64,000 nt of DNA from Paenibacillus sp. FSL R7-0204 (GTDB lineage Bacteria > Bacillota > Bacilli > Paenibacillales > Paenibacillaceae). A program made the translations under genes and the position numbers. The stretch lies in assembly GCF_038002225.1 (NCBI RefSeq), contig NZ_JBBOCA010000001.1, forward strand, positions 744,001-808,000, in the 5' to 3' direction. Shown one piece after another: positions 1-64,000 of the stretch (position 1 is its first letter; every line of letters starts with the position of its first letter). A model generated the notes under the pieces. The model was not told where the DNA came from, searched no databases, and was given only the letters and a program-made list of their open reading frames with translations.

Positions 1-839
1 TCGTCCTGCCAGTACAGGCAGGCTTTGATGTTGCCGTCGGCGGTCAGGCGCAGGCGGTTGCAATTGTCGCAGAAATGCTCGCTGACCGGATGGATCAGCC
101 CGAAGGTTCCCTTCGCGCCGGTGACACGCCGGTTCTGGGAAGGGCCATTCCCGGAGGGCATGTCGGCCTCCTCGATGGTCCAGCCAGCTTCCTTGCAGGC
201 CTCTACTACAGTCTCCAGCGGCAGATAGGTCTGCCGCCAGGCATCGCTGGCGCTGCCAATCGGCATGTATTCAATGAACCGCACATTCAGCGGGCTGTTC
301 AGGGTCAAGGCGATGAAGTCCTTGATCTCGTCATCGTTAATGCCTTTCATCAGCACGACATTCAGCTTGATCGGGGACAGGCCGGCGGCTTCAGCGGCTT
401 CAATTCCCTTCAGCACCTTGGCAACATCGCCGCCGCGGGTAATCATCGAGAAGCGGTCCGGCCGCAGCGAATCCAGGCTGATGTTCACCCGGGACAGCCC
501 GGCCTGCTTCAGGATAGCCGCTTTGGCAGGAAGCATCAGCCCGTTCGTCGTCAATGAGATATCTTCAATGCCGGGTATAGCGGAGATCATGGCTACCAGC
601 TTCTCCAGATCCTTACGGACCAGCGGTTCGCCCCCCGTCAGCCGGACCTTCCGCAGGCCCAGGGGCGCAAGTGCCTCCACCACAGCGGCAATTTCCTCGT
701 AGCTCATAATCTCGTCCTGCGGCTGGAATTGCATTCCTTCGGCGGGCATACAATAGATACAGCGCAGGTTGCAGCGGTCTGTAACCGAGATACGGAGGTA
801 ATCATGTATGCGTCCAAAAGGGTCAGTCAGCGGCTCCAT
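1..839 (-). CDS. moaA: GTP 3',8-cyclase MoaA (partial, C-terminus outside window)
   Basis: Radical SAM enzyme of molybdenum cofactor synthesis that converts GTP to 3',8-cyclo-GTP for MoaC. Reading the reverse strand from ATG at 839 gives a protein with the N-terminal cluster motif C23-x3-C27-x2-C30, the SAM-binding TGGEPL segment soon after, and near the window edge [11 protein letters not shown], which holds two cysteines of the second C-terminal [4Fe-4S] cluster, with the third in IKACLYW. About 279 residues are present of the usual 330-340, so the last ~55 residues lie beyond base 1. The gene diverges from the TorD-like gene at 1165, which fits a region devoted to molybdoenzyme assembly. 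Identification is firm; only the C-terminus is unseen. Confidence 0.95.
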
Positions 840-1164
840 AGCGTTGCTCCTTCACCTGTTGATTTTAGTTTAAATTTTAAAGAAAGCAGCCCGCTGCGTC
901 AATGCACAAGCGGACAATCTAAAGCATAGGGGGACAGAAGGCCAAAGCAGCAGCCTAATTATGACAAAAGTGCGACAATTCCAGGGAATGGTCATAGAAT
1001 GCTCACCGAAAGCGTTTAACATATTCGATATAATTTAGGTGCGGAAGATTCAAACTTTAGATACTTTTACTTTTGCGAAGCACAGCTATGATACCGGAAG
1101 GCTAGGCGGCAATCCCTAAGGATACCCTGGGCATCCGGCAAACTAAGTAGGGAGGATTTGCAAA
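840..1164. other. Divergent intergenic region between moaA and the TorD-like gene
   Basis: No gene seen. A TATAAT hexamer at 1029-1034 could be the -10 of the forward gene, but no good -35 lies 16-18 bases upstream, so an activated promoter is possible. The transcribed part (about 1085-1150) is GC-rich and can pair with itself (CCGGA with TCCGG, TAGG with CCTA). I could not match it to a known riboswitch. Confidence 0.4.
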
Positions 1165-1860
1165 ATGACCATACCAACTGTTCCATCGCTTGTTGTGCCG
1201 GAGGCTTGTAGCCGCTGGCTGGAGAGCCGGGGATTAATATATCAGCTGCTGGTGGACTTCTATGGAAGAAAACCATCTCTCTCACTGGTCGCCCAGTGGA
1301 GCCGTAACCGTGAGATGAGTGTCGCTGCGGAGATGACCGAAGGCGGCCGTGAATTGAAGCGTTACCTGTGCAGCCAGGAACCGTCGATGCTACCGGCCAT
1401 CTGCGAGAAAGAGAAAATCGAATACAAGCGTCTGATGAACGAGCGCGCAGTCAGCTCCTTCGTAGCCCGTGAAGCGGCTCAGCTGGGCCGTGAGGAAGAA
1501 TTCTGCAACGTGCTCTCAGATGTGTACGCATCGGCGGGTATTGTCTTCAAGAAGTGTAGCGGCGAAGCCGACGACCACATTGCCATTGAGCTGGAATTCA
1601 TGGCGGTGATGCACGAGCGGATGCTGTACAACAGCTTCTCAATCCGCAGTGCGATGGAGCTTCTGGAGATTCAGGAGAGGTTCCTCGAAGAGCATCTGTT
1701 GAAGTGGACTCCACAATTCTGTGCGAGAATGAACGCTGCAACCGACAGCCCTCTGTATCTGGGTCTCAGCCATATGCTGGAGGAATTCCTGCCGCAGGAT
1801 CTGCACATGCTGCGTGCCTGGAAGGCTTCGCTGGAGAGCAGCGCGGCGGCCATGGCTTAA
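1165..1860 (+). CDS. TorD/DmsD-family molybdoenzyme maturation chaperone
   Basis: A 231-residue, mostly alpha-helical protein of the cytoplasmic TorD/DmsD/NarJ chaperone family, which hold apo-molybdoenzymes, or their signal sequences, during cofactor loading. Support comes from its size, helix-rich composition, the LYLGLSHMLEEFLPQDLHML segment near the C-terminus resembling the family's conserved helix, and the moaA gene next door. The start ATG at 1165 follows GGGAGGATTTGCAAA, a good ribosome binding site. The client enzyme (for instance a formate dehydrogenase or a nitrate/DMSO-type reductase) is not in the window. A strong terminator follows, so the gene is probably transcribed alone. Family assignment is moderately strong; the substrate is unknown. 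Confidence 0.75.
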   Translation: MTIPTVPSLVVPEACSRWLESRGLIYQLLVDFYGRKPSLSLVAQWSRNREMSVAAEMTEGGRELKRYLCSQEPSMLPAICEKEKIEYKRLMNERAVSSFVAREAAQLGREEEFCNVLSDVYASAGIVFKKCSGEADDHIAIELEFMAVMHERMLYNSFSIRSAMELLEIQERFLEEHLLKWTPQFCARMNAATDSPLYLGLSHMLEEFLPQDLHMLRAWKASLESSAAAMA

Positions 1861-1882
1861 TAAGCATCCATACTCAATCAAC

Positions 1883-1922
1883 AAGGCGCCCTTCCAACAA
1901 TCGGAAGGGCGCCTTATTTCTG
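1883..1922 (+). terminator. Intrinsic terminator of the TorD-like gene
   Basis: A perfect 13-bp stem (AAGGCGCCCTTCC at 1883-1895 with its complement at 1903-1915) around a 7-base loop, followed by ATTTCTGC. Confidence 0.9.
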
Positions 1923-1998
1923 CTCGGGGGTCTTGAACTTAAGCTTTCACTTTAATAGGTTGTGATCTGGAGAATCCCCTTCAGGGAGAGTGGCGGAG

Positions 1999-2116
1999 GA
2001 GAAGTTTGGAACTGTAGGAGCGATAGCGTTCGCCTTTAGGTTGGAAATTCTACCGCGAAGAGCGGTTCGAATCAGGAATTTCCAACCTAACAGCGACCGG
2101 AAGTCCAAACATTCTC
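1999..2116. repeat. Long imperfect palindrome between convergent genes
   Basis: Nested inverted repeats. An outer TTTGGA/TCCAAA pair with GAGAA/TTCTC flanks encloses a perfect 15-bp arm (2036-2050 with 2076-2090), which encloses an inner ACCGC/GCGGT hairpin (about 2052-2065). It sits between the TorD-like gene's terminator and the 3' end of the RND permease gene, and no ORF explains it. The form suggests a dispersed intergenic repeat or a bidirectional transcription stop, but no second copy exists in this window. Confidence 0.75.
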
Positions 2117-2192
2117 TGCAGTCACGGTCCTGCCTGAAGCGGAGGTTCCCCAGTTCACTCCATATAACTGAAACTGAAGTTCATCCCCCTAT

Positions 2193-5100
2193 TTATTCGT
2201 AAGTCTTCTTACTCCGAAACTTCATCAGGAACTCATACACCACCGGTACAACGACCAGGGTCAGCAGCGTGGAGCTGACCAGGCCGCCGATGACGGTTAC
2301 GCCAAGCCCCTTGGAGATGATTCCGGCACTGTTCTCAAGGCCTGTAACCAAAGGCAGCAGGGCTCCAATGGTCGCGAGTGCAGTCATGAGAATCGGGCGA
2401 AGACGGGTAGCCCCGGCCTCAAGCAGCGCCTTGCGGGTAGACATCCCCTCTTGCTCCTTATGAATTACGCGGTCAATTAAGACAATCGCATTGGTGACCA
2501 CGATCCCGATCAGCATCAGTGCGCCCATTAGTGCCGAGACGTTCAAAGTCTCGCCAGCCAGGAGCAGGGCAACAAGAGCGCCGATGACTGTGAACGGCAG
2601 GGAGAACAGGATGGCGAACGGTGCCAGACCGCCGCCGAAGGTGACTACGAGCACGAAGTATACAATCGCTATAGCCGCCAGCATAGCAATGCCAAGCTGT
2701 CCGAAGGTCTCATTAATCTGCTCGGTGACTCCGCCGAAGGTGATGGTCACGCCGTCCGGGAGATCAAGAGCATCTATTTTGTCCTGCACAGCCTTGGAGG
2801 CACTATTAATGTCACTGGAGATAATGTCGGCGGTTACCTCGACTTTCATTTTTCCGTCTTCACGGGTAATGGAATCCGGGGACTGGCCCTGTTCGATGCT
2901 TGCTACCTCGCCAATCGGTACAGTAATACCCAGCGGCGAAGTGAGCGTGGCGGCCTTCATTTCTTCAATACTATTGTAGGAATCCTTGTCCGTCTCAATG
3001 TAGACCTTGTAATTCTTGCCGTCCAGCTCTACCTCAGTCAGTACAGGCCGGGTTCCGGCAGGGCTCAGCTTCATCGCAAGCTGTCCGGCCGTTAGGCCCA
3101 GTGAGCTAAGCTTGGCCTGGTCAGCGACGATGGTGTATTGATCATAGGCTTCAGAGAGGCTGGTCTTCCCGTCTTTGAAGTTCTTGGTATCTCCCTGAAC
3201 GATCCCGGCAATGTCATCGGCTACCGGTTTGAGCTGTTCCAGCGTATCGCCATAGATATTGACAGTAAGGGTGCTGCCGCCGAGCCCGCCTCCGGCCATG
3301 CCGGACAGATCGCCCCACACGCCATCCGGCACCTCTTGGCTTAAGCCTTCAATTAACTTCTCCTTCACCGTGTCAAAATCAGGCGTGTTGCTGTCATACG
3401 TGACATAGAACAGCCCGGAATTGCCTGAGCTAAGTCCGAACGGGCTGCTGCCTCCGATAGAATACTGCATTTTGTCCAGATGCTTCTGGGCCAGAATGAA
3501 CTTCTCAGCCTTCAGGCCCAGCGCCTTCACATCCTCCAGCGTCTGACCGGCCTTCGGGGAGAAAGTAAGCGTAACATTCTTCTCTTCCTGGGAAGGCAGG
3601 AAGCTGACGCCGATTGGCTTGATCAGGAACAGACTGCCTGCCAGCAGCAGGACAGCAACACCCAAGGTAATCAGCTTATGCGAGAGACACCAGTCCAGGA
3701 TTCGGACATACCCGCCCGCCAATGCGCCGGGCTTGTCTTCGTGACCCTTTTTCCCCTTCTTGAGTCCATTACGGAACAGGGTATGGGCCAGTGCAGGCAC
3801 CAGGGTAATGGCAACCACCAGTGAAGCCAGCAGCGCGAATACCATAGTGAGGGCAAATGGCAGGAACAGCTCACCGACCATCCCGCTGACAAAGGCGAGC
3901 GGCAGGAAGACGGCAATCGTCACAATGGTTGAAGACATAATCGGCACAAACATCTCACGGGTAGCCGCGCTGATCAGCTCTCTGCCGCGCAGCTTCTCGC
4001 CGGACAGTGTAAGCCGCCGGAAAATGTTCTCAATGACGACGATGGAGTCATCGACTACCCGCCCGATGGCTACGGTCATGGCGCCGAGCGTCATCATATT
4101 CAGCGTAATATCCATTTGCCGCAGGCATAATACTGCAATCAGCAGTGATAATGGAATCGAGATAATAGAAATAATGGTAGAACGGATATTGCGCAGGAAC
4201 AGCAGGATGATAAGCACGGCGAACAGGGCGCCGAAGGCAGCCTTGGACAGCATCGTGTTCACGGAATCCTCAATCGGCTTGCCTTGATCCAACAGCACGG
4301 TGAGGTCCATCGACTTGTATTGTTTCTTCAGTTCTTCTGTCTTGTCCTTGACCCCGTTCACGACATCGACGGTGTTGGCATCATTGGCCTTCACAATCTG
4401 AATCCCGATGGATTCCTTGCCGTTGGTGCGGGAGATTGATTCCGATTTGCCGACTACCTCGATAGTGGCAAGCTCGCTCAGCTTCACCGTCGGCAGCCCG
4501 GTCATGGCGCCCGCGCCCGCGGCGGTATTGCCAGTTGCAGCTCCGGTACCGCCAGTCCCGCCAGCCGCAGCACCACCTGAAGCTGCACCGCCAGCGGCCC
4601 CGGCTCCCGCACCAGCAGCTCCTGCCCCGGCAGCACCAGGGGCGGAAGGAACCAGCGGAATGCTGACATTCTGCAAGTCCTCTACTGTAGTGATGTTGCC
4701 GTCAACGACAACAGCCTTCTGTGCTTTGTCCATCTCGAACAATCCAAGCGGTACCCGCAGGGAGGAGGCCTGGATGATGCCTTTGATCGTATCCTCGGTC
4801 AGTCCGTACTGCTTCAGCTTCTCCTGATTGAACTTCAGGGACACTTCTTTGACATATTGTCCGGCAATCTGCACAGAGGCGACGCCTTCGATATCCTCCA
4901 GCGCCGGGCGGATATCGTTCTCGGCAACCCGGGTCAGCTCCTCCAGATCGCCGGAGCTCTCATCAGAGATACTGAGCGAGATGACTGGCAGCGAGCTGAG
5001 GCTGAAGCGCGAGATTTGCGGCTTTTGCACATTATCCGGCAGCTTCACCTCGTTCAAGGCTTCCCGCACTGCTGCTGTTGCATTGTCCAGGTTCGTGCCG

Positions 5101-5393
5101 TAGTCGAATTCAATGGTAACGCTGGAGGCGTTCTCCAGAGAGGTGGAGGTCAGCATCTTCACGCCGTCTACATTGCGGAGCTTCTGCTCCAGCGGCTTGC
5201 TGACGTCATTCACGACCCCTTCGGGTGCGGCTCCAGGATAAATAGTAGTAATGCTGAGATAAGGGATACTAATGTTAGGCAGGGTCTCCTGCTTCATAGT
5301 CAATCCGCTGTACAGACCGGCGAAGACAATAATGATCGTCAGCAGCCAGACGGCAAATTTGTTGCGGAGCGAGAAATTAATTAGGCTTTTCAT
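2193..5393 (-). CDS. swrC: RND-family efflux permease (SwrC/YerP type)
   Basis: A 1066-residue inner-membrane proton-driven exporter of the AcrB/SwrC superfamily; in Bacillus the SwrC member exports surfactin and other amphiphiles. The N-terminus (SLRNKFAVWLLTIIIVFAGLYSG) is the usual first membrane segment and is followed by the periplasmic-type porter domain. The two blocks of transmembrane helices contain the charged TM4 segment GAMTVAIGRVVDDSIVVIENI and the second repeat GIVVTNAIVLIDRV. Residues about 248-297 are an unusual run of Gly/Ala with a few Thr/Asn inserted before PTVKLSELATIEVVGK, a low-complexity linker in the porter domain. The gene lies 59 bases downstream of the TetR gene on the same strand, so it is probably co-transcribed and controlled by it. 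Substrate is inferred only. Confidence 0.9.
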   Translation of the reverse strand: MKSLINFSLRNKFAVWLLTIIIVFAGLYSGLTMKQETLPNISIPYLSITTIYPGAAPEGVVNDVSKPLEQKLRNVDGVKMLTSTSLENASSVTIEFDYGTNLDNATAAVREALNEVKLPDNVQKPQISRFSLSSLPVISLSISDESSGDLEELTRVAENDIRPALEDIEGVASVQIAGQYVKEVSLKFNQEKLKQYGLTEDTIKGIIQASSLRVPLGLFEMDKAQKAVVVDGNITTVEDLQNVSIPLVPSAPGAAGAGAAGAGAGAAGGAASGGAAAGGTGGTGAATGNTAAGAGAMTGLPTVKLSELATIEVVGKSESISRTNGKESIGIQIVKANDANTVDVVNGVKDKTEELKKQYKSMDLTVLLDQGKPIEDSVNTMLSKAAFGALFAVLIILLFLRNIRSTIISIISIPLSLLIAVLCLRQMDITLNMMTLGAMTVAIGRVVDDSIVVIENIFRRLTLSGEKLRGRELISAATREMFVPIMSSTIVTIAVFLPLAFVSGMVGELFLPFALTMVFALLASLVVAITLVPALAHTLFRNGLKKGKKGHEDKPGALAGGYVRILDWCLSHKLITLGVAVLLLAGSLFLIKPIGVSFLPSQEEKNVTLTFSPKAGQTLEDVKALGLKAEKFILAQKHLDKMQYSIGGSSPFGLSSGNSGLFYVTYDSNTPDFDTVKEKLIEGLSQEVPDGVWGDLSGMAGGGLGGSTLTVNIYGDTLEQLKPVADDIAGIVQGDTKNFKDGKTSLSEAYDQYTIVADQAKLSSLGLTAGQLAMKLSPAGTRPVLTEVELDGKNYKVYIETDKDSYNSIEEMKAATLTSPLGITVPIGEVASIEQGQSPDSITREDGKMKVEVTADIISSDINSASKAVQDKIDALDLPDGVTITFGGVTEQINETFGQLGIAMLAAIAIVYFVLVVTFGGGLAPFAILFSLPFTVIGALVALLLAGETLNVSALMGALMLIGIVVTNAIVLIDRVIHKEQEGMSTRKALLEAGATRLRPILMTALATIGALLPLVTGLENSAGIISKGLGVTVIGGLVSSTLLTLVVVPVVYEFLMKFRSKKTYE

Positions 5394-5452
5394 CAGTAAA
5401 GGGAACCTCCAATATAATTATTCTTGATCTTACAGGCGTGCCGCCTCTGTCC

Positions 5453-6367
5453 TTAATGAATTCCGCAGGAAGTGTGCATATAGGGTGTGAATAACATCTT
5501 CAATTGACTTAGCTCGCCGGACAGCCCGGGGTATCCCTCAAGATTGGCAATCATCCCTTGAATGATCACTTTCCGGGGCTGGGTGCTGAGGATTTCGCTC
5601 TCCAGAATGCCCAGGGACTCCAGAGCGTCTTCGGCATGCTCCGGGCTGATTCCGTCCGCTTCACTGAGCAGGAGCTTCATCGCCTTGATCAGCTGAAGCG
5701 GGCTCTGGCCCGGCCCTTCTCCTTGACTCTCGGCCCATACGGCCAGGACTGCGGAAGAGATCAGAGGGGAGGGCTGCCCAGCAAGCAGGCCGGCGACCAT
5801 AATGTCCAGCCAGTCCACCAGCCGGTCAGCCAGTTCAGGGATGGAGACAACAGTCTCGCGCCCGAACAGCAGCTTGATGCTGGAGCTGATCATGCCGTGG
5901 CTGAGCACGCACAGCTCGCCTGCATAGGGCAGAATCTCAGGCCCGTACATGAGCTCCAGCTTCTGCTGGAACCATCGCAGCAGGGCGGCGTTGTTCTGCT
6001 TCACCCAATCGGGAATCTCGGCCACACCCCGGCCGGCTACCTCCTGGAATTGGCGCTGCAGGAATTCGCGCAGCTCGTACACATGACTGAGCAGTATTTC
6101 GAGCTGGTTGCGCAGCTTCTCCCGGGGCTCTCTGCCTGCTGCCTGCTCCTCCTGCTGCAGCGGATCATGGATCATCTGGAAGCAGTAGATGTATATACTG
6201 CGCTCCAGCTCCTCTTTGGATTTGAAGATCAGATATAGACTTCCTTTGGAGATCCCGCATAATTCGGCAATCTCCTGCATGGAGGTGGAGGAGGAGCCTT
6301 TTACAGCGAACAGCTGCATGGCGGTCTTGATGATTTGTTCTTTTTTGGTGATACTTTTAGCGGTCAA
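5453..6367 (-). CDS. TetR/AcrR-family transcriptional regulator
   Basis: A 304-residue repressor with an N-terminal TetR helix-turn-helix (EQIIKTAMQLFAVKGSSSTSMQEIAELCGISKGSLYLIFKSKEEL, residues about 10-55) and a long C-terminal ligand-binding/dimerisation part, longer than the typical 190-220 residues. The start is TTG at 6367; no in-frame ATG precedes the HTH, and the ribosome binding site (a G-run 11 bases upstream) is weak. It is the first gene of a reverse-strand pair with the RND permease, and a palindromic operator lies upstream. The natural reading is a local repressor of the pump that responds to a pump substrate. The ligand cannot be read from the sequence. Confidence 0.88.
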   Translation of the reverse strand: MTAKSITKKEQIIKTAMQLFAVKGSSSTSMQEIAELCGISKGSLYLIFKSKEELERSIYIYCFQMIHDPLQQEEQAAGREPREKLRNQLEILLSHVYELREFLQRQFQEVAGRGVAEIPDWVKQNNAALLRWFQQKLELMYGPEILPYAGELCVLSHGMISSSIKLLFGRETVVSIPELADRLVDWLDIMVAGLLAGQPSPLISSAVLAVWAESQGEGPGQSPLQLIKAMKLLLSEADGISPEHAEDALESLGILESEILSTQPRKVIIQGMIANLEGYPGLSGELSQLKMLFTPYMHTSCGIH

Positions 6368-6407
6368 GGCTATATAGGCCCCCGTTCTGACTCGATAGTT
6401 CTGTATT

Positions 6408-6421
6408 TGACTGATTGGTCA
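6408..6421. promoter_or_regulatory. Candidate TetR-family operator
   Basis: TGACTGATTGGTCA is a near-perfect 14-bp palindrome 41 bases upstream of the TetR start codon. TGAC/GTCA half sites are typical of TetR-family operators, so autoregulation and control of the downstream pump gene are likely. No binding evidence beyond the sequence. Confidence 0.6.
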
Positions 6422-6550
6422 GGGAAATTATATTATATATCCTGCAGCAACACAAATTTGCAGGTTTCAGTAGGAAGAAACGGATTCTTAATGTAAGATA
6501 TACATGTGTCATTTTGGTGATAATCGGCGGAATGAGAAGGTAGGGTATCT

Positions 6551-8059
6551 ATGAGAAGAGGTCTGCAGGCCATAGTCATTATAGCGGCTTTTGTGGCTTT
6601 CTATTATTTTGGATTTGGGATTTTCGGCAGCACCGCCGGAACCATTATCAGTATTTTTTCCACATTGACGGTCATCTCCATCGGACTCGGTATCTTCATG
6701 GAGAACCGCAATCCCTCTACCACCGTATCCTGGATTCTGCTGCTTGCGCTGATTCCGGTGCTGGGGCTGGTGTTCTACTTCCTGTTCGGACAGAATGTGT
6801 TCAAACGGCGCAAGTATGACAAAAAAGCCCAGCGCGATCTCATGGCCTATGAACGGATTGAGAATGACGCGCTGCGGATGCACCAGGATTGGTCAGTGTT
6901 CAGCCCTGCGCGGCAGAAGCTGCTGGGTCTGTCGCAGAGACTGGGCCGGACGCCGATTTCGTTCAGCTCGGAGACGCGCATCTTGACCAACGGTGAAGAG
7001 ACCTTCGGTACGCTGCTGCTTGAGCTGCGGCAGGCGCAGCATCATATCCATATGGAATATTATATTTTCCGGGCGGACCATATCGGCACGCGCATTCAGC
7101 AGATTCTGATTGAGAAAGCCCGTGCGGGCGTGGCGGTCCGGTTCATGTATGATGCGGTCGGGAGCATCCAGCTCTCCAGAGCCTTCCTTAAGGAGCTTAG
7201 CGATGCGGGTGTGCAGGTGGCTGCTTACGGCAACTCCACCTCCTTTTTCTCCAGCCGGGTGAATTACCGCAATCACCGCAAAATCGTGGTCATCGACGGC
7301 GATGTCGGCTTCATGGGCGGGCTGAATGTCGGGGACGAGTACTTGAGCCGCAGCAAGACCTACGGGTTCTGGCGGGATACACATATGCTGCTGAGAGGCG
7401 AAGCGGTGCGGACGATGCAGATTATTTTTCTGCAGGACTGGATGCACACGACCGGCGAGAAAATCCTGGAACAGGATTACCTCTCCCCCCAGCTTCGCTT
7501 CACTACCGGAGACGGGGCGGTGCAGATTATTGCCAGCGGCCCGGATAATGAGCGGCGTGCGCTCAAGAACATTTTCTTCTCCATGATTACTACCGCGGAA
7601 AAATCGGTCTGGATCGCCAGTCCCTACTTCATCCCCGATGAGGATATACTGACTGCGCTGCGTGTGGCGGCGATGTCGGGGCTGGATGTCCGCCTGCTGT
7701 TCCCGGCCAAGCCGGATAAATGGATTCCGTTCCTGGCGTCCCATTCCTACTTCCCGGCGCTGCTGGAGTCGGGCGTGAAGATCTATGAATATGAGAAGGG
7801 CTTCATCCACTCCAAGCTGCTGATTGCAGACGGGGAGATTGCTACGATTGGAACAGCCAATATGGATATGCGCAGCTTCCATCTGAATTTTGAGGTGAAC
7901 GCGCTGCTGCTGCAGACCGAGAGTGTCTCGCGCATTGTTGCAGACTTCGAGCGTGACTTGCAGTCCACCCGGCAGATTGTCCATGAGACCTTCATGGAGA
8001 AAAGACTGCTGGAGCGGCTGCTGGAATCCGCAGCCCGGCTGATGTCTCCGCTGCTGTAA
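6551..8059 (+). CDS. cls: Cardiolipin synthase (phospholipase D fold)
   Basis: Condenses two phosphatidylglycerol molecules to cardiolipin plus glycerol at the membrane. The 502-residue protein has an N-terminal pair of membrane segments (about residues 8-75, including the PSTTVSWILLLALIPVLGLVFYFLFG helix typical of bacterial Cls). Two HKD catalytic motifs follow: HRKIVVIDGDVGFMGG near residue 242 and HSKLLIADGEIATIGTANMD near residue 420, both with intact H, K and D. Length matches ClsA/YwnE-type enzymes (~480-500). It starts at ATG 6551 after AGAAGGTAGGG. A terminator shared with the convergent PLD gene ends it. Confidence 0.95.
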   Translation: MRRGLQAIVIIAAFVAFYYFGFGIFGSTAGTIISIFSTLTVISIGLGIFMENRNPSTTVSWILLLALIPVLGLVFYFLFGQNVFKRRKYDKKAQRDLMAYERIENDALRMHQDWSVFSPARQKLLGLSQRLGRTPISFSSETRILTNGEETFGTLLLELRQAQHHIHMEYYIFRADHIGTRIQQILIEKARAGVAVRFMYDAVGSIQLSRAFLKELSDAGVQVAAYGNSTSFFSSRVNYRNHRKIVVIDGDVGFMGGLNVGDEYLSRSKTYGFWRDTHMLLRGEAVRTMQIIFLQDWMHTTGEKILEQDYLSPQLRFTTGDGAVQIIASGPDNERRALKNIFFSMITTAEKSVWIASPYFIPDEDILTALRVAAMSGLDVRLLFPAKPDKWIPFLASHSYFPALLESGVKIYEYEKGFIHSKLLIADGEIATIGTANMDMRSFHLNFEVNALLLQTESVSRIVADFERDLQSTRQIVHETFMEKRLLERLLESAARLMSPLL

Positions 8060-8074
8060 GCGGACAAGCAGAAT

Positions 8075-8115
8075 AAAAAACGGTACCGTCCTTTGGGACA
8101 CGGTACCGTTTTTTT
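8075..8115. terminator. Bidirectional intrinsic terminator
   Basis: A 15-bp perfect stem (8075-8089 with 8100-8114, core ACGGTACCGT) with A-run before and T-run after. It can stop both the forward cls transcript and the reverse PLD-protein transcript. Confidence 0.9.
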
Positions 8116-8119
8116 GTTG

Positions 8120-8206
8120 TTGTTTAGGAAATTATGATTTTCTTCTGTTGTGGATAAGTGGCGCGCAGGTAATCTCATTCACCCGTAAGGTTGATTTTGT
8201 TGTTCC
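8120..8206. repeat. Short form of an intergenic repeat family (copy C)
   Basis: This stretch aligns with the two flanks of the repeat at 28916-29080: first AGGAAA..CTGTTGTGGA.AAG, then TGGCGCG.AGGTAATC and CCG.TAGG.TGATT. It lacks the ~72-base module that sits between these flanks in the 29-kb copy. No ORF is supported here. Confidence 0.6.
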
Positions 8207-8207
8207 A

Positions 8208-9749
8208 TCAGAAGGTAGTGAATCCAAGCCGGGTCTGTATCCGGTAGAGGAGATACTTAAGCCATGTAGTCTCACTCTGATATTCTCCCAGCGGCAGGCT
8301 GTATTCAGCGCCCTCGTTGTTCCATAGCCGGTTGAAGTAGCCCTCCACCTCCGCATACAACGGCTGTTCCCGTGGAACGGACACCCAAAGGTCATTCTCC
8401 AGGTTATAGTCGTCCAGATTCCGGGCTGTGAAGTTCGTCGATCCGCCCAAGACAATAGAGTCGCCTGATGCCTTGGCGATGAACAGCAGCTTGCTGTGAT
8501 ACTGCTCCTCGCCTGTGTTGTACCAGCGGATCAGGATATTTCCTTCCGAGCGGCGGTCCAAGTCCATCGCAACCGGGCGGTTCGGGATGCCGATTTTGTC
8601 CCGTCCGAAGGCATTCTGGTTAGGATCAAGCAGCAATCTGACCTGGGCACCGCGAGCATCTGCGGCAAGCAGGGCATCAATAATTTTGTCGTCCGCCAGA
8701 TAGAACATACCCATCCAGATGCCATCTCCGGGTCCCGCAGCAGCAATCCCTTCCAGCGCATATTTGTACACCTTGCCTTCGGTCAGATAGCGGACTCCAA
8801 GCGGAGCTTCACCGGCGGCAGGCTGCTTGAACTCAGGGGGCTTGCTTAGCAGGGGGCCGGCTCCCGAGAGATTAGCCGCTGCCTGCTCGCTCCGGAGAAT
8901 ATCCTCCTGAATAGGACCTTGCACCTCCAGGGCGATGTTGGAATGATATGCGCTGGCGTCATGCACATTGCCGGAGGAGATCAGAGCGGTGTTCTCGCTC
9001 AGCACGACCTTGCGGTGGTTGGCCTTGACATTCAGCAGCTTCAGATAGGAACGGGCGGTAATGTCCGGTCCTCCGCTGGCCATCAGATTCGGAATCCAGC
9101 CGGTGCCGGATTGCCCGAACCACTGGATGAAGGTACGCCAGACCGCCGAATAAGCCGGTGTAGAATCACGCAGATCGTCCACATCCGTAAAGATGACCTT
9201 AATCCCGGCCGCGCTCAGCTCATCCAGGAGGGCGTTCGGCGCAGAGCCGTAATTCGTATTCACCTCATCGGTGATGAAGACGATCTCCATGGCGGGATAG
9301 GCGGCCTTCTGGGCTAGCAGCTTATCGGTAAGCTGTCTGCTGACAGCGGGGAATTGCTGGTCTGTATGGGTATAGTTATTGAACAGGAACAGATCGATCA
9401 CCAGGAATTGTCTGGACTCTTCAATAATCTTCAGGATTCTGGGCAGAATCTGTTCCTCCCTTGCCTGCTTCCCGCTGTTGTCCTGATAGGTCAGATCATG
9501 CCAGAAGGCGACCGTATTGACCTTATAAGCAGGGCTCTCCGTAGAAAGTCCGGGCGGCAGCGGCTTGTGGGTCTGGTAGAGCATCACTCCGGCCAGCCAC
9601 AGGAGAAGAAGGATCAGGGAAATCAGGAGCCTCGGGCGTCGGCGCAGGAAGAAGTGCGTCTGGCGCTTGCGGCGGGATGCCGTAATGGCACCTGAAGCCA
9701 GCGTGAGCTGTAACTGTTCGGGTGTGACGGGATGGCGGCCTTGATTCAT
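8208..9749 (-). CDS. Membrane-anchored phospholipase D-like protein
   Basis: A 513-residue protein with a basic cytoplasmic N-terminus (SRRKRQTHFFLRRRPR), one membrane anchor (LLISLILLLLWLAGVMLY, about residues 39-56) and two PLD-fold halves. The HKD motifs are recognisable but not canonical: HRKVVLSENTALISSGN near residue 243 and HSKLLFIAKASGDSIVLGGSTNFT near residue 417. The D of each motif is replaced or displaced while H and K remain, and GGSTNF/SSGN follow in the usual place. It starts at ATG 9749 after AGGAGGATAACT. It probably acts on phospholipids or similar phosphodiesters on the outer membrane face. Being convergent with cls suggests membrane lipid metabolism, but the reaction is unknown. 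Confidence 0.75.
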   Translation of the reverse strand: MNQGRHPVTPEQLQLTLASGAITASRRKRQTHFFLRRRPRLLISLILLLLWLAGVMLYQTHKPLPPGLSTESPAYKVNTVAFWHDLTYQDNSGKQAREEQILPRILKIIEESRQFLVIDLFLFNNYTHTDQQFPAVSRQLTDKLLAQKAAYPAMEIVFITDEVNTNYGSAPNALLDELSAAGIKVIFTDVDDLRDSTPAYSAVWRTFIQWFGQSGTGWIPNLMASGGPDITARSYLKLLNVKANHRKVVLSENTALISSGNVHDASAYHSNIALEVQGPIQEDILRSEQAAANLSGAGPLLSKPPEFKQPAAGEAPLGVRYLTEGKVYKYALEGIAAAGPGDGIWMGMFYLADDKIIDALLAADARGAQVRLLLDPNQNAFGRDKIGIPNRPVAMDLDRRSEGNILIRWYNTGEEQYHSKLLFIAKASGDSIVLGGSTNFTARNLDDYNLENDLWVSVPREQPLYAEVEGYFNRLWNNEGAEYSLPLGEYQSETTWLKYLLYRIQTRLGFTTF

Positions 9750-9951
9750 AGTTATCCTCCTGGGTCTGCTGCCGGGTCAGAGCTTTACATGGTGGCCCGG
9801 TATAGTAAGTACCTATAACGCCGGCTAAGGAGAAGTGAAGCAGCTGACGGCAAAATCCCTGAATATTCTAGTGTTACAATAAGCGCTGCTTTTCATCCCT
9901 ACCCTATCTGCAGGCGGCGAAATACATGTTCTGGTGACATAATACAGATGC

Positions 9952-9991
9952 AATTGTATAATGAGTGTAAATAATTTGTATAAGGTTTGAA
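9952..9991 (+). promoter_or_regulatory. Operator-like 11-bp repeat array upstream of the B12-type regulator
   Basis: TTGTA-type units start at 9954, 9965 (GTGTA) and 9976, exactly 11 bp apart. The 40-base block matches 31 of 40 positions, without gaps, of the block in front of the crt operon at 11112-11151. The last unit contains the TATAAG that can serve as the -10. Such helical-turn spacing suits a head-to-tail bound CarH-type tetramer, implying autoregulation. Confidence 0.65.
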
Positions 9992-10024
9992 TCTTCAAAA
10001 GTATTCAGTGTAAACAGGAAGCGA

Positions 10025-10954
10025 GTGAGAACCATCGTGTATTCCATCAAACAGGTCGTCGAAATGCTCGATATTCCCTCTGTCACTCTGCGGGCGTGGG
10101 AGAACCGGTATCAGGCTGTCGTCCCGGAACGTACCGAGTCCGGCTATAGACTGTACAACCAACAGAATATTGAGGACCTTCGCTGGTTGAAGGAACAAAC
10201 CGATAAACCGGGCATCAGTATCTCACATGCTGTGCGGATGCTGAAGCAGCATAAGCAGAAGGACCTGGATGAACGTCTGTCCGTTGCGGGCGGTGACCCC
10301 AAGGATGCCTTGGACAAAATGCGGCAGCAGATCTATGCAGCGCTGCTCGACATCCAGGGTGAGCGGGCCGACGCCCTGATCGATTTCGGGTTCTCCCTCT
10401 ATGGCTATGAGGCGATGGTCCACCAGGTGCTGGTGCCCGTTCTGGTGAAGGTTGGTGATGCCTGGGAGCAAGGGACGGCAACGGTGGCCCAGGAGCATTA
10501 CATGACGCATATGATAACGAACCGGCTATCCCAGTTCTTTCACGTGTTCCCGGTGTATGCCCATCTGCACAAGGTGCTTGCCTTCTGCCCGGCGGGAGAG
10601 CATCACCAGGTCGGCCTGCTGCTGTTCTCGCTGTTCCTGCGCAGGAACGGGGTTGAAGTTATCTATTTGGGGTCCAATACGCCTGAGGACGGTGTGATGG
10701 AGCTGCTGGCGAAGCAAGAGCGGATCGGAGCCGTCTGCTTGTCCGTTACGAATGGCACGCTGGTCCCTTATACGGAGGAGCTGCTTGAACGGCTGGGCAG
10801 CCTGTACCCGGAGATGCAGCTCATTGCGGGCGGCAAAGCTTATGAGGGAATCGGCCTCAAGGATACCAACGCCACTTATGTGATGACGGAGCCGCCGGAG
10901 CAGTGGCAAGCCTGGTTCGATCAGGAATTTGCCGTAATTCGGCATAGGGCGTAG
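10025..10954 (+). CDS. carH: B12-dependent MerR-family photoreceptor repressor (CarH/LitR type)
   Basis: A 309-residue transcription factor. Residues 5-75 are a MerR winged helix-turn-helix (VYSIKQVVEMLDIPSVTLRAWENRY, then SGYRLYNQQNIEDLRWL). The middle is the helical B12-cap domain with W147-x9-E157-H158, the Wx9EH signature of light-sensing CarH proteins. The C-terminal cobalamin domain carries E192-x-H194-x2-G197 in place of the enzyme-type DxHxxG. In the known family, adenosylcobalamin makes a DNA-bound tetramer in the dark and light breaks it, releasing carotenoid genes. The gene lies just upstream of the crt operon and shares an operator array with it. The start is uncertain: GTG 10025 has AGGAAG very close, while GTG 10037 (four residues shorter) has only weak GAGTGAG in front. 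Confidence 0.9.
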   Translation: MRTIVYSIKQVVEMLDIPSVTLRAWENRYQAVVPERTESGYRLYNQQNIEDLRWLKEQTDKPGISISHAVRMLKQHKQKDLDERLSVAGGDPKDALDKMRQQIYAALLDIQGERADALIDFGFSLYGYEAMVHQVLVPVLVKVGDAWEQGTATVAQEHYMTHMITNRLSQFFHVFPVYAHLHKVLAFCPAGEHHQVGLLLFSLFLRRNGVEVIYLGSNTPEDGVMELLAKQERIGAVCLSVTNGTLVPYTEELLERLGSLYPEMQLIAGGKAYEGIGLKDTNATYVMTEPPEQWQAWFDQEFAVIRHRA

Positions 10955-10983
10955 CAAATATAGCGGAGTTTAATAGGCAGTAG

Positions 10984-11038
10984 ATAGCAAAAGAACCGGT
11001 CAGAACCCTTGTACAGGGCTGACCGGTTCTTTTGCTAT
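10984..11038. terminator. Terminator between carH and the crt operon
   Basis: A perfect 20-bp stem (10984-11003 with 11019-11038) carrying AAAAGAACC and GGTTCTTTT, usable in either direction. It separates carH transcription from the crt promoter. Confidence 0.88.
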
Positions 11039-11102
11039 GGACAAGTCTAGCAACCAAATTGCTGGAAGTGCGGCGGATGATATTTACATGGCCCGGCAAA
11101 GT

Positions 11103-11151
11103 ATGTATGATAATTGTATCACTATTGTATAGGTTTTGTATAATGTTTGAA
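11103..11151 (+). promoter_or_regulatory. crt operon promoter with four tandem 11-bp operator repeats
   Basis: Units ATGTATGATAA (11103), TTGTATCACTA (11114), TTGTATAGGTT (11125) and TTGTATAATGT (11136) are spaced exactly 11 bp. The last contains TATAAT (11139-11144), the probable -10, so a protein bound to the array would block RNA polymerase. On the other strand each unit reads ATACAA, close to the TnnTACA-type sites I recall for CarH. Three of the four units align with the array upstream of carH. Confidence 0.72.
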
Positions 11152-11167
11152 CGAAGGAGGATGTCGC

Positions 11168-12724
11168 TTGATCCGAACCACAGATACCGCAAAAGTCGCA
11201 GTAATCGGCGCAGGGCCAGGCGGGTTAGCCGCCGCCATGCTGCTTGCCGCCGAAGGATATGAAGTAGATCTCTATGAACAGCAAGCGGCGGTTGGCGGAA
11301 GATCAGGAGAATTGAAGCTGGGAGACTACCGTTTCGACCGGGGAGCTACCTTTTTGATGATGCCTCATTTGCTGGAGGAGCTGTTCACTCTGGCAGGGCG
11401 TTCTGTGCATGATTATGTTGCGCTTACGCCGCTTGATCCGCTGTACTCCCTGCATTTTGAAGATACCGTATTTACGCCTTCTACGAACCAGGATCAGACG
11501 GCCGAGGAGATTGAGCGGCTGTTCCCAGGCAACGGCAGCGGCTACCGCCGGTTCATGGCAGATGAAGCCGACAAGCTGGAGCGGGTGATTCCGCTGCTGC
11601 AGCGTCCGTTCCAATCGTTAGGGGATTATGTCAAAAGAGATGTGTTCCACGCGCTGCCCAAGCTGAACGCTACAGACACCGTCTACAACCGGCTGTCCCG
11701 TTATTTCGATGACGAGCGGCTGCGGTTCTCGTTCACATTCCAGGCCAAGTATCTGGGGATGTCGCCTTGGGAATGTCCGGGTACCTTCACGATTCTGTCT
11801 TACATGGAGCACCGTTACGGCCTGTACCATCCGACCGGCGGAATTAACCGAGTGCTCCAGGCTATGGCTGGGGTCATACAGGAGCATGGCGGGCGGGTCC
11901 ATACCGCAAGCGGAGTGAAACGCATTATCGTCAAGGACGGGCAGGCCGCGGGCTTGCTGCTGGAGAACGGGGAGAAGGTGGATGCGGATTATATTGTGAT
12001 TGGTGCAGATTTTGGTTCTGCAATGACACAATTGTTCGAGCCTGGACTTCTGAAGAAATATGCCCCTGCCAAGATTGCCCGCAAAAGATATTCCTGCTCC
12101 ACCGCCATGCTCTACCTCGGTGTGGATGGAGAGGTGGACCTGGGGCATCATTCGGTTCATTTCGCAGACGATTACCGGCGTAATGTCAGAGAGATCACAG
12201 AGCTGGGCGTTCTGTCGGAGGATGCTTCTATCTATATTCATAATCCGTCAGTTATCGATAAGACACTGGCGCCTCCCGGTAAGTCCTCGCTCTATGTGTT
12301 GATGCCAGTACCTAATCTGAGTGCGGACATCAACTGGGAGCAAGAGCGTGCGGAGGTAGAGGACTGGATGATGGAGCGGCTGCAGCAGATCCCGCAGCTC
12401 GCGGGAATTGCAGGACGAGTGGAAGAGAGCCTGTTCTTCTCCCCGCTCGACTGGAAAAACCAGCAGAATGTATATAACGGGGCCACCTTCAATCTGGCTC
12501 ATAATCTCGGGCAGATGATGCATCTGCGGCCGCATAATACCTTCGAGGAGGTACGCGGCATCTGGCTGGTCGGCGGGGGAACCCATCCGGGCAGCGGCCT
12601 GCCTACAATCTTTGAGTCGGCCAAGATCAGCGCACGGCTGCTGCGGGAGCATGACCAGGCTGTGCGGGGGCGGTTCACGGTACAGGCAGGCGCGCCAGGC
12701 GCAGGTGCGGGGGTTCCGCTATGA
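11168..12724 (+). CDS. CrtN/CrtI-family carotenoid desaturase/oxidase (first crt gene)
   Basis: A 518-residue FAD-dependent amine-oxidase-fold enzyme of C30 carotenoid synthesis. The N-terminal dinucleotide-binding motif is VAVIGAGPGGLAAAMLLAAEG (about residues 10-30), then VGGRSGELKLGDYRFDRGATF, and the C-terminal FAD motif is WLVGGGTHPGSGLPTIFESAK. The start is TTG 11168, because AAGGAGG lies 7 bases upstream; an in-frame TTG at 11147 would place that ribosome binding site inside the gene. It is the first of three paralogues here, matching the crtNa/crtNb/crtNc arrangement of Halobacillus-type apo-lycopenoate clusters. Which step it performs cannot be fixed from sequence. Its stop overlaps the next start (ATGA). 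Confidence 0.85.
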   Translation: MIRTTDTAKVAVIGAGPGGLAAAMLLAAEGYEVDLYEQQAAVGGRSGELKLGDYRFDRGATFLMMPHLLEELFTLAGRSVHDYVALTPLDPLYSLHFEDTVFTPSTNQDQTAEEIERLFPGNGSGYRRFMADEADKLERVIPLLQRPFQSLGDYVKRDVFHALPKLNATDTVYNRLSRYFDDERLRFSFTFQAKYLGMSPWECPGTFTILSYMEHRYGLYHPTGGINRVLQAMAGVIQEHGGRVHTASGVKRIIVKDGQAAGLLLENGEKVDADYIVIGADFGSAMTQLFEPGLLKKYAPAKIARKRYSCSTAMLYLGVDGEVDLGHHSVHFADDYRRNVREITELGVLSEDASIYIHNPSVIDKTLAPPGKSSLYVLMPVPNLSADINWEQERAEVEDWMMERLQQIPQLAGIAGRVEESLFFSPLDWKNQQNVYNGATFNLAHNLGQMMHLRPHNTFEEVRGIWLVGGGTHPGSGLPTIFESAKISARLLREHDQAVRGRFTVQAGAPGAGAGVPL

Positions 12725-14241
12725 GCCGCATTGCCATCGTAGGCAGCGGAATCGGCGGTCTGACGGCGGCACTGCTGCTTACCCGCCAGGGCCATGAGGT
12801 GGTTATCTATGAACGGGCAGCCCAAGCGGGCGGGCGTGTGGCCTTTGAAGAGCAGGACGGCTACCGGATTGACCGCGGGCCTACCATCGTGCTGCTGCCG
12901 GAGATGCTTCTGGGTATTCTGGAAGAAGGCGGCCTTCCGCGATCCAGCTTGGAGCTGCTGCACTGTGATCCGCTCTACCGGGTTCACTTCAGAAGCGGGC
13001 GGGTGCTGACCAAATTCGCGGATGCTTCAGCGCAGGCGGAGGAGATTGACCGGCTCTATCCCGGAGAGGGCAAGGGCTTCACCCGGTTCATGAAGGACAT
13101 GTCGGTGCTGTATCCGCAGGGGCGGACCTCGTTCCTGGAGCGGGGGTATGCAAGCGGGCGGGAATTCTTTAGTCCGGCTAACCTGTCGCTGATGATCCGC
13201 CTGCGCGCCTACCGGAATCTGCGCTCTGCTATCGGCCAGTATTTTCGGAATGAGGAGCTTAAGGATGCGTTCTCCCTGCAGAGCCTCTATATTGGAGGAG
13301 CGCCCTTCCGCACACCGGGCATCTACACCATGCTTCCTTACGCCGAGCATGCCTTTGGCATCTGGATGCTGAAGGGCGGATACGGGATGCTGCCGCAGAT
13401 CATGGCCCGGGAGCTGGAAGACCGCGGGGTACAGATTCATACGGGCAACGAGGTGGAGTCCTTGCTTGTTGAAGGAAGCCGCTGCTGCGGAGTTGTTGTT
13501 CAGGGACAGTCGATTCCCTATGATGCTGTTCTGTACAATGGAGATTTCCCGAATGTAGAGCAATTGCTGCCTCCAGGTGTGTTCAAGCAGGAACAGGCAC
13601 CGGTTGTGATGGCGAATCAGGGCAGAGCCGTATCGGCTAAGGCCATAAAACGCGGAACCTGGAAGCCCTCCTCGGGCTGTCTGCTGATCTATGCAGCCAC
13701 GGATAAGCGCTGGCCGGATTCGCTGGTGCACCAGTTTTTCCTGCCGGACAGTCTGAATAGCAGTCTTCACGAGCTGTTTGACCGGGGACAAATTCCCCAG
13801 GATTCATCTTATTATGTATTTAATCCGGTAGCGCTGGACGATAGTGCGGCTCCTCCCGGACAAAGCGTGCTGTATTTCCTTGTTCCCGTCCCGGCGGTGC
13901 CGGATAAGAACTGGGAGGAAATAGCCGGAGCACTAGCCGATAAAGTCATGGCGGATGCCGAGAAGCGGGGCTTCCCCGGGCTTGCCGCGAGTGTGATCTG
14001 GCGCAGATTGAGAACGCCTGCCGATGCGGAGCAGGAAGGAATGTACGGCGGGGGCAGCTTCGGTATTGCACCGCTGCTGAGCCAGTCGGGGGTATTCCGG
14101 CCCCAGCCGAAGCCATATCCGCTTAAGGGATTGTATGCCGCAGGTGCTTCCGTGCATCCGGGCGGCGGTGTGCCAATCGTGATGCAGGGAGCGAAGCTTG
14201 CTGTTCAGGAAATGATAAAGGAGATGAGCGTACATGGATGA
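12721..14241 (+). CDS. crtN: CrtN-like 4,4'-diapophytoene desaturase
   Basis: A 506-residue FAD-dependent desaturase predicted to introduce double bonds into diapophytoene. It has IAIVGSGIGGLTAALLLTRQG at residues 3-23, AGGRVAFEEQDGYRIDRGPTIVLLPEM soon after, and the C-terminal GLYAAGASVHPGGGVPIVMQGAK. That last motif resembles staphylococcal CrtN (GASVHPG) more than the other two paralogues in this cluster, hence the assignment to the core desaturase. The ATGA overlap with the upstream gene indicates translational coupling. The step assignment within the three paralogues is inference. Confidence 0.82.
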   Translation: MSRIAIVGSGIGGLTAALLLTRQGHEVVIYERAAQAGGRVAFEEQDGYRIDRGPTIVLLPEMLLGILEEGGLPRSSLELLHCDPLYRVHFRSGRVLTKFADASAQAEEIDRLYPGEGKGFTRFMKDMSVLYPQGRTSFLERGYASGREFFSPANLSLMIRLRAYRNLRSAIGQYFRNEELKDAFSLQSLYIGGAPFRTPGIYTMLPYAEHAFGIWMLKGGYGMLPQIMARELEDRGVQIHTGNEVESLLVEGSRCCGVVVQGQSIPYDAVLYNGDFPNVEQLLPPGVFKQEQAPVVMANQGRAVSAKAIKRGTWKPSSGCLLIYAATDKRWPDSLVHQFFLPDSLNSSLHELFDRGQIPQDSSYYVFNPVALDDSAAPPGQSVLYFLVPVPAVPDKNWEEIAGALADKVMADAEKRGFPGLAASVIWRRLRTPADAEQEGMYGGGSFGIAPLLSQSGVFRPQPKPYPLKGLYAAGASVHPGGGVPIVMQGAKLAVQEMIKEMSVHG

Positions 14242-15091
14242 AAGGATACTGCAGCAATGTGAGGAACTGATGAAGAAAGGGTCCACTTCGTTCCATAAGG
14301 CGTTTGATGTTCTGCCAAGTCCCAGGCGTGAAGCGGTGCATGTTATTTATGCCTTCTGCCGGATTATAGACGATAGTGTGGATGAGCCGGAAGGCGCGCC
14401 GTACAGCATTCATGAGCTGCGGGAGCATTTCATGAATCTGGAGCAGGCGGACGGGCATTTCATCTGGCCGGCGCTGCGCTGGCTGTTCAGCAGCTTCCCG
14501 CAGCTTCAGCTTGAGCCGTTTCTTTTGCAAATGGAGGGACAGCTTAGAGATCTTACCTTCACAGCCTATGACACGATGGAGCAGCTTAAGGATTACTGTT
14601 ATCTTGTAGCGGGAACGGTAGGGGAGATGCTGCTGCCTGTTCTGCGGGATGATCAGAGTGAAGCAGCACGGACATCGGGAATTGCGCTGGGGATAGGAAT
14701 GCAACTGGTGAATATCATCCGCGATGTGGGTGAGGATCTCAGAAGAGGACGCAGATACGTGCCGCTTGAGGTGATGGACAGACATGGCTACAGCCAGCAG
14801 GAGCTTGAGGACGGAGAGGTCAATCACCGTTTCACCGCTGTTATTCAGGAGTTGCGGACAGAAGCGCTGAACTGGTTCCGGCAAGGACTTACGCATGTGC
14901 ATACGTATCCTTTGGAGAGCGGTCTTGCCATTGAACTTGCCGCATCCTTCTATGCTGCTATTCTGGATGCTGTGGAGGCAGACGGGTATGATGTTTTCCG
15001 CAAAAGATCCTATGTCAGCGATGAAGCCAAGCTTCAGATGTTCCAGCGTACGGTCGTGCGTTATGCCGGTGTAAGAACTGCGGTGGTCTAA
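14234..15091 (+). CDS. crtM: Squalene/phytoene synthase family (diapophytoene synthase)
   Basis: A 285-residue head-to-head prenyl synthase expected to join two farnesyl diphosphates into 4,4'-diapophytoene. The two Mg-diphosphate motifs are D46-x3-D50 (DDSVD) and D164-x3-D168 (DVGED, followed by LRRGRRYVP). Length agrees with CrtM (~285). It overlaps the upstream gene by 8 bases. A C30 rather than C40 product is inferred because the cluster's desaturases are CrtN-like and no GGPP synthase is present. Confidence 0.92.
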   Translation: MDERILQQCEELMKKGSTSFHKAFDVLPSPRREAVHVIYAFCRIIDDSVDEPEGAPYSIHELREHFMNLEQADGHFIWPALRWLFSSFPQLQLEPFLLQMEGQLRDLTFTAYDTMEQLKDYCYLVAGTVGEMLLPVLRDDQSEAARTSGIALGIGMQLVNIIRDVGEDLRRGRRYVPLEVMDRHGYSQQELEDGEVNHRFTAVIQELRTEALNWFRQGLTHVHTYPLESGLAIELAASFYAAILDAVEADGYDVFRKRSYVSDEAKLQMFQRTVVRYAGVRTAVV

Positions 15092-15093
15092 CG

Positions 15094-15879
15094 ATGGTCC
15101 GAACCCTTTTTTGGATCTGGTATATCATCGGTGCGCTGCTCTTAATCGTGTTCGGAATTCCGGATAGTCTGAAGTTCTCTAACGGATTATTTCTCGTATT
15201 CTATGGTGCCTACGGGTTGGACTTAGTAATCAAGGGGCAATTCAAACCCTTCATGTCTGACTGGTCAGTCAATTCTTCAGGAGGCCAGATGACCAAGCGA
15301 TTCTGGTATGCTGCGGCTCTTATCTGGTTAGGCGGAATGGCCGTCGAATGGGTAGGTGTGCATTCCGGCCGGTTGTTTGGGGATTATAATTATTCTACGA
15401 TTCTCGGGCCTTTATTGTTTGGTGTGCCGGTTACACTGGGCTTCGCCTGGATTGCCGTTGTGTGCAATGCTGTGCTGATCAGCCATGATTTCGGACAGCG
15501 CGGCCTCCGGCTCCTGCTGCTGCGGGCGGTGCAGGTTGGCTTCTGGACGGTCCTGATGGATCTGGTGCTTGACCCTGTTGCCCATGCCAGGAACTTCTGG
15601 CATTGGGAGGGCGGCGGGGGCTTCTATCAGGTGCCCTGGAGCAATTTTGGCGGCTGGCTGATTGCAGGCGCTGCGTTGTCCATGCTGCTCCCGGCTGTGC
15701 CGCTCACCCGCCTGGCTGCCCGCCGGGGCACCCGCCTGTATCAGGCGATATTGATTCTGTTCGGCCTAATCAGCCTGACAGAGGGGCTGCCTGCCTGCGC
15801 GGTGATCGCCGGGGCAGGCGCCTTCTTAGCCGAAGGGAGTCTGCGCTATGCTGGAAGCCATTCCATCGGGAAGGTTTGA
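15094..15879 (+). CDS. Carotenoid biosynthesis membrane protein (DUF422/CruF-like)
   Basis: A 261-residue polytopic membrane protein with about seven hydrophobic segments. The motifs HSGRLFGDYNYSTILGPLLFGVPVTLGFAWI and MDLVLDPVAHARNFWHWEGGGGFYQVPWSNFGGW are characteristic of the DUF422/CruF family. CruF members act as carotenoid 1',2'-hydratases, and a CruF-like gene is reported in C30 methylglucosyl-apo-lycopenoate clusters. It begins two bases after crtM ends and overlaps the downstream acyltransferase by 32 bases. Predicted role: hydration of one end of the C30 chain, providing the hydroxyl to be glycosylated. The family is clear; the reaction is inferred. Confidence 0.82.
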   Translation: MVRTLFWIWYIIGALLLIVFGIPDSLKFSNGLFLVFYGAYGLDLVIKGQFKPFMSDWSVNSSGGQMTKRFWYAAALIWLGGMAVEWVGVHSGRLFGDYNYSTILGPLLFGVPVTLGFAWIAVVCNAVLISHDFGQRGLRLLLLRAVQVGFWTVLMDLVLDPVAHARNFWHWEGGGGFYQVPWSNFGGWLIAGAALSMLLPAVPLTRLAARRGTRLYQAILILFGLISLTEGLPACAVIAGAGAFLAEGSLRYAGSHSIGKV

Positions 15880-16588
15880 CTGGTTATTCTATCGTTATAA
15901 TTCCATGTACCTGCTGCGCAGACATTTCCACTTCATCGGACTCAGCGGAGAGCTTCAGCCCGCTGCCGCTGCCGGGCGGGGGATTCTCTACCTCATGAAT
16001 CACAGCTCGTGGTGGGACGGCCTGCTGGCCTATCACGCCGCAGGGAAGCTGCCGGGGAAGCGTCACTATTTCATGATGGAAGAGGAGCAGCTCCGCAAGT
16101 ATGCTTTCTTCAGGAAGCTTGGCGCGTATTCCATCAACCCCGGAAGTCCAGGGGATGCGCGGGCTTCCCTGCGCTATACAGCCGGGCTGCTGGAGGCGGG
16201 TGAGAGTGTCTGGATGTACCCTGAAGGAGAAATCCTGCCGCTGGAGCACCGGCCGCTGAGTCTGAAGGAAGGGGCTTCCTTGGCGCTGCGGCTCAGTCCG
16301 CAGACGGCCGTAGTCCCAGTGACGCTATACCACGGCCTGTTCCGGCATACCAAGCCGGAAGCTACGCTGCTGGCCGGTGCGCCGCTGCTGCTCCCTTGGG
16401 CGGAGATGGACCGCTCGGCGATAGCCCGGCTGCTGGAGACTGTTCTTGGCGGACAACTGGAGTCACACCGCTGCAGAGTTCTTAACCATCAAGGCTATAT
16501 GCCGGATGAATTCCAGCCGCTCCTCAGCCGGGGGAGATCAACCAATGAATGGCTTGACCTGCTGCGGCCGGGCGGAGGGAGAGGATGA
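15848..16588 (+). CDS. PlsC-like acyltransferase of the crt cluster
   Basis: A 246-residue lysophospholipid-acyltransferase-fold protein. The catalytic box is NHSSWWDG (H-x4-D form, about residues 46-53) and the acceptor box is YPEGEILP. It occupies the place of the acyltransferase in staphyloxanthin-type and glycosyl-apo-lycopenoate clusters, where a fatty acid is attached to the sugar of the glycosylated carotenoid. ATG 15848 lies inside the preceding gene (32-base overlap), and the stop overlaps the next start. A general lysophosphatidate acyltransferase cannot be excluded, but the operon position argues for carotenoid acylation. Confidence 0.78.
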   Translation: MLEAIPSGRFDWLFYRYNSMYLLRRHFHFIGLSGELQPAAAAGRGILYLMNHSSWWDGLLAYHAAGKLPGKRHYFMMEEEQLRKYAFFRKLGAYSINPGSPGDARASLRYTAGLLEAGESVWMYPEGEILPLEHRPLSLKEGASLALRLSPQTAVVPVTLYHGLFRHTKPEATLLAGAPLLLPWAEMDRSAIARLLETVLGGQLESHRCRVLNHQGYMPDEFQPLLSRGRSTNEWLDLLRPGGGRG

Positions 16589-17742
16589 ATATGTTCTTTC
16601 AGGCTGTAACCGGTATTCTGCTGCTCCAGCTTTTGTTCGCAATGTGGAATGCAGCGCAGCTCCCTAAGCTGGGGGCAGCACCGGGAGCAAGAGCGGCGCA
16701 GGCACTGTCAGCACTGGCGTCCTCCCGGACCTTGCGCTTGTCGGTGCTGATCCCCGCCCGGAATGAAGCGGATAATATTGGGGATTGCCTCTCCTCCGTA
16801 CTGGCCTCAAGCACCGGTAGTACCGGGGCGGAGATTATTGTGCTGGATGATTCATCGACTGACGGAACGGGTGCTATTGCCGAAGCGGCTGGCAGCGGCA
16901 GAGTAAGCGTTCTGAAAGGAAAAGAGCTGCCGGAGGGCTGGCTGGGCAAGTCCCATGCCTGCGCTCAGCTTGCAGAAGCGGCAAGCGGGGACTGGCTGCT
17001 GTTCCTGGACGCAGATGTCCGTCTTCAGCAGGGGGCGCTTCAGGCGGCACTCTCTGCTGCTGAAGCAGCGGGCGGCGGCATGATTACAGGCTTCCCCCGG
17101 CAGATGACCGGAACCTGGCTGGAGCGGCTGGTTGTTCCCCTGATGGTCTTCACCATCATCTGCCACCTGCCCATTCCGCTGGTCCGCGGCTCCAGAGATC
17201 CGCGCTTTGTTGCGGCTCATGGAGGCTTCATCCTGATTCACCGGGACAGTTACGACAGCTGCGGCGGGCATGAGGCCATCCGCAGCGAGCTGGTGGATGA
17301 CATGGCGCTGGCCCGCGCTGTGAAACGTTCAGGCGGGACAGTGACGCTCATGGATGTTACGGAGCAGGTGTTCATGCGGATGTACCACAATGCCCGGCAA
17401 GTATGGAACGGCTACCGGAAAAATATCTATGCCGGTATCGGCCGCAGTCCGGTGCTGCTGCTGGGTGTGCTTATTGCGTATCTGTCCCTGTATGCGGTGC
17501 CCGCCGCCGCCGTTCTGTACTATGGCCTAAGCGGACAGCCAGGCGCGGCGCTCTGGCCTGCTGCTGCGCTGCTTGCAGGTCTGGCCGTGAAACGGACCAG
17601 TGATGCTGCCGGACGGCAGCCGTTCTGGTTCTGTCTCTTACTCCCGGCGAGTATACTCTGCCTGTCGCTGATTGCTGTGGCGTCCTGGCGCGGAAGCCGC
17701 ACGCGCGCAGGCTATGAATGGAAAGGAAGGCGTTATGGATGA
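16585..17742 (+). CDS. Family 2 glycosyltransferase, CrtQ-like
   Basis: A 385-residue membrane-associated GT-A enzyme predicted to glycosylate the carotenoid end group. It has an N-terminal hydrophobic anchor, LSVLIPARNEADNIGDCLSSVL, the nucleotide-binding VLDDSSTDGT, then LPEGWLGKSHACAQLAEAASGDWLLFLDADVR with the DxD motif DAD. C-terminal membrane helices follow (about residues 290-365). The combination of GWLGKSHAC and C-terminal helices is typical of staphylococcal CrtQ. ATGA overlaps at both ends tie it to its neighbours. Confidence 0.82.
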   Translation: MNMFFQAVTGILLLQLLFAMWNAAQLPKLGAAPGARAAQALSALASSRTLRLSVLIPARNEADNIGDCLSSVLASSTGSTGAEIIVLDDSSTDGTGAIAEAAGSGRVSVLKGKELPEGWLGKSHACAQLAEAASGDWLLFLDADVRLQQGALQAALSAAEAAGGGMITGFPRQMTGTWLERLVVPLMVFTIICHLPIPLVRGSRDPRFVAAHGGFILIHRDSYDSCGGHEAIRSELVDDMALARAVKRSGGTVTLMDVTEQVFMRMYHNARQVWNGYRKNIYAGIGRSPVLLLGVLIAYLSLYAVPAAAVLYYGLSGQPGAALWPAAALLAGLAVKRTSDAAGRQPFWFCLLLPASILCLSLIAVASWRGSRTRAGYEWKGRRYG

Positions 17743-19214
17743 AACCGAAGGCAGTAATCATAGGCGCCGGATTTGGGGGGCTGTCCTGTGCGGTCACCCT
17801 TGCCGCAGAGGGCTGGGAAGTCACTGTGCTGGAACGCCAGCAGCAGCCCGGCGGCAAGCTGCAGCGTGTGCAGGCGGGGGGCTACACCTTCGACCGCGGC
17901 CCAAGTACGATTACGATGCCCCATGTCTTCCGCTCGCTCTATGAGCTTGCGGGAGCCCGCATGGAGGATTATGTCCGGCTCTATGAGCTGGAGCCGCGCA
18001 CCCGCAATGTCTTTGCAGACGGCAAGGTGGTCGATTTCTCAAGGAATACCGGGCGAATGCGTGAGCAAATAGCCTCCTATAGCCCGGCAGATGCTGCGAA
18101 ATTCCCGGAGTTTCTGGAGGAAGCTTCGCGGCTGTATCAGCTCAGCGAGAAGCAGTTCTTGAACAGGCTGCTGCTGTCCTGGAGGGATAAGCTCTCCCCT
18201 TCCCTTGTGCGGGATCTGGTGCGGGTCCGGCCTTTTCTCAGCCTGCATGACCTGCTGCTCCGCTACTTCAGCCATCCTAATACGCTGGCTATGCTGGGCC
18301 GCTATGCCACCTATGTCGGATCATCGCCGTATCGTTCCCCCTCCATCTTCGCCATGCTTGGTCATCTGGAGATTCAGGAAGGCGTTTACGGGGTGAAGGG
18401 CGGCACCTATGAATTAATCAGCGGTCTGTCTGCACTCGCCCGGAAGCTGGATGTGCAGCTGATTACTGGCACGGAGGTAACAGGGATTTCCGTAGTCTCC
18501 GGTGCGGTAGAAGGTGTGGATACGGCGCAGGGCTTCTACCCGGCCAAGACTGTGATTGCCGGTGGCGATGTCCTGAGCATCAACAAGATGCTGCTGCCTG
18601 AAACGGCTCGTCCGGGAATGACGGACCGCAAGATTGAAGCCTACGAACCCTCCCTGTCCGGGCTGGTAACGCTGGCGGGCTTGCAGCGTACGTATGATAA
18701 GCTGCTGCATCATACGGTGTTTTTCCCGGAGAACTATGAGCAGGAATTCAAGGATATCTTCGAGCATAAACGTCCGCCGCAGCAGCCGACTGTGTATGTA
18801 TGCCACTCCGGTTATTCCGAGCCTGAGATGGCGCCTGCGGGCGGCAGTAACCTGTTCATTCTGGCTAATGCACCTTATCTAAGCCCGGCCTGTGATTGGA
18901 GTGAGGAGAGGGGGGCGTACGGGGAGCGGGTAATGTCTGTGCTGGAGAGCCACGGTGTGAGCGGGCTGGCTTCAGCAGATGTGCTGGAGCGATACACCCC
19001 GCAGGATATCGCCCGCGATACGCTGGCGCATCAGGGGGCCATTTACGGAATATCCTCCAATACGGTGAAGCAGACCTTCTCCCGCCCGGGCAACCGTTCC
19101 AGCGATGTTAAGGGACTGTGGTATGTGGGCGGCACCACGCATCCAGGCGGGGGAACCCCTGTGGTGTCCTTGTCCGGCAGACTGGTGGGCGAATATATTG
19201 CAAGCCATGTATGA
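17739..19214 (+). CDS. CrtP/CrtNb-like diapocarotenoid oxygenase/desaturase
   Basis: A 491-residue FAD enzyme and the third CrtN paralogue. It has AVIIGAGFGGLSCAVTLAAEG near the start, PGGKLQRVQAGGYTFDRGPSTITMP, and C-terminal LWYVGGTTHPGGGTPVVSLSGRLVGEYI. That GGTTHPGGGTP form resembles terminal-methyl oxidases (CrtP/CrtOx), so oxidation of the chain end to aldehyde or acid is the likely job. The start chosen is ATG 17739, which gives the same ATGA coupling as the other cluster genes and an AAGGAAGG site 8 bases upstream; an in-frame ATG at 17718 would lie ahead of that site. Confidence 0.78.
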   Translation: MKPKAVIIGAGFGGLSCAVTLAAEGWEVTVLERQQQPGGKLQRVQAGGYTFDRGPSTITMPHVFRSLYELAGARMEDYVRLYELEPRTRNVFADGKVVDFSRNTGRMREQIASYSPADAAKFPEFLEEASRLYQLSEKQFLNRLLLSWRDKLSPSLVRDLVRVRPFLSLHDLLLRYFSHPNTLAMLGRYATYVGSSPYRSPSIFAMLGHLEIQEGVYGVKGGTYELISGLSALARKLDVQLITGTEVTGISVVSGAVEGVDTAQGFYPAKTVIAGGDVLSINKMLLPETARPGMTDRKIEAYEPSLSGLVTLAGLQRTYDKLLHHTVFFPENYEQEFKDIFEHKRPPQQPTVYVCHSGYSEPEMAPAGGSNLFILANAPYLSPACDWSEERGAYGERVMSVLESHGVSGLASADVLERYTPQDIARDTLAHQGAIYGISSNTVKQTFSRPGNRSSDVKGLWYVGGTTHPGGGTPVVSLSGRLVGEYIASHV

Positions 19215-19253
19215 AGAGTGAGCACCCCGCCAGCGTTCAACGGCCGAGCAGGG

Positions 19254-19276
19254 TTGTGCTATAGTTGTGCTATAAT
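19254..19276 (+). promoter_or_regulatory. Promoter-like tandem 11-bp repeat upstream of fni
   Basis: TTGTGCTATAG at 19254 is followed directly by TTGTGCTATAA at 19265, ending in TATAAT (19271-19276). The 11-bp period and TTGT core resemble the CarH-type arrays at 9954 and 11103, though the fifth base differs (TTGTG, not TTGTA). It would drive the short leader ORF and possibly fni. Confidence 0.4.
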
Positions 19277-19287
19277 GGAAGGTAATT

Positions 19288-19353
19288 ATGGAGCGGGATA
19301 TATTGCAAGTGGAGACGGTTTCGCCGCCTTTTAGGGGCGGCACCGGTCTTTGA
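19288..19353 (+). CDS. Possible 21-residue leader peptide
   Basis: A short ORF with GGAAGG five bases before its ATG and a TATAAT 12 bases upstream. It encodes MERDILQVETVSPPFRGGTGL and ends within a stable hairpin. It resembles nothing I recognise. It could be a leader peptide of fni or chance; codon evidence is too short to decide. Confidence 0.25.
   Translation: MERDILQVETVSPPFRGGTGL
19306..19353 (+). terminator. GC-rich hairpin after the crt operon
   Basis: CGCCGCC and GGGGCGGC with CGGT/ACCG flanks form a stable stem around TTTTA, followed by TCTTTG. It may terminate the crt transcript or attenuate the transcript starting near 19280. The weak T-run makes the call uncertain. Confidence 0.45.
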
Positions 19354-19380
19354 ATAACTCGTAGAGTGACTTTGTTGCTG

Positions 19381-19486
19381 AATGTATGCTAATAACCGAA
19401 TACAATCGGCTGGTACAACGGCGCATGGGCCGAATGTATGTGAAAAACAGCATACATTCTCCGTAGGGTGATGTTGTTATAGTAAG
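19381..19486 (+). repeat. Modular intergenic repeat, copy A (upstream of fni)
   Basis: A 78-base unit bounded by perfect 10-bp inverted ends, AATGTATGCT (19381) and AGCATACATT (19449-19458). An inner GAATGTATG/CATACATTC hairpin lies at 19432-19459. About 59 of 72 positions match the unit at 28957-29028. The right flank CCGTAGGGTGAT also matches the flanks of the 29-kb and 8.1-kb copies. Confidence 0.75.
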
Positions 19487-19518
19487 AGAATAGTGCAGCA
19501 GAAACGGAGGAAGACAGC

Positions 19519-20664
19519 ATGAATGATATGCCGCGAAACGGTGTGCCGCAGAGCGCTGTGGAGCCGTCAGTAACAGAGCCCCCGCCAGGGCAGGAGGCAG
19601 CAGGCCCAGGCCTTGCCGGACATAAATCTCTGCTGCCCGACTCCAGAACAGGGGAACGGAAGATTGAGCATGTACGGCTCTGCCTGAATGAAGATGTGGC
19701 CGGCAGCGGAATTACAACCGGGTTCGAGCAGTACCGGTTTCGCCATAACGCGCTGCCTGAGCTGGATTACGATACCATCTCACTGGGCACTGAATTCTTA
19801 GGCCGTGCGCTGCGTACCCCGCTGCTGATCAGCTCCATGACGGGGGGAAGCGCGGCTACAGGGAAGATTAATGAGCGGCTGGCCGAAGCGGCGGAGCGCC
19901 GGGGCTGGGCGCTGGGAGTCGGCTCAGTGCGCGCGGCTGTAGAACGCGCGGAGCTGGCGGCTACCTTCCATGTGCGGGCCAAGGCACCCACGATTCCGGT
20001 CATTGCCAATGTCGGAGCCGTGCAGCTCGCCTACGGCTTCGGGGTAGAAGAATGCCGCCGGGCGGTTGAGATTGCCGGAGCGGACTGGCTGGTTCTCCAT
20101 CTGAACGGGCTGCAGGAGGTATTCCAGCCCGAGGGTGACACCGGCTTCGGTTCTCTGCTGAAGCGGATAGAGGCATTATGCCGGACCCTTGAGATTCCAG
20201 TGGGGATCAAGGAGGTCGGCTGGGGGATTGACGGCGATACCGCCGCCCGGCTGTATCAGGCGGGCGCTGCCTTCATTGATGTAGCCGGAGCTGGCGGCAC
20301 TTCCTGGAGCCAGGTAGAGAAGTTCCGCAGCATCGACCCGGTACGGCGTGCGGCAGCTGAGGCCTTCGCCGACTGGGGCATTCCCACAGCGGAGTGCATT
20401 GCCGAGGTCCGCGCGGTCTCCCCGCACGGGGCATTGATCGGCAGCGGCGGGCTGAAGCACGGCGTCGATGCCGCCAAGGCGCTGGCCCTTGGCGCTGATC
20501 TGGCGGGCTTCGGACGGGGGCTGCTGGGTCCGGCCGTCAGCTCCGAGGAGGCGCTGGACCAGGCGCTGGCCCAGGTAGAGCTGGAGCTGCGGACGGTGAT
20601 GTTCGGCATCGGCGCGCCGGACCTTGCCGCACTGCGCGGAACGCCCCGTCTGGTCCGGCGCTGA
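19519..20664 (+). CDS. fni: Type 2 isopentenyl-diphosphate delta-isomerase
   Basis: FMN- and NADPH-dependent interconversion of IPP and DMAPP, feeding prenyl synthesis. The 381-residue TIM-barrel enzyme shows HVRLCLNEDVAGSGITTGFEQYRF, then LISSMTGGSAATGKINERLAEAAERRGWALGVGS (the flavin and substrate segment), VKEVGWG-like IKEVGWGI, VAGAGGTSW and GSGGLKHGVDAAKALALGADLAG. Length is slightly above the usual ~350 because of a Pro/Glu-rich N-terminal extension of about 40 residues. It starts at ATG 19519 after GGAGG. Next to the crt cluster it probably boosts the isoprenoid precursor supply for pigment, though it may serve the cell generally. Confidence 0.95.
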   Translation: MNDMPRNGVPQSAVEPSVTEPPPGQEAAGPGLAGHKSLLPDSRTGERKIEHVRLCLNEDVAGSGITTGFEQYRFRHNALPELDYDTISLGTEFLGRALRTPLLISSMTGGSAATGKINERLAEAAERRGWALGVGSVRAAVERAELAATFHVRAKAPTIPVIANVGAVQLAYGFGVEECRRAVEIAGADWLVLHLNGLQEVFQPEGDTGFGSLLKRIEALCRTLEIPVGIKEVGWGIDGDTAARLYQAGAAFIDVAGAGGTSWSQVEKFRSIDPVRRAAAEAFADWGIPTAECIAEVRAVSPHGALIGSGGLKHGVDAAKALALGADLAGFGRGLLGPAVSSEEALDQALAQVELELRTVMFGIGAPDLAALRGTPRLVRR

Positions 20665-20708
20665 CGCCAGGCTTGCTTTTATAATCAGAACTGAAGGAAG
20701 GTATCCAA

Positions 20709-21182
20709 ATGACGATTACATTGGTCCCGATGGACGAAACTGCGTTTCAGTCGTTCTTGAAGCAATCTACCCGCGACTACGCAGAAGAGAAAGTACAAGC
20801 CGGTGCCTGGGATGCAGATACAGCGTTAGCGCAGGCCCAAGAATCGATGAATCGCTACCTGCCGCAAGGCCTCAATACGGCGGGAGCTTATTTCTATTCG
20901 GTAGTAGAGGACGCTTCGGGAACTCAAGCAGGTTATCTCTGGTTCAACGTGACCGAGAACCGCGGGGTGCGGGAGGCGTTCATTTATGACATCTATATCT
21001 TTGAGCCGTTCCAGGGCCGGGGCTATGGTAAGCAGACACTGCTCCTGCTGGATGAAGAAGCTAAGAAGCTGAAGGCGGCCAAGATCGGCCTGCATGTCTT
21101 CGGGCATAACGAACGCGCCTTCGGGCTATACAAGAAAATGGGCTTCCAGGTTACAGACATCACAATGTCCAAGACGCTGTAG
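20709..21182 (+). CDS. GNAT-family N-acetyltransferase
   Basis: A 157-residue acetyl-CoA-dependent acyltransferase. The acetyl-CoA binding stretch is FIYDIYIFEPFQGRGYGKQTLLLLDEEAKKL (Q-x2-G-x-G form QGRGYG, about residues 100-105), followed by IGLHVFGHNERAFGLYKKMGFQVTDITMSKTL, the usual C-terminal beta-alpha unit. Substrate unknown. It starts at ATG 20709 with AGGAAGG upstream. It stands alone with its own terminator. Confidence 0.88.
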   Translation: MTITLVPMDETAFQSFLKQSTRDYAEEKVQAGAWDADTALAQAQESMNRYLPQGLNTAGAYFYSVVEDASGTQAGYLWFNVTENRGVREAFIYDIYIFEPFQGRGYGKQTLLLLDEEAKKLKAAKIGLHVFGHNERAFGLYKKMGFQVTDITMSKTL

Positions 21183-21246
21183 CCCGCAGGCGGAAGGTAG
21201 CACCAGGCAGGCATAAGGTTCTGCACAGCACCAGCCGAAGTAACTG

Positions 21247-21267
21247 GACTCCTCAAGGAGTCTTTTT
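21247..21267 (+). terminator. Terminator of the GNAT gene
   Basis: GACTCCT/AGGAGTC stem with a CA loop, followed directly by TTTTT. Confidence 0.85.
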
Positions 21268-21353
21268 GCATAAGGGGCAGTGTTCGGGAGTAAGTGCGGC
21301 CGTGTGTGAGCCAACGATTCACGGAAAAACGAACAAAATGGGACTGGCGCAAC

Positions 21354-21450
21354 GTGTAGTCGAAATGTAGTCGAAAAACCGATTGCAATTGGAGCGGACG
21401 TGCCATGTAGGCTGGATGTAGTCGAAAAACCGCTTACAACGGGCAGCGCC
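21354..21450. repeat. Short direct repeats in the GNAT-ychF gap
   Basis: The 421-base gap before ychF holds ATGTAGTCGAAAAACCG twice (21365 and 21416), each followed by TT.CAA and a GC-rich tail, plus a partial GTGTAGTCGAA at 21354. A TATAAT at 21532-21537 may be the ychF -10; the TTGACA at 21496 is 30 bases away, too far to pair with it. Nothing else was recognised in the gap. Confidence 0.6.
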
Positions 21451-21603
21451 AAGTAAATATTTTTTACCCGGTAAGATGAGTTTGGCTCCCCGCCCTTGAC
21501 ATCCGCTGTTGCTGGAGAATTTGTTCTAATATATAATGGTTTGAGATCAGTTCGGTATTTCATGCGGTGATCAAACCAACCGAAAATAGGAGTTGTCATA
21601 TAA

Positions 21604-22704
21604 ATGGCTTTGAAAGCAGGTATCGTTGGACTTCCCAACGTAGGCAAATCGACATTATTCAATGCAATTACACAAGCGGGCGCAGAATCCGCCAACTATC
21701 CGTTCTGCACCATCGACCCGAACGTCGGGGTTGTAGAAGTACCGGACGAACGTCTGGATAAGCTGGTGGAGCTGGTACAGCCGAACAAGACGGTTCCGAC
21801 CGCTTTTGAATTCGTCGATATTGCCGGACTGGTGCGCGGTGCGAGCAAGGGCGAAGGCCTGGGCAACAAGTTCCTGGCCCATATCCGCGAGGTGGATGCC
21901 ATTGTTCATGTGGTTCGCTGCTTCGTCGATGAGAACGTGACCCATGTAGACGGCAAGGTGAATCCGATCAGCGATATCCAGACGATTAACCTGGAGCTGA
22001 TTCTGGCTGACCTGGAGAGCGTGGAGAAGCGGATTGAGCGTTCCCGCAAAAACATCAAGGGCGGCGACAAAAAATACGCCCAGGAAGTAGAAGTACTGGA
22101 GCGCGTCAAGGAAGCCCTGTATCAGGACCAGCCTGCACGCAGTCTGGAGTTGTCTGACGATGAGCGCCTGATCGTGCGTGATCTTCACCTGCTCACCCTG
22201 AAGCCGGTACTGTACGCGGCGAATGTGGGCGAGGATGAAGTGGCGACTGCCGAGGAGAATCCTTATGTACAGCAGGTCCGTGAATTCGCAGCGGCCGAGA
22301 ATGCTGAAGTCGTGCCGATCAGCGCGAAGGTGGAAGCAGAGATTGCAGAGCTGGAAGGCGAAGACAAGGAGATGTTCCTGGAGGAGCTGGGGCTGCAGGA
22401 ATCCGGGCTCAACCGTCTGATCAAAGCGGCTTACAAGCTGCTGGGTCTGTACACTTATTTCACTGCGGGCGTTCAAGAGGTTCGTGCCTGGACCATCCGC
22501 AAGGGCACGAAGGCCCCTGGAGCAGCGGGCGTGATTCATACGGACTTCGAGCGCGGTTTTATCCGGGCGGAGGTTGTAGCTTACACCGATTTGGTGGCGG
22601 CAGGCTCAATGAACGGTGCAAAGGAACGCGGGCAGCTGCGTCTGGAAGGTAAGGAATATCTGGTGCAGGACGGCGACGTTATGCATTTCCGGTTCAACGT
22701 ATAG
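21604..22704 (+). CDS. ychF: Ribosome-associated ATPase YchF/EngD
   Basis: A universally conserved Obg-family P-loop protein that hydrolyses ATP and binds ribosomes; linked to stress response. The 366-residue protein has a G1 motif at G9-S16 (GLPNVGKS), the switch region with [20 protein letters not shown], a coiled-coil insertion (about residues 130-200) and the C-terminal TGS-like domain ([28 protein letters not shown]). Length is exactly that of the family. ATG 21604 follows TAGGAG. Monocistronic as far as can be seen. Confidence 0.97.
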
Positions 22705-22935
22705 ATACTTTTCGCTTGTTATAGAGAGGCCATTCAGGAGTAGAGGTTTGCTTGCTGGATGGTTTCTTTGTGTCATCTGAATCTTTTTTCAAAAGATATC
22801 CCCATTCCCGCCGCTGGCAGTGTAGCCAATTGAGGCTTGTGGTGGTATAATATAAAGTCGTATATCTACTTCAGTTGTAGCAACAATTTAAAGTAATATG
22901 GAACGAAGAATTTGAATCAGGAGAGGTGAATTCCC

Positions 22936-24003
22936 TTGTTGGACCGATTGCAATCCCTGGCGGACCGCTATGAGAAACTCAGTGAACTGCTATGTGACCC
23001 GGATGTTGCAAGCGACAGTAAGAAACTGAGGGACTATTCCAAAGAACAATCCGACTTGCAGCCCGCCTTCGAGGCGTATAGCGAATATAAGAACGTAATG
23101 GAAGAGCTCGAAGCTGCGAAGATGATGCAGGCCGAGAAGCTTGATGATGAAATGAAAGAAATGGTCAAGATGGAGATCGATGAGCTGTCCGGGCGTCAGG
23201 CCATTCTTGAGGAGAAGATTCGTCTGCTCCTGCTGCCTAAGGACCCTAACGACGACAAGAACGTAATCGTGGAAATCCGCGGCGCAGCCGGCGGGGACGA
23301 AGCGGCCTTGTTCGCCTCTGATCTCTACCGGATGTATACCCGTTATGCCGATACCCAGGGCTGGCGCGTAGAGCTGATGGATGTGAACACGAATGATCTC
23401 GGCGGCTTCAAGGAAGTGATCTTCCTGATTAACGGGCGCGGCGCTTACAGCAAAATGAAATTCGAAAGCGGCGCACACCGTGTGCAGCGCATACCTACCA
23501 CAGAATCCGGCGGACGTATCCATACGTCTACCTCTACGGTTGCGGTAATGCCGGAAGCGGAAGATTTCGAAATCGAGATTCATGACAAGGATATCCGTGT
23601 CGATACCTTCTGTTCGAGCGGCGCGGGCGGACAATCCGTTAACACGACCAAATCAGCAGTACGTGTAACCCATGTACCTACGGGGATCGTGGCTACCTGC
23701 CAGGACGGCAAGTCCCAGAACTCGAACAAGGATAAGGCGCTGAAGGTGCTGCGTACCCGGATCTCGGATCTGAAGCGTCAGGAAGAGGAAGCGAAGTATT
23801 CCGGAGAACGTAAAAGCAAGGTGGGAACCGGTGACCGCAGTGAGCGTATCCGTACCTACAACTTCCCGCAGAGCCGTGTGACGGATCACCGGATTGGCTT
23901 AACCCTCCACCGTCTGGATCAGGTGATGAACGGGGATATTACCGAGATTATCTCGGCACTGTCAATTGCGGAACAAGCAGAATTGATGGAAAAAGGAGAA
24001 TAA
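22936..24003 (+). CDS. prfA: Peptide chain release factor 1
   Basis: Terminates translation at UAA and UAG. The 355-residue protein has [15 protein letters not shown] with the GGQ tripeptide near residue 231, which triggers peptidyl-tRNA hydrolysis, and [15 protein letters not shown] with the P-x-T codon-recognition tripeptide (PTT). The start is TTG at 22936 with AGGAGAGG upstream, giving [15 protein letters not shown], the usual N-terminus. Followed five bases later by prmC, whose product methylates this factor. Confidence 0.97.
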
Positions 24004-24007
24004 TGCT

Positions 24008-24925
24008 TTGAAACACGACTCTTATGTCATGCCTGACGTGCAAAGCATCCGGGAAGCCTTTGCGGAGGCTTCTTCTTTTTTGGCCGGACACGGCCTTACG
24101 GAGCCGCAGCGCAGCAGCCAGCTCCTGCTGGAGCATGTGCTGGGCTTGTCCGGGGCGGCTTATTATATGGCGCTGGCTGATCCGTTCCCGCTGGCGCGCA
24201 AGGCCGATTGGGAAGCGCTGGTGACCCGCCGGGCGGCGGGAGAACCGGTGCAATACATCACCCGCGAACAGGAATTCTACGGCCGGGCCTTCGAGGTCAC
24301 GCCCGATGTGCTGATCCCCCGCCCGGAGACGGAGCTGCTCGTCGAGGCGATCCTGAAGTACGGCGCGGAGCTATGGCCGGACGGGCTGGCGGGGGGGCGG
24401 GGCGAAGCCGCACACCCGCTGACCGCCGTCGATATCGGCGCCGGCAGCGGGGCAATCTCCGTCACGCTAGCGGCGGAAGCGCCGGCGTGGCGGGTCTGCG
24501 CCGGCGATATCTCGCCCGGCGCGCTGGCCGTGGCCCGGCGCAATGCGCAGCGGCACGGCACGGCGGTGGACCTGCGGCTCGGCGATCTGCTCGAGCCGTT
24601 CGCGGGGGTGGAGACGGATATCCTCGTCTCCAACCCGCCGTACATCCCCGGCGGCGACATCGCCGGGCTGCAGCGCGAGGTGCGCGATCATGAGCCGCGC
24701 ACGGCACTGGACGGCGGCGGTGACGGGCTGGACCCGTACCGCCGCATGATGGAGCAGCTGCCGCTGCTCCCGGCTCCGCCGCGCCTGGTCGGCTTTGAGC
24801 TCGGCCAGGGGCAGGCCGGGCAGGTGGCCGGACTGCTGCGGGCCGCTGGACATTGGGACGAGATCATCACCATCGATGATCTCGCCGGGATTCCCCGGCA
24901 TGTGCTCGGGATTGCACGCCGGTGA
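24008..24925 (+). CDS. prmC: Release factor glutamine methyltransferase
   Basis: Methylates the glutamine of the GGQ motif of release factors using SAM. The 305-residue protein has an N-terminal helical domain and a Rossmann methyltransferase domain with AVDIGAGSGAISVTLA and the catalytic N209-PPY (SNPPYIP). The start is TTG 24008, about nine bases after AAAAGGAG; ATG 24029 is an alternative. The 3' two thirds are clearly richer in G and C than prfA. This produces several long spurious ORFs on other frames but does not disturb the motifs. Confidence 0.95.
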   Translation: MKHDSYVMPDVQSIREAFAEASSFLAGHGLTEPQRSSQLLLEHVLGLSGAAYYMALADPFPLARKADWEALVTRRAAGEPVQYITREQEFYGRAFEVTPDVLIPRPETELLVEAILKYGAELWPDGLAGGRGEAAHPLTAVDIGAGSGAISVTLAAEAPAWRVCAGDISPGALAVARRNAQRHGTAVDLRLGDLLEPFAGVETDILVSNPPYIPGGDIAGLQREVRDHEPRTALDGGGDGLDPYRRMMEQLPLLPAPPRLVGFELGQGQAGQVAGLLRAAGHWDEIITIDDLAGIPRHVLGIARR

Positions 24926-24933
24926 CGGGGAAC

Positions 24934-25110
24934 GGACTGAGAAGACGCTATTTGCTCAAATAACGCGAAATGACCAACTCTTGTGGACTGAGAAGACCTT
25001 ATTACCTGTAAACAAGCCTGTTTGAGCAACCAACTGAACGAATAGCGTCCTCTCTGTCCGCATAACTTCCGGGAAGGTACTTTTGCAGCGAATAAGGTCC
25101 ACTCAGTCCG
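24934..25110. repeat. Interleaved inverted repeats in the prmC-SEDS gap
   Basis: The 350-base gap carries four ~22-base units. Two are forward, GGACTGAGAAGACGCTATT (24934) and GGACTGAGAAGACCTTATT (24985). Two are reverse-complement, CGAATAGCGTCCTCTCTGTCC (25039-25060, split here only by orientation) and GCGAATAAGGTCCACTCAGTCC (about 25088-25109). Unit 1 matches unit 3 and unit 2 matches unit 4, so the two best pairings interleave. TTGCTCAAA (24952) and TTTGAGCAA (25021) extend the first pairing. No ORF seen. Confidence 0.72.
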
Positions 25111-25275
25111 CTGCAGGGGAGGCGGCCCGGCTATTCGCCTGACAGAGTACCCCCAAACGATGGAAATTGTATTTAGGCGGCTCCTTCCTTTACAATAGAC
25201 ATGACGGAACTTCTGCCTGGGCTGCTGCCGGGAGACAAGAACGGGAAGAACCAGTACTGAGTAAGGAGACAGAAT

Positions 25276-26469
25276 ATGCTTCAGAAGATTAAGAAGATTG
25301 ACGGCGTCATCCTGGTGATACTTGTGCTGCTGATGGTAGTCAGCATTTTCTCCATATACAGTGTGACCCACGGGCGTGAGAGGCTGGACGGGTCGCATAT
25401 TAAGATGATCAAATTCTATATCGTGGGCTTTGTTGCCTTTATCGGGTTGACGTTCGTGGATTATCGCCTGCTTGTAAAATATGCGTTATATGTGTACATC
25501 ACGGGGATTGGCATTCTGATTCTGGTCAGCTTCGTCGGCACAGAGCAGAACGGTGCACAAGGATGGATTAAGTTCGGCAACAGCTTCAGTCTTCAGCCGG
25601 CGGAGCTGTTCAAGCTGATTCTGATTCTGTTCCTGGCAGCTGTGCTTGTACGCAAAAATAAAAATAAGCTGCTGTTCTGGCGTGATGTGGTCCCGCTGGG
25701 ATTATTCAGTCTCATGCCGTTTGTCATCGTAATCAGCCAGAATGACCTGGGGAATGCGCTCTCGTACATCGTTATTCTGATTGGTCTCCTGTGGATCGGC
25801 AATATTAAGTTCACCCATGCGCTGATCGGGCTGCTGGTTATAGGCGGCTCTGCGGCTGCCGGAATTATGAGCTATATTCATTATCACGATGAAATTAAGG
25901 ATTTCCTGACAGATATCAAACGCTCACACTGGATTGAGCGCTTCGACCCGTGGCTAGTGCCGGATAAGGCAACGGCCAAGGCAATTTATCATACGAAGAA
26001 CGCCAAAATGGCGATCGCCTCCGGCGGAATGAGCGGAGAAGGCTATATGACGGGCAGCTCGGTGCAGACCGACCGTGTCCCGTACACCTATTCGGACTCC
26101 ATTTTTGTCCAGATTGCGGAGGAATACGGCTTTGTCGGGTCGGCGCTGGTGCTGCTGCTGTACTTTATCCTCATTCACCGGATGATATTAATTGCTCTGG
26201 AGTGCAAGGATAGAGGCGGGCCGTTCCTGATCGTCGGGGTGGTGGCGATGCTGCTGTACCAGATTTTTGAGAATATCGGGGCCTTCCTGGGCCTGATGCC
26301 GCTGACCGGGATTACGCTGCCGTTCATCAGCTTCGGGGGAACCTCACTGCTGATCAATATGGCGAGCATAGGGCTTGTCATGAGCGTGCGTCTGCATGGG
26401 CAAGAGGTGGAGGAGGATCTGCCAAGTCCTGCGCTGTATTCTTCCCCGGCTCCTGCCAAAAGAAGCTGA
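25276..26469 (+). CDS. SEDS-family peptidoglycan polymerase (RodA/FtsW/SpoVE), copy 1
   Basis: A 397-residue integral membrane protein with about ten transmembrane helices. SEDS proteins polymerise lipid II glycan strands with a partner class B PBP. Family segments include FGNSFSLQPAELFKLILILFLAAVLVRK, LQNDLGNALSYIVILIGLLWIG-like text, and the C-terminal LMPLTGITLPFISFGGTSLLINMASIGLVMSV. It starts at ATG 25276 after AAGGAGA. It is followed by a close paralogue. Whether it serves elongation (RodA) or sporulation/division cannot be told from sequence alone; no PBP gene is adjacent. Confidence 0.92.
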   Translation: MLQKIKKIDGVILVILVLLMVVSIFSIYSVTHGRERLDGSHIKMIKFYIVGFVAFIGLTFVDYRLLVKYALYVYITGIGILILVSFVGTEQNGAQGWIKFGNSFSLQPAELFKLILILFLAAVLVRKNKNKLLFWRDVVPLGLFSLMPFVIVISQNDLGNALSYIVILIGLLWIGNIKFTHALIGLLVIGGSAAAGIMSYIHYHDEIKDFLTDIKRSHWIERFDPWLVPDKATAKAIYHTKNAKMAIASGGMSGEGYMTGSSVQTDRVPYTYSDSIFVQIAEEYGFVGSALVLLLYFILIHRMILIALECKDRGGPFLIVGVVAMLLYQIFENIGAFLGLMPLTGITLPFISFGGTSLLINMASIGLVMSVRLHGQEVEEDLPSPALYSSPAPAKRS

Positions 26470-26497
26470 CCTATTGAGAATAGCTGAGCGATACCTG

Positions 26498-26540
26498 AAT
26501 ACCGGAATTCTTCGTTAACGAAGGGTTCCGGTATTTTTTT
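26498..26540 (+). terminator. Terminator after SEDS copy 1
   Basis: AATACCGGAA (26498) pairs with TTCCGGTATT (26526-26535), with an inner CTTCGTTAACGAAG hairpin, followed by a T-run. The two SEDS genes are therefore separately transcribed. Confidence 0.9.
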
Positions 26541-26704
26541 GCAGCTGCCGTTCTTAGAAGCAGGATGAAGTGGATCAGCTATGCAGAAATAGAAAAATTG
26601 AATAGATGCTCCCAATTGAATTACAATGGAAATTAGTGGGTTGAAGCCTGGGCTGGGTGCAGCGGGCGGATTCCTAATCCGGAGAGGTTGAGGGGTATAT
26701 CCTT

Positions 26705-27901
26705 ATGTTGCAGAGAATCAAAAGAATAGACGGCAGCATTGTGCTTATTTTGATTGTGCTGATGGGGATCTGTATCTTCTCCATTTACAGCGTGACTCAC
26801 GGAAGAGACGGCCTGGATGGTATGCATCTCACCATGCTGCAGTATTATGCGCTGGGTTTTATCGCTTTTATCCTGATCTCCTTGTTCGATTACCGTTTGC
26901 TGGTGCGGTATGGACTCTATATTTATATCGCCGGGATCGGGATTCTGCTGTCGGTCAGCTTTTTCGGCAAGGTGAAGAACGGTGCCCAGGGCTGGATCGG
27001 TATCGGAGATTTAAGCATTCAGCCGGCGGAGCTGTTCAAGCTGATTCTGATTATTTTTCTGACCACCATGCTTGTCCGCAAAAATAAAACCCGGCTCCAG
27101 TTCTGGCGCGATGTCGTGCCGCTGGGTCTGATTGCATTCATGCCGTGCGCGCTGGTCATCGTCCAGAATGATTTGGGCAATGCGCTCAGCTATATCGTAA
27201 TCCTGCTTGGCCTGCTATGGATCGGACATATCAAATTCTCCCATGCGCTGATCGGGCTGATTATCGCGGGCGGGGCAATTCTGGGCTTCATCCTGTGCTA
27301 CATCAACTATCACGAACAGACGGTTGATTTCATTGAAAAAACGCTGGGCCGGGACCATTTCGTCAGCCGGTTTGACCCTTGGCTGGTGCCTGAGCTGGCC
27401 AGCAGCACTGCGAGCTATCAGACGAAAAATGCCCAGACGGCGATCGGCTCCGGGGGTCTGAAGGGAGAAGGCTATCTGCAGGGCAGCTCCGTACAGAGCA
27501 ACCGTGTGCCGTATCTGTATTCGGAATCGATTTTTGTGCAGATTGGGGAAGAATTCGGCTTCCTGGGCGCAGCGGCGCTGCTGATGCTCTTTTTTATCCT
27601 GATCCACAGATTAATATTGATTGCCTTGGAATGCAGGGACCGCGGCGGGCCGCTGCTAATTGTCGGGATCGTGGCAATGCTGCTGTATCAGATTCTGGAG
27701 AATATCGGTGCGATGACCGGACTGATGCCGTTGACCGGCATTACCCTGCCGTTCATCAGCTACGGCGGAACCTCGCTGCTGATTAATATGGCCTGTATGG
27801 GGATAGCGATGAGCGTAAGGCTCTACGGGCAGGATGTGGAGGACGATCTTCCGCTGCCGCAGCCGCACGCGAAGGGCAAATCCCTTTTGTCCAAAATCTA
27901 G
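26705..27901 (+). CDS. SEDS-family peptidoglycan polymerase (RodA/FtsW/SpoVE), copy 2
   Basis: A 398-residue polytopic protein that is clearly a paralogue of the preceding gene. Both begin MLQ(K/R)IK(K/R)IDG and share IQPAELFKLIL.IFL, VPLGL, QNDLGNALSYIVIL.GLLWIG.IKF.HALIGL and the C-terminal GLMPLTGITLPFIS(F/Y)GGTSLLINMA. Differences concentrate in the large extracellular loop (HEQTVDFIEKTLGRDHFVSRFDPWLVPE here), the region expected to contact the partner PBP. ATG 26705 has GGAGAGG about 19 bases upstream and GAGGGG nearer. A tandem duplication with later divergence is the simplest history. Confidence 0.92.
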   Translation: MLQRIKRIDGSIVLILIVLMGICIFSIYSVTHGRDGLDGMHLTMLQYYALGFIAFILISLFDYRLLVRYGLYIYIAGIGILLSVSFFGKVKNGAQGWIGIGDLSIQPAELFKLILIIFLTTMLVRKNKTRLQFWRDVVPLGLIAFMPCALVIVQNDLGNALSYIVILLGLLWIGHIKFSHALIGLIIAGGAILGFILCYINYHEQTVDFIEKTLGRDHFVSRFDPWLVPELASSTASYQTKNAQTAIGSGGLKGEGYLQGSSVQSNRVPYLYSESIFVQIGEEFGFLGAAALLMLFFILIHRLILIALECRDRGGPLLIVGIVAMLLYQILENIGAMTGLMPLTGITLPFISYGGTSLLINMACMGIAMSVRLYGQDVEDDLPLPQPHAKGKSLLSKI

Positions 27902-27939
27902 CCGCTAGGGTTCCTACTTCATAAATAATAGATTACTAG

Positions 27940-27968
27940 GTTTGCAGTCTCTCATTCCTGGACATACT
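27940..27968 (+). promoter_or_regulatory. Possible SigF promoter of spoIIR
   Basis: GGACATACT (27960-27968) fits the SigF -10 form GGnnAnAnT. GTTTG lies 15 bases upstream, a weak match to GyATA. SpoIIR is SigF-dependent in B. subtilis, which supports the call. Confidence 0.4.
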
Positions 27969-28007
27969 GGGAACATAAGAGGTTCAGAGGGAGAGGGGCT
28001 GCGGAAG

Positions 28008-28799
28008 ATGGAGGATTATAAGCTGGAGCGAGGGGATTCCCTGCGGATTACCTTTAAGTATACTGCCATTTTAATTTGTTTTTTTATGATTCTGATGATG
28101 GCCTGGGAAGGGCAAAAAAGTGATGCTGCCGTAGCGGAGGTATCGATCCCGCAGGAGTCTATCCGCTTGCGTATTCTGGCGAATTCGGACGGCACCGGGG
28201 ATCAGCTGGTCAAGCGCCAGATTCGTGACCGGATCGTGGAGCAGATTAATGAGTGGGTGGCCGGGCTGGAAGATCCTCAAAGTCTGGAGCAGGCCCGTGC
28301 CCTGATCCGTAATCATCTGCCTGAGCTGAATGAGCTGGTGGGCAGAGAGCTGGCGCAGCGCGGGATTGAATACGGCTATCAGGTGGAGCTGGGGACGGTT
28401 CCTTTTCCGACCAAAATGTATGGCGGCCGGGTCTACCCTGCCGGAGAATACGAGGCCGTCCGGGTCACACTTGGAGCAGGCAAAGGGCAGAACTGGTGGT
28501 GTGTGCTGTTTCCGCCGCTCTGCTTCATCGATGCGGGAACCGGGGATGCTGCGGCTGCGGAACCGGCTGCTGCGAAGGCAGGGGCGAAGGATGTTACTAA
28601 GGTCTCAGCTAAGGCTTCGGGAGACAGCGCGAAGGTGAAGGCTGCGGACGGAACAGCGAAAGGGGCAGTATCCAGTCTCTCAGATTCAGCTAACAAGCAA
28701 GAAAATTCAGGTGATACTGCTGAGGCACCGAAGGTAAAGTTCTTCGTGTGGGAGCTGCTGAAGAATATCTGGAGCTGGATCTGCGGGCTGTTCGCCTGA
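28008..28799 (+). CDS. spoIIR: Stage II sporulation protein R
   Basis: A forespore signalling protein secreted into the intermembrane space, where it triggers SpoIIGA to process pro-SigE. The 263-residue product has an N-terminal membrane segment (YTAILICFFMILMMAWEG, about residues 17-34) and the family core SIRLRILANSDGTGDQLVKRQIRDRIVEQIN, then PTKMYGGRVYPAGEYEAVRVTLGAGKGQNWWCVLFPPLCFID. A Lys/Ala-rich stretch (about residues 180-235) follows, before a C-terminal amphipathic tail. ATG 28008 is preferred because it follows GAGGGAGAGGGG; the upstream in-frame TTG at 27942 would lie over the likely promoter. Confidence 0.95.
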   Translation: MEDYKLERGDSLRITFKYTAILICFFMILMMAWEGQKSDAAVAEVSIPQESIRLRILANSDGTGDQLVKRQIRDRIVEQINEWVAGLEDPQSLEQARALIRNHLPELNELVGRELAQRGIEYGYQVELGTVPFPTKMYGGRVYPAGEYEAVRVTLGAGKGQNWWCVLFPPLCFIDAGTGDAAAAEPAAAKAGAKDVTKVSAKASGDSAKVKAADGTAKGAVSSLSDSANKQENSGDTAEAPKVKFFVWELLKNIWSWICGLFA

Positions 28800-28885
28800 A
28801 TGTCTGAGAAGCATGGCGTAAACATATATTGAATTCTACAGTTTTTGTGCCGGATATGGTACGATGATTGCAGCACTTGAGCAGA

Positions 28886-28914
28886 AGCGGCTCCACCTGA
28901 GGGGGCCGTTTTTG
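28886..28914 (+). terminator. Probable terminator of spoIIR
   Basis: AGCGGCTCC pairs with GGGGGCCGTT (one wobble, one bulge) around ACCTGA, followed by TTTTTGG. Confidence 0.6.
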
Positions 28915-28915
28915 G

Positions 28916-29080
28916 TTGTAGAGGAAACCATAGTTTCCTGCTGTTGTGGACAAGGTGCCTATAACCTAATGCAATCAGCTGGTACAGGGCCATATGGGCC
29001 AAATGTATATGGAAAACAGCATACATTGTGTTGGCGCGAAGGTAATCCTTTTCATCCGGTAGGATGATTCTGTATCGTAA
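28916..29080 (+). repeat. Modular intergenic repeat, copy B (upstream of ywlC)
   Basis: Outer flanks (AGGAAACC..CTGTTGTGGACAAG and TGGCGCGAAGGTAATC..CCGGTAGGATGATT) match the short copy at 8.1 kb. The inserted module 28957-29028 (TGCCTATAACC .. CAGCATACATT) matches copy A at 19.4 kb. The module has a GGGCCATATGGGCC palindrome and an AATGTAT/ATACATT hairpin. It fills most of the 311-base gap before ywlC. Confidence 0.72.
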
Positions 29081-29110
29081 TAATTCAATTTAGAAAGCTA
29101 GTGATGATAG

Positions 29111-30364
29111 ATGACAGAAGATAAACATTCACCGTTCGCGGCCCAGCGCCGCAGCGGTCATATAGAGTCCACTCTGTACTGGGGTCTTACTTCCGGCAAG
29201 GAGAGAACGGATGGCGGAACAGGGAGTTCTGCCGGGTTGCCGGTGAGCGGGAGTGACTTGGGCATGATCTCGGAAGCGGCAGCGCTGCTGCGGAGCGGGG
29301 AGACGGTGGCCTTTCCGACGGAAACAGTGTACGGATTGGGCGCAGATGCGCGGAATACCACAGCGGTCGAAGCGGTATTCGCAGCCAAAGGCCGTCCCTC
29401 CGATAACCCGCTGATCGTGCATATTGCCCGGCGGGAGGATCTCGAACGTCTGGTGACGGAGGTGCATCCGGTGGCCTCGGCGCTGATCGATGCGTTCTGG
29501 CCCGGCCCGCTGACGCTGGTGCTGCCGGTGCGTCCCGGCGTCCTCTCGCCGCTTGTAACTGCGGGCCTGGATACGGTTGGCGTGCGCATGCCGGATCATC
29601 CGGTGGCGCTGGCGCTGCTGCGCGCGGCGGATTGTCCGGTTGCTGCGCCCAGTGCCAACCGCTCCGGGCGGCCGAGTCCGACGCTGGCCTCCCATGTGCT
29701 GGAGGACCTCGCCGGATATATCGGCGGGGTTCTGGACGGCGGCGCGGCCGGGGTCGGCCTGGAGTCGACCGTGGTGCAGGTGCAGCCGGACGGGACGGCA
29801 GCCGTGCTCCGTCCCGGGGGCATCACCGCCGAGCAGCTCGCGGCGGTGACTGGCACTGAGGCGGCCGCAGCGAAGCCGGCCGCCGGGGCGAACACGCCTG
29901 CCGGTGCATCCGGCGGCGGGTCCGTGCCTGTGCCGCCGGCAGCGGAGCCCGGCGTCGGCGAAGCCGGCAGCAGCCCGGCGCCGCGCGCGCCGGGCATGAA
30001 GTACACGCACTATGCCCCGCGCGGCGCGCTTGGCATCGTACGCGGCTCCTCCGCGCAGCGCGTGGCGGAGACCGCCGCAGGGCTGCTGCAGGCGGCGCAG
30101 CGGGCGGGCGAGATCACGGGCATGCTCCTCTTCGAGGAGCATAGGGCCCTGTATCCCGCCGACCCGGCCGCCTGCACGGTGTCTCTCGGCTCGCTGTCCT
30201 CGCCGGAGGAGGCTGCCCGCTTCCTGTATGCCGCTTTGCGGCGTTTTGATGAAGCGGGGGCCACGTACATTCTGGCCGAGGCCTGCCCGGTCACGGGCCT
30301 CGGCGCAGCCATTATGAACCGGCTGATGAAAGCCGCCGGTGGTTCGGTGATCGACACAGACTAA
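29111..30364 (+). CDS. ywlC: L-threonylcarbamoyladenylate synthase (Sua5/YwlC)
   Basis: Makes threonylcarbamoyl-AMP from Thr, bicarbonate and ATP for the t6A37 tRNA modification. The 417-residue protein has an N-terminal extension (~45 residues, with STLYWGLTSG), the YrdC domain (ETVAFPTETVYGLGADARNTTAVEAVFAAKGRPSDNPLIVHI with the KxR-type KGR, then PSANRSGRPSPT) and a C-terminal Sua5 domain (MKYTHYAPRGALGIVRG onward). An Ala/Gly/Pro-rich linker (about residues 250-296) joins them. B. subtilis YwlC is ~346 residues, so the extension and long linker account for the extra length. The linker DNA is very GC-rich and yields spurious ORFs. Confidence 0.95.
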   Translation: MTEDKHSPFAAQRRSGHIESTLYWGLTSGKERTDGGTGSSAGLPVSGSDLGMISEAAALLRSGETVAFPTETVYGLGADARNTTAVEAVFAAKGRPSDNPLIVHIARREDLERLVTEVHPVASALIDAFWPGPLTLVLPVRPGVLSPLVTAGLDTVGVRMPDHPVALALLRAADCPVAAPSANRSGRPSPTLASHVLEDLAGYIGGVLDGGAAGVGLESTVVQVQPDGTAAVLRPGGITAEQLAAVTGTEAAAAKPAAGANTPAGASGGGSVPVPPAAEPGVGEAGSSPAPRAPGMKYTHYAPRGALGIVRGSSAQRVAETAAGLLQAAQRAGEITGMLLFEEHRALYPADPAACTVSLGSLSSPEEAARFLYAALRRFDEAGATYILAEACPVTGLGAAIMNRLMKAAGGSVIDTD

Positions 30365-30451
30365 CGCCGAATTATTATCCCCCCGTTCATTCCGGATGGC
30401 CTTGCGGACCCTAATGCCGTTATGTTTGCCTATTTGTTCATTTTTCCAGGC

Positions 30452-30536
30452 CTAACGGACTGTATTGCGCTTATTTCCTATCCGTCAGCTCATTTAGGCG
30501 TGGAAGTCAGCGGATAAGCGCTAGGGAGTCCGTTAG
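30452..30536. repeat. Long hairpin repeat in the ywlC-mntP gap
   Basis: CTAACGGACT (30452-30461) pairs with AGTCCGTTAG (30527-30536). After a 5/5 internal loop, GCGCTTAT (30467-30474) pairs with ATAAGCGC (30514-30521). A partial related piece (GCGGACCCTAATGCCGTTAT) begins near 30404. No ORF; it is not followed by a T-run, so it is a repeat rather than an ordinary terminator. Confidence 0.7.
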
Positions 30537-30611
30537 CCCGCGCAAAAGTGATTTTTCTCAAAAATAACGGTTTCTCAGTCCGTGATAAGCCAGAATATCC
30601 ATCTACTTCCA

Positions 30612-30684
30612 TCCACCCCGCAGTCATGAATACCATCTTGTCCGCATATCGTTGTTGTACAAGAACTTACGGACTCAGGGTGGA
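30612..30684 (+). promoter_or_regulatory. Leader hairpin that can cover the mntP ribosome binding site
   Basis: TCCACCC (30612-30618) is complementary to GGGTGGA (30678-30684), which contains the mntP ribosome binding site. AGTC (30622) with GACT (30672) continues the stem. Pairing would block translation. No yybP-ykoY consensus was recognised. Confidence 0.4.
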
Positions 30685-30693
30685 GGGTTATTC

Positions 30694-31290
30694 ATGGGCT
30701 GGGACGGAATATATGGGGGTTGGGGCGGATTACATGGGGGCTGGGGCCAGTTAGTAACAATAGCTATTATGGCAGTTGCGCTGGGGATGGATGCGTTCTC
30801 ACTGGGCGTGGGCATCGGGATGAGGGGCATCCGTCTGTTGCATGTGCTGCAGCTTAGCCTGCTAATTGGTTTTTTTCATGTGCTGATGCCGCTGCTGGGC
30901 TTGTTCACGGGCAGCTATGTCGGCCATTTGCTGGGACAGGTTACCACCTATGCTGCCGGAGGCCTGCTAGTTCTGCTGGGCGGACATATGGTGTTCAATT
31001 CCTTCCGCCAGGACAATGGCGGCAGCAGCCGGCAGATGGATCACCGGACGATCTGGGGGATGCTCCTGATCTCTCTCAGCGTAAGCGTAGATTCGTTCTC
31101 AGTGGGGGTTTCACTCGGGATGTTTGTGAATAGTATTATTCTAACCGTGCTGGCCTTCGGTGCCTGCGGCGGCGTCATGTCCATTACAGGGCTGCTGCTG
31201 GGCAGGAGGGTGAGCCGCGGGCTTGGAGAGTACGGGGAAGCGCTGGGCGGAGCCATTCTCCTTGCGTTTGGCTTGATGTTCATCTTTTGA
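30694..31290 (+). CDS. mntP: Manganese efflux pump MntP
   Basis: Exports Mn(II) across the membrane. The 198-residue protein has six predicted membrane helices in two repeats, each with the conserved acidic signature: LGMDAFSLGVGIGM (D33) and VSVDSFSVGVSLGM (D about 132). The N-terminal ~19 residues are unusually rich in Gly and Trp (GWDGIYGGWGGLHGGWGQ), absent from the typical family member. ATG 30694 follows GGTGGAGGG; an in-frame TTG at 30652 would precede that site. Position between ywlC and ywlE matches B. subtilis ywlD. Confidence 0.93.
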   Translation: MGWDGIYGGWGGLHGGWGQLVTIAIMAVALGMDAFSLGVGIGMRGIRLLHVLQLSLLIGFFHVLMPLLGLFTGSYVGHLLGQVTTYAAGGLLVLLGGHMVFNSFRQDNGGSSRQMDHRTIWGMLLISLSVSVDSFSVGVSLGMFVNSIILTVLAFGACGGVMSITGLLLGRRVSRGLGEYGEALGGAILLAFGLMFIF

Positions 31291-31364
31291 TACAATAACG
31301 GCAATACCCATAATTTTTAGGCTGTACTGAGCCGAAATTATAATGTTTACCGGAGGTGGAAAGG

Positions 31365-31952
31365 TTGCTGCATATTTTATTTGTCTGCACAGGTAATACC
31401 TGCCGTAGTCCCATGGCCGAAGGGCTTCTGCGGAAGCTTGCGAAGGAGCGGGGCATTCATGTGGAGGTGCGGTCTGCCGGAGTTTCTGCTGTCCCGGGTA
31501 CTTCCATATCCAGACATGCTGCGGGCATTCTGCAAGATGAAGGGATTCAGGACCGCATCGTATCCTCACAGCTGGACGGGGAGGCGGTGGCCTGGGCCGA
31601 TCTGATTCTTACCCTGACAGGAGCGCATAAGCGGCACTTGCTTCAGTATTTTCCTGATGCTGTTACCAAGACCCATACCCTTAAGGAGTATGTCCAGACG
31701 CAGGAATCCGTGAACGCTGATATCCGGGAGCTGGACAGTTTGTATGCGGAGGCGGAGCTGAATCTGGCCCTGGGCACCGAGCCGGATGCAGCGGCTATGC
31801 AGCGGATGATTGAGATCCGCCAACGTATCCCCAGCTTCGATATCAGTGATCCGTTCGGCGGCTCGCGTGAAGATTACGAGCTGACGGCGGCCGAGATCCG
31901 CACGGCGCTGTACGGTCTGCTTGATAAGCTTGAATCGCTAAGACGGCTTTGA
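31365..31952 (+). CDS. ywlE: Protein-arginine phosphatase YwlE
   Basis: A low-molecular-weight phosphatase that removes McsB-added arginine phosphates. The 195-residue protein has the P-loop C8-TGNTC-R14-S15 with Thr in the position that gives phosphoarginine specificity (TGNTC), and the general acid in DPFGGSREDY near the C-terminus. It is longer than the ~150-residue B. subtilis protein; extra residues lie in the middle. The start is TTG 31365, eight bases after GGAGG. The upstream GTG at 31356 overlaps the ribosome binding site itself. Confidence 0.92.
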   Translation: MLHILFVCTGNTCRSPMAEGLLRKLAKERGIHVEVRSAGVSAVPGTSISRHAAGILQDEGIQDRIVSSQLDGEAVAWADLILTLTGAHKRHLLQYFPDAVTKTHTLKEYVQTQESVNADIRELDSLYAEAELNLALGTEPDAAAMQRMIEIRQRIPSFDISDPFGGSREDYELTAAEIRTALYGLLDKLESLRRL

Positions 31953-32002
31953 AGTGGTTGATTTTTTGAGGGCTATCCCTTAAGATGTAATAAATATGAT
32001 CC

Positions 32003-32122
32003 GGTTCCGGTGTAACTGGCGACAAGTGTGGATGAAACCACGATGGAGCACCTGGAATAAACGGCCGGTCGCCTGGGCAAAAGAGCACATCCGCAGTTCA
32101 ACCTGCGGACTGCTCTTTTTTG
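32003..32122 (+). promoter_or_regulatory. ZTP (pfl) riboswitch with terminator, upstream of ywlG-glyA
   Basis: The leader contains the pfl hallmarks: GTAACTGGCGACAAGTG..CCAC..GGAGCACC with P1 TTCCGGTG/CACC.GGAA (32005-32060), a short linker, then the conserved CGCCTGGGC (32070-32078). An intrinsic terminator follows at once (AAAAGAGCA..CCGCAG with CTGCGG..TGCTCTTTT, 32079-32119, plus T-run). Known ZTP riboswitches sense ZMP/ZTP, which build up when 10-formyl-THF is short, and switch on one-carbon genes such as glyA. The genes downstream fit that logic. Confidence 0.88.
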
Positions 32123-32174
32123 TTTAAAAGTTGCATCTCCATGGAAATCAGAAACGGTTGAAGGGGGCGGTAAG

Positions 32175-32828
32175 ATGGAAGAAGTCCTGAAGCAGAAGTC
32201 AGGGGATGACCGCTTATCCGGTATGGCGGCTGCAGAGCAGCAGCTGACGGGCGGCGGGGAACTCTCTTTGGCTGCAGCCACTGCTGCGGTAACGCGTGAA
32301 CTTGCGGTAGCGGGCAAGCTCGGTCCGGGGAAGATCCTGGTCGTCGGAGCCAGCACCAGCGAAGTGGCGGGGAAGCGGATTGGAACAGGCGGTGCGCTGG
32401 AGGTTGCGCGGCAGCTGCTGGAGGGGATTAGGCAGATTGCGGATGAATTTGGTTTTCACCCGGTCTACCAGTGCTGCGAGCATCTGAACCGTTCGCTGGT
32501 GATGGAACGCGCTCTGCTGGAATCGCTCGGCCTTAGAGAGGTGTCGGCTGTGCCCATTCCGGGAGCAGGAGGCTCCATGGCTGCTGCGGCCTACCAGTCC
32601 ATGACAGATCCGGTGCTGGCAGAGACCATTGAAGCTCATGGCGGTATAGATATCGGGGAGACCCTGATCGGCATGCATCTGCGCCGGATTGCCGTACCTT
32701 ACCGGCCAAGCCTGCGGGTTATCGGGGCTGCCCGGGTTAATGCCGCGTGGAGCAGACCGCCGCTGATCGGCGGGGAACGGGCTGTGTACCGCATGCCTGA
32801 GACTAGCGGTTCCGCGAATTGTGACTGA
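32175..32828 (+). CDS. ywlG: TIGR01440-family protein YwlG
   Basis: A 217-residue conserved Firmicute protein of unknown biochemical function, found upstream of glyA in B. subtilis (ywlG). The segments GKILVVGASTSEVAGKRIGTGGALEVA, GFHPVYQCCEHLNRSLVMERAL, VSAVPIPGAGGSMAAAAYQSM and AHGGIDIGETLIGMHLRRIAVPYRP are conserved in this family. No membrane segment or signal peptide. It lies between the ZTP riboswitch and glyA, so its expression is tied to the one-carbon state. A role in that metabolism is inference from context. Confidence 0.88.
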   Translation: MEEVLKQKSGDDRLSGMAAAEQQLTGGGELSLAAATAAVTRELAVAGKLGPGKILVVGASTSEVAGKRIGTGGALEVARQLLEGIRQIADEFGFHPVYQCCEHLNRSLVMERALLESLGLREVSAVPIPGAGGSMAAAAYQSMTDPVLAETIEAHGGIDIGETLIGMHLRRIAVPYRPSLRVIGAARVNAAWSRPPLIGGERAVYRMPETSGSANCD

Positions 32829-32886
32829 AGTGAGAGGTTTTAACTAACACCACATAAATCAGAATTACAGGGAGGAAATTAGAAAC

Positions 32887-34134
32887 ATGGAACAATTGCG
32901 TAAAAGTGACCCGGCAGTACTGGAAGCGATGGGCCTCGAACTGAGCCGCCAGCGTGCGAACATTGAACTTATTGCCTCAGAGAATATTGTAAGTGAAGCC
33001 GTCATGGAGGCCATGGGCTCCGTACTTACGAACAAATATGCTGAGGGTTATCCCGGCAAGCGTTATTATGGCGGCTGTGAGGATGTGGATATTGTTGAGA
33101 ACCTGGCCCGCGACCGTGCGAAGGAACTATTCGGTGCCGAGCATGCCAACGTGCAGCCGCATTCCGGCGCACAGGCCAATATGGCTGTATACCTGGCTGC
33201 GCTCAAGCCCGGCGATACCGTTCTCGGTATGAATCTGGCGCATGGCGGCCATTTGACCCACGGCAGCCCGGTGAATGCTTCCGGCATTCTGTATAACTTC
33301 GTGGCTTATGGCGTACAGGAGGATTCCTTCCTGATCGATTATGATGAAGTGCGCAAAGCGGCCTTCAAGCATCGTCCCAAAATGATCGTTGCCGGTGCGA
33401 GCGCATACCCGCGTACGATTGATTTTGCCGCACTCGGTTCGATTGCGAATGATGTGGGTGCTCTGTTCATGGTCGATATGGCCCATATTGCCGGTCTGGT
33501 GGCTGCCGGTCTTCACCCGAGCCCGGTTCCTCATGCCCACTTCGTCACTACAACTACGCACAAAACCCTGCGCGGTCCGCGCGGCGGGATGATTCTATGC
33601 AGACAGCCATGGGCTGCCGCTATTGATAAAGCAGTCTTCCCTGGTTCCCAGGGCGGACCTCTGATGCATGTGATTGCGTCTAAGGCTGTATCGTTCGGTG
33701 AGGCGCTGCAGCCTTCATTCAAGACTTACGCCGAGAACGTAGTTAAGAATGCCAAGGTGCTGGCGGAGACCCTGGTCGGCGAAGGCATTAATATTGTATC
33801 CGGCGGAACCGATAACCATCTGATACTGCTGGATACCCGCAACCTGAACATTACCGGCAAGGTCGCTGAGAAGGTGCTGGATTCCATCGGAATTACAGTC
33901 AATAAGAATGCAATTCCGTTCGATCCTACCAGCCCATTCGTAACCAGCGGTATCCGCATCGGTACACCGGCTGTTACTTCACGCGGTATGGATGAGCAGG
34001 CTATGGTTACAATCGGCCGGATTATTGCTAATGTCCTGAAGAATCCGCAGGATGAAGCTAACTTGGCCCAAGCGGCCCGTGAGGTAGCCAAGCTGACTGA
34101 ACAATATCCGATTTACCCTGGATTGCAGTATTAA
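32887..34134 (+). CDS. glyA: Serine hydroxymethyltransferase
   Basis: PLP enzyme interconverting serine plus tetrahydrofolate and glycine plus 5,10-methylene-THF; the main entry of one-carbon units. The 415-residue protein has [40 protein letters not shown] near the start and [13 protein letters not shown] with the Schiff-base lysine K226. ATG 32887 follows AGGGAGGAAATT. It is the second gene behind the ZTP riboswitch. Confidence 0.98.
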
Positions 34135-34154
34135 TCTGTGTCCCTCTAAACATC

Positions 34155-34200
34155 GCCTTTGCGTATCCGGTTTCTGCCGGATTTACGCAAGGGCTTTTTT
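34155..34200 (+). terminator. Terminator of glyA
   Basis: GCCTTTGCGTA and TTACGCAAGGGC pair with CCGG/CCGG above, followed by TTTTTT. Confidence 0.9.
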
Positions 34201-34306
34201 AAATATAAGTATGTATATGTTTCACGCTATACATTATCCTTCTATTTCTCGCCGAAACGGTACCGTCCATTAAAAGGACGGAAAAGTCGTTTCCACTTGT
34301 TTGCTG
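34201..34306 (+). repeat. Structured intergenic repeat family 1, copy 1 (glyA-upp)
   Basis: About 95 bases are nearly identical to 43969-44074. Predicted 5' hairpin: AAATATAAG with CTTCTATTT plus inner TGTATA/TATACA. 3' hairpin: AAACGG-TA-CCGTCC with GGACGG and (G/U)CGTTT. Several differences from the other copy preserve pairing. Confidence 0.8.
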
Positions 34307-34450
34307 TTACATAATGTTCACAAATGGCTGCGAAGAAAACGTATGAATTATGCTGAAAGTTGCATGAAAGTTCATGGAATTTTCAATAAAAGTAGTGAAA
34401 GAACTGTGAATAGTATTAAAAGTGCTTAATCGTACAAACTAAGCTTTGTT

Positions 34451-34595
34451 TTATATCCAGAGAGGTGGCTATATTGCCTTAAGCTTCCATGGGCTGGTAA
34501 TCTCCAGTAAGCGGGGGGCCTGCAGATTTGTCTATCTGTAGGTGAAAAGCAGTCTTGGTGATGATATAATAGATAGGATTTAGCCACCTGAGAAG
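34451..34595 (+). ncRNA. Candidate structured leader or small RNA upstream of upp
   Basis: AGGTGGCTA (34464) is perfectly complementary to TAGCCACCT (34581-34589). Inside are a CTGG/CCAG hairpin and an 8-bp CTGCAGAT/ATCTGTAG hairpin. The 5' edge holds ATCCAGAGAGGT, close to the PyrR-binding loop consensus (UCCAGAGAGG). A TATAAT at 34565-34570 could instead be the upp promoter. No clear U-run terminator. Identity is undetermined. The rest of the 513-base gap holds the glyA terminator and the repeat copy. Confidence 0.4.
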
Positions 34596-34647
34596 CCTAG
34601 TGCTTACTTTGGCTATAAATAAGACTTACAATTACCGGAGGGACAAC

Positions 34648-35277
34648 ATGGGAAAATTGGTGATTTGCGATCATCCATTGATTCAGCACAAATTGACATT
34701 CATTCGCGATGTGCGGACCAACACAAAAGACTTTAGGGAGCATGTCGATGAAGTAGCAACACTTATGGCTTATGAGATTACACGTGATATCCCGCTGGAG
34801 ACCATTACGGTGCAGACGCCAGTGCAGGAAACGCAGAGCAAGGTGATATCGGGAAGAATGCTGGGACTGATTCCGATTCTGCGCGCCGGTCTTGGCATGC
34901 TGGAAGGTGTTCTTAAGCTGCTTCCTGCGGCGAAGGTAGGTCATGTAGGCCTGTTCCGTGATCCGGACACCCTGCAGCCGGTGGAGTACTACATTAAGCT
35001 TCCTACGGATGTCCAGGAACGTGAGCTGATCGTAATCGATCCTATGCTGGCTACAGGCGGCTCTGCCATTGCAGCGATTACCTCGCTCAAGAACCGCGGC
35101 TGCACCCAGATCAAGATGATGAACCTGATTGCTGCTCCGGAAGGCGTTGCGGCTGTACAAGCTGCTCATCCGGATGTGGATATCTATGTTGCCGCACTTG
35201 ACGATCATTTGAATGATCACGGATATATCGTTCCGGGTCTTGGGGATGCCGGGGACAGACTGTACGGAACCAAGTAA
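34648..35277 (+). CDS. upp: Uracil phosphoribosyltransferase
   Basis: Salvages uracil to UMP using PRPP. The 209-residue protein begins [21 protein letters not shown] and contains [15 protein letters not shown] and the PRPP-binding [11 protein letters not shown]. It ends [11 protein letters not shown], all standard for Upp. The start is ATG 34648 after GGAGGG. Same position downstream of glyA as in B. subtilis. Confidence 0.98.
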
Positions 35278-35341
35278 AGGGCACAGATAATGATAGAACC
35301 AACACAATAGACCACGGTTTTCAGAAGAGAGGGAAGGGCTT

Positions 35342-36517
35342 ATGTCCAAAATTAAAGTAATGACGATTTTCGGAGTGCGCCCCGAGGCAATCAAGATGGC
35401 GCCACTGGTTCTGGAGCTGAACAGACATCCTGAGCAGATTGAGTCCATTGTCTGTGTAACTGCGCAGCACCGGGAGCTGCTGGATCAGGTGCTTGAGGTG
35501 TTCAAGATTACCCCGGACTATGATCTGGACGTAATGAAGGACCGCCAGACGCTTAACGAAATCACAATCCGGGTGCTCGAAGGCCTGGAGCCCGTGCTCC
35601 GCGAAGTGAAGCCGGACCTCGTGCTTGTACATGGCGATACCCTGACCACCTTCCTGGCCAGCTATGCGTCTTTCCTGCAGCAGATTCAGGTTGGGCATGT
35701 AGAAGCAGGTCTTCGGACATGGAACAAGCTTTCGCCTTATCCGGAAGAAATGAACCGTCAGCTGACAGGCGTGCTTGCTGATCTGCATTTTGCTCCGACT
35801 CATTGGTCAGCGGGTAACCTGAGACACGAGAACAAAAAAGAATCAAGTATTTATATCACAGGCAATACCGTAACCGATGTGTTTCAATATACCGTACAGC
35901 CGGACTACCGGCATCCGGTCCTTGATTTTGCTTCAGGAAAAAGACTTATTTTGATGACGGCGCACCGCAGAGAATCCCAAGGCGAACCGCACCGTCATAT
36001 TTTCCGTGCAGTCAAAAGAATCGCTGATGAATTTGAAGATGTAGCCATTGTGTATCCCGTGCACCCGAGTCCGGCAGTGAAGGAACCGGCACATGAGATC
36101 CTCGGCGGACACCCTAGAATCAAGCTGATTGATCCGCTGGATGTCGTTGACCTGCATAACTTTTATCCGCATACCCACCTGATATTGACCGATTCCGGCG
36201 GCCTGCAGGAGGAAGCTCCCTCCTTTGGAGTTCCTGTGCTTGTGCTGCGTGATACAACCGAGCGCCCGGAAGGGATCGAGGCCGGAACACTGGAGCTTGT
36301 GGGGACGGACGAGGAGAAGGTGTATCAACGGACACATGCTCTTTTGACCGATCAGAATCTGTATCAGTCGATGAGCCGGGCCGCCAACCCGTATGGAGAC
36401 GGCAAAGCCTCCGAGAGAATTGTCAATGCGATTTTGCACCATTTCGGAGCTGTTCCAGAGCGTCCGGAAGAATTTCACACAATGTTCACAAATGATAAAA
36501 CAGGGCAAGACAACTAA
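35342..36517 (+). CDS. mnaA: UDP-N-acetylglucosamine 2-epimerase (non-hydrolysing)
   Basis: Interconverts UDP-GlcNAc and UDP-ManNAc, supplying ManNAc for wall teichoic acid or secondary wall polymer linkage. The 391-residue cytoplasmic GT-B-fold enzyme begins with VMTIFGVRPEAIKMAPLVLEL. It has VHGDTLTTFLASYASF, VGHVEAGLRTWNKLSPYPEEMNRQ, and LTDSGGLQEEAPSFGVPVLVLRDTTERPEGIEAGT. ATG 35342 follows AGAGGGAAGG. The TagA-type enzyme at 57.7 kb would use its product. It lies between upp and the atp operon. Confidence 0.96.
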   Translation: MSKIKVMTIFGVRPEAIKMAPLVLELNRHPEQIESIVCVTAQHRELLDQVLEVFKITPDYDLDVMKDRQTLNEITIRVLEGLEPVLREVKPDLVLVHGDTLTTFLASYASFLQQIQVGHVEAGLRTWNKLSPYPEEMNRQLTGVLADLHFAPTHWSAGNLRHENKKESSIYITGNTVTDVFQYTVQPDYRHPVLDFASGKRLILMTAHRRESQGEPHRHIFRAVKRIADEFEDVAIVYPVHPSPAVKEPAHEILGGHPRIKLIDPLDVVDLHNFYPHTHLILTDSGGLQEEAPSFGVPVLVLRDTTERPEGIEAGTLELVGTDEEKVYQRTHALLTDQNLYQSMSRAANPYGDGKASERIVNAILHHFGAVPERPEEFHTMFTNDKTGQDN

Positions 36518-36633
36518 TATACTAACGTTAATAAAAGCAGCATACAGTTAAACTGTACGGTTTATATGGTTTTGGTGTTTTTTGCTGTGATTATTTTCAT
36601 ATTTTCATGCGATTTTGGGCAATTTTCTGTGAA

Positions 36634-36663
36634 TTGACAAAGAGTCTGGATATTCAGTAAAAT
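36634..36663 (+). promoter_or_regulatory. Probable atp operon promoter
   Basis: TTGACA (36634-36639), 18-base spacer, TAAAAT (36658-36663), only 18 bases before the first ATG, so the leader is very short. A perfect ACAGTTAAACTGT palindrome lies about 90 bases upstream. Confidence 0.6.
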
Positions 36664-36681
36664 TAGTTGGGATTGTAGCCT

Positions 36682-36915
36682 ATGAAGGAACCAAAGAATG
36701 AGCCTGGGCTGGGGCGTACAGCTCTAGTACTCGGGGGTGCGGGCAGCTTGCTCGCCGCTTACATTGTAATAGGCTTTTTTGTGGCAAAGTGGCTGCGCAA
36801 TCTGATGGACGGACCTGCCTTTTGGCTGGCTATCGGAACAATTGCCGGGTTGATTCTCGGAGTTGTGAATGTTGCTTTGCTAATCAAAAATTTTTTGGGG
36901 GAGCAAAATGGATAA
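36682..36915 (+). CDS. atpZ: AtpZ/AtpI-family small membrane protein
   Basis: A 77-residue protein with two membrane helices (TALVLGGAGSLLAAYIVIGFFVAKWL and PAFWLAIGTIAGLILGVVNVALLI). In Firmicutes AtpZ precedes atpI and, with it, is thought to form a Mg/Ca channel or assist c-ring assembly. It overlaps atpI by 8 bases. No strong ribosome binding site precedes ATG 36682. Confidence 0.85.
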   Translation: MKEPKNEPGLGRTALVLGGAGSLLAAYIVIGFFVAKWLRNLMDGPAFWLAIGTIAGLILGVVNVALLIKNFLGEQNG

Positions 36916-37285
36916 TATGACTCCCGTAATCAATATCGTCACCAGGGTGACAGTAATCATTATGGCAGGATTGGTAATGGGGTGGGCTCTCCATCATGAG
37001 ACCCGTGCAGTTACTCTGGGAATGACACTCGGCTTGCTGGCAGGACTGGTTAATTTCCGTTATCTGGCCCTTAAGGTCAGAAGAGTGACAGCAGCGGTGG
37101 CGAAGCAAGGGAAAAGCTCCTTCAGCCTTGGTTTTGCTACAAGAATCAGTTTTGGAATTCTGGTTACCATGTTTTCAGTCAAATATGAGCATTTCTCGCT
37201 GGAGGCAACGATTATCGGCCTGTTCATCCCCCAGCTTCTGGCTATTCCCGTGGGGATATATCTAGGAATCAAGAATAAGCTGTAG
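36908..37285 (+). CDS. atpI: ATP synthase subunit I
   Basis: A 125-residue protein with four predicted membrane helices that assists assembly of the c-ring. Family-like features are GMTLGLLAGLVNFRYLALKVRR and the final helix pair ATIIGLFIPQLLAIPVGIYLGIK. ATG 36908 follows GGGGGAGC inside the end of atpZ, indicating coupled translation. Confidence 0.87.
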   Translation: MDNMTPVINIVTRVTVIIMAGLVMGWALHHETRAVTLGMTLGLLAGLVNFRYLALKVRRVTAAVAKQGKSSFSLGFATRISFGILVTMFSVKYEHFSLEATIIGLFIPQLLAIPVGIYLGIKNKL

Positions 37286-37314
37286 CCATATTAAAGAGAA
37301 AGGGGGATGATACT

Positions 37315-38082
37315 ATGCACGAAATGCCTTTAATCTATGTTGGCGGAATACCGATTGACCTGTCTGCTGTGCTGATGCTGGTAATCAGCTCGGTGATAGT
37401 ATTCGTACTGGTTATGCTCTCCGTCCGCAACCTGTCGGTTGAGAATCCGTCCAAACTCCAGAATTTCATGGAATGGGTGGTTGAATTTGTACAGGGACTG
37501 ATCAGCAGCGCCATGGATCTGAAGAAGGGAAAGCCTTACATATCACTGGGATTGACGCTGATACTGTTTATCTTCGTCTCCAATCTCCTTGGTCTGCCGT
37601 TTTCCGTTATTACAGAGGCCGATGGTCCAGTTACAGTCTTCGGACATGTTATCGAAGCAACTAAGAACCTGGCCGATGGCGCGCATGCTGAGATTCTGTG
37701 GTACAAATCGCCGACTGCAGACATCAACGTAACCGCAGGACTTGCGATCGTTGTGTTTGTACTCATGAACTACTTAGGCATCAAGCTGAACGGCAAGCAT
37801 TATTTCAAACATTATATTGAGCCGTTTCCAATTTTCTTGCCGCTGAACATCATTGAGAACCTGGCGAAGCCAGTGGCGCTTGCCATTCGTCTATTCGCTA
37901 ACATTTTTGCCGGCGAGGTTCTGATTACCGTCATTCTGAAGCTGGGACTGTTCAGTATTCCGTTTCTGGCCATCTGGCAAGGTTTCAGTATCTTTGTCGG
38001 GGCGCTTCAGGCCTTTATCTTTACGATTCTGACGATGGTCTACATCGCACAGATGACGATCCACGAGGAAGAAGCGCATTAA
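37315..38082 (+). CDS. atpB: ATP synthase subunit a
   Basis: Proton-channel stator subunit of Fo. The 255-residue protein has five to six membrane helices. The conserved segment ENLAKPVALAIRLFANIFAGEVLITVIL contains the essential arginine (AIRLFANI) facing the c-ring. ATG 37315 follows AAAGGGGGATG. A CTGCCG/CGGCAG hairpin directly downstream (38087-38107) may help set the different expression of atpE. Confidence 0.97.
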   Translation: MHEMPLIYVGGIPIDLSAVLMLVISSVIVFVLVMLSVRNLSVENPSKLQNFMEWVVEFVQGLISSAMDLKKGKPYISLGLTLILFIFVSNLLGLPFSVITEADGPVTVFGHVIEATKNLADGAHAEILWYKSPTADINVTAGLAIVVFVLMNYLGIKLNGKHYFKHYIEPFPIFLPLNIIENLAKPVALAIRLFANIFAGEVLITVILKLGLFSIPFLAIWQGFSIFVGALQAFIFTILTMVYIAQMTIHEEEAH

Positions 38083-38144
38083 TAAGCTGCCGTGAGGATA
38101 GCGGCAGGTGCCGGAAACCTTCGCGGGAGATTTTATATTATTAA

Positions 38145-38399
<255 letters not shown>

Positions 38400-38496
38400 T
38401 AAACCGTTTTTACGGTTTGGCGGGGAGGGCAAGTGCCATCCGCGCCTTACTTTTGTATATGTCCGCAAGCCGCGGTAACGGAAGGGAGTGACCTCA

Positions 38497-38981
38497 GTGA
38501 ATATCGTTTGGACCAATATAGTATTTTCCATTGTCGCATTTGGAGTTCTGTACTTCCTGCTTAGCAAGTTTGCCTTCAGCAAGCTGTTCGGAATTATGGA
38601 GAAACGGCGCGAAATGGTGATGCAGCAAATGGATGAAGCAGCCAAGACCAGAGAGCAGGCGGTCGCTTATGTAGAAGAGCAGAAGCAGGCCCTGCAGCAG
38701 GCGCGCCAAGAGGCACAGGCTATCATTCAGCAGTCCCAGGCTACCAGCAATAACCAGGTTGACAAGATTCTCGAGCAGGCTCATGTGGAAGCAAGCCGTC
38801 TGAAAGATGAAGCGGTACGCGACATTGAGAACGAGAAGAACAAAGCGGTTGAAGCGCTGCGCAGCGAGCTGGGTACAGCCTCAGTCCGCATTGCCTCGAA
38901 GCTGCTTGAGAAGGAAGTTGCAGCTGACGGCGAGCAGGAACAGCTTGTTGATCAATACCTCAAAGAGGTAGGAGGCCGATC

Positions 38982-38985
<4 letters not shown>
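38497..38985 (+). CDS. atpF: ATP synthase subunit b
   Basis: Peripheral-stalk subunit. The 162-residue protein has one N-terminal membrane helix (TNIVFSIVAFGVLYFLLSKF), then a long charged coiled coil rich in Glu, Gln and Ala. GTG 38497 is preferred over GTG 38488 because GAAGGGAG lies eight bases upstream and overlaps the earlier codon. Overlaps atpH by four bases (ATGA). Confidence 0.96.
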
Positions 38986-41056
<2,071 letters not shown>

Positions 41057-41089
41057 TATATAGAGATTACCGTTTATGCTTACGAAGTT

Positions 41090-41111
41090 AGCTTTGACAT
41101 ACGTCAAAGCT
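41090..41111 (+). repeat. Perfect hairpin between atpA and atpG
   Basis: AGCTTTGAC/GTCAAAGCT with a four-base loop, 17 bases before the atpG start and just upstream of its AGAGGTGG site. No T-run, so not a simple terminator; it may mark mRNA processing or tune subunit stoichiometry. Confidence 0.65.
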
Positions 41112-41127
41112 CAGAGGTGGTGAAATC

Positions 41128-41997
41128 ATGGCAAGAAGCATGCGTGATATTAAACGTCAAATTAAGAGCGTTCAGAACACCAGACAGATCACCAAAGCGA
41201 TGGAGATGGTCGCTGCGTCCAAGCTGCGCAAAGCGCAGGAGAAGGCAGAAGCAGCCCGTCCGTATTCAGAGAAGCTGAAAGAGGTCGTCTCGAGTATTGC
41301 TGCCGGTACGCAGGATCTCCAGCACCCGATGCTGGTCAGCCGGCCTGTCAAAAAAACAGGTTATTTGATCATCACCTCGGACAGAGGTCTTGCGGGCGGC
41401 TACAATGCGAACATTCTGCGTAAAGTAACGATGCTGATCGCAGAACGCCATAAGTCCAAGGATGAGTATGCGCTGTTTGTGATCGGGCGCAAAGGCCGTG
41501 ACTTTTTGCGGCGCCGTGAATATCCCATTGTAGAAGAAATCACCGAGCTGTCTGATACCCCGAAATTTGCCGACATCAAGTCGATTGCCTATTCGGCGGT
41601 GAACCAGTTCGAGACCGGCGTCTATGATGAGATCTACATTTGCTACAACCGGTTCGTTAATGCGATCAGCCAGATTCCGACTGTAGACAGACTTCTGCCT
41701 ATGGAAGGCGTTGGGGAAGGCGGGCATCACGGAGCATCTGCTGCTTATGAATACGAGCCTTCACCTGCAGGCGTACTGGAGGTTCTGCTTCCGAAATATG
41801 CCGAGACTTTAATCTATGGTGCTCTTCTGAACGGCAAGGCCAGTGAGCTGGGAGCCAAAATGACAGCCATGGGCAGTGCAACGAAGAACGCGTCAAAAAT
41901 GATCGGAGAACTTAGGCTTACGTACAACCGTGCCCGTCAGGCGGCCATTACGCAAGAAATTACCGAGATCGTGGCTGGTGCGAACGCGCAGTCTTAA
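41128..41997 (+). CDS. atpG: ATP synthase subunit gamma
   Basis: A 289-residue central rotor shaft. N-terminal RDIKRQIKSVQNTRQITKAMEMVAASKLRKAQ and C-terminal MGSATKNASKMIGELRLTYNRARQAAITQEITEIVAGA form the coiled-coil pair. ITSDRGLAGGYN lies in the middle domain. Length standard. Confidence 0.98.
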   Translation: MARSMRDIKRQIKSVQNTRQITKAMEMVAASKLRKAQEKAEAARPYSEKLKEVVSSIAAGTQDLQHPMLVSRPVKKTGYLIITSDRGLAGGYNANILRKVTMLIAERHKSKDEYALFVIGRKGRDFLRRREYPIVEEITELSDTPKFADIKSIAYSAVNQFETGVYDEIYICYNRFVNAISQIPTVDRLLPMEGVGEGGHHGASAAYEYEPSPAGVLEVLLPKYAETLIYGALLNGKASELGAKMTAMGSATKNASKMIGELRLTYNRARQAAITQEITEIVAGANAQS

Positions 41998-42025
41998 TAT
42001 GAGTGGGCTTAAGGTCCATATGTAA

Positions 42026-43447
<1,422 letters not shown>

Positions 43448-43510
43448 CCCTAAGCATGCTTATGCTGGGGGATCGGGCTTTATTCTGTAAAGCTTTGAGG
43501 AGGAATGGAA

Positions 43511-43927
43511 GTGAATACCTTTTTGCTCGAAATAGTTACACCGGAGCATCTGGTCTACTCCAAGCAAGTGAACAGTCTGACGGTACGCGGCGTGAATGGT
43601 GAGCTGGGGATTCTCCCGGGACATATTCCGCTCGTCACCCCGCTTCAGGTTGCTCCGCTTAGCGTTAAGGCGGACGGCGTTACAGTCTCCATCGCTGTGC
43701 ATGGCGGTTTCGTTGAAGTGCACAAAGATAAGGTAACAGTGCTGGCTGAAAGTGCTGAGCTGCCCCGGGATATTGATGTGGAACGCGCTGAAGCGGCTAA
43801 GGAACGGGCTGAGCGCCGCCTTAAGCTGCAAAGCAAGCAGGATGAGATCGATCACCGCCGTGCGGAGCTGGCATTACAGCGTGCTGTAACGCGCATCAAA
43901 GTTTCGACCGGTAAAGGACAACAGTAA
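43511..43927 (+). CDS. atpC: ATP synthase subunit epsilon
   Basis: A 138-residue rotor subunit and ATPase inhibitor: an N-terminal beta barrel (NTFLLEIVTPEHLVYSKQVNSLTVRGVNGELGILPGHIPLVTPL) and a C-terminal two-helix domain rich in Arg/Glu. GTG 43511 is preferred over ATG 43505, since GAGGAGG ends only one base before the latter. Last gene of the operon. Confidence 0.96.
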   Translation: MNTFLLEIVTPEHLVYSKQVNSLTVRGVNGELGILPGHIPLVTPLQVAPLSVKADGVTVSIAVHGGFVEVHKDKVTVLAESAELPRDIDVERAEAAKERAERRLKLQSKQDEIDHRRAELALQRAVTRIKVSTGKGQQ

Positions 43928-43937
43928 CAGATAAGCG

Positions 43938-43966
43938 GTCAAGCCCTGGGCTTGACTGTTTTTTTT
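43938..43966 (+). terminator. Terminator of the atp operon
   Basis: GTCAAGCCC/GGGCTTGAC with a one-base centre, followed by eight T. Confidence 0.93.
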
Positions 43967-43968
43967 GA

Positions 43969-44074
43969 AAGATAAGAATGTATATGCTTCGCGCTATAAT
44001 AATCCTTATCTTTCTCGCTGAAACGGTACCGTCCTTTTAAAGGACGGCAAAGCCGTTTCTACTTGCTTGCGAGA
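43969..44074 (+). repeat. Structured intergenic repeat family 1, copy 2 (after atpC)
   Basis: Matches the copy at 34201-34306. The 5' stem AAAGATAAG/CTTATCTTT is perfect here. The 3' stem AAACGG-TA-CCGTCC with GGACGG-CAAAG-CCGTTT is also perfect. It fills most of the gap between the atp terminator and ywzB. Confidence 0.8.
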
Positions 44075-44218
44075 ATCTAGCAGATTATGAACATATCGTC
44101 ATCAGATCTGCATATAAAGACCCATTTGTTTAAAATTTCGTAAAAGTACTGGATTCTTTTCCCCTGCACAAGTATGATATAAGAGTCGATTTCCGAGTAC
44201 CTAACACAGGGGGCTAAT

Positions 44219-44476
44219 ATGAACACACGCTTATCCGCTGAGTTGTCGGGTGCGATCGGCACCAGCAATATGATATCGATGATTATCTCTTTGATCTGCG
44301 TTGCATTATCCTGGTGGGCACTTCAGAACCTTAAGCTGGATTTGGTCATAAGATATCCCAAGAGCCCTCAGGGCAGACTGCTGCACCTGCTCTTGGCGAT
44401 TGTCCTGGGTCATTTCGTGTCCGGATTTCTGCTTGATTATCTGGGCTGGAGCGGACTTACCCTACGGATGTTTTAA
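44219..44476 (+). CDS. ywzB: DUF1146 small membrane protein YwzB
   Basis: An 85-residue protein with two membrane helices (SMIISLICVALSWWALQNL and LLHLLLAIVLGHFVSGFLLDYL) separated by a basic loop. Location between atpC and murA matches B. subtilis ywzB. Function unknown. It starts at ATG 44219 after AGGGGG. Confidence 0.85.
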   Translation: MNTRLSAELSGAIGTSNMISMIISLICVALSWWALQNLKLDLVIRYPKSPQGRLLHLLLAIVLGHFVSGFLLDYLGWSGLTLRMF

Positions 44477-44673
44477 CGGCAGCAGCTTTGGTTATATCTG
44501 TATAGGCTGATGCAGTGAAAAAAGTGTCGAATAATAAGGTTTTATTATGTCAACACTGAAGTTAAGCAAGGAATCTGCACCTAAGACGCAATGACGGAAT
44601 ATTCAATATCTTAACAGACGAATTTTAACCTCAAAATTAATTTCAGAAATAATGGACGCGGAGGGAAACCGAA

Positions 44674-46050
44674 ATGAGCAAATTTATCGTCCGCGGTGGC
44701 AACAGATTGACCGGGAGCGTGAAAGTTAGCGGCGCAAAAAATTCCGTACTACCGATCATAGCCGCCTCTCTATTGGCAGAAGAAGGAGTTAGCGTCATTG
44801 TGGACGCACCTCCGTTAGACGATGTAATGACGATTAACAAGGTATTGGAATCTCTGGGTGCAGGTATTACATACCAGAACGATGTGATTGAAGTAGATGC
44901 CACTAATATTACTTCCTGTGAAGCACCATATGAATGGGTACGCAAAATGAGGGCTTCTTTCCTGGTTATGGGCCCACTCCTGTCCCGTATGGGGCATACT
45001 CGTATTTCTCTGCCTGGCGGTTGTGCCATTGGAACTAGGCCAATTGACCAGCACTTGAAGGGTTTTGAAGCGCTTGGAGCCGAGATCAGTCTGGGCCAGG
45101 GCTACATCGATGCGAAAAGTAACGGAAGACTGCGCGGAGCCAAGATCTATCTGGATGTGGCCAGCGTAGGTGCGACCGAAAATATAATGATGGCTGCCGC
45201 GCTTGCCGAAGGCACCACAGTGATTGAGAATGCGGCTAAAGAGCCGGAGATTGTTGACCTTGCCAATTACCTGAACGGCATGGGCGGCATTGTACGCGGA
45301 GCCGGAACCGGAGTCATCCGGATTGAAGGCGTAGAGCGTATGCACGGCGTCAGACATCATGTCATTCCTGACCGGATCGAAGCTGGTACTTATATGGCAG
45401 CAGCGGCGATCACAGGCGGCGATGTGTATGTTGAGGGAGCTATTGCCGACCATCTGGGTCCGGTGATTGCCAAGATGGAGGAAATGGGCGTTACGATTAT
45501 CCCGGATGAGAACGGAGTCCGTGTCATCAGCGACAAGCCGCTGAAGGCTGTCGATCTCAAGACATTACCTTACCCGGGATTCCCGACAGATATGCAGTCA
45601 CAGATGATGGCGCTGCTGCTCCGCTCAGAAGGAACCAGCGTAGTGACAGAGACCGTCTTCGAGAACCGGTTCATGCATGTGGATGAATTCCACAACATGA
45701 ACGCGGAGATCAAGATTGAGGGCCGCTCTGCGATCGTGACCGGCAATGCCAGTCTGGTCGGCGCTAAGGTATGTGCTACGGACCTGCGTGCAGGTGCTGC
45801 GCTTATTTTGGCAGGACTTGTGGCGGAAGGCACTACAGAAGTTAGCGGAACGCATCACATTGACCGCGGGTATGTGCACCTGGCTGAGAAGCTGTCAGGA
45901 CTTGGTGCGGACATATGGCGTATTTCCATGGAAGAGTCGGCTGTTCCTGCTGCGAAGGAAGAAGCGCTTAAGCCTGAACCGGCCAGAAGCGAACCCTCCA
46001 AAGCCGAAGAGATCAGACCCCGTTTCCAGATTCAGCCGTCTTGGGTATAA
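44674..46050 (+). CDS. murA: UDP-N-acetylglucosamine 1-carboxyvinyltransferase
   Basis: First committed step of peptidoglycan synthesis, transferring enolpyruvate from PEP to UDP-GlcNAc. The 458-residue protein contains [15 protein letters not shown] (residues about 20-34), [13 protein letters not shown] with the catalytic C117 (fosfomycin target) and [11 protein letters not shown]. About 30 residues of Pro/Glu/Ala-rich tail ([26 protein letters not shown], written in parts by the gene's last 100 bases) extend beyond the usual ~420-435 length. ATG 44674 follows GCGGAGGG. Confidence 0.97.
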
Positions 46051-46070
46051 TAGTTTTTCTTAAAAATATT

Positions 46071-46102
46071 GGGACCAGCTGCTATGCGGCTGGTCCTTTT
46101 TT
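46071..46102 (+). terminator. Terminator of murA
   Basis: GGACCAGC/GCTGGTCC stem, loop TGCTATGCG, then TTTTTT. Confidence 0.92.
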
Positions 46103-46226
46103 GGGGAATTCACCTTATATAATCCGGGGGATTCCGCAACTCTCTTTCTCTTAAAATCCCGTTCTAGCAGGTGCCGCAAATTCATATCTATAAGAATCAC
46201 CGGTGCTTACGGAAGGAGCCATAGAG

Positions 46227-47393
46227 ATGAAAGAGTTAATCAACCTGCGGCGCATCCTGAAGCGTCCGCGCAGCGTAGCGCGCGTGCGGCGGCGCGGCGC
46301 ACACCCGCTGCGGCGGCTGGCCCCCGCCGCCTGGCTGGCAGCGCCCCTGCTGGCGGCGCTGCTGCTACCGCTGGCTGTTGTCCCGCAGCGCGGGGGACAA
46401 CAGCCGCCGTCGCCCCCGGCCGTGCCCCAGGCCACGGCCGCTCCGGCGCCGCCGGCACTGGCTGCCGCAGAGGCGCCGCAGCCGGAGGTCTCCGTCTATT
46501 TGTCGCGAAGCGGACAAATCGAGACCCTGCCGCTGGAGGAATACGTCAGCGGCGTACTGGCGGCCGAGATGCCGGTCGAATTTGAGCTCGAAGCGCTCAA
46601 GGCGCAGGCCGTAGCGGCCCGCACGTTCATTGCCCGCCGTCTGGCCGCCGGCGACCACAGCGGGGTACCCGTTCCCGAAGCGGATGTGAGCGATACGGTA
46701 AGCCATCAGGCTTACGTATCGAAGGCCGTGCTGGAACGGGACTGGGCGTCCGGCAGCAAGCGCGCCGGCCTGGCGAAGATCCGCCGCGCGGTCTTGGAGA
46801 CGCGCGGGACCATTATGACCTATCAGGGGCAGCCGATCACGGCTTCCTTCTTCGCCTCCAGCGGAGGATATACCGAGAACTCCGAGGAGTACTGGAATGC
46901 TGCGGTCCCCTACCTGCGCAGTGTAGCCAGCCCCTGGGAGCTGCAGATCACCCCGAACCTGGCGGTAAGCTACACCTTCAGCAATTCGGAGCTGCGCAGC
47001 AAGCTGGGCCTTGGAACCAAGGAGCTTCCGGTGTCAGCCAGTCTGGGAGCTTCGGGCAAGGCAACGCCAGTCTCCTCTCAGTCCTCTACCAGCTTGCCAG
47101 CGGAGGTATTGTCACTTACAGCCGGCCACCGGATCAAACAGATCTCTATCGGAGGGAAGGTGTTTACCGGGCGGGAAGTGAGAGAGAAGCTGGGGCTGCG
47201 CTCGAGCCAGTTCACCTGGAAGCGTCAAGCGGGGAAGGTGCAGATTACCACGTATGGTAACGGCCACGGTGTCGGCATGAGCCAGTGGGGGGCGAACGGA
47301 ATGGCGAAGCAGGGGAAGACGGCCACACAGATTCTCAAACACTACTACAGCGGGGTCTCTTTTACCGGAATCTCAACTCTCCTGAAAAAATAA
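46227..47393 (+). CDS. spoIID: Stage II sporulation protein D
   Basis: A membrane-anchored lytic transglycosylase that, with SpoIIM and SpoIIP, drives engulfment from the mother cell. The 388-residue protein has an Arg-rich cytoplasmic start, one hydrophobic anchor (LAAPLLAALLLPLAVV) and a Pro/Ala-rich spacer. The SpoIID domain follows (LPLEEYVSGVLAAEMPVEFELEALKAQAVAARTFI with the catalytic Glu in AAEMP, then SFFASSGGYTENSEEYW and GHGVGMSQWGANGMA). ATG 46227 follows GGAAGGAG. The first ~230 bases are extremely GC-rich, unlike the rest. Confidence 0.95.
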   Translation: MKELINLRRILKRPRSVARVRRRGAHPLRRLAPAAWLAAPLLAALLLPLAVVPQRGGQQPPSPPAVPQATAAPAPPALAAAEAPQPEVSVYLSRSGQIETLPLEEYVSGVLAAEMPVEFELEALKAQAVAARTFIARRLAAGDHSGVPVPEADVSDTVSHQAYVSKAVLERDWASGSKRAGLAKIRRAVLETRGTIMTYQGQPITASFFASSGGYTENSEEYWNAAVPYLRSVASPWELQITPNLAVSYTFSNSELRSKLGLGTKELPVSASLGASGKATPVSSQSSTSLPAEVLSLTAGHRIKQISIGGKVFTGREVREKLGLRSSQFTWKRQAGKVQITTYGNGHGVGMSQWGANGMAKQGKTATQILKHYYSGVSFTGISTLLKK

Positions 47394-47405
47394 TCTGCAA
47401 GATAC

Positions 47406-47433
47406 GTATAAAAGCGAAGCGCCCGGTAACACT
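47406..47433 (+). promoter_or_regulatory. SigF-type promoter of spoIIQ
   Basis: GTATA (47406-47410), 14-base spacer, GGTAACACT (47425-47433), a full match to GGnnAnAnT. B. subtilis spoIIQ is SigF-dependent. Confidence 0.72.
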
Positions 47434-47454
47434 GGTTACTGAGGTGATAACCAT

Positions 47455-48192
47455 ATGAATGAACAAGACAAAATCAAATCAACCCATGATGAATCTCTCA
47501 AAAACAAGCAGGGAGATTCAGGCGCCAAGCCTTCTTCATGGAGCAGACTGTTATCCAAACGGTGGGTATTCCCGGCAGTCTACACGGCGGCAGCGGCACT
47601 TATACTAACCTTGGTGTGGGTCTATCAGGATGCCGGCCAGAAGCCGCTGAATCCCGACAACGCCGCGGTAGTATCCCAAGGTGAGGCCGGCAGCAAAACC
47701 GGAGCCGCAAACGGTGATCCCGAAGCCCTGGAAGTTGTCGCATCAGCCGAAAGCCTGGTCTGGCCTGTAGCTAGCCCGAGTGAAGTGGAAGTGGTCAAAC
47801 CGTACTACGATGAGAACGGCACGGAAGAGAATCATATTGCGGCGATGGTGCAGTACAACAATACCTTTGTCACCAACACCGGAATTGATATTGCCCGTGA
47901 GGACAACAAGACGTTTGATGTGAAGGCGGCGCTCAGCGGTGAAGTTACCAGAGTGGAAGATGTTGCTGTACTGGGTAAGGTAATTGAGATTACCTCCCCC
48001 GGCGATCTGAAGACGGTCTATCAGAGCCTGGGTGAAACCAAAGTGAAGCAGGGCGACGAAGTGAAGCAGGGCGATACACTGGCTACAGCGGGACGCAATG
48101 AGATGGAGAAGGGTCTTGGCAACCATGTGCACTTTGAAGTGCATGAGGACGGCAAGATTGTGAATCCTTCGGATCTGCTTCCGCAGCGCTAA
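47455..48192 (+). CDS. spoIIQ: Stage II sporulation protein Q (M23 peptidase fold)
   Basis: A forespore membrane protein that binds SpoIIIAH across the septum. The 245-residue protein has a cytoplasmic N-terminus, one membrane helix (WVFPAVYTAAAALILTLVWVYQ, about residues 31-52) and a C-terminal LytM domain. The domain keeps the second metal motif HVHFEV, but the first motif reads NTGIDIA where active enzymes have HxGxD, so one zinc ligand is missing and the protein is probably non-catalytic, as in B. subtilis. ATG 47455 follows GAGGTGAT. Its own terminator follows. Confidence 0.93.
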   Translation: MNEQDKIKSTHDESLKNKQGDSGAKPSSWSRLLSKRWVFPAVYTAAAALILTLVWVYQDAGQKPLNPDNAAVVSQGEAGSKTGAANGDPEALEVVASAESLVWPVASPSEVEVVKPYYDENGTEENHIAAMVQYNNTFVTNTGIDIAREDNKTFDVKAALSGEVTRVEDVAVLGKVIEITSPGDLKTVYQSLGETKVKQGDEVKQGDTLATAGRNEMEKGLGNHVHFEVHEDGKIVNPSDLLPQR

Positions 48193-48205
48193 GCCGAATG
48201 ATCAG

Positions 48206-48233
48206 CAGGGGGCGGAAGCCTCCTGTTTTTTTT
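48206..48233 (+). terminator. Terminator of spoIIQ
   Basis: CAGGGGGC/GCCTCCTG (one wobble) with a GGAA loop, followed by eight T. Confidence 0.9.
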
Positions 48234-48352
48234 CTACCTGAAATGGACAGTCCGGCAGGTTCTATTCTGGAAATGGGGCAGTGAAATGCAGTGAATTGGG
48301 TTGTCCGACAAATAAAATGAGCCTTCCTGGGCTTGTCATGTCCTGAAAGCGC

Positions 48353-48380
48353 GAATATATAGGCCCGCCCCTCATATAAT
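48353..48380 (+). promoter_or_regulatory. SigE-type promoter of spoIIID
   Basis: GAATATA (48353-48359), 13-base spacer, CATATAAT (48373-48380), close to the SigE consensus. SpoIIID is SigE-dependent in B. subtilis. Confidence 0.75.
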
Positions 48381-48413
48381 GTACCAAACTATTCACAGTT
48401 GGGAGGCGGGAGC

Positions 48414-48701
48414 GTGCACGATTACATCAAGGAACGTACCATTAAAATCGGACGCTGCATCGTGGAAACCAGGCACACGGTCCGGACCATAGCCAAGGAA
48501 TTTGGCGTTTCAAAAAGCACGGTGCATAAAGATTTAACCGAACGGCTGCCGGAAATTAATCCGGATCTGGCTGATCAGGTGAAGCACATTCTCGAATATC
48601 ACAAGTCCATCCGTCATCTTCGGGGGGGAGAAGCCACAAAAATTAAATATAAGAAAACCACAGGTAAGAAGCGTGAGGTTGCCGTAGCCTCAAAGCCATA
48701 A
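48414..48701 (+). CDS. spoIIID: Sporulation transcription factor SpoIIID
   Basis: A mother-cell DNA-binding regulator acting between SigE and SigK. The 95-residue protein, starting at GTG 48414 after GGGAGGCGGG, reads MHDYIKERTIKIGRCIVETRHTVRTIAKEFGVSKSTVHKDLTERLPEINP onward, near-identical to the family. The helix-turn-helix is at about residues 23-44, followed by the C-terminal basic HKSIRHLRGGEATKIKYKK. Followed by mbl, as in B. subtilis. Confidence 0.97.
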   Translation: MHDYIKERTIKIGRCIVETRHTVRTIAKEFGVSKSTVHKDLTERLPEINPDLADQVKHILEYHKSIRHLRGGEATKIKYKKTTGKKREVAVASKP

Positions 48702-48828
48702 GATTTTCGGATTTTAGCGCCATAATTCAGGATTAGTCCATTGTACTCACCCCCTAAAGTATGGTATTTTTAAATTTGGTACAATCTTCTTTTCTCATTT
48801 AAAATAACACTTTGGGGGCTCTTTCATT

Positions 48829-49827
48829 ATGCTTAGCAAGGATATCGGAATCGATCTCGGCACAGCCAACGTGCTCATTCATGTCAAGGGAAGGGGAGTC
48901 GTTCTGGATGAACCTTCCGTGGTCACACTTGAAAGTGATACGAAGCGGGTCCTTGCGGTTGGTGAACAGGCACGCCGGATGGTCGGGCGGACACCTGGAA
49001 ATATAACGACGATTCGTCCGCTCCGTGACGGTGTAATCGCCGACTTTGCCATTACGGAAATGATGCTCAAATACTTTATTGACAGCGTTGGCGGCCGGAC
49101 CTGGTATTCGCGGCCCCGTATTTTGATTTGTGCTCCCACCAATATTACTTCTGTGGAAACGAAGTCCATCCGTGAGGCGGCAGAGCGAAGCGGGGCCAAA
49201 GAGGTTTTCATGGAGGAAGAGCCCAAAGCTGCAGCCATAGGCGCAGGAATGGACATTTATCAGCCTAGCGGAAATATGGTCGTCGATATTGGCGGCGGAA
49301 CGACGGATGTAGCCGTATTGTCCATGGGCGACGTCGTTACCGCCTCTTCCATTAAGATCGCGGGGGACAAGTTCGACGATGCCATTTTAAGATATATTAA
49401 ACAGAAATATAAGCTCCTGATCGGTGAACGTACAGCGGAGGATATCAAAGTGACCATCGGCTCGGTACGTCCGGGCGGTATGAAGGCAGAGATGGATATC
49501 CGCGGGCGTGATATGGTGAGCGGACTGCCCCAGACCCTTACTATTTCATCCGGCGAGGTGAAGGAAGCGCTGTGGGACCCGGTTTCTTCGATTGTGGCTG
49601 CGGCCAAGTCGGTGCTGGAGCGTACACCTCCTGAACTGTCGGCAGATATTATTGACCGTGGAGTTGTGCTGACCGGCGGAGGCGCCCTGCTTAACGGACT
49701 GGACGAGCTGCTCTCCGAACAACTGCATGTTCCGGTCTGGGTGGCTGAAGACCCGATGCACTGCGTAGTCAAGGGCACGGGAATTATGCTGGATCATTTG
49801 GACAAAGTGGTTAAGAAAAAGTTCTAG
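48829..49827 (+). CDS. mbl: MreB-like actin Mbl
   Basis: A cytoskeletal ATPase organising cell-wall elongation. The 332-residue actin-fold protein has the phosphate-1 loop DIGIDLGTANVLIHVKGRGVVLDEPSVV, phosphate-2 MVVDIGGGTTDVAVLSMGDVV and the adenosine motif GVVLTGGGALLNGLDELL. The N-terminus and its position after spoIIID support Mbl rather than MreB. ATG 48829 follows GGGGGC. Confidence 0.95.
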   Translation: MLSKDIGIDLGTANVLIHVKGRGVVLDEPSVVTLESDTKRVLAVGEQARRMVGRTPGNITTIRPLRDGVIADFAITEMMLKYFIDSVGGRTWYSRPRILICAPTNITSVETKSIREAAERSGAKEVFMEEEPKAAAIGAGMDIYQPSGNMVVDIGGGTTDVAVLSMGDVVTASSIKIAGDKFDDAILRYIKQKYKLLIGERTAEDIKVTIGSVRPGGMKAEMDIRGRDMVSGLPQTLTISSGEVKEALWDPVSSIVAAAKSVLERTPPELSADIIDRGVVLTGGGALLNGLDELLSEQLHVPVWVAEDPMHCVVKGTGIMLDHLDKVVKKKF

Positions 49828-49875
49828 CCTGCCGATAATAAGGGAAACAGCAGATTCCAGGAAGGGACTGACCTC

Positions 49876-50754
49876 ATGCTCAGAGGATTATATACAGCCG
49901 CAGCAGGAATGGTGACGCAGCAGCGCAGACATGATACGGCGACGCAGAACTTGGTCAATTTAAATACTACGGGGTACAAGCAGGTCGACAGTGTCAGCCA
50001 CGCTTTTCCCGAGGTGCTGGTCACCGCGATGAACGGGGGCGCTGCTAAGACTGTCGGACGGATCAATACCGGGGTTTTTGCCGAGCAGTCCGTCTCCCAA
50101 TACCTGCAGGGCGACCTCATTGAGAGCGGCAAAAGCGTAGACTTTGCGCTGTCTACCGATCTGCAGGTCCCAGACCCGGAGAATCCGGGTACCAATCTTG
50201 CTTTTGACGGCTCGGGAAAATATATCAGTCCGGATGGCGAGGTTATTTACCGGCCCCAGGCGTTCTTTACGGTTCAAGATAATGAAGGCAATAATTTATA
50301 TACACGTAACGGAAGCTTTACAGTTGCTCCTACAGGGGAAGTGCTTAGTTCTGGCGGATTCAAGGTGCTCGACAGTAACGGCAATCCACTGCGATTGACA
50401 GGGCCCCAGGATAACCTTAAAGTGGACGGGCAGGGGAATCTGATTAACAATGCAACCGGGCAGCCTTCAGGCACCCGGATCGGAATCAGCGTCATCACAA
50501 GACCGCAGGAGCTGGTGCGCGACGGTAATGGTGTTTTCCATGCTGCTGATGCTGAGGCTGCAGACATCCGCTTTTCTAATGGAACGGATATTCTGCAGGT
50601 CCGGCAGGGCTACCTTGAGAACTCTAATGTGGATGCCACTCAGGTCACTGTGGATATGAACGCCGCTTACCGCGCTTATGAAGCGAATCAGAAAGTGATC
50701 CAGTTCTACGACAGCAGCCTGCAGAAGGCCGTGAATGAAGTCGGCCGGGTATAG
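49876..50754 (+). CDS. flhO: Flagellar hook-basal body rod protein FlhO
   Basis: A 292-residue distal-rod/FlgF-like protein. N-terminal MLRGLYTAAAGMVTQQRRHDTATQNLVNLNTTGYKQ is the flagellar rod motif, and the C-terminal VDMNAAYRAYEANQKVIQFYDSSLQKAVNEVGRV helix pairs with it. No signal peptide; exported by the flagellar type III apparatus. Away from the main flagellar cluster but next to mbl and flhP, as in B. subtilis. Confidence 0.94.
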   Translation: MLRGLYTAAAGMVTQQRRHDTATQNLVNLNTTGYKQVDSVSHAFPEVLVTAMNGGAAKTVGRINTGVFAEQSVSQYLQGDLIESGKSVDFALSTDLQVPDPENPGTNLAFDGSGKYISPDGEVIYRPQAFFTVQDNEGNNLYTRNGSFTVAPTGEVLSSGGFKVLDSNGNPLRLTGPQDNLKVDGQGNLINNATGQPSGTRIGISVITRPQELVRDGNGVFHAADAEAADIRFSNGTDILQVRQGYLENSNVDATQVTVDMNAAYRAYEANQKVIQFYDSSLQKAVNEVGRV

Positions 50755-50827
50755 CCGGGCTGCATGGATCATTACACTGAGAGTGTAAGCCAGTTTCTTC
50801 TTATTAAGCTTGTGGGAGGTTAGACCT

Positions 50828-51649
50828 GTGAACAACTCGACAATCGGTGCCGCTGTCTCTATGGCCAGTCTGCAGCAGCGGCTGGATATTATAGCGGATA
50901 ACATTGCCAATATGAATACCAATGGTTATAAGAGTAAACAAGGCTCGTTCGAGGATGTGCTTACCCGTGTACAGCAGCAATCCAAGGATTATAACCAGCC
51001 TGGACGCAGTATGCCGCTGGGCTTCAATATCGGCTTTGGTGTGCGTGTGCCTACAGTGTCAAGTAATTGGGAGGAAGGCACGCTACAGGAGACAGGGAAG
51101 CCTACGGACTTGGCGCTTCAAGGCAACGGATTGTTCGGCGTTCTGGTGAATGGTGAAACGGCATATACCCGCCAGGGGAATTTCCACTTCACCCCGGATA
51201 CCGCCAATAAGGACAAGATGATTCTTGTGGACAATACCGGCAATCCTGTGCTGGGTGCTAACGGCACCCCGCTCAGCGTAGGAGCTAATGTAAGTGCTGC
51301 TATTGATGAGCGCGGGCAGGTGTGGACCAAGACGGATGAGAAACAGCCGCCGGTCCTGGCAGGCAGCTTAATGATTGTTGAGCCGCTTAGCAAGAATGCT
51401 TTGCAAGCTGTAGATGGTAATTTCTATGTGTTGGCTGAAGGCATGACAACACAGCAGGCATTCGTGCAAAGAGCAGCGGGCGAAGCGAAGGATGTAGGCG
51501 TTCGCTCAGGCTATCTGGAATCCTCTAACGTGGATCTGAGCCGGGAAATGACGGAGATGATGCAGATTCAGCGTACGTATCAGCTTGCTGCCCGGGCGCT
51601 GTCCTCCAGTGACCAGATGCTGGGCCTGGCTAATAACATGCGCGCGTGA
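50828..51649 (+). CDS. flhP: Flagellar hook-basal body rod protein FlhP
   Basis: A 273-residue FlgG-like rod protein. N-terminal IGAAVSMASLQQRLDIIADNIANMNTNGYKSKQ and C-terminal LESSNVDLSREMTEMMQIQRTYQLAARALSSSDQMLGLANNMR are classical. GTG 50828 is chosen because GGGAGG lies nine bases upstream; the in-frame TTG at 50810 precedes it. Confidence 0.94.
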   Translation: MNNSTIGAAVSMASLQQRLDIIADNIANMNTNGYKSKQGSFEDVLTRVQQQSKDYNQPGRSMPLGFNIGFGVRVPTVSSNWEEGTLQETGKPTDLALQGNGLFGVLVNGETAYTRQGNFHFTPDTANKDKMILVDNTGNPVLGANGTPLSVGANVSAAIDERGQVWTKTDEKQPPVLAGSLMIVEPLSKNALQAVDGNFYVLAEGMTTQQAFVQRAAGEAKDVGVRSGYLESSNVDLSREMTEMMQIQRTYQLAARALSSSDQMLGLANNMRA

Positions 51650-51658
51650 GGTGAAGGA

Positions 51659-51898
51659 ATGAGTCGTGAGAAGGTTAAGACTGCACAGAATGCAGAAGAG
51701 GAACAACAGCAGCCGGTGAAGCGGCGCAGGATTAGGGCCTGGACCATTATTCAGTGGTTCCTGATTCCAATGCTGCTGGTTGCCGCACTTGGAGGCGGGC
51801 TGGTCGTAGGGTATGTGATCCTCGGCAAAAAGGAACTGAGCGATGTGCTCCTGTGGAGTACCTGGAAGCATGTATATGATCTGGTGTTCGCACCTTGA
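51659..51898 (+). CDS. Small membrane protein (EpuA-like, often annotated RNA polymerase beta subunit)
   Basis: A 79-residue protein with a charged N-terminus (about 30 residues, KRRRIRAW just before the membrane) and a single helix (FLIPMLLVAALGGGLVVGYVIL), then a short extracytoplasmic tail WSTWKHVYDLVFAP. It resembles the small EpuA-type family between flhP and fabZ in Bacilli. The RNA polymerase name given to that family is not supported by anything visible here. It starts at ATG 51659 with GTGAGGTGAAGG, nine bases after flhP ends, so co-transcribed. Confidence 0.75.
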   Translation: MSREKVKTAQNAEEEQQQPVKRRRIRAWTIIQWFLIPMLLVAALGGGLVVGYVILGKKELSDVLLWSTWKHVYDLVFAP

Positions 51899-51923
51899 AG
51901 CGTTATGGCATACCGATAGTTAA

Positions 51924-51957
51924 GGCTCCCTTGTTGTGCAGGGGAGTTTTCTTTTTT
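51924..51957 (+). terminator. Terminator of the flhO-flhP unit
   Basis: GCTCCC/GGGGAG around TTGTTGTGCA, followed by TTTTCTTTTTT. Confidence 0.75.
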
Positions 51958-52003
51958 ATACTGGAAAATGTATAATGATGGCGTGCCCTAAGAGCGCCAA
52001 AAA

Positions 52004-52045
52004 GGGCTCTCTCCGCCATGCTGCCGCGTGCGGTGGAGAAAGCCC
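52004..52045 (+). other. Hairpin in the gap before fabZ
   Basis: GGGCT.CTCCGCC pairs with GGTGGAG.AGCCC around ATGCTGCCGCGTGC, about 30 bases after a TATAAT (51971-51976). It could end a very short transcript or shape the fabZ leader. The remainder of the 304-base gap holds the preceding terminator and a small CCAC/GTGG hairpin near 52060; nothing else recognised. Confidence 0.4.
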
Positions 52046-52202
52046 CTTATCTTAACCTCCACTGCTGCAGGTGGTGAAGGATAATTATAGTTTTTGCCTA
52101 AGCTGTCCATATTTATGCAGAGACGGCGGAGAATAAAACAAAAGTGCTGCTGTAGGCGGAGGTTCATAGACGCGGTTACAACCGAAGGGAGCTTTAATAA
52201 TT

Positions 52203-52625
52203 ATGATGAATACCAATCAAATTCAAGAAATAATCCCCCACCGGCCCCCATTTCTGCTGGTGGACAAAATTACAGAAATAGAAATGGGCAAACGGGCAGT
52301 CGGCATCAAGAATGTAACGGTAAACGAGCCGTTTTTTGCCGGACACTTCCCTGGCTTCCCGGTGATGCCGGGTGTGCTGATTACAGAAGCCTTGGCTCAG
52401 GTGGGGGCTGTGGCTATTCTTGGAGTAGAAGCTAACCGGGGCAAAATCGGTTTTCTGGCCGGGCTTGACGGCTTCCGCTTCCGTGGACAGGTTGTCCCTG
52501 GTGATACCCTTGTGCTTGAGGTAGAGATTACCCGGCTGAAAGGCAGCATCGGCAAAGGACAAGCCACGGCCAAGGTGGACGGCAAGACGGTAGCGTCCGG
52601 CGAGATTATGTTCGCACTCAGCTAG
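52203..52625 (+). CDS. fabZ: 3-hydroxyacyl-ACP dehydratase FabZ
   Basis: Dehydrates 3-hydroxyacyl-ACP in type II fatty acid synthesis. The 140-residue hot-dog protein has [13 protein letters not shown] and the catalytic H48 ([12 protein letters not shown]) and E62 (LITEALAQ). Start is ATG 52203 or the adjacent ATG 52206; the GAAGGGAG site is about 14-17 bases upstream. Position after flhP resembles B. subtilis ywpB. Confidence 0.97.
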
Positions 52626-52672
52626 TTCCTGTTATAAACTTATATATTATAGATGGAGAAGGAGAGATTGAC

Positions 52673-54391
52673 ATGACTGGATTAAGCCCGAAGGCGCAGG
52701 AGACCCTGACACGCTGGCTGCAGGACCCTTCTGTCGATGAGAACACCAAAGAAGAGCTGAAGGCTCTTGCCGGTGAACCGAAGGAACTGGAAGAACGATT
52801 CTATAGAGATCTTGAATTTGGTACAGGCGGCTTGCGCGGAGTCATCGGAGCAGGCAGTAACCGGATGAACCGTTATACAGTCGGCCGGGCTACTCAGGGC
52901 TTCGCTGATTACATTCTGGGACAGCATACGGGAGATGGCAGACCCTCGGTGGTTATTGCCCACGATTCCCGGCGATTCTCGCCCGAATTCACGCTGGAGG
53001 CTGCGCTTGTGCTCGCCGGTAACGGAATTGAGACCCACTTGTTCCCGTCCCTGCGCTCCACGCCGCAGCTGTCCTTTACCGTCCGTCATTTGAAGGCGTC
53101 TGGAGGCATTGTAATCACTGCCAGCCACAATCCGCCTGAATATAACGGGTACAAGGTCTACAATGCCCAGGGCGGACAGCTGGTGCCGCATGAAGCAGAG
53201 AAGGTTATTGCTAACATTTTGAATGTGGACTCCTTCAATGGGGTAAGGCGCATGTCTCAGGAGGCTGCAGAAAGCGCAGGCCTGCTCCACTGGCTGGGGG
53301 CCGAAGAGGACGAGGCGTTTACGGATACGGTTGCTGCGGTAAGTGTCAGCCGTGAAGAGATTGCCTCTTCGCTGGGCCGTGATTTCTCCATTGTCTATAC
53401 GCCGCTGCATGGGACAGGCAATCTTCCGGTCCGCCGTGTACTGGAGAAGATCGGCTTCACTCAGGTACATGTAGTTCCTGAGCAGGAGCTGCCGGATTCC
53501 GAATTCTCTACCGTGAAATCTCCGAATCCGGAGGAACGTGAAGCCTTCACCCTGGCGATGAAGCTGGGCGAAGAACTGAATGCGGATCTGCTGATCGGTA
53601 CAGACCCGGATGCTGACCGTATGGGCGCCGTGGTTCGTGACAACGAAGGCAAATTTGTAGTGCTGTCCGGGAATCAGTCAGGCGCGCTCATGATTCATTA
53701 TTTCCTGAGCCGTTTACAGGAACAAGGGAAGCTGCCGGCTAACGGCGCTGTAGTCAAGACCATTGTGACCAGTGAGATGGGCGCTGCTGTAGCCAGCCAT
53801 TATGGCGCTACGGTGTTCAACACTCTGACCGGATTCAAATATATCGGGGAGAAGATGAACCAGTTCGAGCAGTCCGGCGAGTATACGTATCTGTTCGGAT
53901 ATGAAGAAAGCTACGGCTACCTGGCCGGCAACTACGCCCGAGACAAGGATGCAGTCCTTGCTGCGATGCTCATCGCTGAAGCGGGTGCCTATTACAAAGC
54001 CCAGGGCAAGACCCTGTACGATGTACTGCAAGAGCTGTATGCACAGTTCGGATACTTCCTGGAGAGCCTGGAATCCCGCACGCTGAAGGGCAAGGATGGA
54101 GTGGCTCAGATTCAGGGGATTATGAATGACTGGCGGACCAGTCCGCCGCACGAAATCGCCGGTGCTTCCGTGACGCAGGTGCTGGACTATTCCCTGGGGC
54201 TTGACGGTCTGCCTAAAGAGAACGTGCTGAAATATCTGCTGTCGGACGGCTCCTGGTTCTGCCTGCGCCCTTCCGGCACAGAACCGAAGATCAAAGTGTA
54301 TTTTGCCGTGGTAGGTGAATCTCTGGACAACGCCAAGCACAAGGTTGCGGAATTGACCAGTCAGGTTATGGCACGGGTAGACGGGAAATAA
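52673..54391 (+). CDS. pgcA: Phosphoglucomutase / phospho-sugar mutase
   Basis: Interconverts glucose-6-P and glucose-1-P for UDP-glucose, glycolipid and wall polymer synthesis. The 572-residue alpha-D-phosphohexomutase has EFGTGGLRGVIGAGSNRMN, the active-site serine S151 in TASHNPPEYNGYKVY, the metal loop GTDPDADRMG, a sugar loop GYEESYGYL and the phosphate loop LRPSGTEPKIKVY. ATG 52673 follows AGAAGGAGAG. Confidence 0.96.
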   Translation: MTGLSPKAQETLTRWLQDPSVDENTKEELKALAGEPKELEERFYRDLEFGTGGLRGVIGAGSNRMNRYTVGRATQGFADYILGQHTGDGRPSVVIAHDSRRFSPEFTLEAALVLAGNGIETHLFPSLRSTPQLSFTVRHLKASGGIVITASHNPPEYNGYKVYNAQGGQLVPHEAEKVIANILNVDSFNGVRRMSQEAAESAGLLHWLGAEEDEAFTDTVAAVSVSREEIASSLGRDFSIVYTPLHGTGNLPVRRVLEKIGFTQVHVVPEQELPDSEFSTVKSPNPEEREAFTLAMKLGEELNADLLIGTDPDADRMGAVVRDNEGKFVVLSGNQSGALMIHYFLSRLQEQGKLPANGAVVKTIVTSEMGAAVASHYGATVFNTLTGFKYIGEKMNQFEQSGEYTYLFGYEESYGYLAGNYARDKDAVLAAMLIAEAGAYYKAQGKTLYDVLQELYAQFGYFLESLESRTLKGKDGVAQIQGIMNDWRTSPPHEIAGASVTQVLDYSLGLDGLPKENVLKYLLSDGSWFCLRPSGTEPKIKVYFAVVGESLDNAKHKVAELTSQVMARVDGK

Positions 54392-54412
54392 TAAGCAATA
54401 TATAACTTCCCT

Positions 54413-54455
54413 GCGGAAACGGAGCTGCTCCAGATGGACAGACCTCCGTTTCCGC
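54413..54455 (+). terminator. Hairpin after pgcA
   Basis: Perfect 12-bp GCGGAAACGGAG/CTCCGTTTCCGC stem with an 18-base loop, followed by TTAAATTT. Probable terminator, though the tail is not a pure T-run. Confidence 0.6.
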
Positions 54456-54538
54456 TTAAATTTGCCGCTGGCAAGAGGGTCGGGGCGGCAGATGTGACGT
54501 ACGGCAATCAGCTTTAAAGTGAAAGAGGAGGTACTTTG

Positions 54539-56578
54539 GTGCAGCAGAAATGGCAACGCTGGAATATAGCATCACGCAAGTGGTTATGGATCATTATGGT
54601 GATAGGGCTTATAGGTGCGCTTCCGGTCGTATACGACCGTCTACAGACTGAGAAGTCTTCCAAATCGGTTGAGTTTGTCTTTGATTACCGTGATCTGGTT
54701 GAGGTTGCGAGCTACCGGCAGAATCCGCAGGATTATATCAACGAGCAGCTGGACCGGCTGAAGGCAGCCGGTGTTCAGAGTATGGCTATCTATGAAAATA
54801 CATTGGAGGATTTCCGCAAGGCGCGCCGCCTGATGATCTGGGGAGCGTCTGATATCGCCAATCTTACCGATACTGTGATTCCGGAGAATGAGAACTATAC
54901 ATATGTCCTCTTTACCAGTGCGAAGAACAGTGAAATGCTCTCACCGGTTATCCGCGATGCCTTCAGCAGACTGGACATCCGGACGGAAGAATGGAACTAC
55001 CGCGGCCAGCAGGGGCTGATCATCCAGACGCCGCTGGAGGATGCAACGCTCAAGCCGCTGCAGCCGGACCCGATTACACTGGAAATGCTGCACGAGAAGG
55101 GCTTCAGCATTGTGCCCCGGCTTGTAGACTCGCTGGCATACAATCAGGATGCCGTGAAGAAGCTGCTGGACCGTTACGCCGAGCTTGGCGTCAAGCGGAT
55201 TCTTTTTGAAGGAGAATCGGTTAAGGGGTACTCCGATGATGCGGATACGGGCAGTCTAACCACCTTCGCTGACCTCCTGAAGCAACACGGGATGGGAATT
55301 GCGGCAATCGAGAATATTAAGGTTCAACAGAAGGGCTTCTCCAAGCTGGCTTATATGCTGGATTACAACGTGACGCGCCTGTATTCCCTCAGCGAGGCGG
55401 ATTCCAGCCTGAAGACTGAAGTGATTGCTGACCGGTTCGCACTGGGTACAAAAGACCGCAATATCCGCATGATTTATCTGAATACGATTCCCTCGAGAGA
55501 TACCAAGAAGGCTGCCATCACAGATACGATGGATAACCTGATTGAGAGTCTTAGCGGACCTGAGGGTGCGGTGGCCAAAATTGAGGCGAACGGCTTCAAC
55601 ATTGGACAGGCTACAGCCTTTGATGTGAGCGATTCCTCCTTCCAGCGTTACTTCAAGCTGATTGCGGTAATCGGAGCGGTGGCTATGGTTGCGCTGCTGT
55701 TCTCCTACTTCATTCCTTGGCTTACTCTGCCTGTATGGGTGCTTGGACTGGTTGGAAGTGCAGGACTGCTGATTCTGAAGCCGACATTATTTGAACAGGC
55801 GCTTGCGCTCGCCGTAGCTATAAGTGCGCCAACCCTGGCCATAGTGCTGGCTATCCGCAAAATTAATGAGATGGGCCCGCCTTTACGCGCCAATCCGTTA
55901 ACCTTTGCCGTGATGAGCCCGCGCCGCCGTCTGACGCATAGTCTCGTTCTGTATGTCAAAACTGCGTTAATCACATTCAGTGCGGTGCCTTTCGTCATTG
56001 CGCTGCTGAATAATATTACCTACGCCCTGGTACTGGAACAGTTCCGCGGTGTAAGTCTGCTGCATTTGGCCCCGATCGGGCTTACCGCAATCTATGTGCT
56101 TCTGTACCGTGGTGAGTTTGCCTTTAACAAGACAGGTAAGCTGCTGCGGACGCCGATTACACTCGCAATGGTCATTGCCGCCGGTGTGATCGGTATCGTG
56201 GGGATGTATTATTTAAGCCGGACCGGGAATGCCGGAAGTGTAAGTGCACCGGAGAAAATCCTTCGTGTCTTCCTGGAGAATACCGTCGGGGTCAGACCCC
56301 GTAACAAGGAATTCCTGCTGGCGCATCCGCTCTTCATCCTCGGCGCATTCTTGGCCTATAAATACCGGAGTGCGGCCTTCATCATGATTATTGCAGTCAT
56401 TGGGCAGTTGTCTATGGTGGATACCTTTGCCCATATTCATTCGCCTGTGCTGATCTCGCTGGTTCGCGGACTCCTGGGTCTTGGACTCGGCCTGATTATC
56501 GGTATTATCGCTGTAGGGGTATGGCAGATTGCGGAAGGATGTTGGAAACGATGGTCACCTCTGCTCAAAAAATTGTAA
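54539..56578 (+). CDS. DUF5693 polytopic membrane protein
   Basis: A 679-residue protein: an N-terminal membrane anchor (WLWIIMVIGLIGALPVVYDRL), an extracytoplasmic domain of about 340 residues (SVEFVFDYRDLVEVASYRQNPQDYINEQLDRLKAAGVQSMAIYENTL onward, TIM-barrel-like in its repeated beta/alpha pattern) and about ten C-terminal membrane helices. Biochemical function unknown. It is immediately upstream of csaB, overlapping it by 28 bases, so translation and role are probably linked to wall-polymer pyruvylation or export. GTG 54539 has better spacing from AGAGGAGGT than TTG 54536. Confidence 0.8.
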   Translation: MQQKWQRWNIASRKWLWIIMVIGLIGALPVVYDRLQTEKSSKSVEFVFDYRDLVEVASYRQNPQDYINEQLDRLKAAGVQSMAIYENTLEDFRKARRLMIWGASDIANLTDTVIPENENYTYVLFTSAKNSEMLSPVIRDAFSRLDIRTEEWNYRGQQGLIIQTPLEDATLKPLQPDPITLEMLHEKGFSIVPRLVDSLAYNQDAVKKLLDRYAELGVKRILFEGESVKGYSDDADTGSLTTFADLLKQHGMGIAAIENIKVQQKGFSKLAYMLDYNVTRLYSLSEADSSLKTEVIADRFALGTKDRNIRMIYLNTIPSRDTKKAAITDTMDNLIESLSGPEGAVAKIEANGFNIGQATAFDVSDSSFQRYFKLIAVIGAVAMVALLFSYFIPWLTLPVWVLGLVGSAGLLILKPTLFEQALALAVAISAPTLAIVLAIRKINEMGPPLRANPLTFAVMSPRRRLTHSLVLYVKTALITFSAVPFVIALLNNITYALVLEQFRGVSLLHLAPIGLTAIYVLLYRGEFAFNKTGKLLRTPITLAMVIAAGVIGIVGMYYLSRTGNAGSVSAPEKILRVFLENTVGVRPRNKEFLLAHPLFILGAFLAYKYRSAAFIMIIAVIGQLSMVDTFAHIHSPVLISLVRGLLGLGLGLIIGIIAVGVWQIAEGCWKRWSPLLKKL

Positions 56579-57717
56579 TCTCCGGCTTTTACGGCTTCCA
56601 CAACAGTGGAGACGAAGCTGTTCTGCAGTCGATTCTGAATGCTCTGCGCAAGCAGTCCCAGGCCGCCGGAGTAACGCTTGCGCCTGTGGTCTTATCCATT
56701 GATCCGGAGTGGACGGCTGCTACGTATGGGGTGGAATCTGTACACCGGATGAAGCTGGGAGAGGTGCGGAGAGCCATATCGGAAAGTGCAGGTCTGATCA
56801 GCGGCGGCGGCAGCCTGCTTCAGGATGTTACAAGCAGCAAGACCATTCCGTATTACCTGGGCATCATCAAGCTGGCCCAGTGGATGGGGAAGCCGACATT
56901 TATTTATTCCCAGGGAATCGGCCCGGTGAACCGCAAGCTGTTTCATCCGCTGATCAAATCGATTTTCCGGAAATGTGCTTACATCTCCGTGCGGGATGAA
57001 CAGTCCCGCCTGCTGCTTCAGTCTATGGGGCTTAACATTGACGGGATAGACGTTGTACCCGACCCGGTTATGGGGCTGGAGTTGCCTAAGGATATGCAGC
57101 CAGAACAACATACAGAAGCAGATCCGGCAGCTGGAACACCCAACTCCGGTATGCAAGGTTCGCCCGCTACTGTAGGTGTCTCCGTACGCTTCTGGGAGCA
57201 ATCCCGTCAAGAGCTGGACGCGTTGGCTGAAGGACTGGTGAAGGCTTCTGCGGTGCAGCCGCTAGATGTACGCTTTCTGCCCTTCCATCATCCTGCCGAC
57301 AATGAGGCTTCCCGTTATGTCATGCAGAAGCTGGGCGCGGGGATAGAGAACAATGGTGGGACGGTAAGTATCCGGGAGGATACGCTTCATCCCTTGCAGA
57401 TGCTGCGCGAGGTAGTTCAGTGCCAGGCACTTATAGGCATGAGGCTGCACAGCCTTATCTATGCTGCGGGACAGCGTGTTCCGCTGATGGGCGTCTCTTA
57501 TGATCCGAAGATTGATCATTTTCTTAAGCGGGTGGATTGTCAGCCGGTGGGTAAGACGGATACACTGGAGGCAGACAAGGTGGCTGCCGGGCTCCTGGAG
57601 CTGCTGAACTCAGGGGATCGCTGGAAGCAGGAGCGGGAGCCGCTGATTGCCGCGCTCACCCAAGAGGCTGAGGCTCCGGCCCGGCGAATTGCCCAATATT
57701 TCGGCCATAAAGGATGA
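56551..57717 (+). CDS. csaB: Polysaccharide pyruvyl transferase CsaB
   Basis: Adds ketal pyruvate to the secondary cell wall polysaccharide, the ligand of SLH domains. The 388-residue GT-B-like protein begins KIVISGFYGFHNSGDEAVLQSIL. It contains LISGGGSLLQDVTSSKTIPYYLGIIKLAQWMGKPTFIYSQGIGPV and the C-terminal IGMRLHSLIYAAGQRVPLMGVSYDPKIDHFLK with the catalytic His region. ATG 56551 gives the usual N-terminus; ATG 56521 and 56539 are in-frame alternatives. The SLH-domain protein gene 2.2 kb downstream is a natural partner. Confidence 0.93.
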   Translation: MVTSAQKIVISGFYGFHNSGDEAVLQSILNALRKQSQAAGVTLAPVVLSIDPEWTAATYGVESVHRMKLGEVRRAISESAGLISGGGSLLQDVTSSKTIPYYLGIIKLAQWMGKPTFIYSQGIGPVNRKLFHPLIKSIFRKCAYISVRDEQSRLLLQSMGLNIDGIDVVPDPVMGLELPKDMQPEQHTEADPAAGTPNSGMQGSPATVGVSVRFWEQSRQELDALAEGLVKASAVQPLDVRFLPFHHPADNEASRYVMQKLGAGIENNGGTVSIREDTLHPLQMLREVVQCQALIGMRLHSLIYAAGQRVPLMGVSYDPKIDHFLKRVDCQPVGKTDTLEADKVAAGLLELLNSGDRWKQEREPLIAALTQEAEAPARRIAQYFGHKG

Positions 57718-57724
57718 GTGACAA

Positions 57725-58483
57725 GTGAAAGCAGATAGCGTATTACCGACAGTGCCCATTTTTGGCATACGAGTATCCAAGGCGGATATGAAAACCACCG
57801 TTTCCTATTTAACGGAGGCGGTTCATAAGCGTGAACCTCATCAGGTAATTACTGCCAATCCGATCATGGTTATGGCGGCGCTGGAGAATCCGGCTTATAT
57901 GGAGATTATGAAATCAGCAGAGCTGGTTGTCCCCGACGGGACTGGAGTGGTATGGGCAGCGGAGTATTGTCAGGAGCCTGTAGCTGAGCGTGTAGCCGGT
58001 TTTGATCTTTTACATGAATTATTGCAGCAAGGCGAAAGCTATAACTGGAGAGTATATTTGCTCGGTTCTACCCCTGAGGTGATTCGCGAGACGGCTTCCC
58101 GGTTACAAACAAGATATCCCGGTATTGTCATCGCAGGATATCATGACGGGTATTTTGGTCCGGCAGAAGACGAACAGATTGTGGGCGGAATCCTTGAAGC
58201 GAAGCCTGACTTGCTGTTTGTTGCCAGAGGGGCGGACAGTCAGGAGCCATGGATCGCCAAATACAAATCCCGGCTGCAGATCCCGGTGATGATGGGTGTC
58301 GGCGGGAGCTTTGATGTGATCTCCGGCAAGAGCCGCCGAGCCCCTGTTGCCTTCCAGAAATTAAGGGCAGAATGGTTATACCGGCTGCTCAAGGAACCTA
58401 CACGTTACAAAAGAATGCTTGCGCTGCCGAAATTCGCAGTAAAAGTGGTACGAGAGAAAGATAAAGTAACAAAAGAACAGTAA
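57725..58483 (+). CDS. tagA: WecG/TagA/CpsF-family glycosyltransferase
   Basis: Transfers ManNAc (typically from UDP-ManNAc) to undecaprenyl-PP-GlcNAc, forming the linkage disaccharide of wall polymers. The 252-residue peripheral membrane GT26 enzyme has TANPIMVMAALENPAYMEIMKSAELVVPDGTGVVWAAEYC, with the catalytic Asp in PDGTG, and VARGADSQEPWIAKYKSRL and MGVGGSFDVISGKSRRAP. GTG 57725 lies seven bases after csaB; AGGATGAG in the csaB end is the ribosome binding site. Confidence 0.93.
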   Translation: MKADSVLPTVPIFGIRVSKADMKTTVSYLTEAVHKREPHQVITANPIMVMAALENPAYMEIMKSAELVVPDGTGVVWAAEYCQEPVAERVAGFDLLHELLQQGESYNWRVYLLGSTPEVIRETASRLQTRYPGIVIAGYHDGYFGPAEDEQIVGGILEAKPDLLFVARGADSQEPWIAKYKSRLQIPVMMGVGGSFDVISGKSRRAPVAFQKLRAEWLYRLLKEPTRYKRMLALPKFAVKVVREKDKVTKEQ

Positions 58484-58531
58484 AATGAGGGAATTCACCG
58501 AAAAAATCCGTGGTATCGCCTAAAAACAGTA

Positions 58532-58561
58532 TTGGAATTTGTTTTTGGTTCAGCGTATAAT
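58532..58561 (+). promoter_or_regulatory. Promoter of the TagO-like gene
   Basis: TTGGAA (58532-58537), 18-base spacer, TATAAT (58556-58561), 35 bases before the ATG. Confidence 0.65.
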
Positions 58562-58596
58562 TCAATGCGGTAGAGAAATGGAGGTCGACTTTTCAC

Positions 58597-59724
58597 ATGT
58601 TAATCATATACATCGCCGGATTCATTGTGTGCATGGGGCTTGCACTGCTTTTGACGCCGTTCGTGAAGAAATTCGCTATTAAGATCGGTGCGACAGATGT
58701 GCCAAATGCCCGGAAAGTGCATACGAAGATCATGCCCCGCCTCGGCGGACTCGGCATATTTCTGGCGTTTGTGTTAGGCCTGCTTGCCGTATTACCGTTT
58801 ATTCCGTACGACTTCACTCCCCGGGAGACTAATTTCATTAAGGCGCTGCTATGCGGCGGAGGTCTGATTGTGTTGATCGGCGGATTGGATGACCGTTTTG
58901 AGCTGTCAGCCAAAGTGAAGCTGCTGGGCCAAATTGCCGCTGCCTGTATCGTAGTTTTCGGGTTTGGCATCACGGTTGATTTCGTAAATATTCCTTTTCA
59001 TAATAGCTATTCTTCCTTAGAGAGCTGGATTGCCATCCCTCTGACGATCTTCTGGATTGTTGGTGTCACGAACGCCGTGAACCTGATCGACGGGCTGGAC
59101 GGGCTTGCAGCAGGCGTATCCGGTATCGCAATTGCAACGATTGCCGTCATGGCCTTCCTGATGGGGAACACCATGGTTGCCCTGCTCTGTCTGCTGCTTC
59201 TGGGCAGCATTCTGGGATTCCTGTTCTTCAACTTCCATCCCGCCAAAATCTTCATGGGCGATACGGGCTCGCTGTTCCTGGGCTTCTGCCTGGCGCTGCT
59301 CGCACTGCTCGGCTTCAAACAGATTGCGGTGGTTTCATTCATCACACCACTCCTGATCATCGGAGTTCCGTTATCGGATACGTTCTTCGCCATCGTCCGG
59401 CGCAAGCTGCAGAAGAAGCCGATCTTCGCTCCGGATAAAGGCCATCTCCATCACTGTCTGCGCGAACTTGGCTTTAGCCACCGCCAGACGGTACTAATTA
59501 TCTACGGCATTGCCGCATTCTTCGGTATCCTGGCGGTGATCCAGACCTCAGCTTCGCTCTACGAAGCCAACTGGGTTACCTTTGTAGTCATCTGCGTCAT
59601 GCTCTTCTTCCTGCAGATCGGCGCAGAGATCACCGGCGTCATCAGCAAGACCAAGCGTCCGGTAATCGACTTGTTCTTGAGAATGCGGATGAAGGTTGAC
59701 CCTGAACGCAGCTCCAAATCTTAG
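58597..59724 (+). CDS. tagO: Undecaprenyl-phosphate GlcNAc-1-phosphate transferase (TagO/WecA family)
   Basis: Starts wall polymer synthesis by loading GlcNAc-1-P onto undecaprenyl phosphate. The 375-residue protein has about eleven membrane helices. Catalytic loops include GGLDDRFELS (DD pair), VTNAVNLIDGLDGLAAGVSG, FFNFHPAKIFMGDTGSLFLGF and DKGHLHHCLRELGFSHRQTV (HLHH). ATG 58597 follows GGAGGTCG. TagA upstream is its expected next enzyme. Confidence 0.95.
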   Translation: MLIIYIAGFIVCMGLALLLTPFVKKFAIKIGATDVPNARKVHTKIMPRLGGLGIFLAFVLGLLAVLPFIPYDFTPRETNFIKALLCGGGLIVLIGGLDDRFELSAKVKLLGQIAAACIVVFGFGITVDFVNIPFHNSYSSLESWIAIPLTIFWIVGVTNAVNLIDGLDGLAAGVSGIAIATIAVMAFLMGNTMVALLCLLLLGSILGFLFFNFHPAKIFMGDTGSLFLGFCLALLALLGFKQIAVVSFITPLLIIGVPLSDTFFAIVRRKLQKKPIFAPDKGHLHHCLRELGFSHRQTVLIIYGIAAFFGILAVIQTSASLYEANWVTFVVICVMLFFLQIGAEITGVISKTKRPVIDLFLRMRMKVDPERSSKS

Positions 59725-59770
59725 ATACATCATTGGCAATTTATAAAATTCAAATTACAGTGTTGCACCT

Positions 59771-59800
59771 AACCTTACTCCAGTGGAGTAAGGTTTTTTA
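59771..59800 (+). terminator. Terminator of the TagO-like gene
   Basis: Perfect AACCTTACTCC/GGAGTAAGGTT stem with an AGT loop and a following T-run. Confidence 0.95.
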
Positions 59801-59912
59801 TTTTTTTGCTAATTATTAGTCTATAGCTGTCCGATAAAAATATAGAGTTGGTTAAGACGCGGAATGCTGCACAGGCCGACAACAAACCAAAAAGCAGTAG
59901 GAGGTTTCTTAC

Positions 59913-62900
59913 GTGAAAAAAAGTTTGAAGGCGATAGGCGGTATGTTTTTAGCGATAGTGATGCTGCTATCCACACTTTCCTCAGCAGGTGCTGTTTATG
60001 CAGCGGACCCTGCAACAGGACAATACTTTCAGTTCACCAAGTTCAGTACAGATAAGGGTGCTCCAACTTCAGTCAATACAAGTACCGTTGACGTAGAAGG
60101 TACGTTCAATGGAGTGTCTGCTGACAGCATCTATTATCAGGTAGACGGCATTGTCAACGGGAATGTAGTCCCGGGAGCAAGTGGCGCGGACGTCAAGCCA
60201 ATCATTGAGAACGAGAAAAACTTCCGTTTTCCAAGTGTCAAGCTAAGTCAGGGCCTTAACCGGATTACAGTCTTTGGTACAACAGCTACTGGAAGCCTGG
60301 CCAGCGGAGAAGCCTATGTTAATTTTTCCAACGTTCCTGCCATTTATAATATATCTCTACCGGATGGTACCTTGCTAAGTGAGAATACACCTACAATGGT
60401 TAATACAGCGGCACTAACGTTAACTCTGGAAGCTCCGAATGCCACAGAGGTTATGGTCAATAACTCCAAGATGTTTAACGGCGGCAGCAGTACCTTCGTC
60501 ATTGCTGACATACCTTTAACTGCGGGTCTTAATAAGCTGACTTTTGTTGCAACTACGGATTCAGGTACGCGTACTTATGCGGTTACGCGTGAAGTGGTAT
60601 ATTCGCCTATTGATAAGGGGACTCCTAACAAGACAAAGATTGGTGCTTATGCTTTGGATAACGGGAATCTGGTGTCTCCTATTGGCTCAGATGACAAAGT
60701 CAGCGGCAAACTCTCCGGCTCAATTACTTTTAGAGTAGCAGAGGATACTACTAAGGCGCCACTTGCTGATATGACCTTTACTGTACGTAATACAACTACA
60801 GGTAGCGATGTACTGGCGGATGGAGAAACTACCATTGATGCTACTCAGGTTAAGTCTGGGGAATTTATAACTTTTAATTATACAAGTAAAAATGATGTCA
60901 CAATTTCCAGCAATGGTTTATATACCATTACCTTTACTACTAAAAATGGAACCTATAATGGCAAGAGCATCAACCCGCTGGGATTCACCTACCGCAATGC
61001 GGGTGACCCTTCCATTACAGGGGTCGAGCAGCTTTATAGTCCATCAGGGGACACTACGATTACGTACTCTTCATCCGGGGTGTTTACTGGTAACTCCAAT
61101 CTGTTTGAGCTTCCCCTGTGGCTGATGGTGAAGACCAGCGAGACCGCAACAGCTCCGGATAAGCTGGAGATCAGTTCTTACCAAAATGGAACCAAGGTTT
61201 CCTCCGACCGTTTTGTTGTGGCAGGAACCACTGCAATGAAGACCTCGCAAGGGTATAGAGTCTTTAAGATTACTGGTATGCCTTCAGGCGAACAGACCAT
61301 TCATATTGATTTGGAAAAAAATGGGGTAGTTATTGATACAAAGGTACTTTCAGTCAATTATGTTGCTGCTCCATTTATTGATGTTACAAATATTTATAAT
61401 AACCAGGTGTTCAAATACAATGGAGAGTTCACTACTATTAAAGGGCGGTTGGTGAATTTCCCTGCCAGAGATCAATCATCCATTAAAATTACCATTAACG
61501 GAACGACCGTTGCTCCGGACTTTCATGATGATGATTTCAATTATACAAGCACAAATACTTCTGGTATTCCTTTGGTTTCAGGGCCCAACAAAATCGTCAT
61601 AGCGGGTGTAGCGAATGGCGTTCCTGTCTCAACGAATCTTACCGTATATCTGTTCCCGGATAATGCTCCCAACATTGTTGGCGTTGCCCCTTACCCGGTA
61701 GGTCAAACAACAGATCCAGACAAGTTATTTATCAAAAATTCAAATCTTAATTATACAACTAATCAATCCAATGCGGATATCCGTTTTGTGGCAAGCAATA
61801 CGACCCAGGTAGTCATTATGAAAGACGGTAAACAATACGCTGTAGCTGACTATAAGAAAGTTGGAAATGATGAGAAGTGGACTACAGAGTCCTCTTTTCT
61901 TAACATGCCTTCTAGTAAAGACGGTGAATTTGTAATAAAAAATCAAGAGCTGCCGACAACCGGTTTGCAGACCTTTGTGATATCGGCGAGATTGGGAACT
62001 GCGGCTATTACGCAGACACTGCAGATCACCCGTGAGGTTCCTCCGTACAGTATTTTGTCGCCAAAGCTTCCGAATGAGAGCATCATTAAACAGAACTTCC
62101 TTGATGTGAGTATTCAGGCTGAAGGGGCTACAAGCATTGTAATTGGTAAAGAACCAATGATTAAAGGGGCGAAGGACATATTCCGTCTCGAATTAAAGGG
62201 TCTGAAAAAAGGGAAGAATACAGTTAAATTCACCGTCACGACAGGCACGACGAAATCCAATGGAACGTTTGATGTGACCTACTCAGATGAGATCCTGCAA
62301 GGAGCACAGCTGAAAACGACTCTTAACTCATCTGGCAAGCTGACAGCCTTCCAGAATGCAGTTAGTCTCGTTTTCCCAAAAGGAACAATGCTGCGGGATG
62401 CAACGCCGACACCAGGGTCAAGTAATACCCGGCAAATCAATCTGTTCAATGAACAATATATCCTGCTTGGTATTGCTGATAAGCAAGATGGACGTACCGT
62501 GAAGCAGTATAACCCGGTAGGTGAATTTGATGGAACGAGTTATCAGGACGGCAAGCTGGTTGAAGTTCCTGCCAGCGGCTTGGCTAGTGCTTATATGACC
62601 CCAAAACTTCATTACGGATATGCTTCGAATTTGTATTGGATTGATCCGGGTTACTTTGTTTCGGCAACTTCCATTAATGATTATTCAACTGTGGTTGCTT
62701 CCCATCCATATAAGAAGGGGAATGAATCCTTCCTCGGTCATATGGGCAGATGGATGGAGCCTACACAACAAGGAAAGATTACATTGAAATATGATCCGAC
62801 AATCGTTAATGCAGCAACCTCTAACATCTCTGTTTGGAAGAATGTTGACGGTACCTGGTATAACATGGGCGGTGTAGTCAATACAGGCAGTAAGACGATT

Positions 62901-63557
62901 ACGGCCACATTTGACGGTTTTGGTTATTACACAGTAATGAGCTTACGGTACAGTTACGATGATATTGTCTCCCACACCTACGCACGCAGCGAGTTGGAGA
63001 CTATTTTATCCCGAGGGATTATGAATGCGAAGGATGCTAATGAGTTTGGCGTATATGAGAATGTTACCCGTGGAGAGTTTGCTACTATGCTAGTCAAAAT
63101 TATGGGTATACAGCTTGATTACGAACCAAACAATCTGACATTCTCAGATGTGGTTAAGTATAGTGATTATCACTGGGATTACCGTTATATAGAAACAGCG
63201 GTCCGCAAAGGGATTATCCGCGGAACGGCACCAAGAATTTTCTCTCCTAACCGTACCTTATCCAGAGAGGATGCAGCGGTCATGATCGCCCGTGCAATGA
63301 GCTTGAAGCTTGGAAACAATGCCACCGATTTGGCGGCCCTGCAGAAGCTGTTTACGGATACGGGATCTATTGTGTCAGTTTACTCAGCACCTTCTATCCT
63401 TGCAGCCTACAAGGCTGGTGTGATTTCCGGAATTGAGAACAAGCTGGTGGCTGGGCAAAAGAAGGCAACATTCCGTTTCGATCCGCAAGCCAATTTTACG
63501 AGAGCGGATGCAGCAGTAATGGCACAGCGTATTATGGCTAAGATGAAGAGGTTGTAG
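59913..63557 (+). CDS. Secreted S-layer homology (SLH) domain protein
   Basis: A 1214-residue exoprotein. The signal peptide is KKSLKAIGGMFLAIVMLLS followed by TLSSAGAVYA, with cleavage probably after VYA near residue 30. About 980 residues of beta-rich, Thr/Ser/Asn-rich repeated domains follow; FNG, G.NKI.. and VNY-type strand patterns recur, as in bacterial Ig-like modules. Three C-terminal SLH domains (from about residue 1020) carry the TRGE, SRED and TRAD motifs that contact pyruvylated wall polysaccharide. GTG 59913 follows AGGAGG. The middle of the gene is richer in A and T than its neighbours, which may reflect exoprotein codon use or transfer. Function is probably surface layer or adhesion; the specific role is unknown. 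Confidence 0.9.
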   Translation: MKKSLKAIGGMFLAIVMLLSTLSSAGAVYAADPATGQYFQFTKFSTDKGAPTSVNTSTVDVEGTFNGVSADSIYYQVDGIVNGNVVPGASGADVKPIIENEKNFRFPSVKLSQGLNRITVFGTTATGSLASGEAYVNFSNVPAIYNISLPDGTLLSENTPTMVNTAALTLTLEAPNATEVMVNNSKMFNGGSSTFVIADIPLTAGLNKLTFVATTDSGTRTYAVTREVVYSPIDKGTPNKTKIGAYALDNGNLVSPIGSDDKVSGKLSGSITFRVAEDTTKAPLADMTFTVRNTTTGSDVLADGETTIDATQVKSGEFITFNYTSKNDVTISSNGLYTITFTTKNGTYNGKSINPLGFTYRNAGDPSITGVEQLYSPSGDTTITYSSSGVFTGNSNLFELPLWLMVKTSETATAPDKLEISSYQNGTKVSSDRFVVAGTTAMKTSQGYRVFKITGMPSGEQTIHIDLEKNGVVIDTKVLSVNYVAAPFIDVTNIYNNQVFKYNGEFTTIKGRLVNFPARDQSSIKITINGTTVAPDFHDDDFNYTSTNTSGIPLVSGPNKIVIAGVANGVPVSTNLTVYLFPDNAPNIVGVAPYPVGQTTDPDKLFIKNSNLNYTTNQSNADIRFVASNTTQVVIMKDGKQYAVADYKKVGNDEKWTTESSFLNMPSSKDGEFVIKNQELPTTGLQTFVISARLGTAAITQTLQITREVPPYSILSPKLPNESIIKQNFLDVSIQAEGATSIVIGKEPMIKGAKDIFRLELKGLKKGKNTVKFTVTTGTTKSNGTFDVTYSDEILQGAQLKTTLNSSGKLTAFQNAVSLVFPKGTMLRDATPTPGSSNTRQINLFNEQYILLGIADKQDGRTVKQYNPVGEFDGTSYQDGKLVEVPASGLASAYMTPKLHYGYASNLYWIDPGYFVSATSINDYSTVVASHPYKKGNESFLGHMGRWMEPTQQGKITLKYDPTIVNAATSNISVWKNVDGTWYNMGGVVNTGSKTITATFDGFGYYTVMSLRYSYDDIVSHTYARSELETILSRGIMNAKDANEFGVYENVTRGEFATMLVKIMGIQLDYEPNNLTFSDVVKYSDYHWDYRYIETAVRKGIIRGTAPRIFSPNRTLSREDAAVMIARAMSLKLGNNATDLAALQKLFTDTGSIVSVYSAPSILAAYKAGVISGIENKLVAGQKKATFRFDPQANFTRADAAVMAQRIMAKMKRL

Positions 63558-63584
63558 AAATAAATGTATATATGAAGTGAAAAT

Positions 63585-63626
63585 AAGCCTCTGACTCCCT
63601 GTTTACGGGAAAGAGGCTTCTCTTTT
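63585..63626 (+). terminator. Terminator of the SLH-protein gene
   Basis: AAGCCTCT/AGAGGCTT with an inner TCCCTGTTTACGGGA hairpin, followed by CTCTTTT. Confidence 0.8.
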
Positions 63627-63647
63627 ACATTTTCCATATACAAATCT

Positions 63648-63676
63648 TTGAATTGTGTGGTACTTTGCGTTACAAT
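63648..63676 (+). promoter_or_regulatory. Promoter of the terminal ORF
   Basis: TTGAAT (63648-63653), 17-base spacer, TACAAT (63671-63676). Confidence 0.65.
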
Positions 63677-63729
63677 GACCTAAGAAGCTGTAAGCACAAA
63701 CATTTAATGCAAGAAGGAGAAAGCTATCG

Positions 63730-64000
63730 ATGAAACCGATTTTATCAAAAGCACAATTGGATTACACGAAAGCAAAGAATATGTTTGAGAATAGAGCAAA
63801 GGTTATGGAGAAGGAAATTGCAGCGAAGCGGGCACTGCAGGAGATCACTCAGGAAGTAATGGAAGAGCTTGTACAAGCAACTGGCTTCCATGATGCTTAT
63901 AATGAACTGGTTATTGCTGAGAATGCTTTGATTGAATGGTCTCATAGCACAATCAAGCATGAGAAGAGCTACCGCGAGAACCGTGCAGCGATCGATGCCA
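63730..64000 (+). CDS. Unknown helical protein (3' end outside window)
   Basis: An ORF open to the window edge; 90 complete codons are visible. It starts at ATG 63730 with AAGAAGGAGAAA upstream and a clear promoter. The visible part (KPILSKAQLDYTKAKNMFENRAKV then MEKEIAAKRALQEITQEVMEELVQATG) is charged, lacks a signal peptide or membrane helix and is likely a helical coiled coil. I do not recognise the family. It follows the SLH-protein gene but has its own promoter, so no functional link is implied. Confidence 0.65.
   Translation, partial: MKPILSKAQLDYTKAKNMFENRAKVMEKEIAAKRALQEITQEVMEELVQATGFHDAYNELVIAENALIEWSHSTIKHEKSYRENRAAIDA

Follow-up and report, generated by a model that had tools for sequence, protein, structure and literature searches.

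Tandem 11-bp repeats at the crt and carH promoters of Paenibacillus sp. FSL R7-0204 as probable operators of the B12-dependent photoreceptor CarH

Two arrays of tandem 11-bp repeats were identified in a 64,000-nucleotide stretch of the Paenibacillus sp. FSL R7-0204 genome (GCF_038002225.1, contig NZ_JBBOCA010000001.1, positions 744,001 to 808,000; hereafter the window), one at the promoter of the crt cluster and the other at the promoter of carH. It is highly likely that both arrays are operators of CarH, the B12-dependent photoreceptor-repressor encoded between them, which would control the crt genes and its own gene. In the dark, AdoCbl-loaded CarH would occupy the tandem repeats. As these start at the -10 and run past the start site into the leader, the bound protein would keep RNA polymerase from both the crt promoter and the carH promoter. 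In the light, the Co-C bond would be cleaved and CarH released, and crt and carH would then be transcribed. For the Paenibacillus protein, binding of AdoCbl, the oligomeric state, repression and release by light are those expected by analogy with characterised homologues. The coordinates of the features are given in Table 1.

Table 1. Operator units, promoter elements and neighbouring features; coordinates are those of the window, except for the extra arrays, which are numbered within their own loci
Feature	Position	Strand	Basis
-35 of carH promoter, GTGACA	9934-9939	+	promoter scan; conservation
-10 of carH promoter, TATAAT, within operator unit 1	9957-9962	+	promoter scan; conservation
carH operator unit 1, TTGTATAATGA	9954-9964	+	pattern scan
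carH operator unit 2, GTGTAAATAAT	9965-9975	+	pattern scan
carH operator unit 3, TTGTATAAGGT	9976-9986	+	pattern scan
carH degenerate fourth unit, TTGAATCTTCA	9987-9997	+	pattern scan
carH (MerR-type DNA-binding domain and two B12-binding domains)	10025-10954	+	profile matches, alignment
Hairpin between carH and crt	10984-11038	+	-40.7 kcal/mol, z -9.65, 0/200 shuffles as good
-35 of crt promoter, TTTACA	11083-11088	+	promoter scan; conservation
-10 of crt promoter, TATGAT, within operator unit 1	11106-11111	+	promoter scan; conservation
crt operator unit 1, ATGTATGATAA	11103-11113	+	pattern scan, direct reading
crt operator unit 2, TTGTATCACTA	11114-11124	+	pattern scan, direct reading
crt operator unit 3, TTGTATAGGTT, full TGTnnA repeat	11125-11135	+	pattern scan, direct reading
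crt operator unit 4, TTGTATAATGT, full TGTnnA repeat; includes TATAAT 11139-11144	11136-11146	+	pattern scan, direct reading
crt degenerate fifth phase, TTGAACGAAGG, extends into ribosome-binding site	11147-11157	+	pattern scan
Ribosome-binding site GAAGGAGG of first crt gene (TTG start 11168)	11153-11160	+	direct reading
crtI-family phytoene desaturase, first crt gene	11168-12724	+	TIGR02734, 472 bits, cut-off 238
Extra four-unit array, L080 (same genome as L127)	~7864-7902		
Extra four-unit array, L125	3987-4025		
Extra four-unit array, L127 (same genome as L080)	~3864-3902		

Direct reading of the crt promoter region revealed four exact WTGTAT units, starting at 11103, 11114, 11125 and 11136 with a spacing of 11 bp as the initial annotation had held, and the three-unit pattern matched without mismatch from both 11103 and 11114. 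The three-unit, 11-bp phasing proposed for carH could also be confirmed (TTGTAT at 9954, GTGTAA at 9965 and TTGTAT at 9976). Ungapped comparison of the carH block (9952-9991) with the crt block (11112-11151) reproduced the earlier value of 31 identical positions out of 40; a scan of the crt block against the window on both strands ranked the carH block as its top match elsewhere, the runner-up outside the array reaching 24/40. Each array carries at its 3' end a degenerate extra unit in phase (TTGAAC at 11147 for crt, TTGAAT at 9987 for carH), and alignment of the loci revealed that the fifth phase at crt is nearer to a true unit in some relatives (TTGTAC, TTGTAA). When up to three mismatches were allowed, the three-unit pattern produced five matches in the window, all inside the crt and carH arrays, compared to a mean of 0.12 and a maximum of two in 100 shuffles. 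Four exact phased units are expected about 3e-9 times in 64 kb on both strands at the mean base composition of the window, a figure that local A+T richness would raise, though not to relevance. A chance origin of the arrays is excluded.

The motif TGTnnA is the reverse complement of the published TnnACA rule. Full repeats of this kind could be counted in three of the four carH phases (9954-9987), together with one pseudo-repeat, and in two of the five crt phases (units 3 and 4), where units 1 and 2 keep TGT without the A and the fifth phase is degenerate. The features of a CarH operator found here are at least three tandem 11-bp repeats, TnnACA in the full repeats, and overlap with a promoter hexamer at both promoters.

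Promoter scanning identified TTTACA-N17-TATGAT (11083-11111, score 10/12) for crt and GTGACA-N17-TATAAT (9934-9962, score 11/12) for carH. In both, the -10 starts three bases into unit 1, and the first unit is thus the likely seat of the -10 at either promoter. With this placement, the arrays begin at the -10, cover the start site and reach the early leader, the predicted transcription starts lying at about 11118 (crt, in unit 2) and about 9969 (carH). On the minus strand, the scan scored three weaker sites that overlie the arrays (9/12). The hairpin between carH and crt is likely a terminator, which could work both ways, and separate transcription of the two fits with such a strong intergenic structure.

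The crt cluster (11168-19214) consists of three crtI-family desaturases, a squalene/phytoene synthase family gene, a CruF-like gene, an acyltransferase and a glycosyltransferase, a content that suggests a glycosylated, acylated carotenoid as the product. A type 2 IPP isomerase is encoded downstream of the cluster (19519-20664). An Rfam scan found no cobalamin riboswitch in the window; its sole match was a ZMP/ZTP riboswitch at 32002-32085 (55.1 bits).

Conservation was assessed by searching 100 Paenibacillus genomes, of which 45 encoded CarH at a match threshold of E 1e-40 or better. By hand count, 40 of these 45 genomes carried a three-unit array with no more than one mismatch at a distance of up to 250 bp from carH. 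In the remaining five (G032, G050, G077, G089 and G092), no close array was found at one mismatch or fewer. Weaker carH arrays could be seen by eye in four of them (L119, L122, L118, and G092 through L094, the upstream stretch of which is that of L037), while G077 (L124, protein 39% identical) had no convincing array. A zero-mismatch triple in G050 lay in AT-rich sequence, next to an uncharacterised ORF, and was dropped. In G092 and G113, the carH frame runs uninterrupted from its VYSIKQ-type start to its stop codon, the flagged TGA falling outside the gene. In the 55 genomes that lacked a CarH match, the pattern had 14 hits, spread over 10 genomes, and its reversed control equally had 14 in 10; zero-mismatch matches occurred there only in G051 and G086, both as perfect simple tandem repeats. 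At one mismatch, the pattern matched 15 of 16 genomes of named relatives, compared to 3 control hits in the same 16; the array of the remaining one, L037, is weaker.

The promoter elements were counted over 45 distinct loci, obtained from 61 examined loci at 98% carH DNA identity by ungapped comparison, a procedure that may have left a few close relatives as separate loci. Of the called arrays, 40 of 41 at carH and 33 of 42 at crt had the -10 three bases into unit 1, the doubtful calls of L124 (G077) being included in both totals. In the other crt arrays, the -10 fell in the next counted unit in six (L117 and L118 with other -35 letters) and was different in three. The crt -35 was TTTACA in 35 of the 42 loci and TTTACT in three more, the -10 was TATGAT in 34/42, and a spacing of 17 was found in 39/42. 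ATGACA, GTGACA or TCGACA was present as the carH -35 in 40 of the 41 arrays. The carH arrays of L037, L097, L098 and L099 were not called, the score of unit 2 being too low for the threshold, but can be seen in the aligned loci. L121-L123 have the carH array, whereas the 330 bases downstream of carH yielded no called array. The number of good units per array ranged from three to five across the genus (three to six by a looser count); crt arrays include three units in P. monticola (L040) and four plus a degenerate one in many loci, and five-unit arrays occur in L097 and L098. The units, their 11-bp phasing and the promoters are thus conserved in relatives, and the absence of conservation in related species, which the initial annotation had named as grounds for rejecting the operator, was not observed.

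Scanning of the whole Paenibacillus sp. FSL R7-0204 genome with up to three mismatches revealed 54 places, five of them at crt/carH, compared to 44 for the reversed control pattern, so that no excess of targets beyond crt/carH can be claimed. L005 and L006 are single-mismatch places elsewhere in this genome and had no other support as targets. L005 is a triple array at 1501-1528, outside the crt/carH region, with an exact copy in G083 and G099; an exact copy of the L006 array is present in one other genome, G062. CarH has an Spx link in B. megaterium; a rough cysteine-motif scan found no Spx-like gene near L003-L032 (30 of the 54 places). A four-unit CarH-like array was observed where the genes for an FAD oxidoreductase and a GGDEF-EAL protein diverge, in P. 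monticola (G008 and G053, the same genome) and in G091. The crt arrays of these two genomes have only three good units each (L040, L103). The extra array hints at a wider light regulon in P. monticola and G091.

Domain analysis of the CarH protein revealed matches above the cut-offs to PF13411 (MerR-type HTH), PF02607 (B12-binding_2) and PF02310 (B12-binding). The GTG at 10037 is an alternative start, which coincides with the first residue in several relatives. The protein aligns with Thermus CarH (3whp, 5c8d) and contains the RxWExRY recognition helix, the W-x9-EH motif WEQGTATVAQEH from residue W147, and the ExHxxG B12 motif as EHHQVG. The strict motif D/ExHx2G/P-x41-SxT/V-x22-27-GG was unmatched; reading by hand gave EHHQVG-x42-SVT-x26-GG, with one extra residue in the middle. 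The NCBIfam CarH equivalog NF052513 was the best hit at 144.7 bits, below its cut-off of 400, a model that is no published defining feature. CarH is the sole full-length relative in the genome, the second hit being a weak, partial one to a different, long frame. The genome also encodes an adenosyltransferase (Cob_adeno_trans, PF01923), by which AdoCbl could plausibly be made from cobalamin. The alignment also showed His-Asn in place of the Arg-Asp dimer-interface pair of Thermus CarH, which we take to be positions 176 and 201.

According to passages in PMC10442372 and PMC4557120, His132 of Thermus CarH, the residue after Trp, becomes the upper cobalt ligand in the light. In contrast, the Paenibacillus protein has Glu at this position (window 10463-10498, CarH residues 147-158). 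Glu was found there in all 17 Paenibacillus proteins aligned and in 285 of 300 CarH relatives listed, made up of the best 120 of each of three protein searches, all with Bacilli queries; one of the others has His, ten have other residues and four lack the W-x9-EH pattern. B. megaterium CarH was not found by name in two protein searches (best 120 of 309 and of 798 matches).

Comparison by description with the Bacillus (Priestia) megaterium CarH/LitR operators, as given in passages of PMC9304148 and PMC8156234, revealed the same tandem 11-bp direct repeats overlapping a promoter. B. megaterium CarH binds four such repeats, or three plus a pseudo-repeat, over the -35 or the -10, whereas both Paenibacillus arrays start at the -10 and extend downstream over the start site, and their number of good units varies over the range given above. 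As four-repeat operators are already described there, the view of the crt array as unusually complete is not supported; neither does a weaker site at carH follow from the sequence, the TnnACA rule giving carH three full repeats against two at crt. The notion of one unit per subunit also differs from the case of Thermus CarH, where, in the account of PMC9304148, three repeats are contacted by three DNA-binding domains of the protein. The Thermus thermophilus operator is alike in its 11-bp direct repeats, with the consensus nAnnTnnACAn according to PMC8156234, and unlike in having three repeats, one of which includes the -35. The myxobacterial Pcrt operators (DR/dr arrays), as outlined in PMC9304148, similarly mix full and pseudo-repeats in 11-bp phase; unlike the arrays described here, the -35 lies inside a repeat in Cystobacterineae, and a CarA/CarS layer is present. 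Among the papers listed by literature searches pairing Paenibacillus with CarH or LitR, no description of these operators was seen, those on CarH mentioning Paenibacillus only once each and those on LitR having no title on photoregulation in the genus, and no binding, light or B12 experiment on this CarH was found in the literature searched. The Paenibacillus arrays are very probably a well-conserved further example of a known CarH control site, not a new mechanism. Of the initial annotation, a conserved CarH-type 11-bp operator common to crt and carH is supported, while its claims on completeness, subunit number and a weaker carH site, and its -10 in the last unit, are not.

The last of these claims would place the operator upstream of the start site, with the TATAAT of the last crt unit (11139-11144) serving as the -10. 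Its TATAA is preserved in most relatives; however, the repeat rule itself requires A at unit position 7, as part of TGTnnA, which gives this conservation another cause. The scan found no -35 at 16-18 bp from the last-unit TATAAT, and the conserved upstream pair TTTACA-17-TATGAT puts the -10 in the first unit, making the alternative improbable. Far less likely still is that the arrays represent an AT-rich tandem-repeat expansion or a promoter remnant without a regulator. G051 and G086, genomes without a CarH match, do contain perfect 11-bp tandem repeats, but the arrays discussed here keep their hexamers while the five spacer bases differ between units and species, are common to both promoters and track carH.

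CarH binding to the arrays might also depend on B12 alone, with hardly any response to light, the ligand-switch His being Glu. The prevalence of Glu among the relatives listed agrees with this, as does the impaired light-driven tetramer disassembly of Thermus H132A, most of which stays tetrameric after light exposure in the account given by PMC10442372. However, the same source mentions an earlier contrary report in which H132A does disassemble in light, and a statement in PMC9304148 ascribes the His ligand to "many" CarH homologues, so its absence is not unprecedented; nor is this His a defining feature of CarH (class I LitR) photoreceptors. The light response of B. megaterium CarH/LitR, described in passages of PMC9304148 and PMC9758184, may also count against a B12-only response. 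We regard a B12-only response as having a small chance of being correct. The interpretation of both arrays as CarH operators is favoured by their occurrence far above chance, their tracking of carH across genomes, the conserved place of the -10 in unit 1, the sequence motifs of CarH, the adenosyltransferase gene and the published CarH operators with tandem 11-bp repeats and TnnACA. It is weakened by the sub-threshold NF052513 score, by Glu for His132 and His-Asn for Arg-Asp, by the missing A in crt units 1 and 2, and by the five CarH-encoding genomes without a close array.

A broader model can be put forward tentatively, and we consider it possible rather than likely. Bacilli CarH proteins of this type may be B12 light switches without the upper-face His of Thermus, in which light release might proceed via water- or Glu-ligated cobalamin, perhaps stopping at dimers. 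Such dimers may read tandem operators starting at the -10, and the regulon in two Paenibacillus genomes might also reach the GGDEF-EAL (c-di-GMP) gene or the FAD oxidoreductase.

With the promoter placement corrected relative to the initial annotation, the two arrays very probably represent a real, well-conserved CarH operator pair. They provide a clean genus-wide phylogenetic footprint of the CarH operator, showing the promoter hexamers and the phase and number of the units over 45 distinct loci. Since three-, four- and five-unit versions occur naturally at one promoter, the number of repeats that CarH needs can be tested directly, and the conserved Glu offers a natural background in which to test the disputed role of the Thermus ligand His132 that it replaces.
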